Of a stretch of 64,000 nucleotides of DNA, positions 1 to 64,000 are shown piece by piece. How positions within the stretch are numbered: the first letter of the stretch is position 1; every line of letters starts with the position of its first letter. This stretch comes from Salinibacter pepae (lineage in GTDB: Bacteria; Bacteroidota; Rhodothermia; Rhodothermales; Salinibacteraceae), in the NCBI RefSeq assembly GCF_947077775.1, contig NZ_CAMTTE010000001.1:1888501-1952500 (forward strand). Direction: 5' to 3'. The notes under the pieces are model-generated. The model saw nothing but the letters and a program-made list of their open reading frames with translations. It was not told where the DNA came from and made no database searches. A program made the translations under genes and the position numbers.

Positions 1-954
1 GACGTCACGTACTACCGGAGCACCACACGCGATCAGATCCTGAGCGTACCGCTCGCCCAGTCGACCGGGTACAACAGCCGCCTCGTCAACGCCGGGGAGA
101 TCCGCAACACCGGCGTGGAGACGCGCCTCCAGCTCAGCCCGATTCAGGACTGGAGCGGCTTTGGGTGGGACGTGTCCCTGAATTGGACGCGCAACCGGAG
201 CACGGTCGTGGAACTGGCGGACGGCATCGATACCTTTGTGCTCGGCGAGGGGCCCTTCGGGGGCTCCGCCCAGGCCCGCGAGGGCGGCCGGATGGGCGAC
301 ATATACGGCCGGGTCTTCGACCGGGTAGAGGCCCCCAACAGCCCGCACACCGGAGAAATCATCTACGAGGACGGCCTGCCCCAGCTGACCGACAATGTCG
401 AGAAGGTGGGGAATTACAATCACGACTGGCGGGGCGGGATCGGCAGTACGTTCAGCTACGAGAACCTGCAGCTCAACGTGCTCTTCGATGTCCGAAAGGG
501 CGGGCTCCTCTACTCCAACACCCACGCCACCGGCATTGAAGGCGGCTCGCTGGAGGGCACCACCCGCGCCCGCAACGAGACGGTGGTGGGCGACGGGGTG
601 GTTCAAAACGACGACGGGACGTTCTCCGAAAACACCAAGGAGGCCGAATACGTCACCTGGCTCCGCACCTACTACGACCGCCCGAACGTCGAGTCCAACT
701 CCTTCGACGCCACCTACGTGAAGCTGCGGGAGTTGTCCCTCCGCTACAACTTCACCCCCGACTGGCTCACGCGGGCCGGGGTGCAGAACGTGGGGGTGTC
801 CGTGACGGGGCGCAATCTGTTCCTCTGGACCGACGTGCCGCACGTCGACCCCGAAACGACAATCTCCGGGGGGGACGGACAGATTCCGGGCTTCGAGGTG
901 CAGCAGATTCCGTCCACCCGCTCCTTCGGAATGAACGTGCAGCTCGACTTCTAA
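1..954 (+). CDS. SusC/RagA-type TonB-dependent outer membrane receptor, C-terminal part
   Basis: The reading frame is open from base 1, so the gene starts outside the window; about 317 C-terminal residues are seen. The sequence is typical of the outer-membrane beta-barrel of SusC/RagA receptors: alternating hydrophobic/polar strands, aromatic residues, and a last strand ending in a terminal Phe (QLDF), the usual BAM recognition signal. The segment 'SVTGRNLFLWTDVPHVDPE' near the end is characteristic of the family. A SusD-type lipoprotein follows 54 bp downstream, which is the normal receptor/lid gene order, so this pair probably imports a glycan or peptide through TonB energy. The substrate cannot be told from this fragment. 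Confidence 0.9.
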   Translation, partial: DVTYYRSTTRDQILSVPLAQSTGYNSRLVNAGEIRNTGVETRLQLSPIQDWSGFGWDVSLNWTRNRSTVVELADGIDTFVLGEGPFGGSAQAREGGRMGDIYGRVFDRVEAPNSPHTGEIIYEDGLPQLTDNVEKVGNYNHDWRGGIGSTFSYENLQLNVLFDVRKGGLLYSNTHATGIEGGSLEGTTRARNETVVGDGVVQNDDGTFSENTKEAEYVTWLRTYYDRPNVESNSFDATYVKLRELSLRYNFTPDWLTRAGVQNVGVSVTGRNLFLWTDVPHVDPETTISGGDGQIPGFEVQQIPSTRSFGMNVQLDF

Positions 955-1008
955 CCTCTGGCCACCTGCGGTCCCTCCTTACAGCCTCTCAACGTCGTAC
1001 ACGCTCCC

Positions 1009-2526
1009 ATGCGGTCTCTCCACTTTCCCTCATCCCTTCGCGCTCCTTCTTTTCTGGCCCTTCTGGCGATATTCGCCGTGGCTGTGGCCAGCACGGGCTG
1101 CGACAGTCGATTCGAAGACGTAAACGACAACCCAAACGAGCCCAAAGAAGTGACGCCTAATCTTCTGCTTCCGGACGTCATCCGGGGCTCGGTCAACACC
1201 TCCGTGAATACGGCCCATACCACCGGCAACCTGGTGCTTCAGTACACCGCCAAGGTCTCGTTCGCCACCGAAATTGACCGGTACAACTGGGCCGGGGTCG
1301 GCTACTGGCAGCCCCTGTACGGCGACCTTCGAAACGTAGAAGACATGATCCAGATCGCCCAGGAACGGGGCCAGCCCCAGTACGAAGGGGTCGGGCTCGT
1401 GCTCAAGTCCTGGATTTTCTCGATGCTCACCAATGCGTACGGGGACGTGCCCTATTCCGAGTCGGTGGCGGTGCAGGAAGGCATTGAGACACCGAAATAC
1501 GACCGACAGGAGGCCATTTACCGGGGCATGCTCGCCGACCTTCGGCGGGCGAACGAGCTGCTCACGCCGGGCAGCGGCTCCATCCAGGGGGATATTCTCT
1601 ACAACGGCGACCTGATGAAGTGGAAGAAACTCGCCAACTCCCTGCGGCTGCGCCTCCTGATGCGGCTCTCCGAGAAGAACATTACGCTCGACCTGGAGGG
1701 GGGCGACGTGTCCGTTTCCGAGGCCTTCCAGTCCATCACGAGCGCCCCGGAGACGGCGCCCGTCTTCACGTCCAATGACGACAACGCGGCGCTGGAGTAC
1801 CTCGACTCGCGCCCGAACGAGTGGCCCCGCCACACGTCACGGATCGGAACGTTCCGGACCTTCAGGCTGAGCGAGACGCTCACCGACACCCTGAAGCACT
1901 TCGACGACCCGCGTCTGTCGGTCTTCGGCGACCCGACCGCCGCCTCCGTCGAGGATGGGACTCCCAAGTTTGTGGGCGTACCGAACGGGTTAACCAACGA
2001 TGCTTCCGACGGCTTTAACGGAGGGCGTGACTTCCAGTCCGGCCTCAATTTCACTCGCTACTACGAGGAGCCGGACGCCGCGAAGGGGCTCATCATGACC
2101 TACGCGGAGGTCCTGTTCCTGAAGGCCGAGGCGGCCGAGCGAGGCTGGACGTCGGCGGACGCTCAATCACACTACCGGAACGCCGTCGAGGCGTCGTTCG
2201 GGCAGTACGGCCAGTCGACGCCGTCCGGGTACTTCGGGCAACCGGGCGTGTCGTACCCGGTGGACAACCAGACGCAGGCCCTAGAGCGAATCGGGACCCA
2301 GAAATGGATTGCGCTCTTCTACACCGGCCTGGAGGGGTGGTTCAACTGGCGACGCACAGGCATTCCGGACATCGATCCGTCCGTCGAGAACGTCAACGGC
2401 GACGAAATTCCGGTTCGGTTCCGCTACCCCGAAAGCGAGCAGTCGCTGAACCCCGACAACTACCAGGCGGCACTCGACCGCCAGGGAGACGACGACATCA
2501 ACACCGAGATGTGGCTTCTTGAGTAG
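1009..2526 (+). CDS. SusD/RagB family nutrient-binding outer membrane lipoprotein
   Basis: 505 residues. The N-terminus has a basic start, a hydrophobic stretch and a lipobox ending in Cys at about residue 31 (ASTGC), so it should be a lipoprotein anchored in the outer membrane. The following 'FEDVNDNPNEP' segment is typical of SusD-like proteins, as are the C-terminal motifs around 'IGTQKWIALFYTGLEGWFNW' (about residues 427-446) and the final RxRYPxSEQxLNPxNYQAA segment. SusD proteins form the hinged lid over the SusC barrel and bind the substrate. It follows the SusC gene closely and is probably co-transcribed with it. The degraded nutrient is unknown; no glycosidase is linked in this window. 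Confidence 0.92.
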   Translation: MRSLHFPSSLRAPSFLALLAIFAVAVASTGCDSRFEDVNDNPNEPKEVTPNLLLPDVIRGSVNTSVNTAHTTGNLVLQYTAKVSFATEIDRYNWAGVGYWQPLYGDLRNVEDMIQIAQERGQPQYEGVGLVLKSWIFSMLTNAYGDVPYSESVAVQEGIETPKYDRQEAIYRGMLADLRRANELLTPGSGSIQGDILYNGDLMKWKKLANSLRLRLLMRLSEKNITLDLEGGDVSVSEAFQSITSAPETAPVFTSNDDNAALEYLDSRPNEWPRHTSRIGTFRTFRLSETLTDTLKHFDDPRLSVFGDPTAASVEDGTPKFVGVPNGLTNDASDGFNGGRDFQSGLNFTRYYEEPDAAKGLIMTYAEVLFLKAEAAERGWTSADAQSHYRNAVEASFGQYGQSTPSGYFGQPGVSYPVDNQTQALERIGTQKWIALFYTGLEGWFNWRRTGIPDIDPSVENVNGDEIPVRFRYPESEQSLNPDNYQAALDRQGDDDINTEMWLLE

Positions 2527-2583
2527 CACGCATCGCGCAGTACCCACCTCTTCGGTGCTTTCCATTTCTGATCTGCTGGCCCT

Positions 2584-3537
2584 ATGCCCTCGGTTCGCCC
2601 GCTCCGGCCCGATCTCGTGCTCGCGCTCCTCGCGGCCCTCGCGTTCTCCTCGCTGGGGACGACGGGGGCCTGGGCCCAGGAGACCCCCGCGCCTCAGCGC
2701 GACCGGCCGGATTCGCTGACGGTCATGACGTACAACGTGCTCTACGCCACACCCGACACCGGCACCGTTCGCGCCATCGAAGCGGTCGACCCGGACGTGG
2801 TGGCGCTGCAAGAAATCAGCGAGCCTCGGCTCCGCCACATTGCCGACGAACTGGACTACTATTTTCACCACAGCGACGAGCACGAGGCGAATGAGGAGGA
2901 CACCGGCCTGCTCAGTCGGTATCCCATCTCCCGCCCCACACGATACGGGGCCCTCCTGTACCTGACGGTCGACGCCCCCATCCGCATCGCCAACGTCCAC
3001 CTGAGCCCGTACCCCTACGAGCCCTACGCCCTCCGGGACAACGAGCTGACGCCGCAGGAGGCGGTGGCCCAGGCCCGGAAAACCCGATCCCCTGAAATTA
3101 AGCCGGTGCTCGACGCGCTGGCAAAGTCTGTACAGGAGGACGTGCCGACGTTCCTGATGGGGGATTTCAACGAGCCCTCGCACCTCGACTGGACCCCTGC
3201 GGCCGCCGAGGCCGGCCTCCATCTCGGCCTCGAAGTGCCGTGGCCCACCTCCCGTGCGGTCGCCGAACGCGGCTTTCGGGACGCATTCCGCGTGGCCCAC
3301 CCGGATGAAGTGAAGCGGCCCGGATCCACCTGGACGACCCTCACCGGCGATCCGGACGAGGTGCACGACCGCATCGACTTCATCTACGTGGCGGGCGAGT
3401 CGGTGAGCGTCGAGACGGCCTACACGGTCGGCCTGCGCGACGCGTCCCCGACGGACCGCTCGGTTTCAGGGTATCCGTCGGACCATCGGAGCGTGGTCAC
3501 GACGGTGTCCCTGGCCCCGTCGCCGTCCGACCCGTGA
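2584..3537 (+). CDS. secreted endonuclease/exonuclease/phosphatase family protein
   Basis: 317 residues with an N-terminal hydrophobic export signal (about residues 8-35, ending near AWAQE). The mature part has the landmarks of the EEP (DNase I-like) fold in order: MTYNVLY (metal-site Asn), DPDVVALQEI (catalytic Glu), HLSP, MGDFNEPSHLDW (Asp/Asn pair), DRIDFIYV, and the final SDHRSVV (catalytic Asp-His). All catalytic residues are present, so it should be an active metal-dependent phosphodiesterase or phosphatase acting outside the cytoplasm. It lies 57 bp after the SusD gene on the same strand and may belong to the same transcript. The substrate is not evident; nucleic acid, sphingolipid or inositol phosphate are all possible in this superfamily. 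Confidence 0.88.
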   Translation: MPSVRPLRPDLVLALLAALAFSSLGTTGAWAQETPAPQRDRPDSLTVMTYNVLYATPDTGTVRAIEAVDPDVVALQEISEPRLRHIADELDYYFHHSDEHEANEEDTGLLSRYPISRPTRYGALLYLTVDAPIRIANVHLSPYPYEPYALRDNELTPQEAVAQARKTRSPEIKPVLDALAKSVQEDVPTFLMGDFNEPSHLDWTPAAAEAGLHLGLEVPWPTSRAVAERGFRDAFRVAHPDEVKRPGSTWTTLTGDPDEVHDRIDFIYVAGESVSVETAYTVGLRDASPTDRSVSGYPSDHRSVVTTVSLAPSPSDP

Positions 3538-3629
3538 CTTGGTGGCCTGCGTCCTATCCCAAGTCCCACCAACGGGATGGGCAAAGGCGATCCAGCGGGT
3601 CCCCTTTGCTGGAAACAACACAGTGCCGG

Positions 3630-3734
3630 TTAGACCACGAAAATGGCCGCGATGAGCATCGCGGAGACCGCGGCGAGCATGAAGTCGTCGAAGTTGGACG
3701 CGTCGTGGAGACGGGTTTCGCGAGCGTGGGTCAT
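3630..3734 (-). CDS. possible 34-residue membrane peptide
   Basis: A short reading frame on the minus strand begins with ATG at 3734 and encodes a polar N-terminus (MTHARETRLHDASNFDDF) followed by a clean hydrophobic helix (MLAAVSAMLIAAIFVV) right up to the stop. The shape, charged head plus a single C-terminal membrane segment, is that of a small membrane peptide rather than a random frame. No clear Shine-Dalgarno precedes the ATG, and no family is recognised. It sits alone between the phosphodiesterase gene and the FAD oxidoreductase gene, antisense to both. The call rests only on the hydrophobic pattern. Confidence 0.35.
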   Translation of the reverse strand: MTHARETRLHDASNFDDFMLAAVSAMLIAAIFVV

Positions 3735-4021
3735 GGTGGACGTAGGCACTGAGTCAGAGCGAATGAGCAAGTGAGGCGCTCAGAACAGGGCCGTTTGGGC
3801 GGCCCCCGCCCCCTCGCGTAGGTCTGACCGGATCACACGATGCATGGATTCGGCCTCTCCGATGGACCGGTGGATCTGTGCGACGAGCGGAGTGGACCGG
3901 ACGACGAATCACTGCTCCGGCCCCCAAGACTGGGAGGATCGTTTCAGGTCCTTTACGCCCAAGGGTTGACGCCCCGGGGGCGATTTTCCTATTTTAGAAA
4001 GTGTTACGTTGAGTAATACAG

Positions 4022-4060
4022 GCTGGCCTGCCTCCTCTTCTGCGAGGGCGGGCCTTTTCT
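4022..4060 (+). terminator. GC-rich hairpin followed by TTTTCT
   Basis: The stretch contains arms GGCCTGCCT and GGGCGGGCC (with G-U pairs) around an 11-13 base loop, followed directly by TTTTCT. It resembles an intrinsic terminator or attenuator in the 5' leader of the FAD oxidoreductase gene that starts at 4112. The rest of the 370-base gap from 3738 has only an AT-rich patch (near 3985-4018) that could hold a promoter. Confidence 0.4.
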
Positions 4061-4111
4061 ATCTTCGTCCTCTGCTCTTCGCTCTCCCCGCAAAAACGCG
4101 AGTACACGCCC

Positions 4112-5149
4112 ATGAGCGTCGAAGTGGGCATGGTCGGCGCCGGGGCCGGGGCGGCGGCGGCCGCGTACGCCCTTTGCACCGCCCGCCCCGATGTCGAGGT
4201 CACGGTCTTTGAGAAGTCGCGGGGGCTGTGTGGCCGCGCCGCTGCACGGCGCCGGGACGGGACGGTCTACGAGTACGGCGCGAATTACCTCAAGGACGCC
4301 GGGGGTCGCGTCAGCTCTCTGGTTGCCGACACGTTCGACACGGGGCTCGTGGAGGTGGACGGTCCCATCTGGACGTTCGACGCCGACGGCACCGTTTCAA
4401 AAGGGCGCGACGGGGACGCGCGGCGGTGGACGTACGAAGACGGAATCACGCGCCTGGCCAAGCATCTCTTCGGCGCGACCGGCGCGGCGATCAGGCGCGG
4501 GACGCGGATCGCGGCCCTCCACCCCGACGACGGCTGGCACCTCACGACGACGGCCGGCAGCACGCACGGGCCGTTCGACGCGCTTCTCTTGAATCCGCCC
4601 GCGCCGCAGACAGCAGGGCTCCTGGACGAGACCGGGATTGACGCCGTGGATCGCCTCGGCGAGGCGGCCGGCGCGGTGGAATACCGAACGGTCTGGACTG
4701 CCGTCCTCGGGTACGACTTCGAGGTCGACGTGCCCTACTACGCACTGGTCAACACCGACACGGACCACGAGGTCGGCTGGATCGGGCGCGAAGAGTGCAA
4801 GCCCGGACATGTGCCGGAGGGCAGATCGGTCCTCGTCGTGCAGGCAAGTCCCGAGTGGTCGACACAGCGGTACGACGCCCCCCCAGAGGACAACGTTGCG
4901 GACCTCGCCCAACACACCGCGGCCCTCATTGGCGACGAACGCCTCACCGCCCCCGACTGGACGGACCACCAGGGCTGGCGGTACGCACTGCCTGACGACA
5001 GCCTCCGAGAGGACCCGCGGCGAGGAGCCGCCCGCGAAGGCGTGTACGTGGCGGGCGACTGGGTGGCAGGGGCGGCGCGCCTCCACGCCGCAATCCGAAG
5101 CGGCCTGGAGACGGGCGAGCAAATGGCGTCCACTTTGGCCGACGAATGA
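4112..5149 (+). CDS. FAD-dependent amine oxidase/renalase-like oxidoreductase
   Basis: 345 residues. The N-terminus has a Rossmann dinucleotide-binding motif (VGMVGAGAGAAAAAYAL) and an acidic residue at the end of the second strand (VFEKSRGLCGRAA), then 'YEYGANYLKD', matching the F(D/E)HGAQYF signature of renalase-like proteins. The C-terminal 'VYVAGDWVAGAARLHAAIRSG' is the second FAD-contact motif, with the GDW signature of the same group. Length is normal. The protein should be a cytoplasmic flavoprotein; the substrate is unknown. It is transcribed alone, convergent with the next gene. Confidence 0.85.
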   Translation: MSVEVGMVGAGAGAAAAAYALCTARPDVEVTVFEKSRGLCGRAAARRRDGTVYEYGANYLKDAGGRVSSLVADTFDTGLVEVDGPIWTFDADGTVSKGRDGDARRWTYEDGITRLAKHLFGATGAAIRRGTRIAALHPDDGWHLTTTAGSTHGPFDALLLNPPAPQTAGLLDETGIDAVDRLGEAAGAVEYRTVWTAVLGYDFEVDVPYYALVNTDTDHEVGWIGREECKPGHVPEGRSVLVVQASPEWSTQRYDAPPEDNVADLAQHTAALIGDERLTAPDWTDHQGWRYALPDDSLREDPRRGAAREGVYVAGDWVAGAARLHAAIRSGLETGEQMASTLADE

Positions 5150-5182
5150 CCCGGCCCGGAACGACTGCAACGAGGGTCGCGG

Positions 5183-5611
5183 TTACGCTTCTACTTCTTC
5201 CCCGTCGAGCACGTCGACCGGGCGCACGTCCCACAGAAGCATCGTCTCGATGTCGACGTAGTCCTCCTCTACGGCCTCCTCCTCGTCGCCGTAGTCGTCG
5301 ACGAACTTGTAGTCCCCGTAGGTGGAGCGCTGAAAGGGGGGAAGACGGTGCCACTCCGTTCCCTCCCGGTCAACGAAATGATCCGGGAACGGGCTTTCGA
5401 CCTCGTAGCTGGGGTGGTAGGAATGGTACGTCTTGCGCGCCTCGTGGATGGCGGCGCGGCGGGCCCCCGCCTTCGTCCGGCTCTCCCCCTCGACGCTGAA
5501 CGGAGAAATTTCGATCTTGGCCGTGATGAAGCCGTCGTCGTTCTCGTAGTAGGTCGGCCGCATCACTTCGAAATCACTCGGCTCGGGATATGCACTACTT
5601 TCGTCGGCCAT
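5183..5611 (-). CDS. conserved hypothetical acidic protein
   Basis: 142 residues starting at ATG 5611 (MADESSAYPEPSDF); the frame is open further upstream but that part has no protein-like composition. No signal peptide, membrane helix or known motif is seen. The protein is highly acidic and rich in Tyr, with a run EEEAVEEDYVDIE near the C-terminus. It reads convergently toward the FAD oxidoreductase gene, 33 bp away. Function unknown. Confidence 0.6.
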   Translation of the reverse strand: MADESSAYPEPSDFEVMRPTYYENDDGFITAKIEISPFSVEGESRTKAGARRAAIHEARKTYHSYHPSYEVESPFPDHFVDREGTEWHRLPPFQRSTYGDYKFVDDYGDEEEAVEEDYVDIETMLLWDVRPVDVLDGEEVEA

Positions 5612-5843
5612 GGGGAGGAGACAAATCCAAATGAAGGGTACGCGTGACGGCGATCTGTAGAGCCACCGCCGAATATCATCTACATTACGACCGGCCCCCA
5701 GAGAGGATTCCATAGGGGGCGGGACAGCCGTTGCTCTCGTCCAGAATTCGCACAGGTCCGTTGGCGCCGATCGCCTGGCTATCGTTTTGCTGTTATTGAT
5801 GGCCGCTCTGGGGATCGGTCCCCCAATCACCTGTGGACGGGAA

Positions 5844-6000
5844 TGTGGATAACTTCTTCCGAAAGTCCCCTGCCGCCTGGGACACAAACAATAACAGACT
5901 TAGAGACCGGTATGCCCCCCGAAAAACCCGTTTCTACGACGTGAAACGGACTTCCGTTATTTATAACGTAGCGACCCAGGCGTGGATAAGTTGTGGATAA
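5844..6000. promoter_or_regulatory. small cluster of DnaA boxes in a gene-free gap
   Basis: The 657-base gap 5612-6268 contains two perfect DnaA boxes read as TGTGGATAA (5844-5852 and 5992-6000) and one single-mismatch box CGTGGATAA (5981-5989). Between them is a locally AT-rich stretch (about 5945-5970). The cluster lies about 4.6 kb upstream of dnaA. It may be a DnaA-titration or regulatory site, or a minor part of the origin; a denser cluster is at 23278-23693. Confidence 0.5.
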
Positions 6001-6268
6001 CGGAGGGCCTCGCTCTCAATGCTCTCCTCCGACGAGCATTCGGCACTCATCCGGAGGCCCGTTATTTCTACCGTTTGCGATCAATCTCTGTCGTCTCGCT
6101 TTCGGCCGGAAGGTCGGGGGTTCTTCTGCACCAACGAAAGGGGGTTGGGACTCGGGCACCGGACGTTATACTTACGCCGTTTCATCTGTCTATGAATTCC
6201 GCTTTCGGCCCCCGAAAGGGACGCTGAAGAGCAGGGGAGCGCCTCTTTTGACCTACGCAGATTTTGCC

Positions 6269-6880
6269 ATGTCTGCGACCCTTCTCCTGACGGCATTTCT
6301 TCTATCCGTCACGCCCGGTCACGACCAGACCGCAGTCTCCGATTCCGTCTCCCTTTCGGCCGAGTCGGCCCGAGCCCTCCAGACGGCCCTCAGTGATGTC
6401 CAAAGGGCGCTTGGGTCGCAGGCTCAAGACACGTCGGGGACTGCATCTCCACGCACTGGGATGGACCGCACCCAGGTCATCAATGTGCTCTTTTTGGTGC
6501 TTGCCCTCTCCCTCGTATTCGAATCGGCCATGTCCGTGCTCTTCGACTGGCGCCTGTTCATTCGCTACTTCGAGGGCCGTGGCGTAAAGACCCCCCTCAT
6601 CATCGCGGTCGCCTTTCTGGTGTTTCTGAACTACGACCTCGACATCGTCGCCGAGCTTCTGAGGGGCTTTCCGGAGATTCAGGCGCAGCACATCGGGCGC
6701 CCGACCCTTCCGGGCCAAGTCCTCACGGCCCTCCTTATCGCAGGGGGCAGCGGAGGGGTCTTTCGGATTTTCACCCGTCTTGGCATTCGGAGTCCCGAAG
6801 AGCGGGACCGGAAGGCCCGCACCGAGCGAGCCTCGATGAAGGAGGAGACAGAAAAGCCATCCTCCGATGCAGACTCATAG
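6269..6880 (+). CDS. predicted integral membrane protein
   Basis: 203 residues from ATG 6269 (MSATLLLTAFLL). The frame is open upstream to 5993 but that segment looks non-coding and overlaps the DnaA boxes. Features: an N-terminal hydrophobic segment that may be a signal peptide (1-16), a polar stretch, then membrane helices at about 68-86 (VINVLFLVLALSLVFESAM), 104-120 (PLIIAVAFLVFLNY) and 145-160, and a highly charged C-terminal tail. No domain recognised. It is followed 26 bp later by a lipoprotein gene and then a further small gene, apparently one operon. Confidence 0.6.
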   Translation: MSATLLLTAFLLSVTPGHDQTAVSDSVSLSAESARALQTALSDVQRALGSQAQDTSGTASPRTGMDRTQVINVLFLVLALSLVFESAMSVLFDWRLFIRYFEGRGVKTPLIIAVAFLVFLNYDLDIVAELLRGFPEIQAQHIGRPTLPGQVLTALLIAGGSGGVFRIFTRLGIRSPEERDRKARTERASMKEETEKPSSDADS

Positions 6881-6906
6881 CACATCGTCTCTCCCCTTTG
6901 GCACTC

Positions 6907-7395
6907 ATGCCACACCCCGCGTCCCGCCCGCCCAACCGTCTTCTGGCACTCGTCCCCCCCGCAGGAAGAACGGCTTTTCTGGGCCTTCTGCTACTGGCCG
7001 CCACGGCCTGTGGGCCCACCATCTCCGAATTTAACGCCCGGGCGTACGAGCAGGCCACCTCACTAAAGGTGGAGGCCCTGGCCCTGATGGATAAGGCCAC
7101 CGCGCCCTATGCGGACCATGCCGACGCCGTTCAACACCTAAAAACCGAGTTGGAGAAGGCCTACGAGTTTGCGGAGGGACGCCCCGAGAACGAGATCTCA
7201 GCCCGGCAGTGGCGCATCCTTATCGATCCCGACCGGGATCTTCTAGGGGGGTTTCTGGCCGACTGGGAGGAGCAATCCGCATTCTCGGCGACGTTTGTTG
7301 AGGAAAAGAAAACCCAGATCGCTCGCGCCTTCGACACCATCATCGAGCTGGAGAGCGGCAAGAAGAAGCCCGACGAGGTCCGTAACAGCCCGTAG
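6907..7395 (+). CDS. hypothetical lipoprotein
   Basis: 162 residues from ATG 6907; an in-frame TTG lies nine bases upstream. The N-terminus has a hydrophobic stretch (AFLGLLLLAATAC) with a lipobox ending in Cys, so the mature protein is probably lipid-anchored. The remainder is helical and charged, with no recognised domain. It is the second of three close plus-strand genes (6269-7776), between a membrane protein and a 108-residue helical protein, suggesting a membrane-linked function for the group. Confidence 0.6.
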   Translation: MPHPASRPPNRLLALVPPAGRTAFLGLLLLAATACGPTISEFNARAYEQATSLKVEALALMDKATAPYADHADAVQHLKTELEKAYEFAEGRPENEISARQWRILIDPDRDLLGGFLADWEEQSAFSATFVEEKKTQIARAFDTIIELESGKKKPDEVRNSP

Positions 7396-7449
7396 TGCAG
7401 CCCCGCCCCGTGCGCCCGCCCCCCTTTCATCAATCCAGTCCCTGCACTA

Positions 7450-7776
7450 ATGCCTGACGTTGACGCGTTTCTCGACGCCCTCAGAGACGAGGTCACCGAC
7501 CTGGCCCGGACGCACCTTCAGGAAATGCAAGAGGCTGCCCTCGAGGACGGGGAAGCGTTCCTGAACCAGACGCAGGACGACCTGAAACGATGGGGGCGCC
7601 TGCTGGCGCAGGGAGAGCTCTCCCGGGAAGAGTTTGAGTCGCTCGTTCGGGGTCAGAAGGACGTGGCCGAGATGGAGGCACTCAAACAAGCGGGGCTCGC
7701 CGCCGTCCGGGCCGAGCAGTTTCGGGACGCGTTGATCGACCGAGTCGTCGGCACTGCTCGCCGGATTCTTCTGTAG
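7450..7776 (+). CDS. hypothetical helical protein
   Basis: 108 residues, almost entirely predicted helix with heptad-like spacing (DEVTDLARTHLQEMQEAAL...). No membrane segment, signal or known motif. It follows the lipoprotein gene by 54 bp and is probably in the same operon. The 281 bases after it, up to the dioxygenase gene at 8058, show no gene. Confidence 0.55.
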   Translation: MPDVDAFLDALRDEVTDLARTHLQEMQEAALEDGEAFLNQTQDDLKRWGRLLAQGELSREEFESLVRGQKDVAEMEALKQAGLAAVRAEQFRDALIDRVVGTARRILL

Positions 7777-8057
7777 GCCCCACCAAGGCCCCACCAACGT
7801 CTTTCGGCGGCGGCCCGCTCATCTGAACGGCCCCGGACTCGTGTGGCGACACGAGCCCCCACTCCACCACGAGACGCCCCAACTCAGGCATCCGTTCGCG
7901 CAACGGTCCGCTCCTTTTCAACGTTGGTCGCTCGAACAATCTTCGGCACCAGGGTTTGTAGACTGTACCCACCGGGGAGCAAACGTGCGTCAGAGAGATC
8001 ACGTCGCTATGTCTTTCCCCCCGTCCCGTTGTTTTCTTTAAAAAAGCCCTTCCACTC

Positions 8058-9026
8058 ATGAGCGATCCAGTATCTGGCATCCACCATGTCACCGCCTACG
8101 CGCACGACCCGCAGGAAAACCTGGACTTCTACACGGGCGTCTTGGGGCTTCGTCTGGTTAAGCAAACGGTTCTCTTCAACAACCCCTCGGAGGCATTTCA
8201 GGGACCGACGATGTATCACTTCTACTACGCCGACGAGACGGGCACGCCGGGGACCGTTCTCACCTTCAAACCCCACCACAGCATCCAGAAGGGGCAGGTG
8301 GGACGGGGGCAGGCCACGGCCACGGCCTTTACCATTCCGGAAGGGGCCGTGGACTACTGGGTGGATCGGCTCGACGCGGCCGACGAAGCCACCCTGTATC
8401 CCGTGACGGAGCGCTTCGGGCGGACCGTGATCCAGTTTCAAGACCACGACGATCAGCCCCTGGAGCTCATTACGGGAACGTCCGACATTGAGCCGTGGGC
8501 CGGCGGCCCTGTGCCCGCCGAGCACGCGGTGCGCGGGTTTCACGGGGTCACCATTCACCCCCACAATGGTCAACTGACCACGGAGGTCCTCGAGCTGATG
8601 GGCTACGAGCAGGTGGACCACGAGCCAACCCCCCAGAACGGCGATTGGACCCGATTCCGGGTGCCCGGCCCCGACCATGCCCAGTTCATCGACCTCTACA
8701 ACGAGCCCAACATGCACGAGGGGCAGTGGGGCTACGGCACGGTCCACCACGTGGCGTTCCGGGTGTCGGACGACGAGCATCAGCGGGCCATTCGCCAGCG
8801 GCTCCGCGACGCCGGCCACGACGTTACCACGATGAAGGACCGCAACTACTTTCACTCCCTCTACTTCCGCGACCCGAACGGCGTCAACTTCGAAATCGCA
8901 ACGGACCCGCCCGGCTTCCTCCACGACGAGTCCGTTGACGAGCTCGGCACCACGCTGATGCTGCCCCCGTTTCTGCAGGACCGACGGGACGAGGTGGAGG
9001 CCCAGCTCGCCGATATTTCGGTGTAG
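8058..9026 (+). CDS. ring-cleaving dioxygenase / glyoxalase (VOC) family protein
   Basis: 322 residues with two vicinal-oxygen-chelate modules. The first begins 'GIHHVTAYAHDPQENLDFYT' and contains 'LGLRLVKQTV'; the second begins 'GFHGVTIHP' and ends with 'VHHVAFRV' and the 'SLYFRDPNGVNFEIATD' motif that carries the metal-binding Glu. Candidate metal ligands (His at HHV, His at VHHV, Glu at NFEIA) are present. Length and motif order match the MhqO/YfiE-like group, which opens aromatic rings or handles quinones. It stands alone; the natural substrate cannot be inferred. Confidence 0.88.
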   Translation: MSDPVSGIHHVTAYAHDPQENLDFYTGVLGLRLVKQTVLFNNPSEAFQGPTMYHFYYADETGTPGTVLTFKPHHSIQKGQVGRGQATATAFTIPEGAVDYWVDRLDAADEATLYPVTERFGRTVIQFQDHDDQPLELITGTSDIEPWAGGPVPAEHAVRGFHGVTIHPHNGQLTTEVLELMGYEQVDHEPTPQNGDWTRFRVPGPDHAQFIDLYNEPNMHEGQWGYGTVHHVAFRVSDDEHQRAIRQRLRDAGHDVTTMKDRNYFHSLYFRDPNGVNFEIATDPPGFLHDESVDELGTTLMLPPFLQDRRDEVEAQLADISV

Positions 9027-9263
9027 CGGCGTTCCGTTCAAACGTCTCGGTCCCTATCCACCGCGCCCGCGGCCCCCAGACAACGGGGAGGCCGTGGGCG
9101 CTTTCGTTTTGGATGATTTGTGCCGGGGCGACGAGCTGGGGGTACGTGTCCCCCAAAACATCGCGACGCGTCCCTAATTCAAACGGGTCACGCGCTCGTT
9201 CTACGAGAGAGCGGTTCAGAGCGAGGCCTCGTTCAATTTGCTGCCCAACTTTTCTGCATCATC

Positions 9264-9530
9264 ATGGAAGACATGGAAGGCCCCACTCCCGAGTTCATCG
9301 CGGCCACCTCGATTGCCCAGCTCACGCCGCTTCTGTTCGACGCGGCCGAGGATGTGGATCAGCTCGGCGAACAGCCCGAGCACGTGGCCGTGGCGGAGGA
9401 GACCGTCCGCGCGTTCTTAAAGGGCAAGGACCCTGACCTCGATCGGTCCGTCGCGACGGTGACCCGCGTGGAGGACGGCGTGGAGATTGAGTACGAGGGG
9501 CGCACCGTCACGATTACGTACGACGAGTAG
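9264..9530 (+). CDS. conserved hypothetical small protein
   Basis: 88 residues from ATG 9264 (MEDMEGPTPEFI). It is acidic and has two regions: a helical N-terminal half and a beta-rich C-terminal half (ATVTRVEDGVEIEYEGRTVTITYDE). No domain recognised. The frame is open further upstream, but that part overlaps sequence without protein character. It is convergent with the next gene. Confidence 0.55.
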   Translation: MEDMEGPTPEFIAATSIAQLTPLLFDAAEDVDQLGEQPEHVAVAEETVRAFLKGKDPDLDRSVATVTRVEDGVEIEYEGRTVTITYDE

Positions 9531-9616
9531 GCCGCGGCGCGGCCACCGCCACGACGGCGGAGCAGCGTGGGGCGGGCCCGCTCCGCCAGGACGGCCGAAC
9601 GGATCCCCCCAATGCC

Positions 9617-9997
9617 CTATCCTTCTCGCGTCTCCACCGTCCCGATGGTGTATCCCTCAATCTCGCTCGTACGGAACCGGAAGACCGACCCCCCCAGGTT
9701 GATGGCCTCCGCACCGGTCATGACCTCCTGAACGGACACGTGCACGAACGTCCCGTCGTCGGACGCCCCCACCTCGTCCAGCATGGCGGAGATTGAATCG
9801 CCCATGGCCTGGACGGCCTCGTCGTCCTCGGCCTGCTCTTGTGCCATTTCTACCATCCGGGTCGTGTCCGCCTCAAAGGTGTCTCGCGCCACGATGTGCC
9901 CGGTCACCATGTTTCCGCTGACCACCAGCGTCACCGGACAGGCGGCCTGCTCTTCCGTTGCCTTCTTGCTGAGTGCTTTAATGCCTGGATCGCTCAT
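9617..9997 (-). CDS. GvpU-like gas-vesicle accessory family protein
   Basis: 126 residues if ATG 9997 is used; an ATG at 10024 adds nine residues. The pattern, a central 'CPVTLVVSGNMVTGHIVARDTF' strand pair, then a helix, then 'VHVSVQEVMTGAE' and a C-terminal 'RFRTSEIEGYTIGTV', fits my memory of GvpU proteins (beta strands with a conserved W/F-R-x-x-x-x-x-x-x-G-x-x-x-G end). GvpU is a soluble protein found with gas-vesicle clusters in some bacteria and modulates vesicle clustering. No other gas-vesicle gene is in this window, so the role here is uncertain; it may be a stand-alone homologue. The family assignment is by pattern only. Confidence 0.45.
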   Translation of the reverse strand: MSDPGIKALSKKATEEQAACPVTLVVSGNMVTGHIVARDTFEADTTRMVEMAQEQAEDDEAVQAMGDSISAMLDEVGASDDGTFVHVSVQEVMTGAEAINLGGSVFRFRTSEIEGYTIGTVETREG

Positions 9998-10031
9998 CAA
10001 ACCGTCGGGGTTGCTCGAAAACATATGCGAA

Positions 10032-10050
10032 CCCGGCACCGAGTGCCGGG
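10032..10050. other. perfect 8-bp inverted repeat upstream of the GvpU-like gene
   Basis: CCCGGCAC, three bases, GTGCCGGG forms a perfect palindromic hairpin just upstream of the minus-strand GvpU-like gene. There is no T-run, so an operator or mRNA leader structure is more likely than a terminator. The rest of the 570-base gap 9998-10569 before dnaA shows no gene; it presumably holds the dnaA promoter. Confidence 0.35.
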
Positions 10051-10569
10051 GACTGTAGGCCGCAATGTATGGATGGGCCGGGGACGAGGACAACTGCGTC
10101 CGGACAATCTCGTGTTGAATATTCTCTGTCGGCGGGGCCGCCGGCCCGGGCGGGCCCGCGCCGCCTCGGTTCTTGACGTTGCCGCGGGCGATGATTATCG
10201 TTCGTACTCCCGAATTGTCTCACGACCGTTCAGCGGTCCACAGCGGCGGTGTCGCAACGTCGCTGTGCGCGTTTCCGGCGGGGCCCGTGTCGGCCCGCAG
10301 TAGGCCCGTTCCGGTGAGGGCAAAGCGAAGCGTTCCCGGTTTGGGCGGCGCGGCACAGAGTGAGCCTTGACCGTCGTCTTGGCGGCCCTCTCGGCATCCG
10401 TCTGGGGCCCCAAAACATTCGTCTCGGGGGCCGCCTCCCGGGTCGGCCTCGGAACCGGCGGCTGTTTGGGGCCGCACACGGCCCGAGGGGCCTAGCACCA
10501 CCTTCTCTCGTCTTCGTCTCCGATCACCCTGGCGAGCCCCCTTGCTCGCGAGACTGAGCTTGGCCTGGA

Positions 10570-12144
10570 ATGGATCAGTCCGCCGACCGCGCCTGGAACG
10601 AATGTCTCGACATCATCCGGGACAACGTGAGCCGCCAGAGCTTCACGACCTGGTTTGAGCCGCTGGAGGCCCACTCCTTGGAGGACGAGGACGACCTGCG
10701 CAAGCTGACGATCCAACTTCCAAGCCGGTTTTACTACGAGTGGATTGAGGAGCACTACTTCTCTCTGCTCCGAAAGACGGTCACGCGGGTGCTCGGCCCC
10801 CACGGCCGTCTGTTCTACGACGTGGTCATCGAGCAGGACGACCCGGAGGCCCCCCACCGGGGCGCCTCCATGCAGCTTCCGGCCCGGCCGGCCGACCCGG
10901 AGTCGGCTCCGCCCCCCAACGCGCCGGACGAGCCGGAGGCGCCGCCCAGTTCGTCGGGGGCCTCCGCGCCCTCCTCGGAGCCGTCCTCGCCCGCCCCGTC
11001 CGGCGATGAAGCCCGCCCCGACGACGCGCAGGCAGGCGCCGAGGGCGACGAGAAAAGCGCCCCCCCAGTCCAGAACCCGTTTGCCATACCGGGCCTGAAG
11101 AACGCCGAGGTCGACAGCCAGCTCAACGACAGCTACACGTTCGACCGCTTCATCAAGGGGGAGTGCAACCGCCTCGCCCGCAGCGCCGCCCGCTCCATCG
11201 CTGCCGATCCGGGCGAGACGAGCTTCAACCCGTTTCTCGTGTACGGCGGCGTGGGGCTCGGCAAGACCCACCTCATTCAGGCCATCGGGAATCACGTCGC
11301 GGCCCGGGACGCCTCGAAAACCGTCTTCTACGTTTCCAGTGAACGGTTCACCACGGAGTTCGTCCAGTCGATCCAGGAAAACCAGATCGGCGAGTTTTCG
11401 ACGTTCTACCGGCAGGTGGACGTGCTCATCGTAGACGACGTGCAGTTTTTCGGCGGGAAGGAGAAAACCCAGGAGGAGTTCTTCCACATTTTCAACGCCC
11501 TCCGGCAGGCGGGCAACCAGATTGTGCTGTCGGCGGACCGTCCGCCGCGCGAGATCGACGGCCTTGAGGAACGGTTGCTGTCTCGCTTTCAGTGGGGGCT
11601 CTCCGCCGACCTGAAGCCCCCAGGCCTCGACACCCGCATCTCGATTCTCCGCCGCAAGGCCGAGGACGACGGAATCGACCTCGACGATGACGTGGTCGAG
11701 TTTATCGCCCAGAGCATCGAAAGCAACATCCGTGAGCTCGAGGGCGCGCTGATCCGCCTTCTGGCCCACGCCACCCTCCACCAGCTCGACATCACCCTCG
11801 ACCTCGCCAAAGAGGTGCTCCACGACCTCTTTCAGGAGCGGGCCGCCACCCTCACGGTCGACGACATTCAACGCATCGTTTGCGAGCACCTCGGCATCTC
11901 GCAGGAGAAAATGCGAGGCAAGACCCGCAAGCGAGACGTCACCCGCGCCCGTCAGATCGCAATGTACTTCACCAAGAAGCACACCCAGCACTCCCTGAAA
12001 GACATCGGCCTCCACTTCGGCGGGCGGGACCACTCGACCGTCATTCACGCCAACAACGCCGTGGAGGACCGAATGGCGGACGACGAGTCGTTCCGGGACA
12101 CGGTGGATGCCATCGGGCAGAAGCTCGAACGCCACGGCCAGTGA
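10570..12144 (+). CDS. dnaA: chromosomal replication initiator protein DnaA
   Basis: 524 residues. Domain I (about 5-85) has the normal 'SFTTWFEPL' motif. It is followed by a long, Pro/Ser/Glu/Asp-rich linker (domain II, about 90-165). Domain III is the AAA+ ATPase with Walker A 'GGVGLGKTHL' (about 226-235), Walker B 'LIVDDVQFF' and sensor 'LSADRPP'. Domain IV is the helix-turn-helix DNA-binding region with the signature 'LHFGGRDHSTVIHA'. DnaA binds TTATCCACA boxes and opens the origin; two clusters of such boxes are in this window. dnaN follows after 131 bp, the usual order. Confidence 0.98.
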   Translation: MDQSADRAWNECLDIIRDNVSRQSFTTWFEPLEAHSLEDEDDLRKLTIQLPSRFYYEWIEEHYFSLLRKTVTRVLGPHGRLFYDVVIEQDDPEAPHRGASMQLPARPADPESAPPPNAPDEPEAPPSSSGASAPSSEPSSPAPSGDEARPDDAQAGAEGDEKSAPPVQNPFAIPGLKNAEVDSQLNDSYTFDRFIKGECNRLARSAARSIAADPGETSFNPFLVYGGVGLGKTHLIQAIGNHVAARDASKTVFYVSSERFTTEFVQSIQENQIGEFSTFYRQVDVLIVDDVQFFGGKEKTQEEFFHIFNALRQAGNQIVLSADRPPREIDGLEERLLSRFQWGLSADLKPPGLDTRISILRRKAEDDGIDLDDDVVEFIAQSIESNIRELEGALIRLLAHATLHQLDITLDLAKEVLHDLFQERAATLTVDDIQRIVCEHLGISQEKMRGKTRKRDVTRARQIAMYFTKKHTQHSLKDIGLHFGGRDHSTVIHANNAVEDRMADDESFRDTVDAIGQKLERHGQ

Positions 12145-12275
12145 GTGGCGGCACGGCCCACTCGGGGCTGAATCTTTCGTCGCCCCCTTCCGTACAGGCC
12201 GTAGATGCGGGTTTGCATCTCTTTATTCCTACGCAGAGTTCCTCGACGCTTCCTTTCCGCAACGCGCCGACACCC

Positions 12276-13409
12276 ATGAAATTTACTGCCTCCAGCGCCG
12301 ACCTCCTCGAGGCGCTCAACACCGTTAAGGGCGCCGTTCCGTCGAAGAGCACGATGCCCATCCTGGAGTGCATCCTCTTCGAGCGGGACGGGGACACGTT
12401 GCGTCTGAGCGCCACCGATCTCGAAATCTCGATCATCCAGACCGTGCCGGTTCAGTTCGAGAAGAACGGCACGCCGGAGAGCACCCCCATCGCGGTACCG
12501 GCCCAGCGGTTGATCGATACCCTCCGGGCGCTGCCGGACCTGCCCATTGAGTTCGCGGCGGACAGTGACTTCGAGATTCGGATGGACACCGATCAGGGCC
12601 ACTACAAAATGGTGGGCCACGACGGATCGGACTATCCGGAGCTGCCGGAGCTGGAGGAGCAGCACGAGATCAACGTGGAGGGGGGGCTCCTGGGCCGCTC
12701 CATCGACAAGACGGCGTTCGCCGTGAGCCAGGACGCCCTGCGCCCCGCTATGATGGGCGTGTACTTTCAGGTCAGCGAGGAGGACACCTCGGTGGTGGCG
12801 ACCGACGGGCACCGGCTCGTCAAGCTGACCCTGCCGGAGCTCCGGGCCGACACGTCTGCCGACTTCATTGTGCCGGAAAAGGCCACCAAGCTGGCCGGGC
12901 GGATCGTGGAGGACGACGAGATCTGTACCGTCCGGGTGGACGACAGCCACGTGAGCTTCGAATTCGGCGAGTCTCGGGTCCTGGCCCGTCTCATCGACGA
13001 GACCTACCCCAACTACCAGTCCGTCATCCCGGACGGGAACGACCGCAATCTGGTCGTCAACCGCGAGGACATGCTCAACGCCGTTAAGCGCGTGGGCCTT
13101 TACTCCTCCAGCATGACGAATCAGATCCGGCTCGACATTACGGCCGATACCGTCACCATCTCGGCGGAGGACGTGGAGCGCTCCAGCGAGGCCGAGGAGA
13201 CGATCCACTGCGACTACGACAACGAGCCGATGGAGATCGGCTTCAATTCGGAGTACCTCACGGAGGTGCTCAGCAACGTCGAGTGCGACGAGGTGGTCTT
13301 CGAGTTGAGCTCCCCGAACCGGGCCGGCATTGTGTTGCCCCGCGAGGGCGCCGACGACGAGGACATTCTCATGCTCATCATGCCGGTGATGCTCAACACC
13401 TACGCCTAG
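12276..13409 (+). CDS. dnaN: DNA polymerase III sliding clamp (beta subunit)
   Basis: 377 residues from ATG 12276 (MKFTASSADLLEALN). The frame is open further upstream but overlaps dnaA and is not protein-like. It shows the beta-clamp pattern of three repeated domains: 'LEALNTVKGAVPSKSTMPILE' near the start, 'VSQDALRPAMMGVYF' and 'VATDGHRLVK' in domain 2, and the conserved C-terminal 'IMPVML' end. The clamp encircles DNA and tethers the replicative polymerase. It forms a dnaA-dnaN pair; the usual recF is not next to it. Confidence 0.98.
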   Translation: MKFTASSADLLEALNTVKGAVPSKSTMPILECILFERDGDTLRLSATDLEISIIQTVPVQFEKNGTPESTPIAVPAQRLIDTLRALPDLPIEFAADSDFEIRMDTDQGHYKMVGHDGSDYPELPELEEQHEINVEGGLLGRSIDKTAFAVSQDALRPAMMGVYFQVSEEDTSVVATDGHRLVKLTLPELRADTSADFIVPEKATKLAGRIVEDDEICTVRVDDSHVSFEFGESRVLARLIDETYPNYQSVIPDGNDRNLVVNREDMLNAVKRVGLYSSSMTNQIRLDITADTVTISAEDVERSSEAEETIHCDYDNEPMEIGFNSEYLTEVLSNVECDEVVFELSSPNRAGIVLPREGADDEDILMLIMPVMLNTYA

Positions 13410-13451
13410 TCTCGCCCGGAGCGAGATCTCATCACGATCCGTGTTCAGACT

Positions 13452-13478
13452 GGGGGCCAGCGCGTTGCGCTGGTCCCC
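13452..13478. terminator. strong inverted repeat between dnaN and the convergent gene
   Basis: GGGGCCAGCGC and GCGCTGGTCCCC are separated by three bases, giving a stem of about 11 pairs. It lies 43 bp after the dnaN stop and 26 bp before the end of the convergent minus-strand gene, the position for a shared terminator. No T-run follows on either side, so it may depend on a factor or only stabilise the 3' ends. Confidence 0.5.
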
Positions 13479-13503
13479 AACGCTGTTTGGTGGGCAACAG
13501 GGC

Positions 13504-14493
13504 CTACGACTGGGGTCCGCTGTACTCCTGCTGAAGGGCTTTCAGGATCTCGTAGGCTTCCTGGGTCTGTCGGCCCTCCCGCTGTACGACGGTCTTGAAG
13601 TGCGTCCGCGCGGCGTCAACGTTTTCCTGCGCGAGCGCAATCTTTCCGAGATAGAAGTGTGCCTCAAGCGCGAGGAACGAATTGGGCTCCGCCTCCTCAA
13701 GGACCTGCCCGAGACGCTGCTGCGCCTGATCGAGGCGGTCGGCGTTGTATCGGGGAAACAACCCCAACGTGGAGATGCGTGCGGTTTCCAAAATCGAGAG
13801 TGCCTCCAGGTACCGCTCGTCGGCCGACGACGACGCCTCCGGCGCCGCGCTGCGCATCCTCGCACTGGCGTAGTTGTCGACGACCTGATCGCTGACCTCC
13901 ATGGCAGCAAGCCGATCAAGGGTCGATTGCGTCGTGAGGCTGATGCCGTACAGGCCGCCGTATAGCGCCACGAGGACCACTGCGACGGCTACGCCTCGGG
14001 GCACGCCCCGCGGAAGCTCCCCAATCACGTCCCACCAAGAGGAAGAAGCAGCCGATGAGGACCCCGGCTCCGCACCGGCCGCGTCGGGGGCGTCCGCTTC
14101 CTCTTCAACCTCTAGGTCGTGCTCCGTGAGCGCCTCGAAGTGCGACACCGGATCGACCGCCGCTTCTGTTTCCCTCAGCCGGCGCTCCGCCGCCTCCACC
14201 TCGCGTCGGAGCGCACCGTCCTCCGCAATGCGCGCCTCGAATCGGGCGAACGCCTCCCGCAACCGGGCCGACCTCGCCTCCCCGCGGTCCAGGTGGCGCA
14301 CCATTACGTAGGTGGCAAGGAGGGGGTCGGAGGGAGGCCCTGTGCTCTCGTGCGACGCGAGGCTCTCGACCGACCGGATGTCGTTAAGCAGGGGGGCCCA
14401 CTCCGGGTTTTGCTCCACGTACGCCTCGATGTCCCGCTGTTTCTCCCGAGAAAGATGGGGGTACGAAAGGATCTGTTCTTCAACGTCATTCAT
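13504..14493 (-). CDS. single-pass membrane protein with C-terminal TPR-like region, possible anti-sigma factor
   Basis: 329 residues from ATG 14493; an in-frame GTG is 9 bases upstream. The N-terminal cytoplasmic part (about 1-160) is helical and acidic and begins like anti-sigma N-terminal regions (MNDVEEQILSYPHLSREKQRDIEAYVEQNPEW). One membrane helix follows at about 167-187 (GVAVAVVLVALYGGLYGI), then a tetratricopeptide-like C-terminal region (SFLALEAHFYLGKIALAQENVDAARTHFKTV). The gene is downstream of an ECF-type sigma factor on the same strand, 242 bp away. This order and topology suggest a membrane regulator of that sigma factor, but no zinc-binding anti-sigma motif is present. The functional link is inference. 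Confidence 0.55.
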   Translation of the reverse strand: MNDVEEQILSYPHLSREKQRDIEAYVEQNPEWAPLLNDIRSVESLASHESTGPPSDPLLATYVMVRHLDRGEARSARLREAFARFEARIAEDGALRREVEAAERRLRETEAAVDPVSHFEALTEHDLEVEEEADAPDAAGAEPGSSSAASSSWWDVIGELPRGVPRGVAVAVVLVALYGGLYGISLTTQSTLDRLAAMEVSDQVVDNYASARMRSAAPEASSSADERYLEALSILETARISTLGLFPRYNADRLDQAQQRLGQVLEEAEPNSFLALEAHFYLGKIALAQENVDAARTHFKTVVQREGRQTQEAYEILKALQQEYSGPQS

Positions 14494-14735
14494 GAGCGAC
14501 ACGCTACACGACTACATGCGAAAAGAAGTCCACCGACGCTCCGGAAGGGCCCCAGGATGGGCGGAGTCTGCTTCCGAGAAGACGAGAGGGGTTCATCCCG
14601 ACATGCTACAACTCAACACGAGGGAAGCCTCTCTTTCGGGAAATCACGTAAAGAATAGGCGGACCTATCGGGACTTGAGAAGACATTCCGAGGTTGCACG
14701 TATAACCAGCTAAACGATAATTTTATACTTTCTGC

Positions 14736-15371
14736 CTACACGTCGGTCTGGGTCACGTACTCACGGAGGCGTTCATCGGTGCGGAGCTCCTTCATGGCCT
14801 TGTGCTTGTATGTTCGAACCGTCGCTACGGGCTTCCCGACGGCTTCGCTGATTTCTTCAAATTCTCGGTTTTCCAAAAAGTAGAGGCGGGCCGGCTCCTG
14901 CAAATAATTCGGGAGTCCCTCAATCGCCTCCACGAGCGCTTCCTGCACAAAGCCGACCTCCGCGACCGCATTTGTGGTTTCGGCGGTGAGGGTGAACCGG
15001 TTTTCCCCGTCTATCGACTCGGAAAACTGGTTGCGCCGGGTGTAGTTGAGAAGTGTATTTTTACACACCACGCTTACCCAGTTGGCGTATCGGGCCGCAT
15101 TCCGCACCCCGTCGCGGTTCTCCTGCACCTTGCGGTAGGCCCTCGTGATCAGCTCGTCGGCGTCGGACGGATTGTCGAAGGTACCCCGGGCCGACTTTCC
15201 GAGGAAGTACCGACAGACGTAGCAGTACGTCCAGAGGTCCGCGTGGCGTTTGGCCTTCGGGTCTTCTTCGTCCCGCCACCGCCGAAAGGATTCGTTCGCG
15301 GCGTCGGTATCGTCTACCGAAAACGGCAGCCGATCGATCACGGTCCGGAGCTCGGAGGAAGGAACGGACAT
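14736..15371 (-). CDS. RNA polymerase sigma factor, ECF-like (sigma-70 family)
   Basis: 211 residues. The central part (about 60-125) resembles sigma region 2, with 'DADELITRAYRKVQENRD' and 'ARYANWVSVVCKNTLLNYTRR'. The C-terminal part is a clear sigma region 4 helix-turn-helix: 'LPNYLQEPARLYFLENREFEEISEAVGKPVATVRTYKHKAMKELR', split here by its conserved blocks. Region 1 and 3 are absent, as in ECF sigmas. It would direct RNA polymerase to a special promoter set. A membrane TPR protein is encoded next on the same strand and may be its regulator. Confidence 0.82.
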   Translation of the reverse strand: MSVPSSELRTVIDRLPFSVDDTDAANESFRRWRDEEDPKAKRHADLWTYCYVCRYFLGKSARGTFDNPSDADELITRAYRKVQENRDGVRNAARYANWVSVVCKNTLLNYTRRNQFSESIDGENRFTLTAETTNAVAEVGFVQEALVEAIEGLPNYLQEPARLYFLENREFEEISEAVGKPVATVRTYKHKAMKELRTDERLREYVTQTDV

Positions 15372-15596
15372 GGGGCCCCGTGCGCAGAAAAAAGCAGCGA
15401 GCCTGGACGAGATTTTTTTGTTATTCTCCTAACAGACTTCATTATAAGGCACAACGCCACGGACATCAACGGCATCGCTCCTTCTCCCGAATCGCCGCTA
15501 CAGAAGAAGCACCTCGTAGGACGAAGGGGCCCTTCTCCGGCCCGACGGGCCCGTTCCCCGACACGATCGACTCGGGAACTGCGTGTCCGGGGCAAT

Positions 15597-15648
15597 GCGT
15601 GTGCGGGAGAAGTGACGGCCTCGCGTGTGCGGAAGAAGTGACGGCCTC
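15597..15648 (+). repeat. two-copy 26-bp tandem repeat
   Basis: GCGTGTGCGG-(G/A)-AGAAGTGACGGCCTC occurs twice in direct tandem (15597-15622 and 15623-15648) with one base difference. It lies in the 353-base gap between the sigma factor gene and the SCO gene, about 80 bp before the SCO start. No protein or RNA gene is seen in this gap. Two copies are too few for a CRISPR array; a duplicated regulator site is possible. Confidence 0.7.
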
Positions 15649-15724
15649 GAAGAAGCCCTGCAAACTTTTGGCGCCGCACCGAATTCAACCAAGCGAGAAC
15701 TTTCCAAACCTCTTTTCACCCCTT

Positions 15725-16651
15725 ATGCCCGACACACGTCCTGCGAAGGCGGGCGGGCCGCCCCGCCCCTTCTTTCGGCTCGGAGTCGTTCGGTTCGGAT
15801 TGGCAACGGCCCTCGTGCTGTTCTGGGTCGGGGCCTTGGCCTCAACCGCCACCGGCCAGCGAACCAGCCGCACCCCGGACCAGCTCGAGAACGTGGGGGT
15901 GGACCAGAAGCTCGGCGCGACGATTCCGAAGGACCTCTCGTTTCAAAACGAGCAGGGAGAGCCGGTCCGTCTCAGTCAGTACTTCGACGGGTCGACGCCG
16001 GTCATGCTGACCCTCAACTACCACCGGTGCCCCCAGTTGTGTCGCATTCAGCTGCAGAAGTTCACCAAATCCCTGAGCGGCATGTCGTGGACGGCCGGCG
16101 ACAAATTCAAAGTGCTCACCGTCGACATCAGCCCCTACGAAGGCCCCAAGATGGCCCGAACGGCCCAGGAGCGCTACGCCACGTTTCTGGACCGTCCCGA
16201 AGAGACGGTTGACGGCTGGCACTTTCTGACCGGCAACCGGGCAGCGATCGAAACGCTTACCGACTCGGTGGGCTTCCGCTACCAGCCCCTTCCGGAGAAG
16301 GAGAAGCAGTTTGCCCACCCCGCGACGATCATCTTCCTGAGTGGCGACGGCACCATTACCCGCTACTTTACCACCCTCGACCCGGCCCCCGGCGATCTGC
16401 GGACGGCGCTCGTCGAGGCCTCCGACGGCACGGTCGGCAGTATCGTCGACAAGGCCTTCCTGGCCTGTGCGCGGTTCAACCCGGACTCAAATTCCTACTC
16501 CGCGAGCGCATTCAAGCTCATGCAGTACGGCAGTGTCCTCACGGTGATCGTAATGGGGGCCGCACTGTTTGTCTTCTGGCGCCGCGAAAACGAGCAGCTC
16601 GAGACGGCACACGAGGAAGGGCTCCACACAATGGTCGACGAACAGGCATGA
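15725..16651 (+). CDS. SCO1/SenC family copper chaperone, membrane-anchored
   Basis: 308 residues from ATG 15725. There is an N-terminal hydrophobic segment (about 22-45), then a thioredoxin-like domain with the copper-binding CxxxC (YHRCPQLCRIQL, about residues 100-111) and the third ligand His in 'FAHPATIIFL'. A second hydrophobic helix lies near the C-terminus (about 268-288, followed by WRRENEQ). SCO proteins deliver copper to or reduce the CuA site of cytochrome oxidase. Having membrane segments at both ends is a form seen in some SCO proteins encoded near oxidase genes. No oxidase subunit is adjacent here. Confidence 0.87.
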   Translation: MPDTRPAKAGGPPRPFFRLGVVRFGLATALVLFWVGALASTATGQRTSRTPDQLENVGVDQKLGATIPKDLSFQNEQGEPVRLSQYFDGSTPVMLTLNYHRCPQLCRIQLQKFTKSLSGMSWTAGDKFKVLTVDISPYEGPKMARTAQERYATFLDRPEETVDGWHFLTGNRAAIETLTDSVGFRYQPLPEKEKQFAHPATIIFLSGDGTITRYFTTLDPAPGDLRTALVEASDGTVGSIVDKAFLACARFNPDSNSYSASAFKLMQYGSVLTVIVMGAALFVFWRRENEQLETAHEEGLHTMVDEQA

Positions 16652-16715
16652 TGGGCGTTGGGACGTCCTCAGGGACGCCCCCGCGAAAAGAGACACAACG
16701 CCCGCACGCTCCGGT

Positions 16716-17639
16716 CTATTCGGGGGCCCCGTCCTCGTCCACCTCGGCGAGCCCCGTCATCTCCCGGCTGATCCGCCAGAGACGCGCCTCGGCCTTCTCG
16801 TCGTAGGCTTCGGGGGATGGGTTCACCACCTCGGTCCCTTTGAAGTACTGGCCCGTGACGCCCTCCACATCGGGCGACGCCGCAAGGTAGACGACGCTGC
16901 GCGCGCCCTCCGCCGGGCGCTTGTACAGCCAGGAGAAAAGACGGGCAATTCGGGAAATCCAGCCGGAACCGCGCCAGATGTTGGTGTTGACGATCCCGGG
17001 ATGCACCGCGTTCGCGACCACGCCCTCCTCCTGCAGGCGACGGGACAGCTCGTGGGTAAAAAGAATGTTGGCGAGTTTCGACTGGGCGTAGGCCTGCAGC
17101 GGGTTGTAGCCGGTCTCCGCATTGAGGTCGTCGAAGTCCATACTGACGCCCCGGTGGGCCTCCGAGCTGAGGGTGACGACCCGGGCCTCGCCGGCCCGTC
17201 CGGCCGTCTCGCGGAGGCGGGGCAGGACAAGATGGGTGAGCAAAAACGGGGCGAGGTGATTGACCGCGAAGGTGGCCTCCACGCCATCGACCGTCTCGTC
17301 CCTCGACTCGAGGAAGACGCCCGCGTTGTTCACGAGCACGTCGAGCCGGTCGTAGTCGGCCCGGAGCGTCTCACCGAGGTGATAGACCTCCTCCTGCACG
17401 CCGAGGTCCGCAATGCGGAGGTCGATCGTGTCCGCACGGCTGGGGTGGGCCGTCCGGGCCTCGGCCCGAAGTTCGGCCTGGGCCTCTCGCCCACGCCCTT
17501 CGTCCCGGCACACCATCACCACCCGCGCCCCGAGGCGGGCGAGCTCGGCGGCCGTGGCCTTCCCGATGCCCGAATTGGCCCCGGTCACCACGCACACCGT
17601 GCCGCTCATGTCCTTTAGGTCGGAACGCGGGTTCTCCAT
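16716..17639 (-). CDS. short-chain dehydrogenase/reductase, retinol dehydrogenase-like
   Basis: 307 residues. The N-terminal TGANSGIG motif (about 19-26), a basic residue after strand 2 (VCRDEGRG, pointing to NADP), NNAG (about 104-107) and the catalytic YAQSK (Tyr-x-x-x-Lys) identify an SDR. Length and overall shape (ARVVMVCRDEGRG...HLAPFLLTHLVLP...NIWRGSG) match the RDH/WW-oxidoreductase-like subgroup. Substrate unknown. It is convergent with the SCO gene and shares a minus strand with rpe. Confidence 0.87.
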   Translation of the reverse strand: MENPRSDLKDMSGTVCVVTGANSGIGKATAAELARLGARVVMVCRDEGRGREAQAELRAEARTAHPSRADTIDLRIADLGVQEEVYHLGETLRADYDRLDVLVNNAGVFLESRDETVDGVEATFAVNHLAPFLLTHLVLPRLRETAGRAGEARVVTLSSEAHRGVSMDFDDLNAETGYNPLQAYAQSKLANILFTHELSRRLQEEGVVANAVHPGIVNTNIWRGSGWISRIARLFSWLYKRPAEGARSVVYLAASPDVEGVTGQYFKGTEVVNPSPEAYDEKAEARLWRISREMTGLAEVDEDGAPE

Positions 17640-17758
17640 GGGCCCTATTGCGTTCGGTGAGTGGGTTCCCCGCCGGCAATCACGGGTCCGCTACGGCCGC
17701 GCGGATCGGCGAGCTGCGTGCCGCAAAGGCTTGTGTGTGCGGGCCTCAGGGGAGCCCG

Positions 17759-18451
17759 TCACACCGTGAGGGTGAGCGCGTTCCGGAGGGCCTCGACGTT
17801 TTGCGGGACGGACTGCTCCCCGCCGAACACGGCGCTTCCGGACACCAGGACGTCCGCCCCGGCCCGCACCAGTTCCATCGCGTTGTTTGGGGTGACCCCC
17901 CCATCCACCTCCACGTACGCACTGGACCCGAGCGCATTGAGCTGGCGACGCACCCGCTGCACCTTCGCCATCGATTCCGGAATGAAGCTCTGGCCACTGA
18001 AGCCCGGATTCACCGACATGACGAGCACCAGGTCGACGAAGGGCAGAATGCCTTCAAGGTGGCCGAGGGGGGTGGCCGGGTTGAGCGCAACCCCGACCTC
18101 ACATCCCGCAGCCCGGATCGTCTGGGCGACCCGGTGCAGGTGGGGACAGGCCTCCACGTGCACGGTAAGCATGTCCGCCCCGGCCTCGGCGAACGTGTCG
18201 ACGTACTGCTGAGGCTCCTCAATCATGAGATGCACGTCAAGCTGCGCGTCGTGCTCGTCGGCCACGGGCCGGAGGGTCCGCACCACGTCGGGGCCGATGG
18301 TGATGTTCGGGACGAAGTGCCCGTCCATTACGTCGACGTGAAGCCAGTCGGGCCCGGCCCCGAGGACCTCGTCGGCACAGGCGGCAAACCGTCCCGCGTC
18401 GGACGCAATAATTGAGGGCGCGAGTGTGGGCATCGTAGGGGAGGCAGGCAT
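17759..18451 (-). CDS. rpe: ribulose-phosphate 3-epimerase
   Basis: 230 residues from ATG 18451; ATG 18433 (MPTLAPSII) is six codons further and also possible. The (beta/alpha)8 motifs are all present: 'LAPSIIASD', 'LHVDVMDGHFVPNITIGPD' (metal ligands His, Asp), 'DVHLMI' , 'HVEAC', 'VMSVNPGFSGQSFI' and 'EVDGGV' (catalytic Asp). The enzyme interconverts ribulose-5-phosphate and xylulose-5-phosphate in the pentose phosphate pathway. Length is normal. Confidence 0.96.
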   Translation of the reverse strand: MPASPTMPTLAPSIIASDAGRFAACADEVLGAGPDWLHVDVMDGHFVPNITIGPDVVRTLRPVADEHDAQLDVHLMIEEPQQYVDTFAEAGADMLTVHVEACPHLHRVAQTIRAAGCEVGVALNPATPLGHLEGILPFVDLVLVMSVNPGFSGQSFIPESMAKVQRVRRQLNALGSSAYVEVDGGVTPNNAMELVRAGADVLVSGSAVFGGEQSVPQNVEALRNALTLTV

Positions 18452-18723
18452 GAAGAAAAAAACGCGATCAGGAGCAGAGGGCAAGCGACACACTTAGAAT
18501 AAAAGGCGCACCCGGATGAACAAAAAGGAGAACCGCAATCTTTCGGTGAAAGGCTCGATGGAGCCGTCCCTTTTCACCCCGGCAGTCACCCCGCCGCACG
18601 TCTCGTCCGGTCCCCCCGTCGGAGAAACATCCTTTTCCACGGGGAAGTAGGGGGGGCAGGATGCTCCCGAACACAGACACAGTGCCCGGGCCTCAGCTCA
18701 CTCATTCATCCGCCCCTACTCCC

Positions 18724-19002
18724 ATGCCGGTTCGCGACGCCGACCGTGACGACATTACCGATCGCCTCAGCCGTATCGAGGGCCAGATTCGAGGCCTGAA
18801 GCGAATGGTCGAGGATGACCGCTACTGCGGCGACATTCTCGACCAGATTCATTCCGTGCAGCAGGCCCTTAAGTCGGTGGGGCGTGCCATCACCCGAAAT
18901 CACCTGGAGACGTGCGTGACCGATGCAATCCGGTCGGGCGACGAGCAGGCCGCCCAGGAGAGCTACGACGAGATCATCGGGCTGCTCGAAAAGGAGTTGT
19001 AG
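18724..19002 (+). CDS. CsoR/FrmR family metal-sensing transcriptional repressor
   Basis: 92 residues from ATG 18724. The family signature 'RLSRIEGQIRGLKRMVEDDRYCGDIL' is present, with Cys in YCGDIL and His/Cys in 'NHLETCV', giving the Cys-His-Cys set used by CsoR for Cu(I). Such proteins are helical tetramers that leave the operator when metal binds. A SCO copper chaperone gene lies 2 kb away, but no copper pump is adjacent, so copper as the ligand is only an inference. The neighbouring downstream gene is unknown. Confidence 0.88.
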   Translation: MPVRDADRDDITDRLSRIEGQIRGLKRMVEDDRYCGDILDQIHSVQQALKSVGRAITRNHLETCVTDAIRSGDEQAAQESYDEIIGLLEKEL

Positions 19003-19055
19003 CCAGTCGCCACCACGCCCGACGGCCTCGCACGTCCACCTGAGACACTTGGAAC

Positions 19056-19679
19056 ATGGAGGACCTCCTCGCCAACCGCTCATCCCCGGACGACGGGTCG
19101 CCCTCCAGTGACGGACGTAGAGGGGGACGAACGGTCCACGTCAAGTTTAAGCTCAGCAAGGACGCCATGGAGGCGAAAGAGGCCTTGGCCGTTCACTGGG
19201 ACATCTCGGAAAAGGAAGGAGCCGAAATGGCGGCTCAACTCACCGTGTCCTTCCTGAAGGACGAGGACGAAGACACCCGACACCGGTTTGTGGAAAAGGC
19301 CCGCGAACAGCCTCGTCCACGCACGCGGACGACACACACGGTGCGTCGTGCCACAAAGTCACTTCTAGAAACGACAGCAAGCACTCTCGACCTGACCCGG
19401 GATCAGTGCCTCGACGCGTGCCTCCGCCTCGCCCATACGATCATTCAGTTTCTCCGCAGGGCCCAACTCGAACGCCATGAGGCACACCTCTCCGCGCTGC
19501 GCACCCTCCTTGACCAGGCCCAAACGATTGAGGCGGGCCTTCAGGGAGAAGCGACCGCCATCGATCCGCTGAAGCCGGCCATCACCACCGTTCGGCGTCG
19601 CATCGAGGCGATCGTGGAAGACGTCGAGGACGAATTGGCGCGCGGCCGCCCCCTCGATCGCACCCACGAGTTTACGTAG
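19056..19679 (+). CDS. hypothetical helical protein
   Basis: 207 residues. A disordered N-terminus is followed by 'VHVKFKLSKDAMEAKEALAVHWDISEKEGAEMAAQL', helices rich in Arg and Glu, and a long predicted coiled region (120-200). No signal peptide or known domain. It begins 53 bp after the CsoR-type gene on the same strand and may be co-transcribed. Confidence 0.5.
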   Translation: MEDLLANRSSPDDGSPSSDGRRGGRTVHVKFKLSKDAMEAKEALAVHWDISEKEGAEMAAQLTVSFLKDEDEDTRHRFVEKAREQPRPRTRTTHTVRRATKSLLETTASTLDLTRDQCLDACLRLAHTIIQFLRRAQLERHEAHLSALRTLLDQAQTIEAGLQGEATAIDPLKPAITTVRRRIEAIVEDVEDELARGRPLDRTHEFT

Positions 19680-19728
19680 GTGGGGCTGCGGGTGTGTTCT
19701 GTTTGCGACCGGGCTGCCCGGCGAAGCA

Positions 19729-20781
19729 TCACGGATCCCGGCCCGATTTTTCTCTTCCCGTACTTCCGAGGAGGGGCGTGAGCCGCGGGTACACGACGCT
19801 GCCCCCGACTCGACGTCGCGAGAATGCCTCCGTTCGCGTGGCAACGAAGAAGAGCAGTCGCCGCTCGGCGTTAGTGCCCGCTCGTGCCTCGCCTTCCTCG
19901 AGCGCATCGCGGATTCGTCGGTTGATCGTGACCGCCCGCTCCCGTAGCGCCCGGAGGGTCCCCTTGTTGGCCTCGGGGGTCCACGTGCCGTCCACATGGT
20001 CGGCCACTGGCGAGTCCCAACCGGCGTCGGCCCGCCAGAACACAGGCTTCAGGAAAATGCGCGGGTCAGGATGGTGCCGAATGCGCCTCAGATGGTGATA
20101 GGGCGTCTTTCCCCGCCCCCGCAGGAGGAATGCGCCGGCCCGTCGGGCACGGGGCCCAGATAGGCCGTGGATGCCGATGGCAGCCGTACGGCCCTCCGAA
20201 CGACCGGTGATCCAGAGGAACGACGACGCCGGGCGGGCAGGAGCCGCAACGGATCGGGGCGATTCCTCGCTCGAGCCCGTCTGGGAGGGCCTCCGGCGCC
20301 GTACTCGCCTCGCGTAGAAGGCCCGACGGAACGCCAGCGCGAGGTCGTCGGGGGCATCGGCCCCCTCATCGGACTGGCGCGTTTCCTCCCCCACTGCTCC
20401 GCCAGACACGGACTTTCCCGCAGTCTCCCTCTCCGACTCCGCCGAGGCGGGGGAAGGCCCCGTCGCCCCGACGGGACGTTCTTCGGGAACCGGGTCCGCA
20501 GCGTCCAGTCCCTGCGCCTGGTCGTCGGCGGCCCCGGGCGGGATCTCGCCGCCTGCCGCCCGAAATGCGTCGACCGTTTCCTCCATCCACGCCTTCGTCG
20601 CCTCCGCGTCCCCCTTCTGGAGGGGCCCCGGCTTCTCGTCGTCGCCGAGGCCCGACGCCCCCCCGTCGTTCTGCGTCGTTCTTCGTGATGGGGTTGGTCG
20701 GGGCTCCTGCTCCCGCCCGGCCCCGATCGCCGTCCGGAGGGCAGCAACGATGCGTTCCGGCGAGGGCGGCGATTCTGACAT
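19729..20781 (-). CDS. hypothetical protein with disordered N-terminal half
   Basis: 350 residues. The first 190 residues are low in hydrophobics and rich in Pro, Glu, Arg and Ser (likely disordered). The C-terminal half is Arg-rich and contains 'FLLRGRGKTPYHHLRRIRHHPDPRIFLKP', then 'FFVATRTEAFSRRRVGGSVVYPRL', and looks folded. No family recognised. The gene is convergent with the 19056-19679 gene. The 300 bases between its start and the SRP RNA show no gene. Confidence 0.45.
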   Translation of the reverse strand: MSESPPSPERIVAALRTAIGAGREQEPRPTPSRRTTQNDGGASGLGDDEKPGPLQKGDAEATKAWMEETVDAFRAAGGEIPPGAADDQAQGLDAADPVPEERPVGATGPSPASAESERETAGKSVSGGAVGEETRQSDEGADAPDDLALAFRRAFYARRVRRRRPSQTGSSEESPRSVAAPARPASSFLWITGRSEGRTAAIGIHGLSGPRARRAGAFLLRGRGKTPYHHLRRIRHHPDPRIFLKPVFWRADAGWDSPVADHVDGTWTPEANKGTLRALRERAVTINRRIRDALEEGEARAGTNAERRLLFFVATRTEAFSRRRVGGSVVYPRLTPLLGSTGREKSGRDP

Positions 20782-21088
20782 GGGGCCTGGGTTGTTGTCG
20801 AGGGACGCGTTGGTCTCAGCCTCGGCTTCGGCGGCATCACATCCGGAAACGAAAACAGTCGGTTCGCAGAACAGCGCCGTCCTTCGGAGGTTCGCTCATG
20901 CTGTTCGCGTTCTGATCCTCCCTGCAGAGTTGCGCGGGGCCGATGTGCCCTCCATCAGGCACCCGAGACGAACGCACCCACGGGCTTGATGGCATTTTCA
21001 GCGGAACGGCCTCGGCCTGGGGAACCGTTCGGTAGACGCGTTGTCTTACTTAGCACAACATATCGCGGGGATTCCCCGCACCGACAAA

Positions 21089-21185
21089 GGGCAAGTCCCG
21101 CACGGCCAGCTCCCTCTGAACCCCGTCAGGGCCGGAAGGCAGCAGCGGTAGGAGGTCGCAGCGGCGCGCTGCGGGTCGCTTGCCC
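21089..21185 (+). ncRNA. ffs: signal recognition particle RNA (small bacterial type)
   Basis: The conserved SRP domain IV hairpin is present: GAACCCCGTCAGGGCC followed by GGAAGGCAGCAGCGG (about 21118-21148), the binding site for Ffh. The ends GGGCAAG (21089-21095) and CTTGCCC (21179-21185) pair to close the hairpin. The RNA is about 97 nt, the short type. A T-run follows directly. The RNA targets nascent membrane proteins; yajC, for a translocase partner, follows downstream. Confidence 0.95.
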
Positions 21186-21195
21186 TTTTTTCTTT
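21179..21195 (+). terminator. T-run terminator of the SRP RNA
   Basis: The closing stem of the SRP RNA is followed at once by TTTTTTCTTTT, so the RNA's own hairpin plus the T-run acts as an intrinsic terminator. Confidence 0.7.
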
Positions 21196-21339
21196 TGTCG
21201 TGGCCGTCTACGGCCGCATTCCGGTTCGGGCGAACCGGCCGTTTCCCGCCCCGTTTACCGGGCGATGCGCAGTGTTCTCACTCCCTGTCGTGGAGACACT
21301 GCGTCCCCTCCCAAATTCTGACTTTCGAACACACCCACC

Positions 21340-21675
21340 ATGCTTTCTCCTCTTCTCTCGGCTCTGGATCCGATCCTCCTCGTCGGCCAATCCGGCAGTG
21401 GCAGCGGCGGCATTGTCGGCCTCTTGTTCCCGCTGGTTCTCATTATCGGCGTCTTCTACTTCTTCATCTACCGCCCCCAGCAAAAACGCGAAGAGGAGCA
21501 CCAGGAGATGGTCGAAAACCTGGAACAGGGCGATAAAATCGTGACCGTGGGCGGCGTCCACGGCACCATTCAGAAGATTGACGAAGACAGCGTTCTGGCG
21601 CAGGTCAACAGCAAGGGCACGCGGCTGCGCTTCAACAAGGACTCCATCGCGAGCCTCGCCAACGACGAGGAGTAG
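21340..21675 (+). CDS. yajC: preprotein translocase subunit YajC
   Basis: 111 residues. An N-terminal membrane helix (about 24-45, ending in FYFFIYRPQQKREEEH) followed by 'LEQGDKIVTVGGVHGTI' is the YajC signature. YajC joins SecDF-YidC in the Sec translocon. It lies between the SRP RNA and the ribB-type gene, 57 bp before the latter. Confidence 0.95.
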   Translation: MLSPLLSALDPILLVGQSGSGSGGIVGLLFPLVLIIGVFYFFIYRPQQKREEEHQEMVENLEQGDKIVTVGGVHGTIQKIDEDSVLAQVNSKGTRLRFNKDSIASLANDEE

Positions 21676-21731
21676 ATCTGCCTCCTTCGTATCCTCCTGG
21701 GACCGAACCAAACGGGTCTGCCCCCACCACC

Positions 21732-22979
21732 ATGAGTTCTTCCCCCAGCAGTTCCTCCCCGTCTTCGGAAAAGCCCTTCGACACCATCGAAGACGCCCTC
21801 GCTACCATCCGGGACGGGGGGCTCGCGATTGTCGTAGACGACGAAGATCGAGAAAACGAAGGCGACTTCATCGGAGCGGCCGAGGCGGTGACGCCCGACC
21901 TCGTCAACTTCATGACGAAGGAAGGACGCGGCCTCCTCTGCACGGCCATCCCGCCTGAGCGGGCCGAGGAGCTGGACCTCGACCTGATGGTCGACGCCAA
22001 CTCGTCGCTCTACAGCACCCCCTTCACCGTCTCGGTCGACTACCGCCAGGGCACGAGCACCGGCATCTCGGCGGCGGACCGCGCAAAGACGATCCGTGCC
22101 CTGGCCGACCCGGACGCCTCTCCGTACGACTTTGCCCGCCCCGGGCACGTCTTTCCGCTTCGGGCCCGCACGGGAGGGGTGCTACGGCGGGCGGGACACA
22201 CCGAGGCGGCCGTGGACCTTGCCCGCCTCGCCGGCCGGGAACCGGCCGGGGCCCTCGTCGAGATTATGAACGAAGACGGGAGCATGGCCCGCGTTCCTCA
22301 ACTCCGCGAGCGGGCCCGGGCCCTGGACATGCCCCTCATCACGATCCAGGACCTGATTGCCTACCGCATGCAGAACGAGCGGCTCATTGAGCGGGCGGCA
22401 GAAGTGGACCTGGACACCGCGTTCGGCGCCTTCCAGGTCGTCGCCTACGAGGAGACACTCACCGGCGACGTACACCTGGCCCTGCTCAAGGGCGACTGGG
22501 CCGAGGACGAACCCGTCCTCGTTCGCGTGCACTCCCAGAACGTGCTGGGGGACGTGCTCGCCGCACGGCGCGAATCGTACAGCGAACAGTTGGCCGAGGC
22601 CCTGCTCCAAGTGGAGCACGAAGGCACGGGCGCCATTCTCTACATGATGCAGAGCAATCACGGCCAGGGCCTCCTCTCGAAACTCAAGGATCTGGAGCGC
22701 CATCAGAACCAGGACGACGGGGCGCCCACGGACGTGTCGCTCGAGATGGACCATCGCGACTACGGCATCGGGTGCCAGATTCTTCGGGACCTCGGCATTC
22801 GCAAGCTCCGACTTCTCACCAACAATCCCCGAAAGCGAATCGGGCTGGCCGGGTACGGCCTCGAGCTCGTCGAACAGACGCCGATCGAGTTGCCCACGGA
22901 GGCCCAAGACCACCTGTCGACCGTCGCGGCGGACCGACTCACGCCCCTTCTCATGGAGCTCATTGACGCCGGCACATAG
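21732..22979 (+). CDS. ribB: 3,4-dihydroxy-2-butanone-4-phosphate synthase fused to a degenerate GTP cyclohydrolase II domain (RibBX-like)
   Basis: 415 residues. The N-terminal half (about 15-215) is a complete DHBP synthase: 'VVDDEDRENEGDFI' (acidic metal site), 'DFARPGHVFPLRA', 'GHTEAAVDLARLAG', 'EIMNEDGSMAR'. The C-terminal half has the RibA fold ('VVAYEETLTGDVHLAL', 'VRVHSQNVLGDVL', 'YGIGCQILRDLGIRKLRLLTNNPRK') but the zinc-binding cysteines of GTP cyclohydrolase II (HSECLTGD...RCDCG in active enzymes) are replaced (HSQNVLGD...RRESYS), and the EGRxIGL motif reads SNHGQGL. So the first riboflavin step from GTP probably cannot be made here. This matches the RibBX form described in proteobacteria. 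A separate active ribA would be expected elsewhere. Confidence 0.9.
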   Translation: MSSSPSSSSPSSEKPFDTIEDALATIRDGGLAIVVDDEDRENEGDFIGAAEAVTPDLVNFMTKEGRGLLCTAIPPERAEELDLDLMVDANSSLYSTPFTVSVDYRQGTSTGISAADRAKTIRALADPDASPYDFARPGHVFPLRARTGGVLRRAGHTEAAVDLARLAGREPAGALVEIMNEDGSMARVPQLRERARALDMPLITIQDLIAYRMQNERLIERAAEVDLDTAFGAFQVVAYEETLTGDVHLALLKGDWAEDEPVLVRVHSQNVLGDVLAARRESYSEQLAEALLQVEHEGTGAILYMMQSNHGQGLLSKLKDLERHQNQDDGAPTDVSLEMDHRDYGIGCQILRDLGIRKLRLLTNNPRKRIGLAGYGLELVEQTPIELPTEAQDHLSTVAADRLTPLLMELIDAGT

Positions 22980-23031
22980 CCTCGAAGCCCTCCCCCCTCG
23001 TTCGCGTCCGTGGTCCCGTTCCCTCCTCCGC

Positions 23032-23196
23032 ATGTCTAGCACCCAGATCTTTCAGGTCATCTACGCGCTCATTGCTATTTTCGGCGCGTCTCTCACGGTG
23101 ATTCGTCTGCAGGCCGGCGACTGGCTGTCCGCACTGTGGCCGGCCCTAATCGCCGGCTTCTGCGTCTACCGCCTCTTTACGGTCACGGAGGAGTAG
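23032..23196 (+). CDS. small two-helix membrane protein
   Basis: 54 residues from ATG 23032. Two hydrophobic segments (IFQVIYALIAIFGASLTVI and LSALWPALIAGFCVYRLFTV) are separated by a short polar turn. Ends in TEE. No family recognised. It follows the ribB-type gene by 52 bp and precedes the putative origin. Confidence 0.6.
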   Translation: MSSTQIFQVIYALIAIFGASLTVIRLQAGDWLSALWPALIAGFCVYRLFTVTEE

Positions 23197-23277
23197 AGTA
23201 GCCCCCGCCCCCGTTCTTCCCGGGAGAGCGTTCGGGGCACGCCGCCTTGCCCCCTCCGTGTATCCGCGGAATCCCCT

Positions 23278-23693
23278 TTATCCACAAGATTGTGGATAAC
23301 TCGTGGATAAGTAGGGGATAACGTCTGGATAATCCGTGCACGAGAATGGAGGACCCGTCGGCCGTGCATAACTCGTGGGGATATCCACACTCGTCCCCGC
23401 CTCGTACACACTGTGGACGAGTGTGCATAACCACGTCCACAAACTTCCGTCTTTTCTTGTGGATTGCCGTGGAAACGTGGAAAACCAGCCCTGTATCGGC
23501 CTTCAACGCTGTGTGCCGGCTTTCAGAAGGTCCCCATTTGTGGATAACCCTGTGAACGACTCGGGCAGCTGTCCACATCCTAACGGCTCAGTTGTGGGCA
23601 ACCCAGTTATCCACATTTCCACACGACCAATAATAACAACCACATCTTTTAAAAAATCCCCAGTGCCTCGTCCATACTAGGGGATGTGGATAA
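23278..23693. other. oriC: candidate replication origin (oriC): dense DnaA boxes and AT-rich stretch
   Basis: Within the gene-free gap 23197-23865 there are five perfect DnaA boxes: TTATCCACA at 23278-23286 and 23607-23615, TGTGGATAA at 23291-23299, 23539-23547 and 23685-23693. Near matches include 23302-23310, 23313-23321, 23324-23332, 23363-23371, 23381-23389 and 23422-23430. An AT-rich stretch (about 23629-23660, with TAATAATAACAA and TTTTAAAAAA) fits a duplex-unwinding element. This density is what an origin shows. It is about 11 kb from dnaA, with comEC and ribB as neighbours. GC-skew analysis on the whole genome is needed to prove it. Confidence 0.75.
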
Positions 23694-23865
23694 CTTGACT
23701 CACGGCCAGTGCCAACCCGGAAGAACGACGATGAGGACGGATCTTCTTCAGAAGACTGATATGCGATCATGTACCAGTCCGAAGTAGAGGATATTCCTAC
23801 GAAGGAATACTGTAAGCACAGGACCGCTCAAACGCCTGCGTACCGTGCGTTGGTGGAAGGCTTCC

Positions 23866-26337
23866 TTACTGCCACTGCAGACGCCATACCTCTTCACCAT
23901 CGGTCCTCATCCATACCGCCCCCCTGTCGGCCGTGCTGTGGACTTGGGTTGCTTCTCGCCGCCACCTACGGATTATGCTAGCGTCCGGCATTCCGTACCG
24001 GGAGCTGCGCCCCACACTGACCACCGCGTGCGTCTGCGTGGAATCGGACGCGGAGCGCACGAACGAAGGACGGCTGCTGGTCTCCGATCCGTGATGAGGA
24101 ACCTTCACCACGTGTCCGAGGAGCTCCTCCCCGTACGTACGGGCCAGATTTTGTTCAATGGCCTTCTCGATGTCTCCCGGCAACAGGATGTTTACGTCCC
24201 CGTACTCCACTCGGAGCACAACGGAGGCGTTGTTTTCTGTCGCCAGCCTGCTTCGCCCAGGGGGACTGAGAACCTCTGCCCGAATCGACGAATCCGCCTG
24301 GAGGGCATCCCCCCGATGAACGGCCCGTCGGGGAACCTCATTCTGACGAAGGAGACGACGGGTCCGACCATACAGATCCGTGTCCACAGGACGGCCGTTG
24401 TGAACCACTCGGTCCACCCGTACTGCCTGTAGGAGTGTCGGTAGGCCCCCCAGGTGATCCTCATCAGAATGAGAGATCACGACGAGATCCAGCCGACGAA
24501 TCCCCCATCGTCGTAGAAACGGAAGAACCGCGAACTCCGCAGTCGCCCCACTCGGGGATCGAGGACCGGTATCGATGAGCACATGGTGGTCCGAGGGCGT
24601 CTTGAGGAGGGCAGCGTCCCCCTGCCCCACATCGAAGAATATGATGTCGAGCGTCGGTGCCGTCCCGCCTCCGGCCACGGGGCCCCAGACGGATGCCGTC
24701 ATGAGAAGCCCCCCAATGACGATCCAACGCCATCGGAGACGAGGCCGCGGCCACTGTGCTACGGCAATCAGCCCCGCCCCAAGAGCGGTCAGTTCCCATA
24801 GGTGCGGCGTCGCCATTCGGATGCCCGCCCACGAGAACCACGCGGCTCCGTACCTGGACGTGGCAAGAAGCCCCTGCAGGAACACGTCCGCCGCGCTGCC
24901 AAACGAGGCGGCCGCCGTGGGCCACAGTCCCCCCACTGCCACGGTGGCGATTGCCGACGTAAGGGCGAGTCCGGTGCACGGAATCCCGACCACGTTTAGG
25001 AGCAGCCCGGCGACCGACACCCATCCAAAGTGATAGAGCAGGACCGGGGCCGTTCCCAGAATGGCGGCCGCCGATGTCGTACCGGTAGACAGCACCCAGT
25101 CCAGGGCCTCGGAAGTCCGGTACCGGTCCGGCAGCATTTCGAGGAATCGGGGATTGAGCGTCACAATTCCCGACACAGCCGCCATCGACAGCTGAAACCC
25201 GACGTCAAACAACATTGGGGGCCGGACCGCAAGCAGCACGAGGGCCGCAACACCGAGGGTGTTGAGTGAATGGGCCGACCGCTGGAAAAAGATGCCCCCA
25301 ATGAACAACGTCGCCATGATCACGGCCCGCACGACCGACGGCCGCCCTCCTGTGAGCAACATGTAGAAGACCAACACCGTGATCGTGAGTACGGCCCGCA
25401 CAACTTCCGCCGTGCGCCACCGCAGCCGCAGGCGCAGCAGAAACGGGCGAAGCAATGCGTACAGCACCATCCCGACGAGGAAAACATGCAGGCCCGACAC
25501 TGCGAGAAGATGCATAAGGCCCGTCTTTGCAAAACGAGCTCGCTGGGCATCGGTGATGCGACTCCGATCCCCCAGCAACAGGGCCCGCACCACCGCCCGT
25601 CCCCCGGTGCTCGGTACGTACCGGTCCACCTGACGGCGGACGTGCGCCCGTAGGGAGACGAGTGCATTCTGCACCCTCCCCCGCCGGTTCCCGAGTACGG
25701 CGACGCGGTCGGGGGCGTCGACGTACAGGGTGCAGCAGATGCCTCGCCGGGATAGGTACGCGGCATAATCGAACCCTCCAGGGTTCCGGAGGCCCGGGGG
25801 CCGCCGCAAGGACCCACGGAGCCGAATGACGTCGCCCTGACGGAGCCTGGGAAACGAAGGGACGGTGTTGGCCCACGGAGACGGCTTCAGCGTAACGCGC
25901 ACTCGTCCCTCCACCGCGGCCGTATCCCGGGCCCCAAAAAGAGCGTTCACCGCCAACACGAATCGGGTCGCCCCGTCGGTCCGCTCCGGCGCATCTTCGA
26001 CGATGCCCTGCACGGCCACGGCATCGTCGCTCGCCTCCGCCGCCGGGGCGAGCCCTCGGGGCGACGGCCCCTGGTGGACGCTATGGCGGGCCCCGCCGGC
26101 ACACCCCACCACCACGACAGCGGCCAGCACCCGCCCAAGGGGCGCAAGGGTAACGAGCCGAGCCCGATCCCACCACTGCATCCCTGCAAACAGCGCAAGT
26201 CCAGCCCCGGCGCCGCCCAGCCAAAGGGAAAACGGGACGCCCGCGAACACCGAATTTCCGAAGACCCCGAGCGCGAAGGCGACCGCCACGTAAAGGGCCG
26301 GATAGGCGCCCCAGTGAACCGATGAGTCAGGATCCAT
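23866..26337 (-). CDS. comEC: DNA internalization competence protein ComEC/Rec2
   Basis: 823 residues from ATG 26337 (MDPDSSVHWGAYPAL); an upstream ATG at 26355 adds six residues. Domains in order: N-terminal membrane helices, a DUF4131-like OB-type part (about 90-220, with 'VRVTLKPSPW' and 'GDVIRLRGSLRRPPGLRNPGGFDYA' pieces), the polytopic competence domain with 'GLMHLLAVSGLHVFLV' and 'RAVIMA', and a C-terminal metallo-beta-lactamase domain with 'FFDVGQGDAALL' and the metal motif 'SHSDEDHLGG'. ComEC forms the inner-membrane channel for transforming DNA. No other competence gene is in the window. Confidence 0.93.
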   Translation of the reverse strand: MDPDSSVHWGAYPALYVAVAFALGVFGNSVFAGVPFSLWLGGAGAGLALFAGMQWWDRARLVTLAPLGRVLAAVVVVGCAGGARHSVHQGPSPRGLAPAAEASDDAVAVQGIVEDAPERTDGATRFVLAVNALFGARDTAAVEGRVRVTLKPSPWANTVPSFPRLRQGDVIRLRGSLRRPPGLRNPGGFDYAAYLSRRGICCTLYVDAPDRVAVLGNRRGRVQNALVSLRAHVRRQVDRYVPSTGGRAVVRALLLGDRSRITDAQRARFAKTGLMHLLAVSGLHVFLVGMVLYALLRPFLLRLRLRWRTAEVVRAVLTITVLVFYMLLTGGRPSVVRAVIMATLFIGGIFFQRSAHSLNTLGVAALVLLAVRPPMLFDVGFQLSMAAVSGIVTLNPRFLEMLPDRYRTSEALDWVLSTGTTSAAAILGTAPVLLYHFGWVSVAGLLLNVVGIPCTGLALTSAIATVAVGGLWPTAAASFGSAADVFLQGLLATSRYGAAWFSWAGIRMATPHLWELTALGAGLIAVAQWPRPRLRWRWIVIGGLLMTASVWGPVAGGGTAPTLDIIFFDVGQGDAALLKTPSDHHVLIDTGPRSPSGATAEFAVLPFLRRWGIRRLDLVVISHSDEDHLGGLPTLLQAVRVDRVVHNGRPVDTDLYGRTRRLLRQNEVPRRAVHRGDALQADSSIRAEVLSPPGRSRLATENNASVVLRVEYGDVNILLPGDIEKAIEQNLARTYGEELLGHVVKVPHHGSETSSRPSFVRSASDSTQTHAVVSVGRSSRYGMPDASIIRRWRREATQVHSTADRGAVWMRTDGEEVWRLQWQ

Positions 26338-26549
26338 GGCCCGACACGCCTCCATGCAGGGAATACGGACTGGACAGACACACCGTTTGGGGACAGTGTA
26401 ACGTTCGTGCGGGGCACGGAAGGCCCGCCCCAAATCCAAATTTGGGGGAATCCACGCCCGGCACCGAACTTGACTCCGTCCCAAAAAATAAGACACGTCT
26501 CCGCGCACTTGCGGGTCGTCTATTTCCCACTCCCCCCAAACGGTTCGTC

Positions 26550-27032
26550 ATGAGCTCCCGACGCGACGCCCGCGAGCAGGTCATGAAGACGCTCTACGCG
26601 AACGAGCAGACCGACGGGGACGCCGAGCAGGCCCTGCACGCCCTCGTCCGGGTTCCGCTTGACGAGGACCCCTCGACGCGCGATTTTGCGGAGCACCTCT
26701 TCAGAGAGACACTGAAGACGATGGAAGAGGCCGACGAGATTATCGAAAAGCACGCGGACAACTGGGAGATCCACCGCATCGCGGCCATCGACCGGTCCCT
26801 CCTCCGAATGGCAACCACGGAGCTGCTGAAATTCGAGGAGGTTCCGCCGAAGGTATCGGTCGACGAGGCAATTGAGATCGCCAAGCGGTACAGCACCCCT
26901 CGAAGCGGCACGTTCGTCAACGGCGTGATCGACGCCATTCTGCTCGATCTCCACGACCAGGGGCGGCTCAACAAAACCGGCCGCGGCCTCATCGGAATGG
27001 ACACAATTCAGGAGCGGGCCGGCTCGTCGTGA
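26550..27032 (+). CDS. nusB: transcription antitermination factor NusB
   Basis: 160 residues from ATG 26550 (MSSRRDAREQVMKTLYANEQ). The NusB hallmarks are present: N-terminal 'R..A...L', 'IDRSLLRMATTELL', and the C-terminal 'VDEAIEIAKRYSTPRSGTFVNGVIDAI'. NusB with NusE binds boxA RNA in rRNA transcripts. It is divergent from comEC, and a phosphatase gene follows 52 bp after it. Confidence 0.95.
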   Translation: MSSRRDAREQVMKTLYANEQTDGDAEQALHALVRVPLDEDPSTRDFAEHLFRETLKTMEEADEIIEKHADNWEIHRIAAIDRSLLRMATTELLKFEEVPPKVSVDEAIEIAKRYSTPRSGTFVNGVIDAILLDLHDQGRLNKTGRGLIGMDTIQERAGSS

Positions 27033-27084
27033 GTCACAAGCCCCGGGTTGCCTTTTCTTTCGCCCACACTGCAGGACACACGCG

Positions 27085-27747
27085 ATGGGACTCATAGCCG
27101 TCGGCGACATCCACGGATGCCTCGAGTCGCTCAACGCCCTTCTGGATCGGCTGAACCCCTCGTCGGACGATCATCTCCTGTTCGTGGGCGACTACATCGA
27201 CCGCGGCCCCGACTCGAGGGGGGTCATCGACCGGCTCTTGGACCTGCGCGAGAGCATCTCCTGTACGTTTTTGCGGGGCAACCACGAGGCGATGATGATC
27301 GACTACCTCGACTCGGGGGCCTTCAGCCTCTGGCGCATGAACGGAGGGGTCTCGACGCTCCAGAGCTACCTCAAGGGCGAGGGCTCGGAAGTCCACATTC
27401 CGGCCGCCCACGCCGAGTTTGTTCGGGAGACGAAGCTGTACCACGAGACGGATGATTTCCTGTTCGTGCACGCCGGGCTGCGGCCCGATCTCACGGTCGA
27501 AGAGAATCTGGATCGGCCCGACGAGGAAGTGCTCTTGTGGGAGCGTGGGCACCTGGAGGCCTCGGGGCTGGCCTGGGAAAAACCCGTGGTCTGCGGCCAT
27601 ACCCCCCAGCCCGACCCCATCAGTCACGAGAAGCTGATTCTCATCGACACCGGCTGCGTCTACCACATGAAGCCGGGCATGGGGCGCCTCACGGCGGTGC
27701 GCCTCCCGCAACGCGAATTTATCGACGTGCCGTACGCCGACGGATGA
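27085..27747 (+). CDS. metallophosphoesterase, bacterial PPP-type serine/threonine phosphatase
   Basis: 220 residues. All phosphoesterase motifs appear in order: GDIHG (7-11), 'VGDYIDRGPDSRGVIDRLL', 'RGNHEAMM', 'FVHAGLRP', and 'VCGHTPQPDP' near the end. This set matches the PrpA/PphA and ApaH-like group that uses two metal ions for hydrolysis of phosphoprotein or dinucleotide substrates. It may be in an operon with nusB. The exact substrate is not visible. Confidence 0.88.
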   Translation: MGLIAVGDIHGCLESLNALLDRLNPSSDDHLLFVGDYIDRGPDSRGVIDRLLDLRESISCTFLRGNHEAMMIDYLDSGAFSLWRMNGGVSTLQSYLKGEGSEVHIPAAHAEFVRETKLYHETDDFLFVHAGLRPDLTVEENLDRPDEEVLLWERGHLEASGLAWEKPVVCGHTPQPDPISHEKLILIDTGCVYHMKPGMGRLTAVRLPQREFIDVPYADG

Positions 27748-27849
27748 CGCTGCGTCCACGTTGGGGTGCGTCCACGTTGGGGCAGGACCGCATCCGTTGG
27801 CCGAGCCATGCCCCCCCGGTCGTCTTCCCGTTCAGGTCTCAACCCTCCA

Positions 27850-28944
27850 ATGTCTCTTCAGTGTGGCCTCGTCGGTCTTCCCAATGTCGGCAAGTCGACC
27901 ATCTTCAATGCGCTGAGCAGTGCCGGGGCCGAGGCCGACAACTACCCGTTCTGTACGGTCGACCCGAACGTGGGGGTCGTGCCGGTTCCCGACGACCGGC
28001 TCCCCCGCGTGGCCGAACTGGCCGGGTCGCCGGAGACGATCCCCACCAGCATCGAGTTCGTCGACATCGCCGGACTCGTGGAGGGGGCGGCCGAGGGCGA
28101 AGGGCTGGGCAACCAGTTTCTCGCCCAAATCCGAGAGGTCGACGCCATTATTCACGTCGTGCGCTGCTTCGAGGACGAGGAGGTGGCCCACGTGGCCGGC
28201 TCCGTGGATCCGGCGCGGGACGTGGAGGTCATCAACACAGAGCTCCTGCTGAAGGACCTGGAGACGGTCGAGAAGCGGCTGGACAAGGTGCGGACGGCTG
28301 CGACGAAGGGGGACCAGGAGGCCGCCGAGGAGCTGGAGGTGTTCGAGCGGCTCCACGACCACCTGAGTCAGGGCGCGTGGGCCCGCTCGTTCGAGGCGAG
28401 AGCGGCCGAGCGGCCCCTCGTTGACGAATTGTTTTTGGTGACCGACAAGCCGGTCCTGTACGTTGCGAACGTGGGCGAGAACGATCTGCCCGACGGGAAC
28501 GCGTACGTCGATCAGCTCCGGCCCATCGCCCAGAGTGAAGGGACCCGCGTCGTCGTCACGTCGGCGGAGCTGGAGGCCCAACTGACCGAGCTTGATCCTG
28601 AGGAGCGTCAGCTGTTCCTGGACGACTCGGGACTGCAGCGTGCCGGCCTCGAACGGCTTATCCACGCCGCGTACGATGTGTTGGATCTCATCACCTTCTT
28701 TACGGCCGACGAGAAGGGGGCGTACGCCTGGGCCATCGAGGAGGGGACCCGTGCCCCGCAGGCCGCCGGGGAGGTCCACAGCGACTTCGAACAGGGGTTC
28801 ATCAGGGCCGAGACGATTCACTTCTCGGACTTCGACGAGGCTGGCTCCGAGGCTGCCGCCCGGGAGGCGGGGCTCCTTCGGACCGAGGGGAAGGACTACG
28901 TGGTGGAGGACGGAGACGTGATGGAGTTCCGGTTCAACGTGTAG
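27850..28944 (+). CDS. ychF: YchF/OLA1 family ribosome-binding ATPase
   Basis: 364 residues from ATG 27850 (MSLQCGLVGLPNVGKSTIF). G1 loop GLPNVGKST, the 'DNYPFCTVDPNVGVVPVPD' switch, 'DIAGLVEGAAEGEGLGNQFL', and the NxxE variant of G4 (ANVGEN) that gives ATP preference are all present. The C-terminal TGS domain ends with 'YVVEDGDVMEFRFNV'. Length is normal. The 429 bases after it, up to 29374, hold no gene. Confidence 0.96.
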   Translation: MSLQCGLVGLPNVGKSTIFNALSSAGAEADNYPFCTVDPNVGVVPVPDDRLPRVAELAGSPETIPTSIEFVDIAGLVEGAAEGEGLGNQFLAQIREVDAIIHVVRCFEDEEVAHVAGSVDPARDVEVINTELLLKDLETVEKRLDKVRTAATKGDQEAAEELEVFERLHDHLSQGAWARSFEARAAERPLVDELFLVTDKPVLYVANVGENDLPDGNAYVDQLRPIAQSEGTRVVVTSAELEAQLTELDPEERQLFLDDSGLQRAGLERLIHAAYDVLDLITFFTADEKGAYAWAIEEGTRAPQAAGEVHSDFEQGFIRAETIHFSDFDEAGSEAAAREAGLLRTEGKDYVVEDGDVMEFRFNV

Positions 28945-29287
28945 GCGACCAAGGCAAGCACGAAGGAATACGTCTATTCGAGCGTCCTTCTGAGCGACCG
29001 ACGATCGAAGGGAGGCGGGAGCCGAAGGGGCCCGCAGGGTCATCCTCTGGGAATCGTTCTGGCTCAGTGAGGATTCTGATTGCGAGACCCCCTGATTTCG
29101 AGACTCATTGGTCTGACGGGTGCTTTTGCTGCCCGTCGAAGAGATTGATTTCATCGGTCGCTTCACTCGTGTCTCGGCTCCGGTTCGCTACGCTCGGAAT
29201 GGCTCATCAGTACGGTTCGTTTGCGGGTCTACCTGGGGGGGAGACGAGGCCCGAAGGGCGGGCACGCATTCCCCGTCCAGCCTCCCG

Positions 29288-29313
29288 AGGTGCAAGACGT
29301 CCGGTCTGCACCT
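29288..29313. promoter_or_regulatory. imperfect palindrome upstream of lipoprotein gene
   Basis: AGGTGCA(A)GAC, five bases, GTCTGCACCT form an almost perfect 10-bp inverted repeat about 60 bp upstream of the lipoprotein start. No T-run follows. It could be an operator or a transcript-end hairpin. The rest of the 28945-29373 gap shows nothing else. Confidence 0.35.
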
Positions 29314-29373
29314 CTGCGGTCCGCCCCCTATATTGACGTACGTCCTGTCCTTCCAAGCGACATTTCTCTCGTT

Positions 29374-30225
29374 ATGACCTGCGTTCGTTCGTCGCTGCTC
29401 GCGACGCTCCTGGTGGGCGGCCTGCTCGGGGCGGGCTGCGCGTCGGACTCGGCCTCCAATTCCGAGCCCACCGTCTCCCCCACCGATACGATTGCGCCCG
29501 AGACGCGGGCCGACTCGGTCGCCTACCGGCTCCTCCAGGCCCACGGGATCGACGCGTGGGCGTCGTCCCCGTATCTTCGGTTTAACTTTGGCATCGAGAC
29601 CCCGGGCGGGGCCCAGACGATCGCGCGGCACCTCTGGAACCGAGACACGGGCGCGTACCGGATGGAGTGGTCGGCCGGCCCGGATTCCTCCTACGTGGCC
29701 CTCGTCAACGTTCGGGATCCGCAGGAGGGCCGCCTGGACGGGACGGTCTACCTGAACGGGAATGAGTTAACGGGAGCGGCGGCGGAAACCGCCCGCGAAG
29801 AGGCCTACGGCCGGTTCGTGAACGACACGTACTGGCTGCTGGCCCCGCTAAAAGCCTTCGACCCGGGCGTCAACCGCACCTACGTGCCGGACTCGTCCAC
29901 GGCCGAGCACGACGTGATCCGGCTCACCTTCGACGACGTGGGGCGCACCCCGGGCGACCGGTACTGGCTCTACGTGTCGACCGAGACGGGCCGGCTCGAC
30001 CGGTGGGCCTACCACCTCCAGGGAATGCCGGAGGACGCGCCGCCGCAGTTCTACGACTGGACGCAGTACCGGAAGCTGCCGCCACCGGACGGAACGGTGC
30101 GCCTTGCGTCGCGCAAAGAGGCCGTCGGGGCGGAGCAGGCGCTTCTCACCAATCAGTTGGCGCTGCCCAAATCGCCCCCGGAGGGGGCTTTTTCGACCCC
30201 CAACCCGATGCTGGGCGGCGAGTAG
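29374..30225 (+). CDS. conserved hypothetical lipoprotein
   Basis: 283 residues from ATG 29374. The signal ends with a lipobox at Cys about residue 22 (LLGAGC). The mature part has a beta-rich pattern (FNFGIETPGGAQTIARHLWNRD, YWLYVSTETGRLDRWAYHLQG) suggestive of a LolA/LolB-like half-barrel, but I do not claim the family. It precedes a LolC/E-type permease gene by 75 bp on the same strand, which supports a link to lipoprotein or envelope lipid handling. Confidence 0.65.
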   Translation: MTCVRSSLLATLLVGGLLGAGCASDSASNSEPTVSPTDTIAPETRADSVAYRLLQAHGIDAWASSPYLRFNFGIETPGGAQTIARHLWNRDTGAYRMEWSAGPDSSYVALVNVRDPQEGRLDGTVYLNGNELTGAAAETAREEAYGRFVNDTYWLLAPLKAFDPGVNRTYVPDSSTAEHDVIRLTFDDVGRTPGDRYWLYVSTETGRLDRWAYHLQGMPEDAPPQFYDWTQYRKLPPPDGTVRLASRKEAVGAEQALLTNQLALPKSPPEGAFSTPNPMLGGE

Positions 30226-30300
30226 TCCTGCGTCTTCCGACGGGCCCTGGCGTGCCCAGGGGCCGTTCTGTGCTGACCGACCGATGACCGACGAACCACC

Positions 30301-31560
30301 GTGGACTACCGGTTCCAAATCGCGCGGCGCTACCTGGCCAGCCGGCGCGAGGTGTCGCTCATCTCAATCATCACCGGCATCTCGACGGTGGGGGTGACCC
30401 TCGGGGTCGCGTCGCTTATCGTGGTGCTTTCCGTGATGAACGGGTTCTACGACGTGGTGCGGGACGTTCTCGTGTCGCTCGATCCGCACGTCCGGGTTGT
30501 GAGTGCGCAGGGGCAGGGCGTCGCCAACGTGGACTCGCTCCTCCGTATCGCCCGCGAGACCCGGCACGTGGCGGCCGCGGCGCCCTACGTGGAGGGCAAG
30601 GCCCTGCTGATGAGCGACAACACGGACGACGCCAATCGGGTGGTGCGCGTCCGGGGGGTCGAGGCGTCCATGATGGAGGGGGCGGCCCCGACGATGGCCA
30701 TGGGGCGCTTCGACCTGGGCCGGAATGCGGACGGGGTGCCGGGGGTCGTGCTGAATCAACGACTTGGGCAGCGCGCCGGGCTCGTGCCGGCGGGCCGGGC
30801 CCAGTCGAGTCCCGCGGTGGGGTTGCTGTCGGCGCCGGCCGTGGAGCGCACCCTCACGAACATCTTTGGAAGCCCGCCGGTGCGGCGCTTCGAGGTGCGG
30901 GGGCTCTTCCAGTCGCAGGGGACCTCGCAGGGCCAGCGCGTCTTCGTGTCGCTGGCGGAGGCGCAGCAGCTGTTTCGGACCGAGGGCCGGGTGACCGGGG
31001 TGGAGCTCCGCCTCGACAACCTGGAACGGGCCGCGGGCGTGAAGGCCGCCCTGCAGCAGAAGCTCGGGACCGACCGGTACACCGTGCAGACGTGGTACGA
31101 CCTGCAGCGGTCGCTCTACGACGTGATGCAGCTGGAGAAGTGGGGCGCCTCGGCCATCCTCGGGCTCATCGTGATCGTGGCGGCCTTTAACATCATCGGC
31201 TCCCTGACGATGGTGGTGATCGAAAAGCGGGCCGACGTGGGGGCGCTCCAGGCCATGGGCGTTTCTCGGGGAGACGTACGTCGCATCTTCCTGCTCGAAG
31301 GGGCGCTCATCGGCGCGCTCGGAACGGGATTGGGGCTCGTCCTGGGGCTTGGCCTTGCCTTCTTGCAGCAGCACTACGGACTTGTGCCGATGGCCCAGGC
31401 CGAGTCGTTTCTCATCGACGCCTACCCGGTGTCGGTACAGGCCCTCGACGTGGTGCTCATCGCGGTCGTTTCGTTTGGGCTTTGTGTGCTGGCCGCCCTG
31501 TACCCGGCCGTCCGGGCGGCCGCCATCGAGCCGGCCCGGGCCGTGCACCTGGACGGCTGA
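30301..31560 (+). CDS. LolC/LolE-type ABC transporter permease
   Basis: 419 residues starting with GTG at 30301 (read as Met-Asp-Tyr-Arg-Phe). The N-terminus 'FQIARRYLASRREVSLISIIT' and first membrane helix (about 20-45) with 'LGVASLIVVLSVMNGF' are characteristic of LolC/E and related FtsX-type permeases. A large periplasmic domain follows (about 55-270), then three helices near 280-300, 325-350 and 378-402. The protein would extract lipoproteins from the inner membrane with an ATPase (LolD) that is not adjacent. The lipoprotein gene upstream may be its partner. Confidence 0.9.
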   Translation: MDYRFQIARRYLASRREVSLISIITGISTVGVTLGVASLIVVLSVMNGFYDVVRDVLVSLDPHVRVVSAQGQGVANVDSLLRIARETRHVAAAAPYVEGKALLMSDNTDDANRVVRVRGVEASMMEGAAPTMAMGRFDLGRNADGVPGVVLNQRLGQRAGLVPAGRAQSSPAVGLLSAPAVERTLTNIFGSPPVRRFEVRGLFQSQGTSQGQRVFVSLAEAQQLFRTEGRVTGVELRLDNLERAAGVKAALQQKLGTDRYTVQTWYDLQRSLYDVMQLEKWGASAILGLIVIVAAFNIIGSLTMVVIEKRADVGALQAMGVSRGDVRRIFLLEGALIGALGTGLGLVLGLGLAFLQQHYGLVPMAQAESFLIDAYPVSVQALDVVLIAVVSFGLCVLAALYPAVRAAAIEPARAVHLDG

Positions 31561-31625
31561 GTCGACGGGCATGGGGCAGGGCGTTGGGCAGGGAGGGGAC
31601 CCGGTACCCGTTCAGTCCCATTAGA

Positions 31626-31665
31626 ACGCCCGGTCCGGTCGTCCGACCGGGCGTCGTCCTTTTTC
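31626..31665 (+). terminator. intrinsic terminator after the permease gene
   Basis: ACGCCCGGTC, nine bases, GACCGGGCGT is a perfect 10-bp stem followed shortly by CTTTTT. It lies about 65 bp past the stop of the LolC/E-type gene and before the phosphosulfolactate synthase gene, so the latter is likely a separate transcript or attenuated. Confidence 0.8.
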
Positions 31666-31684
31666 CGTCTTGTGCCTCACTCTC

Positions 31685-32506
31685 ATGACCAACGACGCGT
31701 TCGATCTGATCGGCCTTCCGGACCGTCCCGAAAAGCCGCGGGAGCGGGGGCTGACTCACATGCTGGACAAGGGCCTGTCGGCCCGGGAGGTCGAAAATGT
31801 GCTCAATGGGGCCGCCCACATCATCGACGTCGCCAAGCTCGGATGGGGGACGGCGGCCGTCACGAAGAACTTGGAAACAAAGCTGGACGTCTACCGGGAA
31901 GCCGGCATTCCCTTCTTCTTCGGCGGCACGCTCTTCGAAGCGTACTTCCTCCGGGATCAGATCGACGACTATCGCCGCCTCCTCGACGACCTGGACGTGC
32001 ATCACGTCGAGATTTCCGCCGGGGCCGTTGCGATGGCGCACGAGGACAAGCTGGACTTCATCGAGCTCTTCGCGAAGGACTTCACCGTCGTGAGCGAGGT
32101 CGGCTCCAAGGACTCCAGCGACGTGATGGCCCCGTACCGGTGGGTCGAGTTTATGCAGGCGGAGCTGGCGGCCGGTAGCTGGAAGGTGACCGCCGAGTCG
32201 CGGGAGGCCGGAACTGCCGGTCTCTTCCGCCCGAATGGCGAGGTGCGGACGGGCCTCGTCGACGAGATTCTGTCCCGGGTCGACCCCCACGACATCATCT
32301 TCGAGGCCCCGAACAAGAGACAGCAGGCCTGGCTCATCAAACACCAGGGGGCCAACGTCAACCTCGGCAACATTCATCCCGAGGAGGTCGTCCCGCTCGA
32401 AACGCTGCGCCTGGGCCTGCGCGGGGATACGCTCTTTGAATTTCTCACCCCGGGGATCACGCCCCATCTTCCCGGCGGCTCCCCCTCGGGGGACGGGCAT
32501 TCCTGA
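31685..32506 (+). CDS. comA: phosphosulfolactate synthase (ComA family)
   Basis: 273 residues from ATG 31685 (MTNDAFDLIGLPDRP). The TIM-barrel motifs of the family are visible: 'GLTHMLDKGLS', 'HIIDVAKLGWGTA', 'PFFFGGTLFEA', 'VEISAGAVAM', 'VVSEVGSKD', 'DIIFEAPNKRQQAWLIKHQGANVNLGNI'. ComA adds sulfite to phosphoenolpyruvate to give (R)-2-phospho-3-sulfolactate; in methanogens this begins coenzyme M synthesis. Here a bacterial role such as sulfolactate or cysteate for sulfonolipids is more likely, since Salinibacter is known for a capnine-type sulfonolipid. That link is inference; no comB/C is adjacent. Confidence 0.9.
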   Translation: MTNDAFDLIGLPDRPEKPRERGLTHMLDKGLSAREVENVLNGAAHIIDVAKLGWGTAAVTKNLETKLDVYREAGIPFFFGGTLFEAYFLRDQIDDYRRLLDDLDVHHVEISAGAVAMAHEDKLDFIELFAKDFTVVSEVGSKDSSDVMAPYRWVEFMQAELAAGSWKVTAESREAGTAGLFRPNGEVRTGLVDEILSRVDPHDIIFEAPNKRQQAWLIKHQGANVNLGNIHPEEVVPLETLRLGLRGDTLFEFLTPGITPHLPGGSPSGDGHS

Positions 32507-32545
32507 GCGGGCGCCCGGCCACGCCCCGAGACGAACGGAAGACGA

Positions 32546-32573
32546 GAACTCGTATCGAAGAACTCGTATCGAA
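32546..32573 (+). repeat. two-copy 14-bp tandem repeat
   Basis: GAACTCGTATCGAA is repeated directly (32546-32559, 32560-32573) in the gap between the phosphosulfolactate synthase gene and rpmB. It may be a slippage product or a doubled regulator site. Confidence 0.6.
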
Positions 32574-32713
32574 ATTGCGGTGTCTTCACGAACAAAGCCC
32601 CGCAGTGCCGCCTTCAACCTTGTCGATCTGATGCGCGCAAGCCGCACGCCCGGCCCGCGCCGTTTCGGAACGACGACACGTCAACAGACACGAACCGTCC
32701 CACGAGGTGCGTT

Positions 32714-32950
32714 ATGGCTCGCAAAGATGACGTCACGGGCGAGGGGCCGGTGACGGGAAACAGCGTCTCCGACTCCAACCAGAAAACCAACCGCCGCTTT
32801 AAGCGCAACCTGCACGAAAAGCGGTTTTACATTCCCTCCGAGGACCGTCACGTAAAGCTGAAGGTGTCCTCGAAAACCCTGAAGACCATCAACAAAAGGG
32901 GCATCCAGGCGGTTTTGGAGGAGGCCCGCAAGCAGGGCTACGACGTGTAG
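32714..32950 (+). CDS. rpmB: 50S ribosomal protein L28
   Basis: 78 residues. Basic, with the L28 signature: 'GEGPVTGNSVSDSNQKTNRRFKRNL' then 'RHVKLKVSSKTLKTINKRGI'. First gene of the rpmB-rpmG-DUF4295 set typical of Bacteroidota and relatives. Start ATG is well placed. Confidence 0.95.
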   Translation: MARKDDVTGEGPVTGNSVSDSNQKTNRRFKRNLHEKRFYIPSEDRHVKLKVSSKTLKTINKRGIQAVLEEARKQGYDV

Positions 32951-33024
32951 GGCGCTTCGTTGCTGGATGCGCCCCCGTGGCGTTTCGAAGCCGCAACTGA
33001 CCCAACCAACCAACCCACAGTCCG

Positions 33025-33189
33025 ATGGCCACAGGTGATCGCGTTCAGGTCATACTCGAGTGCACGGAGGAGCCGGGAACGTCGCGCTACCACACGACGA
33101 AGAACCGGAAGAACACCTCCGACCGGCTCGAGCTCATGAAGTACAACCCCGTCCTCCAGAAGCATACCCTTCACCGAGAGAAGAAATAA
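33025..33189 (+). CDS. rpmG: 50S ribosomal protein L33
   Basis: 54 residues. '[20 protein letters not shown]' , '[14 protein letters not shown]' and the final 'HTLHREKK' match L33. Only one of the zinc-type cysteines is left, so it is a zinc-independent form. It lies 74 bp after rpmB and three bases before the next start. Confidence 0.93.
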
Positions 33190-33192
33190 GCC

Positions 33193-33342
33193 ATGGCAGA
33201 CCAGAGCACATCCGCCTCGCGCAAGATGGCGAAGCTCATCGTTGCCGAGGAAAAAGAAGACGGCAACTACGGCTTCCGCGAGAAAATCATCCCCCTCGAC
33301 GACGTTGAGGAGGAGCTTGAAGAGGCCAAGGAGTTAACCTAG
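33193..33342 (+). CDS. DUF4295 family protein
   Basis: 49 residues, ATG three bases after the L33 stop. The sequence 'SRKMAKLIVAEEKEDGNYGFREKIIPLDDV' resembles the small DUF4295 proteins that follow rpmG in Bacteroidota genomes. The function is unknown; context suggests a ribosome-linked role. A tRNA-Pro gene follows. Confidence 0.8.
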   Translation: MADQSTSASRKMAKLIVAEEKEDGNYGFREKIIPLDDVEEELEEAKELT

Positions 33343-33361
33343 ACGGGCGCCCACCGCCACT

Positions 33362-33435
33362 CGGGGCGTGGCGCAGTCTGGCAGCGCACCTGCTTTGGGG
33401 GCAGGTGGTCGCCGGTTCGAATCCGGCCGCCCCGA
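33362..33435 (+). tRNA. tRNA-Pro (anticodon TGG)
   Basis: Acceptor CGGGGCG pairs with CGCCCCG; the anticodon stem CCTGC/GCAGG encloses the loop TTTGGGG with anticodon TGG; the T-loop reads TTCGAAT. 74 nt, no encoded CCA. Confidence 0.95.
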
Positions 33436-33489
33436 CACCCACCCCCTAGAGCCGCTCCGTGTGATCGATAGCGCTCCATGTTTCGCTCT

Positions 33490-33773
33490 GCGCCCGTAGC
33501 TCAGTTGGATAGAGCAGCGGACTTCAACAGGAGCGTCCACGTGGCGACGCGTGGACTGCACGGTGCCGTAACGGGGAATCCTGTGAAATGGCAACCCCGT
33601 GGAAACTCAAGGGGACGACCTTGAGGCTCCGTAGAGACTGTACGCATCGCGCCCCGGGCGTCTCCGGGACGAAGAGACAGTCCAGGCCACAAATCCCGAG
33701 TGTCATCGGGAGCAGCGAAAGCTGCAGTGGTAGGCTAATCCGCAGGCCGCAGGTTCGAATCCTGCCGGGCGTA
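33490..33773 (+). tRNA. tRNA-Arg (anticodon TCT) interrupted by a group I intron
   Basis: The 5' exon is 33490-33524 (acceptor GCGCCCG, D-arm GCTC...GAGC, anticodon stem GCGGA, loop start CTT). The 3' exon is 33735-33773 (loop end CTAA, stem TCCGC, T-arm GCAGG TTCGAAT CCTGC, acceptor CGGGCGT, discriminator A). Joined, they give a 74-nt tRNA with loop CTTCTAA, anticodon TCT (arginine). The intron splits the anticodon between positions 34 and 35, the same relative position as the cyanobacterial tRNA-Leu(UAA) intron. The tRNA is functional only after splicing. Confidence 0.92.
33525..33734 (+). ncRNA. group I self-splicing intron in tRNA-Arg(UCU)
   Basis: 210 nt. The 5' exon ends in U and the intron ends in G, the group I rule. 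A GAG guide triplet at about 33531-33533 can pair with exon CUU (P1), as in the Anabaena tRNA-Leu intron. Visible helices: GTCCACG/CGTGGAC (about 33535-33556, P2), CTCAAGG/CCTTGAG (33606-33626), P7 as ACTGT (33637-33641) with ACAGT (33677-33681), the S-like element AAGAGACAGTCC, and a terminal hairpin GCAGC GAAA GCTGC with a GNRA loop (33712-33725). No ORF, so it is a small autocatalytic intron without a homing endonuclease. Confidence 0.88.
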
Positions 33774-33851
33774 CACTTCGGGCCGTCGTTCTCGCCCTGA
33801 GGAGAGGAACTCAGTCCGGAATCTCCTCATTACAATATTGAGACACACCTT

Positions 33852-33922
33852 GGTGACGTGGCCGAGTGGTCAGGCAGAGGCCTGCAAAGCCTCCTACGGC
33901 GGTTCGAATCCGCCCGTCACCT
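33852..33922 (+). tRNA. tRNA-Cys (anticodon GCA)
   Basis: Acceptor GGTGACG pairs with CGTCACC; anticodon loop CTGCAAA gives GCA; T-arm GGCGG TTCGAAT CCGCC. 71 nt with no encoded CCA. It lies about 80 bp after the split tRNA-Arg. Confidence 0.95.
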
Positions 33923-34106
33923 CCTGCAGGCGCCCCTGGGCTCGGCCCGGCGGGCGCTTTTCGTCGTTCACGCCCCTCTGCCGATATTTGTGCCGGGAAC
34001 CGGACAGCCGATGCCCTTCCGTTCCACGGCCACAGAGAATCCACGGCCACGGAGAAAGCCTCGAACTGCTTGAAGGGTGAGCCCCGACGGCGCGCCGCAG
34101 TGTGCG

Positions 34107-36725
34107 CTAGAAGGGCGCGTCGTCCTCGAAGGAGCCGCCCCCGCCCGCGTTCCCGTCGGGGGGCATGGGGGCAGAGCCGTCGCCCTGGGGCGGGCCGCCC
34201 CCGGGATTGTCGTACTGGGTGGTGAGGGGCTCGAAGCGGGCGTACTGGTCGACGAACGCCAGCTCGACGGAGCCGATGGGGCCGTTGCGCTGCTTCCCCA
34301 CAATGATCTCGGCGATCCCTTCGGTGGAGTTGCCCTGCTCGTCGACCGTGATGCCGTAGCGCTCGGCCCGGTAGATAAACGAGACCACGTCGGCGTCCTG
34401 CTCGATCGAGCCCGACTCGCGGAGGTCCGAAAGCTGGGGGCGCTTGTCGCCGCCCCGATTCTCGACGGCGCGGTTGAGCTGAGAGAGGGCGATGACGGGA
34501 ATGTCGAGCTCCTTGGCCAGGCCCTTGAGCGAGCGGGAGATGTGGGCGATTTCCTGCTCGCGGTTGGCCCCGCTGCGCAGGTTGGCGCCGGAGGCCTGCA
34601 TGAGCTGCAGGTAGTCGACCACGACCAGCCCGAGTTCGTGTTCGGCCTTCAGGCGGCGGCACTTGGCGCGGAGCTCCAGCACGCTGAGGCCCGGGGTGTC
34701 GTCGATGTAGATGTCCGCGTCGCTGAGGGCCCCAGCCGCCCGGGCCAGGCGTTGCCAGTCGTCGTCCTTCATCCGGCCCGTGCGGGCCCGGTGCGCGTCC
34801 ACACGGGCCTCGGAGGTGAGCATGCGCTGGGCGAGCTGCTGCGCGCCCATCTCCAGCGAAAAGATCGCCACGCCCGTCGACCGCTCCGGGTGCGTGGCGG
34901 CGTTCTGGGCCGACGCGAGCGCGAAAGCAGTGTTGTGTGTGACCGTCCCGTCCCCCAGCAGAAATCGGCCGTTCCCGTCGAGCGTGAAGCCGTAGTAGTT
35001 CCCCACCCCGTCGGGTTCAACCTTGATCCCCGTCACCCGCCAGTCGCGGAAGTCGGTCCAGGGGGCAGCTTGCTTGCGCTCAACACGGACTGGAATCTCG
35101 TCGACGTTTCCGTTGAATCGGACACGATGACCCTCGGACGCATGGCCCGTTTCTGCAATCCCGGCCGTTTTTTGCGTGAGTGAGGTTCGGTAGCCGAGCG
35201 TGTCGCAAAGAAACTTGATGTCCTGAGCGAGCTTTTCGCTCGACTGCGTAATCTCGTAGGTCCCTCCGTGCCCGTCGTTGAGGTGGCCGTCGCTGTCGAT
35301 GAGGCCGGCCAGAAGACGAAGCCGCTTCCCACGAGAATTGCCGAGGTAAAGTTGGGGAATGTGCTTGTCGCCCAGAACGCCCAGTGCACGCAGGGCGCCC
35401 TGTACAGATTCGCGGGTGGCCATCGCTCCGCCTCGATCTCCACTCTTCACGAGGTAGGCGGGGCAGCGGCGGTGCTCGTCCGAGGCGCTGACCGTATCCC
35501 CGCGCTTTTCGGCAATCTCTTGGAGTCCCGTGCTGACCTCGTCGTCAGTGGTGTAGATGCGGGCGTTGTCCGACTTCCCGTCTCCGAGCCAGAGACCCAG
35601 AAAATAAGGATCGAGTGGAACGGGCTGATCGGGAAACTCCGCGGCGACCTTGAACCCCTTGTTGTCATCCTTCCACTTCTCGGACTGGTCGAGGTAGTCG
35701 CGGACTGAGATATCGGCAATTGCCCCCCGGTCGCGCGCCCCCTCTTGACGGCTCTTCTTGAGAGAAAGGATGTGGCTCTCGTTCACGCGGTAGTCCATTC
35801 CCTGCTTCTGACGAACCCAGTACATCTCTTCCCGGCCGCGAGCGAGAGACCGCACGGTCCGCGGCGTCCCGTCGTCTCCCATGAGCCGATCGCCGACCTC
35901 CACCTTCTCCACGGGCTTCGTGCGTCCGTCGTACATCATCACCGGTGTGCCTTTCCCCAGGCACTTTCCCATGGAGGGGCGGGCCGCAATGATGATAAGG
36001 TCGGAGTCCTGCCAGCCGCTCGTCAGGTCGTCGAGCTTGGGGAAGCCGCTGGGCACGCCCGTGATGCCGCCGTCCTGGCCGTGGATGGTCTCGAGGCGCT
36101 CCAGGGTGTCCTTCACCACCTCGTTCATCGGGGCGGCGGCCTTGCGGAGCTGGTTGTCCGAGATCTGAAAGATCTTGCTCTCCGCCTCGTCGAGCAGCTC
36201 GAAGGCATCGGCCCCCGGGTCGTAGGCCTTCTGCACGACCGTCGTCATCGTCTCGATCATGCGGCGGAGCAGCGACTTCTCCGCGATGATGCGGGCGTGG
36301 TACTCCACGTTCGCCGCGGAGGCGACCTGTGTGGTGAGCTCGGTCAGGTAGTAGGCGCCCCCAATCTCCTCCAGCTTGTCGCGGCGCCGCAGCTCCTCGG
36401 TGAGGGTGACGAGGTCTACGGGGTTGCCCCGCTCGAAGAGGTCCTGGATGCAGCCGTAGATGCTCTGGTGCTTGCTCTCGTAGAAGGCATCCGACGGAAG
36501 GATCTCGATGGCCTGCGGAATGGCCTCCCGCTCGATGAGCATGGCGCCGAGGACGGACTTCTCCACGTCAACGGCCTGCGGCGGGACGCGCCCCGACTGC
36601 TCGTGGACCGCCTGGGCCTGTTCGCGCTGCTGCTCGCCCGTGCCGCCTCGCATCTTTTCGAGGGGGTAGGACGACCGGGACGACTCGTCAATATTGAACC
36701 GCTGGGAGTCGTCGTTTTCAGCCAT
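34107..36725 (-). CDS. dnaB: replicative DNA helicase DnaB, intein-containing
   Basis: 872 residues from ATG 36725 (MAENDDSQRF). Without the intein it is 528 residues. The N-terminal domain (PQAVDVEKSVLGAMLIE) and the RecA-type helicase core are present: Walker A 'ARPSMGK|T' is split by the intein after GK; later motifs are 'IFSLEMGAQQLAQRML', 'LVVVDYLQLMQ', 'ALSQLNRAVENR', 'LSDLRESGSIEQDADVV' and 'GKQRNGPIGSVELAF'. The helicase unwinds the fork as a hexamer. ATP binding needs excision of the intein because it interrupts the P-loop. The C-terminus is Gly/Pro-rich and ends in acidic DDAPF. Confidence 0.97.
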   Translation of the reverse strand: MAENDDSQRFNIDESSRSSYPLEKMRGGTGEQQREQAQAVHEQSGRVPPQAVDVEKSVLGAMLIEREAIPQAIEILPSDAFYESKHQSIYGCIQDLFERGNPVDLVTLTEELRRRDKLEEIGGAYYLTELTTQVASAANVEYHARIIAEKSLLRRMIETMTTVVQKAYDPGADAFELLDEAESKIFQISDNQLRKAAAPMNEVVKDTLERLETIHGQDGGITGVPSGFPKLDDLTSGWQDSDLIIIAARPSMGKCLGKGTPVMMYDGRTKPVEKVEVGDRLMGDDGTPRTVRSLARGREEMYWVRQKQGMDYRVNESHILSLKKSRQEGARDRGAIADISVRDYLDQSEKWKDDNKGFKVAAEFPDQPVPLDPYFLGLWLGDGKSDNARIYTTDDEVSTGLQEIAEKRGDTVSASDEHRRCPAYLVKSGDRGGAMATRESVQGALRALGVLGDKHIPQLYLGNSRGKRLRLLAGLIDSDGHLNDGHGGTYEITQSSEKLAQDIKFLCDTLGYRTSLTQKTAGIAETGHASEGHRVRFNGNVDEIPVRVERKQAAPWTDFRDWRVTGIKVEPDGVGNYYGFTLDGNGRFLLGDGTVTHNTAFALASAQNAATHPERSTGVAIFSLEMGAQQLAQRMLTSEARVDAHRARTGRMKDDDWQRLARAAGALSDADIYIDDTPGLSVLELRAKCRRLKAEHELGLVVVDYLQLMQASGANLRSGANREQEIAHISRSLKGLAKELDIPVIALSQLNRAVENRGGDKRPQLSDLRESGSIEQDADVVSFIYRAERYGITVDEQGNSTEGIAEIIVGKQRNGPIGSVELAFVDQYARFEPLTTQYDNPGGGPPQGDGSAPMPPDGNAGGGGSFEDDAPF
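34932..35963 (-). mobile_element. intein with LAGLIDADG homing endonuclease in dnaB
   Basis: 344 residues between Lys of the Walker A motif and Thr. It starts with Cys (CLGKGTPVMM), has block B 'YRVNESHILSL' with its His, two LAGLIDADG-type motifs 'FLGLWLGDGK' and 'LLAGLIDSDG', and ends with 'GDGTVTHN' followed by Thr, the expected C-terminal His-Asn plus +1 nucleophile. All splicing residues are intact, so it should be active in protein splicing. Both endonuclease motifs carry acidic residues, so homing activity is possible. An intein at this DnaB site has been recorded in Salinibacter. Confidence 0.95.
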
Positions 36726-36832
36726 GAACGGAGGGAAAAAGACTTGGGGAGAAAAAAAGACGCATCCGCTCGCAGGGTCCAGAGGCCGGGAACACTCCTC
36801 GGACAAGGAGACCGGCGCGGGGGCGATCAGGT

Positions 36833-36872
36833 TTCGTCCGTCAACCTTCGTCCGTCAACCTTCGTCCGTCAA
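36833..36872 (+). repeat. 14-bp tandem repeat (nearly three copies) at the end of the glycosylase gene
   Basis: TTCGTCCGTCAACC repeats at 36833, 36847 and 36861 (last copy ends after 12 bases). The last copy encodes the C-terminal end of the glycosylase (QLTDEG-stop), so the extra copies lie just after its stop codon. Replication slippage is likely. Confidence 0.75.
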
Positions 36873-37718
36873 CTGGTCGTAGCGGGTACGGAGCAGCTTG
36901 ACGTCCTCCCACGTCGGCCGCTTCCACTGCGAGTTACGCAGGAGGGCGGCCGGGTGGTAGGTCGCCATCAGGGGGATGCCGTAGAAGTCGTGCTCCTGAT
37001 CCCGCAGGTTGGAGAGGGAGGAGCTCCGATCCAGAAGCGTGTTGCCGGCCACCTTGCCCACGGTGAGAATGATCTTCGGACGGAGCAGCGCGATCTGCTT
37101 GTAGAGCACCGGCAGGTGCGCGTCGATTTCTTCCGACTTCGGGTTGCGGTTGCGAGGGGGGCGGCTTTTCAGGATGTTGGTGATGTAGACGTCCTCCCGC
37201 TCGAAGTTGATCGCGTCGAGAATCTTATCGAGGAGCTGCCCGGCCCGGCCGACGAACGGTTCGCCCTCTTCGTCCTCGTTGCGTCCGGGCGCCTCCCCGA
37301 TGATAACGAGGTCGGCCTCCGGGTCCCCCACGCCAAAGACGGGGTTTTCCCGATCCTCGTCGATGGGCACGAGCACGTTGTCGGCGAAGTACTGCTCCAC
37401 CTCCTCCAGCGTGTCGGCGTCCTTGTACGGGGCGTCGTCGGGGATGAGGGCCTCGATGCGCTCCGGGGGAGGCAGGGAGGGGTCCTCGGCGGGGTCTACC
37501 TGGTTGCCAAACAGATCGTAGTTGGGCATATCGGGATCGGGTCCAGCGTCGTCGGGGGCAGTGTGTGAGGGCGTGTCGGTTTCGGGAGGGGGCGCGTCGG
37601 GCGACGGAGACGGTGTGGCCTCCGTCGCATCCTCCGCAGGGGGCACGGGAAGCAGGTCTCCGTGGAGCGCACGTTCGTGCTCAACGATGGCCCGCAGCTC
37701 GCGGAGGAGGTCGTGCAT
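36855..37718 (-). CDS. type-4 uracil-DNA glycosylase-like protein without Fe-S cysteines
   Basis: 287 residues. The catalytic motifs of family-4 UDG are present: '[29 protein letters not shown]' (in blocks, with GEAPG at about 140) and '[10 protein letters not shown]'. The protein has a long acidic, Pro-rich N-terminus (about 25-90). It contains no cysteine at all: the CxxC segment before 'VFGxG' reads '[18 protein letters not shown]' and the KCRPP motif reads 'KSRPP'. Known family-4 enzymes carry a [4Fe-4S] cluster on four Cys. So either the fold is stabilised otherwise or the activity is changed. It removes uracil from DNA in the active family. It lies between coaBC and dnaB. Confidence 0.87.
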
Positions 37719-37742
37719 CGGATGGGAGAGCGGTCGTAAAAG

Positions 37743-38984
37743 CTACGTGGTTTGCTCGTGGCGGGCGGCCAGTACGCGGTCGAGCAGGGCCTCGGCCACC
37801 TCGGCCTTCGGCATCCGGGGGAGGTTCTCGGTCGCGCCGTCGGGCCGAAGGAGCGTCACCCGGTTCGTGGAGGCCCCGAAGCCGGCCCCGTCCTCCGTCG
37901 GGTCGTTAACCACAACCCAGTCGAGGTTCTTCTCGTCCCGCTTGCGCCGGGCGTTGTCGAGGAGGTCGTCGGTTTCCAGCGCGAATCCCACGAGGACCTG
38001 ACCGGGCTGCTTGTGCTCCCCGAGGGTTTGTAGGATATCGGGGGTGCGGCGGAGGTGCAAGACCCGGTCGTCGTCCGTCTTCTTCCGTTTGGAGGTCGAC
38101 GGGTCGGCCGGGGCGTAGTCGGCCACCGCGGCGGCCATAAACACGTAGTCGGCGTCCGTGCGCCGGGCCTGCACGGCCTCGTTCATCTCCTCGGCCGTTT
38201 CTACGGGCACGACCTCCACGTCCGGCGGGGGGGAGAGGGCGGTGGGCCCCGTCACGAGCGTCACCGACGCGCCGCGCGCCGCCGCGGCTTCGGCCAGGGC
38301 GTAGCCCATCGTTCCCGTCGAGGGGTTCGTGAGGACGCGGGCCGGGTCGATGGGCTCGCGGGTGGGGCCGGCGGTCACGAGCACGTCGTGCCCGACCAGG
38401 GACGCGTCTTCGTGCGTCTCGGTCTCCGTAAGCATCTCGGCCACACGTTCCAGAATGGCCTCGGGCTCGGGCATTCGACCCTGCCCCACGAGCCCGCTCG
38501 CGAGCTCGCCGTGGGCGGCGGGCATCACCTCGTACCCGATCTCTTGAAGCCGCTCCAGGTTGTCCTGCGTCGCGGCGTGTCGGTACATGTCCCGATCCAT
38601 GGCCGGACACACCAGAAGCGGGCAGCGGGCCGAAAGGGCCGTGGCCGTGAGCATCGAGTCGCAGAAGCCGTGGGCGAGCTTGGCGACCGTCTGGGCCGTG
38701 GCGGGGGCCACGACGAAGAGGTCCCCCCACTGGCCCAACGTGACGTGCTTCGTCCACGCCCCCTCCTCATTTTCCGGAAAGATGTCCGTCAACACCTCTT
38801 TCTCGGAGAGCGTCCCGAGTGTGAGCGGCGTTACGAAGCGCTCGGCGTCCGGGGTCATGAGCACCTGCACCTCGGCCCCGGCCTTCTTCAGGTGCCGCAC
38901 GAGCGGCGCGGCCTTGTACGCCGCGATGCTGCCCGTGACCCCCAGCACCACACATCGTCCGGACAGGTCGAGGGGGGTGGGCAT
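37743..38984 (-). CDS. coaBC: bifunctional phosphopantothenoylcysteine decarboxylase / phosphopantothenate-cysteine ligase
   Basis: 413 residues. CoaC half (about 1-190): 'VVLGVTGSIAAYKA' flavin site, 'TKHVTLGQWGDLFVVAPATAQTVAK' with the active His, and 'CPAMDRDMY' (the usual PxMNxxMW with Asp for Asn, a variant also seen in Bacteroidota). CoaB half (190-413): 'VLVTAGPTREPIDPARVLTNPSTGTMGYALAEAAAARGA' in blocks and 'DWVVVNDP'. It makes phosphopantetheine from phosphopantothenate and cysteine in CoA synthesis. Follows rpoZ in the minus-strand series. Confidence 0.95.
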   Translation of the reverse strand: MPTPLDLSGRCVVLGVTGSIAAYKAAPLVRHLKKAGAEVQVLMTPDAERFVTPLTLGTLSEKEVLTDIFPENEEGAWTKHVTLGQWGDLFVVAPATAQTVAKLAHGFCDSMLTATALSARCPLLVCPAMDRDMYRHAATQDNLERLQEIGYEVMPAAHGELASGLVGQGRMPEPEAILERVAEMLTETETHEDASLVGHDVLVTAGPTREPIDPARVLTNPSTGTMGYALAEAAAARGASVTLVTGPTALSPPPDVEVVPVETAEEMNEAVQARRTDADYVFMAAAVADYAPADPSTSKRKKTDDDRVLHLRRTPDILQTLGEHKQPGQVLVGFALETDDLLDNARRKRDEKNLDWVVVNDPTEDGAGFGASTNRVTLLRPDGATENLPRMPKAEVAEALLDRVLAARHEQTT

Positions 38985-39174
38985 TGGGGGGAGCGGAGCA
39001 ACGAAGAAGCAACAGGCCGGTCGGTGGGTCCCTTGCCCGCGAGCCCGCAGGGGGGAGGATCACCCGCCGGATTCGGGGACGGGGCGACGGCGGATCGTTC
39101 GTCTGGGAGCACGGCCCGCACGCGCAGTCCGTCCCCCCGCACGGACGCACGACTGGACGAGACGAACGGGCGGA

Positions 39175-39468
39175 CTACTCGTCGTCGGGCTTGCGGTAGT
39201 AGATCTTGTCCTCGAGAAACTCGTCGATGGCGACCTCCGTCGGCTCGGGCTGTTTCTCGTACTCGAGGGAGACCTTCTCCTGCTCCTCCTGCATGCGGGC
39301 GTCCTCCATTTCCGGCCCGAAGCCCTCAAAGTAGGACAGCTTGTCGTCCAGCTCCGAGCGCGTATCGGAGGCCACCTGCCGCGACCGCTTTGACAGAATG
39401 GCGACGGTCTCGTAGAGGTTGCCGGTCTTTTCGGCCAGCTTGTCCAGGTCTAACGTTTCGATTGCCAT
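39175..39468 (-). CDS. rpoZ: RNA polymerase omega subunit, Bacteroidota type
   Basis: 97 residues from ATG 39468 (MAIETLDLDKLAEKTGNLYE). It resembles the divergent omega proteins of Bacteroidota/Rhodothermota ('TGNLYETVAILSKRSRQV', then an acidic C-terminal half ending in 'YYRKPDDE'). Position directly between gmk and coaBC is the normal omega location in this group. It helps assembly of RNA polymerase. Confidence 0.85.
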   Translation of the reverse strand: MAIETLDLDKLAEKTGNLYETVAILSKRSRQVASDTRSELDDKLSYFEGFGPEMEDARMQEEQEKVSLEYEKQPEPTEVAIDEFLEDKIYYRKPDDE

Positions 39469-39601
39469 GGGTAGAACGGGGCTACTTCGAAAGAAGGTGA
39501 GGGCCCGAGCGGTGGGCGCCGGTGGCGTGTGCGGCCTTGTGGGCACGTGTTCGAAGGGACGACCGTCCGGTCTCGCCCACGGGTGTACCCTGTGCCTGCC
39601 G

Positions 39602-40168
39602 TCACGAACTCAGAAACTGACGAATTCGGGTGAGGGTTTCCTCGACCGCGGTGTCCAGGTCATCATTCACGACCACCGCATCGCAGTCGTCGGCCCGATC
39701 CATTTCCTGCTCGACCCGGTCGAGGCGGTCCTGAAGCGACTCACGGTCCTCGGTGCCGCGTCCTTCGAGCCGGCGCCGCAGCTCGTCGAGGGACGGGGGG
39801 GCCACGAACAGTATGAGGGCGTCGTCCCCGAAAATGCGCTTGACGTTGAGGGCCCCTTTCACGTCAATGTCGAGCAGCACAGGCCCGTCGTTGGCCTGGT
39901 CTTCGACCTCCGAGCGGAGCGTCCCGTAGAACTGATCGGGGTACACCTCTTCGTACTCGAGCAGATCGCCGGCATCGATCCGGGCGCGAAATTCCTCCGG
40001 GGAGAGAAAGTGGTAGTCCACCCCGTCCGTCTCGTCGGGGCGCGGGGCCCGCGTCGTGGCCGATACGGAAAACTGCATGTCCGGCATCGCCTCCAGTACC
40101 CGATGGGCAATGGTGGTCTTGCCGGCGCCGCTCGGGGCCGTCAGTACGACGATGTTGCGGTCGGGCAT
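39602..40168 (-). CDS. gmk: guanylate kinase
   Basis: 188 residues from ATG 40168. P-loop 'VLTAPSGAGKTTI', GMP-binding 'FSVSATTRAPRPDETDGVDYHFLS', and 'LLDIDVKGALNVKR' fit guanylate kinase. Converts GMP to GDP. Upstream, a pair of 11-bp inverted arms (CGTTGAGGGTT at 40173-40183 and AACCCTCAACG at 40239-40249) lies in its leader. Confidence 0.95.
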   Translation of the reverse strand: MPDRNIVVLTAPSGAGKTTIAHRVLEAMPDMQFSVSATTRAPRPDETDGVDYHFLSPEEFRARIDAGDLLEYEEVYPDQFYGTLRSEVEDQANDGPVLLDIDVKGALNVKRIFGDDALILFVAPPSLDELRRRLEGRGTEDRESLQDRLDRVEQEMDRADDCDAVVVNDDLDTAVEETLTRIRQFLSS

Positions 40169-40172
40169 CGTG

Positions 40173-40249
40173 CGTTGAGGGTTCAGTGTTCGGGGTCGAG
40201 GATTGGGGGCAAACCGTCTTCCGGAACGCTCAACGCCCAACCCTCAACG
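40173..40249. repeat. 11-bp inverted repeat in gmk leader
   Basis: CGTTGAGGGTT (40173-40183) and AACCCTCAACG (40239-40249) are exact inverses separated by 55 bases, filling the gap between yicC and gmk. It could fold in the transcript between the two genes, for example as an RNase site or attenuator. Confidence 0.5.
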
Positions 40250-40251
40250 AA

Positions 40252-41136
40252 TTATTCCACGTTTCGAATCTGCTCTTTAATCTTTTCGATCTCCTCCTTC
40301 ATCTCCACCGCCTCCCGGGAGATGGTTTCGTCGTCGGCCTTGGCCCCGATCGTGTTCGCCTCCCGGTGGATTTCCTGGGTGATGAACTTCAGTTTGCGGC
40401 CGGACGGCTCGTCGGCGTCGAGGGCCTCCCGAAACATCTTGAGGTGGGAGTGGAGGCGGACGCACTCCTCGGTCACGTCGAGCTTATCGGCGAGGAGGGC
40501 CATTTCGGTTTCGAGGCGGTCGGCGTCGAGGTGCTCGTCGTCGAGCAGCTCCCCGAGGCGATCGCGGAGCTGGGCCTGCCGCTCCTCCACGCGGGCCGGG
40601 GCCCGTGCCTCGATCGCGTCGAGGTGCTCGTCGATGGCGCGGGTGCGCCGTTCCAGGTCGTCGCGCAGCGCGTCGCCCTCCTCGCGGCGCATCGCCTGCA
40701 GGTCGTCGATGGCGGCGTCGAGGGCCTGCGTCACGGCCGGCCATGCGCGCTGAATTTTGGCCGCCTCCCGCTCCTCCTCCCCCGCAAAGATGTCCTCAAA
40801 CTCCAGCAGGTGATCGATCCGAATCGGCGCCTCGATCTGTGCGGCCGCGGCGAGCTGTTCCAGGCGCCGCTTGTGGTGCATCGCCGCGTCGGCGTCCACG
40901 TCGACCGGCAGGGGGTCCGCACCCTTGAGCTCGGCGGAAACGTTGACGTCGAATTGGCCCCGCTCGAAGGCCTCCTTCATCTGCATCCGCACGTCCGACT
41001 CCGCCTCGGGGAGCGGGTCCGGGAGGTGGACGAAGACGTTGAGGTGGCGCTTGTTCGTCGACTGGATTTCTACGGTCGCCGAGGCGTCCTCGGTGCTGGC
41101 GTGGCCGCGCCCGAAGCCCGTCATGCTACGAATCAT
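40252..41136 (-). CDS. yicC: YicC family endoribonuclease-like protein
   Basis: 294 residues from ATG 41136 (MIRSMTGFGRGHA). N-terminal 'SMTGFGRG' and 'IQSTNKRHLNVFVHLPDPL' are the YicC signature; the C-terminal end 'GRKLKFITQEIHREANTIGAKADD' is also conserved. Family members are reported as ribonucleases acting on small RNAs. Upstream of gmk on the same strand, the common order. Confidence 0.93.
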   Translation of the reverse strand: MIRSMTGFGRGHASTEDASATVEIQSTNKRHLNVFVHLPDPLPEAESDVRMQMKEAFERGQFDVNVSAELKGADPLPVDVDADAAMHHKRRLEQLAAAAQIEAPIRIDHLLEFEDIFAGEEEREAAKIQRAWPAVTQALDAAIDDLQAMRREEGDALRDDLERRTRAIDEHLDAIEARAPARVEERQAQLRDRLGELLDDEHLDADRLETEMALLADKLDVTEECVRLHSHLKMFREALDADEPSGRKLKFITQEIHREANTIGAKADDETISREAVEMKEEIEKIKEQIRNVE

Positions 41137-41255
41137 AAGGGGGAGGCGGAAGAACGAGGGGGAGCGCGAATAAGGGGCCCATTTTCGAAATCCCGCCTTC
41201 CGGGCGGAAGACGGGGACTGGGCGTGCGGGACGGAACGGGCCGCGGGACAGACGG

Positions 41256-41343
41256 CGGAGGGGGAGGGATTCGAACCCTCGGTACCGTAAAACGGCACAC
41301 TCGCTTTCCAGGCGAGCACCTTCGACCACTCGGTCACCCCTCC
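41256..41343 (-). tRNA. tRNA-Ser (anticodon GGA)
   Basis: On the minus strand the acceptor GGAGGGG pairs with CCCCTCC, with discriminator G. Anticodon stem CTCGC/GCGAG with loop CTGGAAA gives GGA. A long variable arm (GTGCCGTTTTACGGTAC) identifies a class II serine tRNA. 88 nt. Confidence 0.95.
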
Positions 41344-41407
41344 AAAAATATTGGGACGGGAGCGAGGAGGGCGACGATGTCGCCCCTCAGTCCTCCCGCG
41401 CGTCGCG

Positions 41408-41977
41408 TCAGACGTCCATAATCTGTTCGGTTTTCTGCTCCAAGAGCCCCTCCACCGTTTCGGTGTGGGCGTCGGTGATGTCCTGAAGGTCTTCCTCGGC
41501 GCCGTAACGGACATCTTCGGAGAAGTTCTCCGCCTCGACGACATTCTGGATCTCGTTCTTGGCGTCGCGCCGGATGTTGCGGATCGAAATCTTCGTTTCT
41601 TCGGCCCGCTCGCGGCTGGTCTCCACGAGCTCCTTGCGCCGCTCTTCGGAGAGGGGCGGGATCGGAATGCGAATCTTTTCGCCGTCGTTGTTCGGGTTCA
41701 GGCCCAGGTCGGCCTTCATGATGCCCCGCTCGATGTTTTCGATGGCGCTGCGGTCGAACGGCTGCACGACGATGAGGTCGGGCTGCGGCGCGCTCACGCT
41801 GGCGACCTGCTCCAGGGGGGTCTGGGAGCCGTAGTATTCGACCGTCACGTTTTCGAGCATGGCCGGGGAGGCCCGTCCGGCGCGAATCGTGCGCAGCTCC
41901 GAACGCATGTACGAGACCGACTCCTCCATCTCTTCGTCGGCCTCGTCCAGAATGTCCTGAATGGGGTCGTCGGGCAT
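41408..41977 (-). CDS. frr: ribosome recycling factor
   Basis: 189 residues from ATG 41977 (MPDDPIQDILDEADEEMEESV). 'LRTIRAGRASPAMLENVTVEYYG', 'PFDRSAIENIERGI' and 'IPPLSEERRKELV' match RRF. It splits the post-termination ribosome with EF-G. Immediately after pyrH, the usual order. Confidence 0.97.
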   Translation of the reverse strand: MPDDPIQDILDEADEEMEESVSYMRSELRTIRAGRASPAMLENVTVEYYGSQTPLEQVASVSAPQPDLIVVQPFDRSAIENIERGIMKADLGLNPNNDGEKIRIPIPPLSEERRKELVETSRERAEETKISIRNIRRDAKNEIQNVVEAENFSEDVRYGAEEDLQDITDAHTETVEGLLEQKTEQIMDV

Positions 41978-42024
41978 GGGCGACAGGGCGGTTGGTGAGC
42001 GAGAGAATGGGGGCGGGAGGGGCG

Positions 42025-42804
42025 TCAGGCCGGCACCCGTTCGGTGGACGCCCTGGCCTCGTCCCAATGCACGTGGGTGCCCACGGTTTCTCCTTCGAGG
42101 AGGCGCCGCAGGTTGTTCGACGTGCCCATGTTGAACACGACGATGGGCATCTTCGACTCCTGGCAGAGCGTGAGGGCGGTCATGTCCATGACGCGCAGGT
42201 CGCGATCGATGACTTCCTGTCCGTGGATCTGTTTGAAGCGCTCGGCGGAGGCGTCCTCCTCGGGGTCTGCGGTGAAGATGCCGTCCACGCGGGTGCCTTT
42301 CAGGATCACGTCGGCGTCGATCTCCAGCCCCCGGAGGGCGGCGGCGGTGTCGGTCGTGAAGTACGGGTTGCCGGTGCCGGCCCCAAAGATGACGACCCGC
42401 CCCTTTTCGAGGTGCCGGATGGCGCGGCGGCGGATAAACGGTTCGGCGATCTCCTCCATCTTGATGCTCGACTGCAGGCGTGTGACGAGATCGACCTGCT
42501 CGAAGGCATCCTGGAGCGCCATGCCGTTGATCATGGTGGCCAGCATGCCCATGTAGTCCGCATGAGCCCGTGTCATGCCCTCCATGGCGTGCTCCACCCC
42601 CCGAAAGATGTTGCCGCCCCCAATGACGACGGCCACCTCGGCCCCGGCCTCGACGGCGGTCTTGACCTCGTTCGCGTAGGTGCGGAGAACGGCCTCGTCG
42701 ATCCCAAACTCCCGGTCCCCCAACAGGGCCTGGCCACTGAGCTTCAGCAGCACACGCTGGTGGTCGAGGGATGAAGTGGATTCGTCGTCGGGGGAAGCGC
42801 TCAT
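42025..42804 (-). CDS. pyrH: UMP kinase
   Basis: 259 residues from ATG 42804. '[13 protein letters not shown]', '[11 protein letters not shown]', '[17 protein letters not shown]' and '[18 protein letters not shown]' are the bacterial UMP kinase motifs. It makes UDP from UMP. Forms tsf-pyrH-frr with neighbours. Confidence 0.97.
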
Positions 42805-42988
42805 AAGGGAGGCACCGTCAGGTGCGTGTTCGGGTTCGCTGTGCGGGCGTCGGACGACTCCCCGCTGGGGAAGGGGAACAGGGCCGAGACGGCTTGGGAA
42901 GACGAGAGGAATTGCATAGCGGTCCGGTGCGGGCGCGAACCGATTGCGGCCCGACGCGGGGCCGACGAGAGGCGACACGCCCGCATCG

Positions 42989-43819
42989 TCAGTCGCCGAG
43001 GGCGTAGCGCGTGAACCGTGCCACCGACAGGCCGGCGTCGTCGAGCATGTCTTTTACCGACACCGACGAGTCCTTCACGAAGGCCTGCTCCATCAATACG
43101 TGGTCCTCGAAGAACCGCTCGAGCTTCCCCTCCACAATGTTGTCGATCACGTGCTCGGGCTTGCCCTCGTTGACGGCGGCCTCGCGGGCCACTTCGCGCT
43201 CTTCCGCCTTCACCTCGTCGGGCACCTCGTCCCGGGTGACGGCGATCGGTTCGAGGGCGGCGACCTGCATGGCGACGTCGCGGCCGGTCTCCTCCGCCTC
43301 GCCGTCGCCGTGCACCTCCACGAGCACGCCGAGCTTCGAGCCGGGGTGGACGTACGAGATGATCTGGCCCTCTTCACTCTCGAGCACGTCGAAGCGGCGA
43401 ATCGTGAGCTTCTCGCCGATGCGGCCGGTAAGGGCCACCAGCTCTTCTTCGATCGTCACGTCGTCCTCGTAGGGAAGGCTCTCCAGCGCCTCCAGGTCGT
43501 CGGGGGTCTCTTCGAGCACCCGCTCCGCCGCCGTGTCGGCGAACGACTGGAAGTCCTCGTTGCGGGCGACGAAGTCGGTTTCGCAGTTGATCTCGACGAT
43601 GGCGCCGGCGTGGCCGTCGTCGGACACGGCCGTCACGACGAGGCCCTCGTCGGCCTCCACGGCGGCACGGTCGTCCGCCACCTCCTGGCCCTTCTTGCGG
43701 AGCAGGCTGACGGCCTCGTCGAAGTCGCCGTCGGTCTCCTGCAGGGCCTCTTTGCAGTCCATCATGCCGACGCCGGTGGCGTCGCGCAACTCTTTTACCT
43801 GTTTGGCAGAAACGCTCAT
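42989..43819 (-). CDS. tsf: elongation factor Ts
   Basis: 276 residues. The N-terminal UBA-like domain '[21 protein letters not shown]' and '[10 protein letters not shown]' signature are present; then '[17 protein letters not shown]' and the C-terminal '[16 protein letters not shown]'-type end (here [18 protein letters not shown]). It exchanges GDP for GTP on EF-Tu. Follows rpsB by 67 bp. Confidence 0.97.
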
Positions 43820-43886
43820 GTCTCGTCGGTTGGGGAGGGATCGGGTGAAATGGGCAGCGCGGGGAAGATGGAGGGGGATGCGGGCC

Positions 43887-44861
43887 CTACGCGGCCGCCT
43901 TTTTCTTCTCTTCCTTCTTCATGCGGCGCTCCTGCAGGCCTTCCTGGACGGCGTCCGTGAGGGTCGACGTCACCAGCTCGATCGAGCTCAGCGCGTCGTC
44001 GTTCACCGGAATCGGGTAGTCGATGTTCTTCGGGTTTCCGTTGGTGTCGACCATCGCGATGATCGGAATGCCGAGGTTGTTGGCCTCGCTCACCGCAATG
44101 TCTTCCCGCTGCACGTCGACGATGTAAATGGCGCTGGGCAGGTTGGCCATGTCGCGGATGCCGCCGAGCGTCTCCTCCAGCTTCTCGTGCTCGCGGAGCC
44201 GCATCAGCTTCTCCTTCTTCTTGAGCTTGTCGAGCGTGCCGTCCCGGTCCATCCGCTCGATCTCTTCCATGCGGCGGATCGACTTCCGGATCGTCTGGAA
44301 GTTGGTCATGGTGCCGCCAAGCCAGCGGTCGACCATGTGCGGCATGCCGCACTCCTCGGCGTGCTCGCGGACGATGTCCTCGGCCTGCTTCTTGGTGCCG
44401 GCGAAGAGAATCTTCTTGCCGCGCCGTGCAAACCGCCTGGCCGCCTCGGCCGCCTCGTCCAGGAGAACCTGGCTTTGCATCAGGTCGATGATGTGGATGT
44501 TGTTCCGCTCCATGAAGATGTACTTCTCCATGCGCGGATTCCACCGGCTCGTCAGGTGGCCGAAGTGGGCCCCGGCCTTCAGAAGCTCCTCGATGGTTGC
44601 GCGATGAGAGGTTTCCTCCTCCGAGGCCGCCTCCGACGCGTCGTCCCCATCGTCCGTGTCTTGGGGCGCGGCGTCAGGGGCGTCTTCGTCAGGGGCGTCT
44701 TCGTCAGGGGCGTTCTCGTCGGGCGCGTCTGCATCGGCGTCCGCAGCGGCTGCCTCGTTCGTGGAGTCCGAAGCGGGGGCGTCCGGAGTTTGAGGGGCGT
44801 CTTCGTCGGGGGCGTCTTCGTCCTGAACGTCAGGGGTGTCCGTAGTCGTCTCGTCAGCCAT
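43887..44861 (-). CDS. rpsB: 30S ribosomal protein S2 with acidic N-terminal extension
   Basis: 324 residues. The S2 core begins near residue 86 ('[23 protein letters not shown]') and has 'NNIHIIDL' and '[14 protein letters not shown]'. Residues 1-85 are an extra tail of repeated Asp/Glu/Ala/Pro units ([12 protein letters not shown]...). The tail is absent in most S2 proteins and fits the acidic proteome of an extreme halophile. The C-terminus is Lys/Glu-rich. Confidence 0.95.
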
Positions 44862-44946
44862 AGTAGAATCTACAAATGCGTGGGAGATTGGGTTTGCACT
44901 ACTACGACCGTCGCCTGCGCAGCGAAACCACGGTTTGGGGGATGGG

Positions 44947-44993
44947 GCGTGGGAGTAGAACGGCGCAGGATCTCCTGCGCGCCGCTCCCACGC
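44947..44993. promoter_or_regulatory. long hairpin between rpsI and rpsB
   Basis: GCGTGGGAG ... CTCCCACGC with an inner GGCGCAGGA TC TCCTGCGC gives a strong nested stem upstream of rpsB on the minus strand. It could be the terminator of rplM-rpsI or an S2 leader that controls rpsB/tsf. No T-run follows in either direction. The 271-base gap 44862-45132 has no gene. Confidence 0.5.
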
Positions 44994-45132
44994 ACCTGTG
45001 CTTTCAAACCCAGGGCGCGGTCAACCCACTGTCGCATCGGGCCGTATGGTTGATTGGTGCAGCGTTGAACGGCGGGGGCCGGGCGCTGAACGAATCCCGT
45101 TCGGGGCGCGGCGCCGCGCCATTCGCGACTGT

Positions 45133-45531
45133 CTAACGCTTGCTGTACTGGCTCTTCTTCCGGGCGCCGGGCTGGCCGTACTTCTTGCGCTCGACCATCC
45201 GGTCGTCGCGGGTCAGGTAGCCGGCGTCGCGGAGGGGCGCGCGCAGCTCCTCGTCGTACTCAACGAGGGCGCGGGCAATGCCAAGCCGAATGGCCTCGGC
45301 CTGCCCGGTGAGGCCGCCGCCGGAGGCGTTGACCTTCACGTTGAACTGACCAATCGTGTCGGTCGCGTCGAAAGGCTGGTCGAGGGTGCGGCGGCGCCAG
45401 GCAACCGGAAAGTAGTCCTCGGCGTCTCGCTCGTTGACGACGAAACTGGAGCCGTCGCCCGGGCGCAGATACACACGCGCCGTGGAGGTCTTACGGCGCC
45501 CAATGGCCTGGTATTGGGTCATCTTGGGCAT
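45133..45531 (-). CDS. rpsI: 30S ribosomal protein S9
   Basis: 132 residues. 'IGRRKTSTARVYL' , 'VNASGGGLTGQAEAIRLGIARAL' and the basic end 'RKKYGQPGARKKSQYSKR' identify S9. Follows rplM by 54 bp. Confidence 0.97.
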   Translation of the reverse strand: MPKMTQYQAIGRRKTSTARVYLRPGDGSSFVVNERDAEDYFPVAWRRRTLDQPFDATDTIGQFNVKVNASGGGLTGQAEAIRLGIARALVEYDEELRAPLRDAGYLTRDDRMVERKKYGQPGARKKSQYSKR

Positions 45532-45585
45532 AGGAACGGAATCGGGATTTCGGAAAAGTGCGTCGGCAAAAGGGCAGGCGAACCG

Positions 45586-46032
45586 CTACGCGTTCTCAAG
45601 CGGCTCGGGCTGCTGGGCCTCGTGGGGGTGGTCCGGGCCGGCGTAGACCTGCAGCTTTTTGAACGTGTCCCGCCCGAGGGGCCCGGTGGGCAGCATGCCC
45701 TCCACGGCCTCCTCAATGATGTATGTGGGCTTGTCTGCGCGCATCTCTTCGGGGGAGTGGGAGTGATCGCCGCCCGGGTACCCGCTGTACTCGTGGTATT
45801 CCTTCTGCTGCTCCTTCCTGCCTGTGAACCGGGCCTTGTCCGCATTCACCACGATCACGTGGTCGCCCGTGTCCACGTGTGGCGTGAAGGTCGGCTTGTG
45901 CTTGCCGCGGAGCACGCGAGCAATTTGGGAGGCAAGGCGGCCCACGACCCGGTTCGTGGCGTCCACGACGTACCAGTCGCGCTCCACCTCGTCCGGCTTG
46001 GCGTTAAAGGTCTTGAAGCTTTGCGTGTCCAT
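45586..46032 (-). CDS. rplM: 50S ribosomal protein L13
   Basis: 148 residues from ATG 46032 ([15 protein letters not shown]). '[27 protein letters not shown]' and '[11 protein letters not shown]' and '[19 protein letters not shown]' match L13. First gene of the long minus-strand series. The gap 46033-46410 to the divergent yceD gene contains no other gene and presumably both promoters. Confidence 0.97.
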
Positions 46033-46410
46033 CGGTCGGAATCCGTCGGTTGGCACAGGTCCGGAGGACGAGGCGGATGCACGAAGTGGTGCAACACCAC
46101 GAGAATGCCCCGCAAGCACCGCAGGGCCGAGAAGCCCGCCGGGGGCGGAGGCATCGGCAGCGTGCGAGATGCTCTTCGGCGCCGCGTCCCCACATCAAAA
46201 GATTTATTGCAGTCACTGTCGCACGGATGAGGGCGGACCAGGTTTTCGCGCCCCGAAGGGATTCCTGTAATCTTGACGGAGGTGGGGGCGGAAAGAGGGG
46301 GGCGAACCGGGAGAGGCCCCGCCGAAGGTCGGGGCGAGGAGGAACTCTGACCGGGGGGGATCATTCCAATTGGGCTTCATAGCGTTGACTGAATGGTCCC
46401 GCTCGGTCGC

Positions 46411-46914
46411 ATGTTGACCATCGACATCACGTCCCTTTCGACGGGCATCCACCATGTGGAGTTCGCCCCTTCGGCGAGCCAGGCCGACCTGGACCCCACC
46501 ACGTTCAGCGACGTGCAGGTCGACGCGGAGCTGCAGTACCACCGCGACCGCATTCTGGTGAAGATGCACGCGACGGCCACGGCCGAGCTGACGTGCGATC
46601 GTACCCTTCAGCCTTACGACGAGGCCCTGGAGGGCCAGTACAACGTGCTCTTCGGGCCGCCGTCTATGGTGGGGCAGGAGGGGGACGAGTTTGAGGAGGT
46701 GCGGCCGCTCGACGCCTCCGACCGGGAGATCGACCTCACGGACATGGTCCGCGACACGCTGCTCCTCGCCATTCCGCAGCGTCGCATTGCCCCGGGGGCC
46801 GAAGACGAGCCCATTGAACGAGAGTTCGGGGGCACGGACGACGCCAACGAGGACGACAGTGCCCCCGTTGACCCACGCTGGAGTGCCCTGGAGGAGCTGA
46901 AAGACGATGAGTAG
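46411..46914 (+). CDS. yceD: YceD/DUF177 family protein
   Basis: 167 residues from ATG 46411 (MLTIDITSLSTG); an in-frame ATG at 46393 adds six residues. The family pattern is seen: N-terminal beta region, 'VKMHATATAELTCDRTL', then 'REIDLTDMVRDTLLLAIPQR' . Lies before rpmF, the standard order; the protein is linked to rRNA maturation in other bacteria. Acidic C-terminus. Confidence 0.85.
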   Translation: MLTIDITSLSTGIHHVEFAPSASQADLDPTTFSDVQVDAELQYHRDRILVKMHATATAELTCDRTLQPYDEALEGQYNVLFGPPSMVGQEGDEFEEVRPLDASDREIDLTDMVRDTLLLAIPQRRIAPGAEDEPIEREFGGTDDANEDDSAPVDPRWSALEELKDDE

Positions 46915-47083
46915 CGCCGTGCTCCCTCGTCAGGCCAGCCCCACCGGTATAAATTCTACGCGAAATGAGGCCCGGCTTCTGAACACCGACGGGGATCCTT
47001 CCATCATACGGGAGCCTTTGCCCGAGGTGCTTGGCGGACTTCCGCCACGAATTCGACGTTCATTGTCCCGACGACCCTGAGTC

Positions 47084-47281
47084 ATGGCTGTCCCGAAACG
47101 ACGACATTCGAAGTCGCGCACCCGAAAGCGCCGCTCGACCTATTACAATGAGCTGGAGCCCCCCCAGCTCATGGAGTGCAACAACTGCGGCAACCCGAAG
47201 GTGATGCACCGGGCGTGCAAGCACTGCGGCCACTACCGCGGCCGTCAGGTTATCGAGCCGTCCGACGAACTGATCGCGTAG
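47084..47281 (+). CDS. rpmF: 50S ribosomal protein L32
   Basis: 65 residues. 'MAVPKRRHSKSRTRKRRS' and a four-cysteine zinc site (CNNC...CKHC) identify L32. It is followed, after 274 bases with no gene, by plsX. Confidence 0.96.
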   Translation: MAVPKRRHSKSRTRKRRSTYYNELEPPQLMECNNCGNPKVMHRACKHCGHYRGRQVIEPSDELIA

Positions 47282-47555
47282 GGGGCGGAACGGGCAGTCG
47301 CCCGGCACCCCCACCGATGCGGCCCGTATTCGGGGCCGGCTTCTCCCATGCGTCGCGCGTCCCGCCCGGGGGGGGCTGCTTTTTTGTCGGGTCTTCGTTC
47401 CGAACACGGAGGCGCGTCCGGCGATTGTCTCTGCGTACGCCTATGTTTGCGCCGGAGTGGCGCCGCACTTCTGAGGGGAACAGTGCCCTCTCTTCCGGCG
47501 AGGCGACAGGCGTTTCCCCGGCACGCATGTTCTGGCAGACACACGGACGGTTCGT

Positions 47556-48572
47556 ATGGCAGCATCGCGTATCGCAGTGGACGCAATGGGGGGCGACAAC
47601 GCCCCGGAAGCAGTCGTGGAGGGGGCCATTCAGGCCCTCCACCAGACGCAGGGCGAGCTGTCGGTGCTCCTCGTGGGCCCCGAAGAGCGGCTCCACGGCC
47701 TTCTGGCGTCGCGCCCGGAGGCTCCTGAGGAGCGGCTCCGCATTGTCGATGCCCCCGAGGCAATTGGCATGGGGGAGACGCCGTCGACCGCCGTCAAGCA
47801 GAAGCCCAATTCGTCCATCCACCAGGGCCTCGCGGCGCATCACGACGACCACGCCGACGCCTTCGTGAGCGCCGGCAACACGGGCGCCATCATGGCGGCG
47901 TCCATGTTCATCCTGCAGCGCATCCCGGGCGTGGAGCGCCCGTCGATTGCCGGATTCTTTCCGACCCTGAAGGGGGCCTCCGTGGTCCTCGACATCGGGA
48001 GCAACGTCGACTGCAAGCCGGCCCATCTCCTCCAGTTTGCCCGCATGGGCACCGTCTACGCGCGGCAGGTCCTCAAGACCGACCCGCCGTCGGTCGGGCT
48101 GCTCAACATCGGCGAAGAGCCGGGCAAGGGCAACGAGCAAGTCAAGGCGGCCCACGAATTGCTCCGGGACGCCGACGATGTGCACTTCGTCGGCAACGTA
48201 GAGGGGGGCGACCTGCTTTTTTACGCCGCCGACATCATTATCTGTGACGGGTTTGTCGGCAACGCCCTCCTCAAGTTTGGGGAAAGCATGTCGACGGTCC
48301 TGTCGGACATGTGTCAGCAGGAGATGGAGCGCCAGGGCCTCGCCCCCGACGAACAGAAGCTCGTGGCGGGGGTGCTCGACGAGGTGCGCGAGGGGTTCGA
48401 TCCGGAAGCCTTGGGCGGAGCGCCGCTCCTCGGGGTCAACGGAAATGTGCTCGTGGGGCACGGGCGCTCCACGGCGGACGTGATTGCCCAGATGATTCAC
48501 TCGGCCCGCACCATCGCCACCGAGAACGTCGCCCACGCCCTGGAAGAAGCGTTCCAGTCCTCCTCCGCATAG
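47556..48572 (+). CDS. plsX: phosphate acyltransferase PlsX
   Basis: 338 residues. 'IAVDAMGGDNAPEAVVEGA' at the N-terminus, 'SAGNTGAIMAASMFILQRIPGVERP' in blocks, and 'DGFVGNALLKFGES' match PlsX. It makes acyl-phosphate from acyl-ACP for phospholipid synthesis. Next to fabH in the lipid cluster. Confidence 0.96.
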   Translation: MAASRIAVDAMGGDNAPEAVVEGAIQALHQTQGELSVLLVGPEERLHGLLASRPEAPEERLRIVDAPEAIGMGETPSTAVKQKPNSSIHQGLAAHHDDHADAFVSAGNTGAIMAASMFILQRIPGVERPSIAGFFPTLKGASVVLDIGSNVDCKPAHLLQFARMGTVYARQVLKTDPPSVGLLNIGEEPGKGNEQVKAAHELLRDADDVHFVGNVEGGDLLFYAADIIICDGFVGNALLKFGESMSTVLSDMCQQEMERQGLAPDEQKLVAGVLDEVREGFDPEALGGAPLLGVNGNVLVGHGRSTADVIAQMIHSARTIATENVAHALEEAFQSSSA

Positions 48573-48615
48573 TGCCCGGGCGGGTCCCGTCTTCTTCGCA
48601 CTGTCCGCTTGTCCC

Positions 48616-49620
48616 ATGCCTTCCCTCTCGTCCGCTTCCCCGCAGGCCGCCATCACGTCTGTCGGCCACTACCTTCCCGAGACGCGGCTCACCAACGGCG
48701 ACCTGGAGGAAATGGTGGAGACCAGCGACGAGTGGATCCGCACGCGGACCGGCATCCAGGAGCGACGCATCCTCGGCGACGACGGCAAGGCAACGGCCTT
48801 CATGGCGACGGCGGCCGCCCAGGAGGCCCTCGACAGCCGCGGCATCGATCCGGACGCGGTGGACCTGATCGTCGTCGCCACGGTGACGCCCGACATGTTT
48901 TTTCCGTCCACGGCCTGCCTCGTGCAGGACAACCTCGGGGCGTCCAAGGCGTGGGGCTTTGACCTGTCGGCGGCGTGCAGTGGCTTTATCTACGCCCTTA
49001 CGACCGGGGCCCAGTTCATCGAGACGGGCCAGGCCGAGACGGTGCTCGTGATCGGGGCCGACAAGATGAGCTCGATCGTCGACTACACGGACCGCACCAC
49101 CTGCATCCTCTTTGGGGACGCGGCGGGGGCGGTGGTGCTGGAGGCCGACGAGGAGGCGGGGCTCCACGACGCGGTCCACCACGTCGACGGGGAGCACAGC
49201 GAACTGCTTCGCATGCGAGGGGGCGGCAGCCTCAACCCGCCGACCCACGAGACCGTCGACGCGCACATGCACTACCTCCAACAGGAGGGACGGCAGGTCT
49301 TCAAGCTCGCCGTGAACCGGATGGCGAACGTATGCAGGGAGGTGCTGGACCGCAATGGCCTCGACGCGGCGGGGGTGGACTACCTCGTGCCACACCAGGC
49401 CAACCAGCGCATCATCGACGCGACCGCGAAGCAGCTCGGGCTCTCCTCCGAGCAGGTCATGGTGAACATCGACCGCTACGGCAACACCACCGCCGCGACG
49501 ATTCCGCTGTGCCTGTACGACTGGGAGGACGAGCTGGAGCGGGGGGACGACCTCATCGTGACGGCCTTCGGCGGCGGCTTGACCTGGGGCGCCGGCCACC
49601 TCACCTGGGCCTACGGTTGA
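48616..49620 (+). CDS. fabH: 3-oxoacyl-ACP synthase III
   Basis: 334 residues. Catalytic Cys in 'DLSAACSGFIYAL', His in 'VPHQANQRIIDA' and Asn in 'NIDRYGNTTAATIPL'. N-terminal 'SVGHYLPETRLTN' is typical. It starts fatty acid synthesis from acyl-CoA and malonyl-ACP. Confidence 0.97.
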   Translation: MPSLSSASPQAAITSVGHYLPETRLTNGDLEEMVETSDEWIRTRTGIQERRILGDDGKATAFMATAAAQEALDSRGIDPDAVDLIVVATVTPDMFFPSTACLVQDNLGASKAWGFDLSAACSGFIYALTTGAQFIETGQAETVLVIGADKMSSIVDYTDRTTCILFGDAAGAVVLEADEEAGLHDAVHHVDGEHSELLRMRGGGSLNPPTHETVDAHMHYLQQEGRQVFKLAVNRMANVCREVLDRNGLDAAGVDYLVPHQANQRIIDATAKQLGLSSEQVMVNIDRYGNTTAATIPLCLYDWEDELERGDDLIVTAFGGGLTWGAGHLTWAYG

Positions 49621-49700
49621 CGGTGAGGCAGGGGGCGTCGGCCGTTCGCGCCCCCTTCAATCCCGAACGCGACTCTCGAACCTTGCGCTTCAACAGTGAC

Positions 49701-50639
49701 ATGGCGACTGCATTTCTGTTTCCCGGACAGGGCTCGCAGGCCGTGGGGATGGGGCACGAGCTCTACGAACAGCACGACGAAGCCCGCGCCTGCTTCGAGG
49801 CGGCCAACGACCTCCTCGACGTTGACCTCCTCTCGTTGATGTTTGGGCTGGGGGCGGACGGGGACGAGGCGGAAGAGCAACTCAAGCAGACGGAGATCAC
49901 GCAGCCGGCCCTTTACACGCACAGCCTGGCGGCCATGGCGGTGCTCGAGGCGCACGGCCCGGCGCCCGACATGGTGGCGGGGCACAGCCTTGGGGAGTAC
50001 AGCGCGCTGGCGGCCGCGGGCGCCCTCTCGTTCGAGGACGGCCTGCGCGTGGTGCGCCGGCGCGGGGAGCTCATGGGCGAGGCCGGCGAGCGGCGCCCGG
50101 GCCGCATGGCGGCCGTGCTGGGGGCCGATACGGCCCACGTCGAAGAGGTGTGCGACGACGTCTCCGCGAATGGGGACGGGGTGGTGCGGCCCGCGAACTA
50201 CAACGCCCCGGGCCAGATTGTCATTTCCGGCGACGTGGGGGCGGTGGAGCAGGCGACGGAGGCGGTGGAGGGGCGCGCCATGCCGCTGTCGGTCAGCGGG
50301 GCCTTCCACTCGCCCCTCATGGAGTACGCCCGCGATGGGCTCGCGGAGGTGCTCGACGCGGTCCCCGTCGAGGCGCCCCGCTGCCCCGTGTACCCGAACG
50401 TGACGGCCGAGCCGACGACGGACCCCGATGAGATTCGGCGCTGCCTGAGGGCACAGCTCCTCTCGCCGGTGCAGTGGGCGCCCACGCTTCGCCGCATGCA
50501 GGAAGACGGCGCCGCCCGCTTCGTGGAGGTGGGAACGGGACAGGTGTTGCAGGGCCTCGTGGGCCGCACGCTGGACGACGGGGCCGAGGCGATGGGGGCC
50601 GGCACCCCCGGCGAGATTGCGCGTCTGACGGAGGCGTAG
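49701..50639 (+). CDS. fabD: malonyl-CoA:ACP transacylase
   Basis: 312 residues from ATG 49701 (MATAFLFPGQGSQAVGMG). Active Ser in 'GHSLGEYSALAAAG', Arg region 'RRRGELM', His in 'SGAFHSPLM', 'NYNAPGQIVISG'. It charges ACP with malonate. Confidence 0.96.
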   Translation: MATAFLFPGQGSQAVGMGHELYEQHDEARACFEAANDLLDVDLLSLMFGLGADGDEAEEQLKQTEITQPALYTHSLAAMAVLEAHGPAPDMVAGHSLGEYSALAAAGALSFEDGLRVVRRRGELMGEAGERRPGRMAAVLGADTAHVEEVCDDVSANGDGVVRPANYNAPGQIVISGDVGAVEQATEAVEGRAMPLSVSGAFHSPLMEYARDGLAEVLDAVPVEAPRCPVYPNVTAEPTTDPDEIRRCLRAQLLSPVQWAPTLRRMQEDGAARFVEVGTGQVLQGLVGRTLDDGAEAMGAGTPGEIARLTEA

Positions 50640-50739
50640 CCACGGGCCCGGGCGGGGAACGCGTGTCGGGGGGACGAGTGCTACACCTCGCACAGTGCAG
50701 ATGCTGAATGCCGGTCTCCGTTCCAACCGCCGCGATCCC

Positions 50740-51546
50740 ATGGGTGCGTTCGCCCTGCCGCCTCCCCGCTCCTCGCTTCGCTGGCTCCTCGGGGCGTGCC
50801 TCGCCGCGATGGCCCTCGTGGGGTGTGGCGGGGGCAACACCTACTCGGTCGACGAGGGCAACATCTCCCAGCGGTTCCTGCCGGCGGAACGAACCGTGGA
50901 TCACCATCCCGACTCCGTGAGGGCCCTCACCATTGCGGCGGCCGACGGCAAGATCCAGTTCGAGGTCGAGCGCGACTTCGAGTCGCTCACCGAAAAGTGG
51001 TCCGCGAGCTTCCAAAACATCGGGACGGGGCCCAGCATCCGAGACCGCACCTACGCAACCTTCTGGAGCCTCGAGCTCTCGCTCATGTCCCTCCAGCCGG
51101 AGAGGGGGGTACTGTCCCTGCGTGAGGAGCAGGCCCGAGACGTTCTCGACGAGCGGCGCAAGGAGTACGCCGAGACAATTCACATCGACGTGTACTGGTT
51201 CGTCGGGCGGGGCAGGGACGGCATCATCACAGGGCCCAGCGCCCGCACGGAGCTTCACGTGGGCGGGAATACGTACCGTCCCGTTCAGTCGGACCACGGC
51301 CCCCTCCGTGAGGCCTTCGTGGCGGGCGGCGAAACCGCGCTGTATCGCCGCAACTCGCTGTACTTCTCCCGGCGGGTGGAGGGAACCGATATTCTCGCCG
51401 ACGCCTCCGGCATGAAGCTCCGCGTCCGCCGGACGGGCGGGGGCGGACGGCAAGAGTTTGCCTGGCGGTGGGGCGAGGGAAACACCGCCCGGGGCCTGAA
51501 CGAGGGCGTCCTTGAGGACGCCGTCGGGCGCTCCTCCCGGCGATGA
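50740..51546 (+). CDS. hypothetical lipoprotein
   Basis: 268 residues from ATG 50740 (an ATG at 50701 and a GTG at 50695 are also in frame). The signal ends in a lipobox Cys (AMALVGC). The rest is beta-rich with 'DGKIQFEVERDFESLTEKW' and no known domain. It lies between fabD and fabG, where the usual cluster has no gene. It may be a recent insertion or an envelope protein tied to lipid synthesis. Confidence 0.6.
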   Translation: MGAFALPPPRSSLRWLLGACLAAMALVGCGGGNTYSVDEGNISQRFLPAERTVDHHPDSVRALTIAAADGKIQFEVERDFESLTEKWSASFQNIGTGPSIRDRTYATFWSLELSLMSLQPERGVLSLREEQARDVLDERRKEYAETIHIDVYWFVGRGRDGIITGPSARTELHVGGNTYRPVQSDHGPLREAFVAGGETALYRRNSLYFSRRVEGTDILADASGMKLRVRRTGGGGRQEFAWRWGEGNTARGLNEGVLEDAVGRSSRR

Positions 51547-51744
51547 CGAGACCGGTTCTTCGCCGGCGACGTCCTCACGGCGACGTCCTCATCTGCCGGC
51601 GGACCCTGACGTCGGTTCCCGACCGGCCCGACCGACTGTGTGGACCGCGTGCAGCCTTGCCTTTCTGGACGGGAGTGCCAATCTTCCGAAACTGGCGGGG
51701 CCTCCTCCTCACCACACTGCCTACAGCACGCAATCCTCCGCACC

Positions 51745-52494
51745 ATGCAGGTCGACCTTCACGGCTCCACGGTTCTCGTCACCGGCGGCACGCGCGGCAT
51801 CGGCCGTGCCCTCGTTGAGGCCTTCGCCGAGGCCGGGGCCCACGTGGCGTTTACGTTCCGCTCGTCGACCGACGCGGCGGCGGCCCTCGTCGAGTCGCTC
51901 GAAGAACAAGGCACCGAGGCGCTGTCGCTGCAGGGGGACGTGGCCGACCTCGACGCCGCCCAGGCCCACGTCAACGCGGTGACGGAGCACTTCGGGTCGC
52001 TCGACGTGCTCGTCAACAACGCCGGCATCACGCGGGACGGGCTCCTGCTCCGCATGGGGGAGGACGACTGGGACGACGTGATCGATACGAACCTGAAGGG
52101 CACCTTCAACTTCTGCAAGGCGGCGTACATGCCCATGATGCGCCAGCAGAGCGGCTCGATCGTCAACATCTCCTCCGTCGTCGGGACCACGGGCAACGCG
52201 GGCCAGACGAACTACGCCGCCTCCAAGGCCGGCATCGTCGGCTTCTCGAAGAGCCTCGCCAAGGAGCTTGGGGGCCGCAACGTGACGGTCAACGTGGTGG
52301 CGCCGGGGTACGTGCAGACCGACATGACCGACGAGCTCGACGAGGAAACGCGGGCCTCCATCCTCGACGCGGTGCCGCTCGATCGGCTCGCCACAACCGA
52401 AGAAATCGCCGAGGCGGTTTTGTTTCTGGCGGCCCCGGCGTCCGACTACATCACCGGGCACGTCCTGCAGGTGAACGGAGGGCTCTCGATGTAG
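51745..52494 (+). CDS. fabG: 3-oxoacyl-ACP reductase
   Basis: 249 residues from ATG 51745. TGGTRGIG, NNAG, Ser in 'VNISSVVG', YAASK catalytic pair, and 'APGYVQTDMT' are all FabG motifs. No acpP follows, unlike the standard fab cluster. Confidence 0.96.
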   Translation: MQVDLHGSTVLVTGGTRGIGRALVEAFAEAGAHVAFTFRSSTDAAAALVESLEEQGTEALSLQGDVADLDAAQAHVNAVTEHFGSLDVLVNNAGITRDGLLLRMGEDDWDDVIDTNLKGTFNFCKAAYMPMMRQQSGSIVNISSVVGTTGNAGQTNYAASKAGIVGFSKSLAKELGGRNVTVNVVAPGYVQTDMTDELDEETRASILDAVPLDRLATTEEIAEAVLFLAAPASDYITGHVLQVNGGLSM

Positions 52495-52711
52495 GCACGA
52501 CCCCGCCGCCGCCGTCCCCGCTTTTTTCATTCCGTTAAGGAAGAAGAGGATCGATCACGGGCGGGCTCACGTTGTATTTTGCGTTGTTTTGGCGTACCAC
52601 TCTTCTTGTCTTTGACCGGTCGTGCGACGGAAACTGCTCGACGCCCGGCCGGAGGGTTTCATCCTGCCTCCTTTCGACGTTCCCGAAACCTGACCCCGAG
52701 TCGTTTGCCGC

Positions 52712-54148
52712 ATGGCTGCCGATATTTCGCAGAGCAAGTACACGAACGTCATCGACCTGACCTCTGAGGCCCAACAGGAGCGGCGGCGCGACGAGGTTGG
52801 GTCGGAGCTGCGCGAGCCGGACCCGCCCCTGGACGAGGTCACGGTCGACGAGCTGTCCGGGCACATGGAGCAGGCGGTGCACGCCGCCGGCTGGACGGAG
52901 CTGATGGACGTGCAGCGGAAGGCCATCCCCTATACCCTCGACGGGCGCGACCTGATCGTGCAGTCGCAGACCGGCTCGGGCAAGACCGGCGCCTTCCTGC
53001 TGCCGCTGTTCGACCTGGTGAACCCGGACAAGGAGGAACAGCAGGTCCTCCTCCTCACGCCCACCCGGGAGCTGGCGCGGCAGATCCACGAGGAGTACGA
53101 GCAGATGAAGATCGCGACGCCGCGCACGAACCGCATGGAGGCGGTGCTCATTTACGGCGGCGTCGGGTACCAGCCGCAGATCGACGGCCTGAAGAACGGC
53201 GCGCAGGTCGTCATTGGCACGCCGGGCCGCATCCTCGACCACATCAAGAAGGACAACTTTGACGCCAGCACCCTCCGGATGCTGGTGCTCGACGAGGCCG
53301 ACGAGATGCTGTCGATGGGCTTCTACCCGGACATGAAGGACATCGTCGAGCACGTGCCGGGGGACCGGGTCTCGTACATGTACAGCGCCACCATGCCGCC
53401 GAAGGTGCGGTCCGTGGCGCGCGAATTCCTGGACGACCCCGGCTTCCTCTCGCTCAGCACCGACAAGGTGAGCGTGGAGGAGAACGAGTACCGCTACTAC
53501 CTGGTCAACCCGATGGACAAGGATCGGGTGATGGCGCAGCTCCTGGAGCTGGAGGAGCCGGAGTCGGCCCTCATCTTCGCCAACACGAAGCGGGAGGTGA
53601 GCTACCTCAACAAGTTCCTCTCGAACAAGGGCTACGACATCGACGAGATGTCCGGCGACCTCTCCCAGCGCGACCGGGAGGAGGCGCTCGATCGGCTGCG
53701 CGAGGGGAAGCTCCGCCTGCTGGTGGCGACGGACGTGGCGGCCCGCGGCATCGACGTGTCCGACCTGAGCCACGTCTTCATCTACGACGTGCCCCAGGAC
53801 CACGAGTACATCATCCACCGCTCCGGCCGCACGGCGCGGGCCGGCGAGGAGGGCACGACGATCGTCCTCTCCACCCACGAGGACGAGTACGAGCTCAAGC
53901 GGATGGCCAACACCTACGACATCGAGCTCGAGAAGGCCGAGCTGCCGGCCGATCCGCACAGCGAGGCCCGTGAACTGCTCCAGGAGCGCTACGCCGACGC
54001 CGATCTCTCGACCAACGGGGAGGAGCCGGGCGTCGAAGATTTCATTCCGCTCGTGAAAGAGCTTTCCGACGAACAGCCGGAGCTGCTGGCGTCCATCATC
54101 ACGGAGCTGTACGCCGAGGCGAAGACCGAGGACGAGGAGGCCGAGTGA
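52712..54148 (+). CDS. DEAD-box RNA helicase
   Basis: 478 residues. Q motif region 'GWTELMDVQRKAIPYTLDGRDLIV', motif I 'SQTGSGKTGAF', Ia 'PTRELA', Ib 'TPGRI', II 'DEAD', III 'SAT', IV 'ALIFANTKREV', V 'VATDVAARGIDV' and VI 'HRSGRTARAG' are intact. The C-terminal tail is acidic. No RNA-binding domain beyond the core. Likely a cytoplasmic RNA remodeller. Confidence 0.95.
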   Translation: MAADISQSKYTNVIDLTSEAQQERRRDEVGSELREPDPPLDEVTVDELSGHMEQAVHAAGWTELMDVQRKAIPYTLDGRDLIVQSQTGSGKTGAFLLPLFDLVNPDKEEQQVLLLTPTRELARQIHEEYEQMKIATPRTNRMEAVLIYGGVGYQPQIDGLKNGAQVVIGTPGRILDHIKKDNFDASTLRMLVLDEADEMLSMGFYPDMKDIVEHVPGDRVSYMYSATMPPKVRSVAREFLDDPGFLSLSTDKVSVEENEYRYYLVNPMDKDRVMAQLLELEEPESALIFANTKREVSYLNKFLSNKGYDIDEMSGDLSQRDREEALDRLREGKLRLLVATDVAARGIDVSDLSHVFIYDVPQDHEYIIHRSGRTARAGEEGTTIVLSTHEDEYELKRMANTYDIELEKAELPADPHSEARELLQERYADADLSTNGEEPGVEDFIPLVKELSDEQPELLASIITELYAEAKTEDEEAE

Positions 54149-54229
54149 TCCGTGACGCGTGATGTGTGAGGGGCCCACCTCCTGCGGCCCCGCACCCCCT
54201 TTCACGCATTAGGTCTCATGTTTTACGCC

Positions 54230-54451
54230 TCACGCCTCAGTCGCGAGCACCCGCTCCGTCTGCCGATACGCGATGAAGCCGCCTGCGGCGAAGATGACGG
54301 CGTAGATGCCCAGCGGGGTTTGCGTCTGCGCGATGGCCTGGTAGGCCAGGGCCGAAGCCCCGGCCGCGACGCCCCCGGAGAGAAGAAAAACAACGACGTG
54401 CAGAACCCATCGGCCGAGCGCCTGGCCGGGCGTAAGTGAGGAGTCGGACAT
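54230..54451 (-). CDS. small membrane protein
   Basis: 73 residues from ATG 54451 with two hydrophobic helices (WVLHVVVFLLSGGVAAGASALAYQ and IYAVIFAAGGFIAY). No family recognised. Convergent with the helicase gene. The next 640 bases (54452-55090) hold no clear gene; a -10-like TATACT at 54626-54631 is the only promoter-like sign I see. Confidence 0.5.
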   Translation of the reverse strand: MSDSSLTPGQALGRWVLHVVVFLLSGGVAAGASALAYQAIAQTQTPLGIYAVIFAAGGFIAYRQTERVLATEA

Positions 54452-55090
54452 GGGGCCGCATGCTGGTCGAGAACAATGATGGACCGTGAACCTACCGGGG
54501 CTCCGGGATAAGCGCAAACGGCCGTGCGACGGAGGAGCACGGGGCCACCGGCGGCGCCCTTCCGCTTCGATCTTCGTTGCGAGATCGTCACCCTGAGTTT
54601 AAGCCCGACTGGGGGGTGATTTTGTTATACTGTTGATGGACGTGTTGACGAAAAACTGCGTTCCGCCAGACGGACATCTTTTCTATCTGGGTCCGAATTT
54701 TCGCTTCTCTCGGGCCTCGTGTCCTCAATCTTTCCCTTTTTCGGGGTGTCATCGCGTCGCTCAATCGGGCCCCGAGCCCTGCCTCAACGTCCAGAGTCGG
54801 CACGTTTTGGGTTCAACTGCGGGCACGGTGGGAGACGTGAGGCACGCTCGCGTCGATCTGAGTGGGCAGTCCCCTTGCCGCGGGCAACGAGATCGCTCTG
54901 AGCGGGGCCGAGTGCGCCCCTTTTTCTGCATGCTGGACGGCCCCGGCGTAGGAAGGCCCCTCGTTTGCCCTCCCGCGACGGACTGCAGTCTCACCCATCC
55001 GGGCCTGGGGACGAGGGACTGAGCGTGGCTCCCGGCCCCAACTGCGGTCGGGGGGCGGGCGCTGCCGCGGACGAATACGAGGCGCTCGTT

Positions 55091-55549
55091 TCAGTTTTGC
55101 GCTGCCGGGCGCCGGGGCGACCCCGGCACGATCGGGGCCGGCGGGCGTCGCCACTTCGCGTCCAGCGACCAGCGCCCGCTCCCGAACGTGCACACGAGCA
55201 GCAGCAGGAACAGCACCAGCGCCGAAAACTCCAGCGACTGGTCCGCCGACAACAGGCCGTCCCGCCAGTGCACGAGAAAGACGGCCCCGACGAGGACGGG
55301 CAGTTGGACGAGGGCAGCGAGGCGCGTATAGAGCCCCACGGCGAGAAGGGCGCCGCCCACCAGGTGCGCCGCGATCACGTATACGGACAATCCCGTGAGT
55401 CCGAGGCCCGGCTCCGTGGCGCCCAGCAGTTGTTGCAGCCCGCCCTCCGTCATCAGCAGGGCAAGCCCCCGAAAAAACAAGCCGGTCCCCAGGTACACGC
55501 GGAGGGCATCGAGAACGAGGTCGCGCTGGGCTTCAAGACTGCGAAGCAT
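55091..55549 (-). CDS. DoxX-like integral membrane protein
   Basis: 152 residues from ATG 55549 (MLRSLEAQRDLVLDALRVYLGTG). Four hydrophobic helices, with 'LRVYLGTGLFFRGLALL' and 'HLVGGALLAVGLYTRLAALVQLPVLVGAVFLVHW' in blocks, match DoxX/SURF4-type proteins. Role unclear; some are linked to thiol or quinone handling. Confidence 0.75.
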   Translation of the reverse strand: MLRSLEAQRDLVLDALRVYLGTGLFFRGLALLMTEGGLQQLLGATEPGLGLTGLSVYVIAAHLVGGALLAVGLYTRLAALVQLPVLVGAVFLVHWRDGLLSADQSLEFSALVLFLLLLVCTFGSGRWSLDAKWRRPPAPIVPGSPRRPAAQN

Positions 55550-55715
55550 AGACGAGAGGCGTGGGTTGGCGAATACGGCGAACAGGTTTGTAACAAATGA
55601 CCGCCGGGGGACGATCCGTCTCGGGCTGGATGGGGGGCGGAACCACTTTGCCGGACCGGGGCGTGTCAGACCCCCTGCCTCGCACACAAGTCCATGCACT
55701 GCCGATCCGTCCGCA

Positions 55716-56285
55716 ATGGGTGAGCACGCCCCGCCTCGATCGCTCCAGCAGCTTCGGGCCGAGTGGCGCGAGCGGCTGCAGACGGCCCGCGACCGCGCCG
55801 CCGCTCAGGTTGACGACATGGGCCTTGCGGACCTGCGGGCGCTCCGGGCGACGATTGGGGAAGAAATGGAGCGGGTGGAGGACCGCCTTCCCGATCCGGG
55901 CCCCGTCGAAACCAAGGGCCCGATGACGGCCGAGCAGCAGGCCGAGCACGTCCAGGCGGCCCTTCAGTACCACGCGCTGCAGGTGCGGAAGCAGCTCGTC
56001 GCCCACGAGTTGCGGCGCCGCGCCCTCGGCCCCGCCGCGGTGGAAGGGGAGATTGGGGTGCCTCCCACCACCCGACACTACGCCACCCTTGCCTGGGACG
56101 TGATGGGGGAAACGGACGTGGAGACCACCGCGGACGTATATCGCGAGGTGGCCCGTCGTGCGGAGGAGGATGTGCACCTCACGACCGTGGAGATGTGGCT
56201 GCGGGAAAAGAACCCCCACCATCCCGAAGAGACGGACGGCCGCTGGACGGAGCTCCGTCGGGCCGTGCTCCTGGCGTCCGCTTAG
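55716..56285 (+). CDS. conserved hypothetical protein
   Basis: 189 residues from ATG 55716. Mainly charged helices; contains 'TTRHYATLAWDVMGETDVETTADVYREVARRAEEDVHLTTVEMWLREKNPHHP' in blocks, which suggests a folded helical domain. No signal or membrane segment. Function unknown. Confidence 0.55.
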   Translation: MGEHAPPRSLQQLRAEWRERLQTARDRAAAQVDDMGLADLRALRATIGEEMERVEDRLPDPGPVETKGPMTAEQQAEHVQAALQYHALQVRKQLVAHELRRRALGPAAVEGEIGVPPTTRHYATLAWDVMGETDVETTADVYREVARRAEEDVHLTTVEMWLREKNPHHPEETDGRWTELRRAVLLASA

Positions 56286-56324
56286 GAGCCCCGACGGGAT
56301 TGTTTTCGGGATCGGCCCGGCCCC

Positions 56325-56576
56325 TCACGGGGCCCCGTCTCGGCCTGCGGCCCCTTCTTCGATGTACCCCAGGAATCTGAGAAGCGCCCCGAGCCCCACC
56401 AGAAGCCCCGCGCCGACGAGCCCCATCGCGCCCAGGGTCGTCTGGAGGTCGTCGCCCGGCCCGGCCATCGCCAGCAGCACGAGGCCGCCCACGCTGATCA
56501 GCAGGGCGAGGCGGGAGGCGACGTTGTGCACGGGCCGGGGGCTGAAGAACGAGAGGGAAGAAAAGGGAGCCCGCAA
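56325..56576 (-). CDS. small two-helix membrane protein
   Basis: Up to 83 residues from TTG 56576; GTG 56531 (VHNVASRLALL) would give 68 residues. Two helices: 'LALLISVGGLVLLAMAG' and 'LGAMGLVGAGLLVGLGALL'. No family recognised. Convergent with the preceding gene. Confidence 0.45.
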   Translation of the reverse strand: MRAPFSSLSFFSPRPVHNVASRLALLISVGGLVLLAMAGPGDDLQTTLGAMGLVGAGLLVGLGALLRFLGYIEEGAAGRDGAP

Positions 56577-56612
56577 TAAAAAAGCCCGCCCTGCGGGGCT
56601 GGCTCACTTTTC
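56577..56612. terminator. A-run/hairpin/T-run terminator
   Basis: AAAAAA, then AGCCCGC-CCT-GCGGGGCT (stem of seven with one bulge), then GGCTCACTTTT. It can terminate in either direction, most likely minus-strand transcripts, for which a T6 tract follows. Confidence 0.55.
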
Positions 56613-56863
56613 CTGTTAATGCCTCACTCATCATAATAGCAAAATTGCCCCCCGGGTTGTCAACCCTTTTCGTTTTGGGTTCGTGAAAACGTAGTTGAAT
56701 ACGTGTGAATAACGGGGGCGACCATGCGACGGGGCCTCCGAACCCCGGGAGAAACGGGTTCCGAACACGAGACCGGCCCGACCGTGAACCGCCGTGTGTC
56801 GGTCCTTTCGGCACCCCTCCCTCGCAGGCGCCCGACTGTCTTTCTCCGCATCGAATACGTGTT

Positions 56864-57931
56864 ATGGACGAGCGCATTCAAGAGCACGCCCGCACTCTTC
56901 TCAACTGGTCGACGGACGTTCAGCGCGACGACGACGTCGTGATCGCGGCCGGCCCGGAGGCCCACGACCTTGTGGTGGCCCTGCACCGGGAGCTCGGCGA
57001 CCGCGGGGCGAATCCGACGACCCTGTACTCCTCGGGGGAGGCCTCCCGGGCGCACCTCAAGGCCCACGACGGGGACTTTTCGCTGCCCGAGCACACGCTC
57101 GCCCTCTACGAGGCGTGCGACGTGGCCATCCACGTGCGGTCGTCCCCAAACCTGGCCGCCCTCAACGACGTCCCCGGCACGCGCCTCGCGGAGCGCTCCC
57201 GGGCGCACAAGCCCATCATCGAGGAGCGCCTGTCGAAGCGGTGGTGCCTCACCCAGCACCCCACGAACGCGCACGCCCAGGCCGCGGACCTGCCGCTTGG
57301 GGCGTACCGCGACTTCGTCTACGGGGCCATCCTACGCGATTGGGCGGCGGTTGAGGCGTACCAGGAGGAGCTCCGCCGGCGGCTCGAAGACGCGAGCACG
57401 GTGCGTGTGGTGGCCGGGGAGACCGACATCCAGATGAGCGTGGAGCACATGCACGCCATCAACTCCGCCGGCCGCCACAACATGCCGAGCGGGGAGGTGT
57501 TCACCGCGCCCGTGCCCGACAGTGTGGAGGGCACGGTGCACTTCGACAAGCCGCTCATTCACCAGGGGCGCGAGATGGAGGGCGTGCGCCTGCGCTTCGA
57601 GGGCGGCGAGGTGGTCGAGTCGGCCGCCGAGCGCAACGAGGAGGCCCTCGACGACCTGCTCGACACCGACGACGGGGCGCGGCGCCTCGGGGAGCTCGGC
57701 ATCGGGACGAACCGCGAGATCGACCGGTTCACCAAGAACATGCTCTTCGACGAGAAGATGGGCGAGACGGTCCACCTCGCCCTCGGGCGGGCCTACGACG
57801 CCAACGTGGGGGAGGGGCAGACCGGCAACGACAGCGCCGTGCACGTCGACATGATCCTCGACACGAGCGCCGGCCGCATCGAGTTCGACGGGGAGGTGAT
57901 CCAGGAGGGCGGGCAGTTCGTGTGGGAGTAG
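56864..57931 (+). CDS. M29 family thermophilic-type aminopeptidase
   Basis: 355 residues from ATG 56864. M29 motifs in order: 'NMPSGEVFTAPVPDSVEGTVHFD' (metal Glu), 'EDGGEVVE'-type strand, 'ELGIGTN' (metal Glu by position), 'HLALGRAY' (metal His) and 'HVDMILD' (His-x-Asp). Removes N-terminal residues from peptides in the cytoplasm. It stands alone; the 302 bases after it have no gene. Confidence 0.9.
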   Translation: MDERIQEHARTLLNWSTDVQRDDDVVIAAGPEAHDLVVALHRELGDRGANPTTLYSSGEASRAHLKAHDGDFSLPEHTLALYEACDVAIHVRSSPNLAALNDVPGTRLAERSRAHKPIIEERLSKRWCLTQHPTNAHAQAADLPLGAYRDFVYGAILRDWAAVEAYQEELRRRLEDASTVRVVAGETDIQMSVEHMHAINSAGRHNMPSGEVFTAPVPDSVEGTVHFDKPLIHQGREMEGVRLRFEGGEVVESAAERNEEALDDLLDTDDGARRLGELGIGTNREIDRFTKNMLFDEKMGETVHLALGRAYDANVGEGQTGNDSAVHVDMILDTSAGRIEFDGEVIQEGGQFVWE

Positions 57932-58233
57932 CGCCTCCCCGACGCGTCTCGAACCGAGCCCTCCGGCGCCGTGAGTGAGGGGGGAAACGGCCGTGGCACG
58001 CGTCCAGGGGGCATGCCGGCCGTCCCGAACGCGCCTTCAAAAGCTGTCTGGTGGACGGACGTTCGGCCGAGATACAGTGGGCGCCGCCCCAGAACGTCCG
58101 CCCCTCAGCCTTGCAGTTCTTAATGTCCCCCGCATGACGGCGATAACAGAACCCCGGACGTCCCCGCCGGGGGTCCGGTTCACTTCTTGGGCGTCCCCGT
58201 TCGAGGGGGACGACGAATCAACCTGGACGCGTC

Positions 58234-59688
58234 ATGCACCTTTGCAGTCTCAACGTGCCCCGCTCGCGGGGCGGCCGTCTCGTGCTCCTCGGGGTTGCGC
58301 TTTTGCTCTCGGGCGCCGTGGGCACCGCGCAGGCCCAGCACCTTGACCACGGGTTTTACGGCAAGCTCGGGGCCGGCCTCTCGGGCTACACCGGCGACCT
58401 GGCGGGCCCGCCGGCCGGTGCGCCCCAGGACTTCGGCGCCGATGCGATGGGGCGTCTTCCCCTGGTGGCGGTGGGGGAGTTGGGGTACCAGCTGTCGCCA
58501 CGCTGGGGCCTTGCCCTGGGCGGGCAGGCCGGCAGCTACGTGTCGGTGGGAAACGTGGCCCCCGCGACCGACTCGTACCGCCGGTACACGTCTCACCTGC
58601 TGGGGCGCTACACCTTCGGCGCGCCGGACCGGCGGGTTGCATTTTATCTGGACGCCGGCCTCAACGTGACCGCCGGCGGGCCCACGCACACCGGAATCGG
58701 CCCTTCCGTGGGGGGCGGCATTGACATTCGGGCCGGCCGGGCCGTCTCCCTGTACGTCGAGTCTCGCCTCCACGCAACCGCTCCGGACGACGCGGTCGAC
58801 GGGACGGGGGGCGGCGCGGAGGGATGGTCGTTCGACACCGTCAACCAGCCCCTGGGGTTCGGGCTCCGGTTCAGCCTCACGACGCCGACCGCGCCCGAGG
58901 TCATTGCGCTCGACGCCCCCGCGGAAGTGCAGGCGGGCACGACGGCCACGTTCACGGTGACGATCAACGAAGACGAGGCCGCCCGCCCGCTCGACCGCCG
59001 CTGGCGCCTGGGGGATGGAGCGGAGAAAACGGGCCGGACCGTCATGCACACGTACCGCCGGCCAGGCACGTACCCCGTAACCGTCTCGGCGCACAACGAG
59101 GCCGGGGAGGCGACGGCGTCGACGACGATTCGGGTGACCGGTGCGTCGGACCCGGCGGCCCCCTGGATCGTGTCGCTGACCGCGGCCCCCAATCCGGTCC
59201 CGGTCGGCGAGCCCGTCCAGCTTCGCACGGCGGTGGAGGGGGACGGGCCGTTTGACTACCGGTGGACGGTCGGGGACGAGACCGTCGAGCGGGGCCCCGA
59301 GCCCACCTTTACGTTCGAGCAGCGGGGCCGGTACCCGGTCCGCGTTCGGGTGTCCAACGACGTCGGCACAGAGACGCGCGCCATGACGGTGCACGCGGGG
59401 CGGCGCGGGGCCCGGTCCAGCTCGGGCGCGGCCCCGACGGCCGCGTGGGCGATCGGGGTGGCCTCCATGCGGAGCCGGGCGGGCGCGGAACGGATGGCGC
59501 GGCGGTACCGGGAGCGCCTGGCCGACGCCGTGCCGGGGGCCGTGCGGATCGTCGAGCACGTGCTCGACCAGACCCGCCACTTCCGGGTCGTCGTGGGCCG
59601 CTACGAGACCCAGAACGCCGTGCGACGGGCCCTCGAGGAACACCAGCGGGCGTTGCCCCCGGGCGCATGGGGGGTCCAGCTTGAGTGA
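58234..59688 (+). CDS. exported protein: N-terminal beta-barrel, PKD-type repeats, C-terminal SPOR-like region
   Basis: 484 residues with a signal peptide ending near 'VGTAQAQ' (about residue 35). About 38-215 looks like an outer-membrane-type barrel ('GFYGKLGAGLSGYTGDLAG', 'GRYTFG', 'FYLDAGLNVTAGG'). Two PKD-like domains follow: one with 'RRWRLGDGAEKTGRTVMHTYRRPGTYPVTV' blocks, one with 'DYRWTVGDETVERGPEPTFTFEQRGRYPVRVRV' blocks. The C-terminal 'WAIGVASMRSRAGAERMARRYRERL...FRVVVGRYETQNAVRRALEE' has the SPOR pattern, which binds denuded peptidoglycan glycans. The combination would link outer membrane and wall. Confidence 0.75.
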   Translation: MHLCSLNVPRSRGGRLVLLGVALLLSGAVGTAQAQHLDHGFYGKLGAGLSGYTGDLAGPPAGAPQDFGADAMGRLPLVAVGELGYQLSPRWGLALGGQAGSYVSVGNVAPATDSYRRYTSHLLGRYTFGAPDRRVAFYLDAGLNVTAGGPTHTGIGPSVGGGIDIRAGRAVSLYVESRLHATAPDDAVDGTGGGAEGWSFDTVNQPLGFGLRFSLTTPTAPEVIALDAPAEVQAGTTATFTVTINEDEAARPLDRRWRLGDGAEKTGRTVMHTYRRPGTYPVTVSAHNEAGEATASTTIRVTGASDPAAPWIVSLTAAPNPVPVGEPVQLRTAVEGDGPFDYRWTVGDETVERGPEPTFTFEQRGRYPVRVRVSNDVGTETRAMTVHAGRRGARSSSGAAPTAAWAIGVASMRSRAGAERMARRYRERLADAVPGAVRIVEHVLDQTRHFRVVVGRYETQNAVRRALEEHQRALPPGAWGVQLE

Positions 59689-59826
59689 CGGCGCGAAGAA
59701 GACGTGGGCCGCGACACTGAGTACCGGGAAAAAGAAACCCGCTGGGCCTGAGGTCGACTCTGATCGGACTCACTCGGCGTTCGCTCGAAGGGGCCCTGAA
59801 CGCCAGGGAAACTCCGAAGAGAAGAG

Positions 59827-59873
59827 TGGGCGGTGCTGGATTTGAACCAGCGACCCCCTGCTTGTAAGGCAGG
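59827..59873 (-). other. 3' half of tRNA-Val (TAC), likely attachment site remnant
   Basis: On the minus strand, the anticodon stem-loop CCTGC CTTACAA GCAGG (anticodon TAC), variable loop, T-arm GCTGG TTCAAAT CCAGC and acceptor 3' strand ACCGCCC plus A are those of a normal tRNA-Val. The 5' half (acceptor GGGCGGT and a regular D-arm) is missing; upstream is the unrelated GTCAG...CTGAC palindrome at 59877-59899 or so. Such 3' fragments are left when an element integrates into a tRNA gene. The intact tRNA should lie at the far end of the element. Confidence 0.7.
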
Positions 59874-60104
59874 TAGTCAGATGAGCGTAGTCAACTGACG
59901 CGCATAGGTTTACACAGAAAAGAGAAACCCCTCTTCTGCTAATGTTCTGAAAACGGCCCTTCTAACGGGTACTAACTTCGGGAATTAGGGGTTATCCGTC
60001 GCGTTGGGGCCGAGGAGACTACGGCCCGATGTAGGATTGGACCACCTAATTCGTTGCAGACCGTCATCACGTTGGCGGCCTGATGGTTGGGCGGTCGAAA
60101 TGCG

Positions 60105-60626
60105 CTACTCTTCAGCGCCAGTATCTTCGTCCTCTTCGTTGTCTTCGAGCACGCTCCGCGCTGCCTGCATCGGAGAAACGGGCGGAAGCAAAAACTTCCC
60201 ATATGGGGTTTGGCTCGTCATCGTCGCCAGCTCGTTTCGGGCCGCCCCGTAAAGCATCGAGATGCAGGACGACAGCGTGTGGGCCAGGTAGTCGTTGTCT
60301 GCGTTCTCATCGTCAAACAACTGGGCTGGGGCTGCACGCTGAAACATTCCGGAGAGCCGGAGACGAATCCGGTAGGTGCCCTTAGCGTCGTCCTCATCGT
60401 TGACAAGCACCGTGAGATTGAAGATGAACGCTTCGTCGGGATGGTCGACCTCTTCGACGTCTGCTTCCGGCGGGACTTCCGGATCCGACCAATCCACATC
60501 GATGCTCACGGTTGGTTCTTCTTCCAAAATCTCCTCCGCGCGCTCGGGGGCGAGGCGGTATGCAGGATCAACCTCGAAGTGATATTCTTCGGGAACGTAG
60601 TCAATTAACTGTATCGGAGGAGGCAT
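60105..60626 (-). CDS. SecB-like chaperone of a toxin-antitoxin-chaperone system
   Basis: 173 residues. Pattern of SecB-like proteins: beta strands 'EAFIFNLTVLVNDEDD', 'TYRIRLRLSGMFQ', then helix 'NDYLAHTLSSCISMLYGAARNELATMTSQT' and 'GKFLLPPVSPMQAA' (SecB has the same P-Y/L..R-E-x-x..L-P-P-[LV]-x-[FP] end). It lies 18 bp after the HigA-like antitoxin gene. In TAC systems such as Rv1955-Rv1957 of M. tuberculosis the chaperone protects the antitoxin. The assignment depends on pattern and gene order. Confidence 0.65.
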   Translation of the reverse strand: MPPPIQLIDYVPEEYHFEVDPAYRLAPERAEEILEEEPTVSIDVDWSDPEVPPEADVEEVDHPDEAFIFNLTVLVNDEDDAKGTYRIRLRLSGMFQRAAPAQLFDDENADNDYLAHTLSSCISMLYGAARNELATMTSQTPYGKFLLPPVSPMQAARSVLEDNEEDEDTGAEE

Positions 60627-60644
60627 AGAGCGTAGAGCTTTTGT

Positions 60645-61133
60645 TTATGCGGCAGGATCGTCGTCGACACCACTTGCTGGAACGGGACCGAGGTCTACGT
60701 TGACAGTGGTGTCAGGATGGGTCCTTCTTCCTGCTTGACTACTCCAGGCAGCCATCTGGTCATCGCTACGCTGAGTGGTCCCCCCATCCAAAGCCAGACG
60801 CTTCGTCTTCGTCGGAACGGACTCTACGTCGGGACGGTCACGGTCAACGAGGGCGACCTCGACGCTCTTATCAAGGGCTAGAGCGACGGTGACGAGCCGC
60901 TTAAGGGAAATATTCTGGTCACCACTCAGAAGCTGAGACACGGCACTCTTCGAGACATCGAGCTCGTTCGCAAGCTCCTCCTGCGTCTCAAAGCCAGCCT
61001 CTTCCATCGCCTCCGCAATCTGCACGGCCACGTCGAGAATGAGCTCCTCGGCAATGAAAGTGGGATCGTGCTGAAGGTCTCTCCAATCGTCGGCGAGCCA
61101 GTCAGCGACACGGACAGTGCTTTCGTTGGGCAT
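60645..61133 (-). CDS. HigA-like antitoxin with C-terminal extension
   Basis: 162 residues from ATG 61133 (MPNESTVRVADWLADDW). An XRE-type helix-turn-helix lies at about 49-90 ('TQEELANELDVSKSAVSQLLSGDQNISLKRLVTVALALD' in blocks). After it comes a tail of about 70 residues, Asp/Thr/Pro-rich, without clear fold. In TAC systems such a tail is the chaperone-addiction region bound by the SecB-like partner. The gene is 49 bp after the toxin gene and likely represses the operon through the palindrome at 61665. Confidence 0.75.
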   Translation of the reverse strand: MPNESTVRVADWLADDWRDLQHDPTFIAEELILDVAVQIAEAMEEAGFETQEELANELDVSKSAVSQLLSGDQNISLKRLVTVALALDKSVEVALVDRDRPDVESVPTKTKRLALDGGTTQRSDDQMAAWSSQAGRRTHPDTTVNVDLGPVPASGVDDDPAA

Positions 61134-61182
61134 AGTCGGTGGTCGGTTGCGTGCGTGGTATTTGCGACCAGCGGGAAGAAGA

Positions 61183-61644
61183 CTACTCAGCGTCGAACTT
61201 CTGCCTGTAGTACTGTTCCCGAAGGTGAATAAAGTGCTCAATTTCCCGGTCCGGAGTCTCATCCGTCTGCTTCCGGTACCCATGTGTGAGGATCAACCGT
61301 GAAGGTCCCTCGTCGGGTACGGGTTCTTCCTCGAAAAAGAAGACGCGAATGCCTCCTTTCCTAATCTCGGCAACTTCTGTTCCATCATAGTCCACCCAGG
61401 TCTTGACGACGTTTGTTTTCGCGAGTTGCTGATACCCATGCTGGGCGATGCGTTTGCAGGCAGCCAACAGTTTCTTCCATTCGGGTGGGGATACCGAACG
61501 GTCACTTATGGACGGATCGTCGCGCACTTCGGCTGCCATCGGTCCGGTGGCACGCTGATCGTCGACCCAATCCTGAAAAGTGCGCGTGCCTTCGCGGATG
61601 TAGTGGATCTCATGACGGGATCCTTTTAGGAGACAGTCGACCAC
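61183..61644 (-). CDS. HigB-like (RelE superfamily) toxin
   Basis: 153 residues with a GTG start at 61644. The core 'VAEIRKGGIRVFFFEEE' and 'RLILTHGYRKQTDETPDREIE' is the Gp49/HigB signature (ribosome-dependent mRNA interferase fold). The N-terminal 60 residues are longer than in small HigB toxins. It is first in the operon, before the antitoxin, the normal higBA order. Start codon is not certain because no ATG in frame is near. Confidence 0.72.
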   Translation of the reverse strand: MVDCLLKGSRHEIHYIREGTRTFQDWVDDQRATGPMAAEVRDDPSISDRSVSPPEWKKLLAACKRIAQHGYQQLAKTNVVKTWVDYDGTEVAEIRKGGIRVFFFEEEPVPDEGPSRLILTHGYRKQTDETPDREIEHFIHLREQYYRQKFDAE

Positions 61645-61664
61645 GGGCGTCGTCGTGTTCGCAA

Positions 61665-61680
61665 TTAACCTATAGCTTAA
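61665..61680 (-). promoter_or_regulatory. palindromic operator/promoter of the TAC operon
   Basis: TTAACCTATAGCTTAA is an imperfect 16-bp palindrome 20 bp upstream of the toxin start. On the minus strand it contains the -10-like CTATAG. A HigA-type repressor binding here would block transcription, the usual autoregulation of such operons. Confidence 0.5.
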
Positions 61681-61775
61681 CCCAATGTCGAGTTCCCGAT
61701 CTCCGATTCACAAAATCCCCCCGGAGAAGCGCTGAGGGTAGGTGTGGACGGAGGGAGTAGGAAGATTCTGTTCCG

Positions 61776-63521
61776 TCAGGCAGTTGCGTCGGCGGGCACG
61801 GCGTCTGGTCGGTCTACGCTCGCATCCTTTAGCGCGGCCTTCAACAATTGTTCACCGTGCTCGGCTGAGTCTGAAAGAAGGTCCTCAAGATCGTTGCAAA
61901 CCGAACGGAGGGGGGTTGCCTTCTCCAGGATGCGTTTCTGCTCATTCAATGGAGGAATTGGGATAGCTATCGATCTTATCTTTCCGACGCTAAGATTGTA
62001 GAGACCGCTGGTTGTTACTGCTCTCTGCTTCATCTCCTCAATTCCGTAGGCGGAGTTGAGGTAGAGCATGATGTATCGGGCCATGTCCGTCTTGATCGAG
62101 CGACACCGGATAAGGTGGTTCTGATGGACACAGTCCGGAATCTCTTCTCTCCACATCGCACACCGCCCGATTTCGCTCTCACTCCCGTTACCCTCTACAA
62201 CAAGGATGTCTCCGTACTGGAGGCGCCACTTCTCGAGGTCGCCTTCGTAGAGTTCGAAGTGCTTTATCTCATCGAGCACGAGTTTATTTCTCTGCACGTT
62301 TGCGACTCGGAGGTAGGGGTAGGGATTATTCTGCGGTTCCCGATCTGGGGTTTTCTGTATTCCACCACGTATTTCGCAGATGTCGTTAACTCTACTCCAC
62401 TGCCATCCCGGGGGTAGTTTGAACGGTTCGTCCTCTACTGGGGATGAGTCTTTCGGCTTCCGAATCTCCCCCGCATCGTACAGCCGCTGCTTCTCCTCCT
62501 GAATCTGCTCCAGCAGCACGTCAGCGGGTGTGTCAGCCGGGTCGCGCTTCGTGAGGCGGCCCTGTACGGCGAGCTGGAGGATCGTCTGCCGCAGTGCGTC
62601 GACGCCCTCGGGAGTGGCGGTGACGGTGTCAAAGTGCTCGCGGACGCGTTCCCACGCCGGGCGTAGCGCCTCCGCATCCTCGGCGGACTGGAGCGCTTCG
62701 GTGGCGGCTGTGCCCACCTGCACCTGAAGGGTGCGTTCGCGCTCCTGCTGCTCCTCCAGCGCGTCGCACTCGTCCATCAGCCGGTCTACCGCCTCGACGA
62801 TGCGCTGTTGCTCTTCGAGTGGGGGAAGGGGAAGAAGACTTTGCTCGACATATTCGCGAGGCACACGTTTTTGCCCGGCCGTGCCTGTCATTCTGCTAAC
62901 TCCTTCCTCGATAAAACCCTGAGACTGAAAAAAGGAGAGCACAAACTCCGGAAGAATGGTACCCGCAAGCGGTCGGAAGACGTAAAGCTCAGTCGTGCCA
63001 GCACCCATCCCATTCTCGAGATCCCGAAAGACCGTTGATTTCCGGTTCTGGAAGCATGGGGTGATCTTAGCGAGCCCGACATCTCCCTCCATGAAGTGAG
63101 TGTATCCACGCCGGATCTCGCCCCAGGGCCGTATCTCTGTTGTGTGACCATCACCGACGCCGTCCTCAATCCGCTTCATCGGAACGAAGGAAGCCTTCGT
63201 ATCCTCGTCGGCGTCGTGTCGCGGGTTCACTACTCCGGCACGCTCCAGTTCGATTGAAATCCATCCATTCGGAAGCGACTCACCATTCTTCGCCAGTTCC
63301 GGCAGTTTGGCTTGCGACTTGCGAATAGTGCCATCATCGTAGAGCCGTTTTTTCTCACTTCGGATCGGGTCCAGAAGCTCCTCGGCAGGTGTATCCGAAG
63401 AACGACGTTCCGTCAGTCGTCCCCGGACGGCCAATTGCAGAATGAACCGACGCAGCTTGGGCACGCTCTCGGGCGTGTCCATCAGCAGGTCGAACCGGTC
63501 GAGCAGGGTGCGTAGCGTCAT
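61776..63521 (-). CDS. hsdS: type I restriction-modification specificity subunit HsdS
   Basis: 581 residues. Two target-recognition domains (about 80-235 and 370-540) each end with 'PLPPLEEQQRIVEAVDRLM'- or 'PIPPLNEQKRILEKA'-type helices. A duplicated segment 'RRFILQLAVRGRLTERRSSDTPAEELL' / 'RQTILQLAVQGRLTKRDPADTPADVLL' (about 24 and 315) precedes each TRD, a marker of HsdS. It sets the DNA sequence bound by the complex. The start overlaps the hsdM stop (ATGA). Confidence 0.93.
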   Translation of the reverse strand: MTLRTLLDRFDLLMDTPESVPKLRRFILQLAVRGRLTERRSSDTPAEELLDPIRSEKKRLYDDGTIRKSQAKLPELAKNGESLPNGWISIELERAGVVNPRHDADEDTKASFVPMKRIEDGVGDGHTTEIRPWGEIRRGYTHFMEGDVGLAKITPCFQNRKSTVFRDLENGMGAGTTELYVFRPLAGTILPEFVLSFFQSQGFIEEGVSRMTGTAGQKRVPREYVEQSLLPLPPLEEQQRIVEAVDRLMDECDALEEQQERERTLQVQVGTAATEALQSAEDAEALRPAWERVREHFDTVTATPEGVDALRQTILQLAVQGRLTKRDPADTPADVLLEQIQEEKQRLYDAGEIRKPKDSSPVEDEPFKLPPGWQWSRVNDICEIRGGIQKTPDREPQNNPYPYLRVANVQRNKLVLDEIKHFELYEGDLEKWRLQYGDILVVEGNGSESEIGRCAMWREEIPDCVHQNHLIRCRSIKTDMARYIMLYLNSAYGIEEMKQRAVTTSGLYNLSVGKIRSIAIPIPPLNEQKRILEKATPLRSVCNDLEDLLSDSAEHGEQLLKAALKDASVDRPDAVPADATA

Positions 63522-64000
63522 GCGAGCGTTTTTTGAAGTGCAGATTCCAATTCGTCTTTCAGCGACTGGCGTGTCGCGTTGATTTCCTCTTGGAGGGCTT
63601 CGTACCGGGCCAGCAGCTCGTCGGGATCGGTGATCTCCTCGTCGTCCTCGTGCGGGTTGTCGATGTCGAGATTGTAGTCACGGTCCTCGATCTCCTCGAC
63701 AGGGACCTTCCAGGCGTACTCGTCGAATTTCTCGTTCTCCCGGTCGTCCCACCACTCTTGTTCGAGCTCGAACTCGTCGAATTGAAGCGGCTTCGTCTTC
63801 GTGTACTGCTTGTAGCCCTCCGGCAGCGGGTGCTCGAAATACCAGACCTCGTCGGTCGACGGCCCCTTCTCGAAGAAGAGGAGGTTGGTGTTGATGTTCG
63901 TGTACGGTGCGAACACGCCCTTCGGCATCCGCACAATGGTGTGTAGGTCGTGCTCCTCCAGAAGCGTTTCCTTTAGGCGCGTCTTTACGCCCTCGCCGAA
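63518..64000 (-). CDS. hsdM: type I restriction-modification methyltransferase HsdM, C-terminal part
   Basis: 160 residues are visible; the frame runs off the window end, so the catalytic NPPF motif is outside. The visible part starts 'FGEGVKTRLKETLLEEHDLH' and has 'PKGVFAPYTNINTNLLFFEKG', both standard in HsdM, followed by an acidic helical tail that contacts HsdS. It methylates adenine in the HsdS-defined target. Overlaps hsdS by four bases. Confidence 0.93.
   Translation of the reverse strand, partial: FGEGVKTRLKETLLEEHDLHTIVRMPKGVFAPYTNINTNLLFFEKGPSTDEVWYFEHPLPEGYKQYTKTKPLQFDEFELEQEWWDDRENEKFDEYAWKVPVEEIEDRDYNLDIDNPHEDDEEITDPDELLARYEALQEEINATRQSLKDELESALQKTLA

Follow-up and report, generated by a model that had tools for sequence, protein, structure and literature searches.

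The window analysed here, a stretch of 64,000 nucleotides (C1:1888501-1952500) within the 3.63-Mb genome of Salinibacter pepae (genome code G000, completeness 99.97%), contains a tRNA-Pro/tRNA-Arg/tRNA-Cys cluster in which the tRNA-Arg(UCU) gene is interrupted by an insert of 210 nt (Table 1). When the two exons were joined and analysed with ARAGORN, a single tRNA-Arg(UCU) of 75 nt was obtained, with every stem paired. The exon and intron boundaries given in the preliminary description of this locus were found to be exact, and the U at 33524, the terminal G at 33734, the P7 helix and the GAAA-capped end hairpin to which it pointed are all present. It had also warned that annotation tools tend to miss or misplace a tRNA of this kind, and we observed both outcomes: ARAGORN run on the locus with default settings reported tRNA-Pro and tRNA-Cys and no tRNA-Arg(UCU), and an intron-aware run detected a 210-nt intron with the junction 1 base off, under the label tRNA-Ser(GCU). 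The labels tRNA-Ser(GCU), tRNA-Leu and tRNA-Pyl, which ARAGORN gave to interrupted genes, were rejected as mis-reads of the junction or loop, and the identities of the interrupted fMet, Lys(UUU) and Arg(UCU) tRNAs were taken from the exon sequence. A match to YrlA (Y-RNA-like) at 33383-33540, which scored 30 bits where the cut-off is 69, was discarded as a tRNA-like resemblance spanning two tRNAs.

Table 1. Features of the interrupted tRNA-Arg(UCU) gene and its neighbours (positions in the window).
Feature	Position	Strand	Description and basis
tRNA-Pro(UGG)	33362..33436	+	Neighbour, member of the conserved Pro-Arg-Cys tRNA cluster; ARAGORN
5' exon, tRNA-Arg(UCU)	33490..33524	+	Acceptor strand, D arm and anticodon 5' strand through U34; ARAGORN on the spliced sequence, same uninterrupted exon in relatives
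Predicted group I intron, ORF-less, 210 nt	33525..33734	+	Between anticodon U34 and C35; last base is the omega G
Internal guide sequence AGGAG	33529..33533	+	GAG pairs with exon CUU to form P1, with a U34.G wobble at the splice site
P2 hairpin GUCCACG / CGUGGAC	33535..33556	+	Compensatory changes
P3	33561..33649	+	33561-33565 and 33567-33569 with 33642-33649, enclosing P4 to P6; 3 double-change pairs in alignment A1
P4, with P5 inside	33571..33600	+	33571-33576 / 33595-33600; 2 double-change pairs, more when the tRNA-Lys intron is added
P6/P6a hairpin GG AAA CUCAAGG...CCUUGAG GCU CC	33601..33630	+	Loop is the site of the endonuclease gene in relatives
P7, guanosine-binding helix	33636..33682	+	33636-33641 / 33677-33682, pseudoknot with P3; 100% of cells paired, 2 double-change pairs
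P8	33650..33671	+	33650-33653 / 33668-33671 and an inner stem; core alignment
P9 closing stem	33686..33731	+	33686-33690 / 33727-33731, enclosing two hairpins; compensatory changes
GCAGC-GAAA-GCUGC hairpin	33712-33725	+	One of the two hairpins within P9
3' exon, tRNA-Arg(UCU)	33735..33773	+	C35 to discriminator A, CCA not encoded; ARAGORN and sequence
tRNA-Cys(GCA)	33852..33924	+	Neighbour; ARAGORN

The helices of the insert were examined by hand segmentation of 8 divergent introns, one of which comes from a tRNA-Lys(UUU) gene of another family; the segmentation string of L005 differs slightly from its loop text, and the helix strands, being read from the sequence, are unaffected. We found that 98.3% of the 296 cells of P1-P4 and P6-P9 were paired, with 18 double-change pairs, values that were reached in 0 of 2000 shuffles. 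In a MAFFT alignment (A1), the core from P3 to P8, including the P3/P7 pseudoknot, comprised 26 pairs with 98.9% of the cells paired and 8 double-change pairs, as compared with 35-50% paired when the same core was slid, and on four of five measures none of 500 shuffles reached the observed values. The pairing of U34 with GAG in P1 is identical in all 8 introns compared and the P6 pairs are likewise invariant among them, so that covariation speaks neither for nor against these two helices. The orthologous introns extracted ranged from 210 to 631 nt, all of them placed after U34 and ending in G, and GGAG stands after the splice site in the introns at position 34/35; the AG of the guide sequence could, in addition, pair with CU of the 3' exon (P10). 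Single-sequence folding, a method that cannot show a pseudoknot, recovered the P2, P6, P8 and P9 hairpins and gave z = -5.9 for the full precursor. The first strand of P7 is directly followed by the second strand of P3, which would leave no room for P7.1/P7.2, and this argues against subgroup IA.

The family comprises 27 genomes, which we searched at the DNA level before analysing the loci with ARAGORN; the tRNA-Pro/tRNA-Arg/tRNA-Cys cluster is conserved in most of these genomes. The intron is present in seven genomes of the same genus (G000, G015, G020, G022, G017, G013 and G014) and in two others of the family (G005 and G023), and the gene is intronless in five genomes of the genus (G011, G012, G016, G018 and G021) and in eight from the rest of the family (G003, G004, G006, G001, G002, G007, G008 and G009). 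Its presence is thus patchy, as genomes with and without the intron occur within one genus. In seven intronless relatives the alignment revealed an uninterrupted tRNA joined exactly at 33524/33735, and all nine family introns have in common the insertion after U34 and the terminal G. The intron of a genus-mate (G015) is 98% identical to that of the window and keeps the terminal G; that of a Salinivenus MAG (G020, JAHENZ010000277), with its ORF removed, is 77% identical. Within the order, the tRNA-Arg(UCU) intron at 34/35 was read out in 15 genomes from two families (f1 and f5). A different group I intron, detected by RF00028 wherever that model was run, lies at 36/37 in the tRNA-Arg(UCU) of two other families of the order (L033, L034, L036, L041, L043, L117-L119, L121 and L126). 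The distinct introns at these positions indicate that tRNA-Arg(UCU) has been invaded at two sites, and with the 15 genomes and this further set the earlier view of UCU as an uncommon host in this phylum does not hold. Elsewhere, tRNA-Lys(UUU) genes were found with group I introns of 328-344 nt at 34/35, whose core resembles that of the tRNA-Arg(UCU) introns (L048-L050), and the tRNA-fMet genes of family f15, labelled tRNA-Leu by ARAGORN, also appear to bear group I introns (L044-L046, L112, L115, L122, L123 and L125).

In several relatives, the P6 loop of the intron harbours a gene for a protein of the PF11645 (PDDEXK_5) family. Intact ORFs were found in the 629-nt intron of the Salinivenus MAG (E 2.5e-35), in the 631-nt intron of Longimonas halophila (G005, NZ_PDEP01000002; E 2.8e-42) and, in an order-wide scan with R1, a covariance model of the conserved core built solely from tRNA-Arg(UCU) introns, within a 640-nt intron of family f5 (G094); the three encode 137-140 aa (E 1e-33 to 3e-42). 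Decayed remnants are present in the introns of G098 (366 nt), G103 (398 nt) and G099 (319 nt), shrinking in that order from HHTKTLGDLGVLKAQLD... to GILKAQ... and to a short stretch recognisable in DNA alone, and no endonuclease is present in the introns of G000, G015, G022, G013, G014, G023, G093 and G104. The window intron has no PF11645 ORF in its 210 nt, and no PF11645 match was found anywhere in the genome. Since the window copy lacks a recognisable endonuclease remnant, the argument for its descent from an endonuclease-bearing copy is drawn from its relatives; it retains GGGACGACC, which is near to the sequence immediately preceding the ORF in Salinivenus. The ribozyme core contains a conserved CCGUAGAG, whose UAG serves as the endonuclease stop codon in nearly all intact genes borne by introns. 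A profile of the three intron-borne endonucleases matched I-Ssp6803I (2OST) with E=0.0015, and an AlphaFold model of the Longimonas endonuclease (pLDDT 90.6) had the same structure as its best PDB match in Foldseek (TM 0.76, E=1e-10). The intron-borne PF11645 protein is predicted to be a PD-(D/E)XK homing endonuclease of the I-Ssp6803I type, and the occurrence of intact, decayed and absent endonucleases at one site is the series that would be expected of a homing cycle.

When the endonuclease alignment was scanned against 84,980 species, 80 loci were kept. Scanning of 58 loci with R1 detected a group I core in 41, and wherever the exons of these R1-positive loci were readable the host was tRNA-Arg(UCU); the intron occurs in seven phyla (Rhodothermota, Bacteroidota, Ignavibacteriota, Chloroflexota, Acidobacteriota, Pseudomonadota and Bacillota). 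Nearly all other loci consist of a free-standing endonuclease gene 2-103 nt from an uninterrupted tRNA-Arg(UCU), and R1 gave no match in the free-standing loci scanned with it; one locus (L175, Sporosarcina) was placed neither as intron-borne nor as free-standing. The free-standing gene lies about 75 nt downstream of tRNA-Arg(UCU) in Nostocales and 2-103 nt upstream of it in Myxococcota, and further hosts include Woesebacterium, a Planctomycetota MAG and a Mycobacterium MAG, among others. An extra C-terminal domain resembling phage HNH endonucleases (phrog_15471) was observed in free-standing endonucleases of Nostocales (L186 and others). In Ignavibacteria, the exons place the intron two bases further on, after U36, so that one endonuclease lineage is associated with two intron positions. 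Cytobacillus gottheilii (L151) carries an ORF-less tRNA-Arg(UCU) intron (R1 E=2e-25), the endonuclease gene standing apart from it, about 200 nt further downstream.

Close relatives of the endonuclease on viral contigs and in phages (L210-L226, Synechococcus phage Sf-FR1 and Acinetobacter phage Herod, for example) are free-standing, nearly all of them 3-68 nt from a phage tRNA-Arg(UCU); at L213 and L132 the adjacent tRNA, labelled Pyl by ARAGORN, has by eye the loop CUUCUAA, that is, UCU. More distant viral relatives adjoin other tRNAs. The PHROGs entry of the phage endonuclease family, phrog_5018, is annotated as 'unknown function', and a search for the endonuclease on plasmids gave no match. 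Distant PF11645-like endonucleases were also seen beside an annotated tRNA-Met in Salmonella phage vB_SenA_SM5 (L234) and beside tRNA-Ala(CGC) in Halorubrum virus HATV-2 (L236), contexts which suggest a wider set of tRNA-directed endonucleases.

We lean towards the view that these proteins form a previously undescribed PD-(D/E)XK endonuclease family devoted to tRNA-Arg(UCU), whose members stand free beside the tRNA in phages, cyanobacteria, Myxococcota and CPR or lie within an anticodon-loop group I intron in seven or more phyla. The endonuclease may travel between phyla on phage tRNA arrays, and its capture by introns would have given rise to a mobile intron with cured descendants, that of the window included, C. 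gottheilii being a surviving intermediate. The presumed target of the endonuclease is the tRNA-Arg(UCU) gene without an intron, and repair of the cut would copy the intron in; once the site is filled, the endonuclease gene would decay and then disappear, which would be the state of the window copy. A different history, in which an old, vertically inherited intron was lost repeatedly, a scenario put forward for the tRNA-Leu of cyanobacteria, and the endonucleases were later arrivals, would agree with the use of the same site in two families of the order (f1 and f5) and with the lack of an endonuclease in most copies. However, we consider it unlikely in view of the patchiness inside one genus, the finding of endonucleases, intact and decayed, at this one site in both families, and the recurrence of the same intron-endonuclease unit in distant phyla. 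The distribution speaks for repeated transfer, and mixed histories would also be compatible with it.

In the proposed splicing reaction, folding of the pre-tRNA would form P1 between the exon end CUU and the guide GAG, P7 would bind a guanosine that attacks after U34, and the freed U34 would then attack after the terminal G, joining U34 to C35. The product would be a mature tRNA-Arg reading AGA, a codon that is read only by a UCU tRNA under standard decoding rules. A tRNA inventory drawn from RF00005 matches contained 46 tRNA-like places in the genome, from which 45 tRNA genes were read; besides the window gene, its tRNA-Arg genes have the anticodons CCG, CCU, UCG and GCG. The preliminary description had proposed a search for a second tRNA-Arg(UCU), and none was present among these 45 genes genome-wide, in a list that may be incomplete for rRNA-operon tRNAs, as Ile(GAU) and Ala(UGC) are missing from it. 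With no UCU tRNA found in the genome besides the window gene, the reading of AGA should depend on splicing. The tRNA-Arg with anticodon GCG is located at G000:C1:3420041-3420114 (L082), and none of the 45 tRNAs read out had ACG; bacteria usually use a tRNA-Arg with ACG (read as ICG).

It might be argued that the tRNA gene is dead and its group I intron no longer active, with another tRNA reading AGA. AGA is indeed very rare, accounting for 3 of 4229 codons in ten genes of the window, the support for splicing comes from sequence, and the intron escapes the Rfam model. Nevertheless, the exons are perfect, no other UCU tRNA was found, the core pairs have been kept via compensatory changes, and the 98% identical intron of G015 has kept its terminal G, all of which makes a dead gene very improbable.

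The preliminary description had named comparison with Rfam as a check, and had set the lack of a group I match beforehand as a ground for rejecting its reading. RF00028, the sole Rfam group I model, gave no match to the window insert even at E<=10, and it did detect a tRNA-Leu(UAA) group I intron in the same genome. RF00028 is one model for 14 subtypes and is unlikely to capture group I subtypes (Nawrocki et al., PMC6125680). We found that R1 detects the tRNA-Leu(UAA) introns of G000, G015, G011 and G012 (E 5e-9 to 7e-8), as well as many other tRNA introns across the order. Because R1 finds introns that are RF00028-positive, we take the miss as a limit of the Rfam model. That the insert is not a group I intron, and is either removed by a protein enzyme in the style of archaea and eukaryotes or a chance insertion, can draw on the missing Rfam match but is scarcely credible, given that the P3/P7 pseudoknot, the terminal G and the splice-site U.G are all in keeping with group I, that R1, which derives from these introns, recovers group I introns recognised by Rfam, and that bulge-helix-bulge splicing endonucleases are not known in bacteria. 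The reading of the insert as a group I intron in tRNA-Arg(UCU) is borne out by the exact exon joining, the empty sites, the covarying group I architecture and the homology, seen with R1, to a tRNA-Leu intron that is recognised as group I. We are highly confident that the 210-nt insert is the endonuclease-less form of a mobile tRNA-Arg(UCU) group I intron, whose splicing is predicted to give the mature tRNA.

The tRNA-fMet intron of Synechocystis PCC 6803, which encodes I-Ssp6803I (Bonocora & Shub 2001; PDB 2OST), is likewise an anticodon-loop group I intron with a PF11645 PD-(D/E)XK endonuclease. Unlike that system, the present one has tRNA-Arg(UCU) as host, an intron after U34, an endonuclease only ~20% identical to I-Ssp6803I, and an endonuclease gene that occupies the P6 loop and has a stop codon belonging to the ribozyme core. 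A true I-Ssp6803I homologue (E=4e-59) was found separately, in G009 of the same family, within an intron of tRNA-fMet (L127). The tRNA-Leu(UAA) group I introns share the insertion at 34/35 after CUU and are of similar size, but they occupy another tRNA and have a clearly different core (P7 of the tRNA-Arg(UCU) intron is GACUGU), and RF00028 finds the Leu intron alone of the two. One such tRNA-Leu(UAA) intron, inserted after U34, lies in the same genome (L001; G000:C1:209133-209329, minus strand), which thus holds two different 34/35 tRNA introns sharing the exon end GGACUU. Agrobacterium and its relatives reportedly carry group I introns in tRNA-Arg(CCU), inserted after the anticodon (36/37), as Reinhold-Hurek and Shub are said to have described in 1992; these are also small, ORF-less introns of an arginine tRNA, but of another isoacceptor. 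SegB of T-even phages, a free-standing homing endonuclease of the GIY-YIG type, is likewise encoded inside a phage tRNA cluster, whereas the protein beside the phage tRNA-Arg(UCU) belongs to PF11645.

Group I introns of bacterial tRNAs are textbook examples. A 2007 survey counted four bacterial tRNA genes interrupted by group I introns and gave I-Ssp6803I (tRNA-fMet) as the sole PD-(D/E)XK homing endonuclease (PMC1995217), and the tRNAscan-SE 2.0 paper notes fMet and Ile2 tRNAs that are missing owing to group I introns (PMC8450103). To the hosts named in the preliminary description, tRNA-Leu(UAA), tRNA-Ile(CAU) and tRNA-Arg(CCU), tRNA-fMet must be added on the strength of these two papers, and tRNA-Arg(UCU) makes a fifth host beyond the four of the survey. 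A 2026 preprint on decaying endonucleases is concerned with LAGLIDADG enzymes and makes no mention of tRNA. In a search of open-access text, we met with no account of group I introns in bacterial tRNA-Arg(UCU) genes, nor of any endonuclease linked to this tRNA, and the mobile intron and its endonuclease family look undescribed. Since the full life cycle (empty site, intact endonuclease, decayed endonuclease, none) appears at one site in one order, and free-standing phage relatives adjoin the same tRNA, it becomes possible to test directly how endonucleases and introns unite. For genome annotation, this means that genomes of this kind will seem to lack tRNA-Arg(UCU), since the interrupted gene escapes both ARAGORN at default settings and the group I model of Rfam.

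Other features were met in the course of the analysis. An ORF of about 900 aa at 34107-36806 of the window (minus strand) encodes the replicative helicase DnaB and is interrupted by an intein (CLGKGTPVMMYDG...VTHN). At 59833-59895 (minus strand, L096) there is a degenerate tRNA 3' half with the anticodon loop CUUACAA (Val UAC), which scored 26.6 bits, under the cut-off; given an intact tRNA-Val(UAC) at a distance of about 8 kb, it is possibly an attachment-site remnant of an island. Group I introns were also observed in 23S rRNA near ...AACUAUAACGGUCCUAAGGUAGC (L042, L047 and L114), that of L114 being followed by an ORF resembling a LAGLIDADG protein (MQLTIDWVVGFVDGEGCF...).
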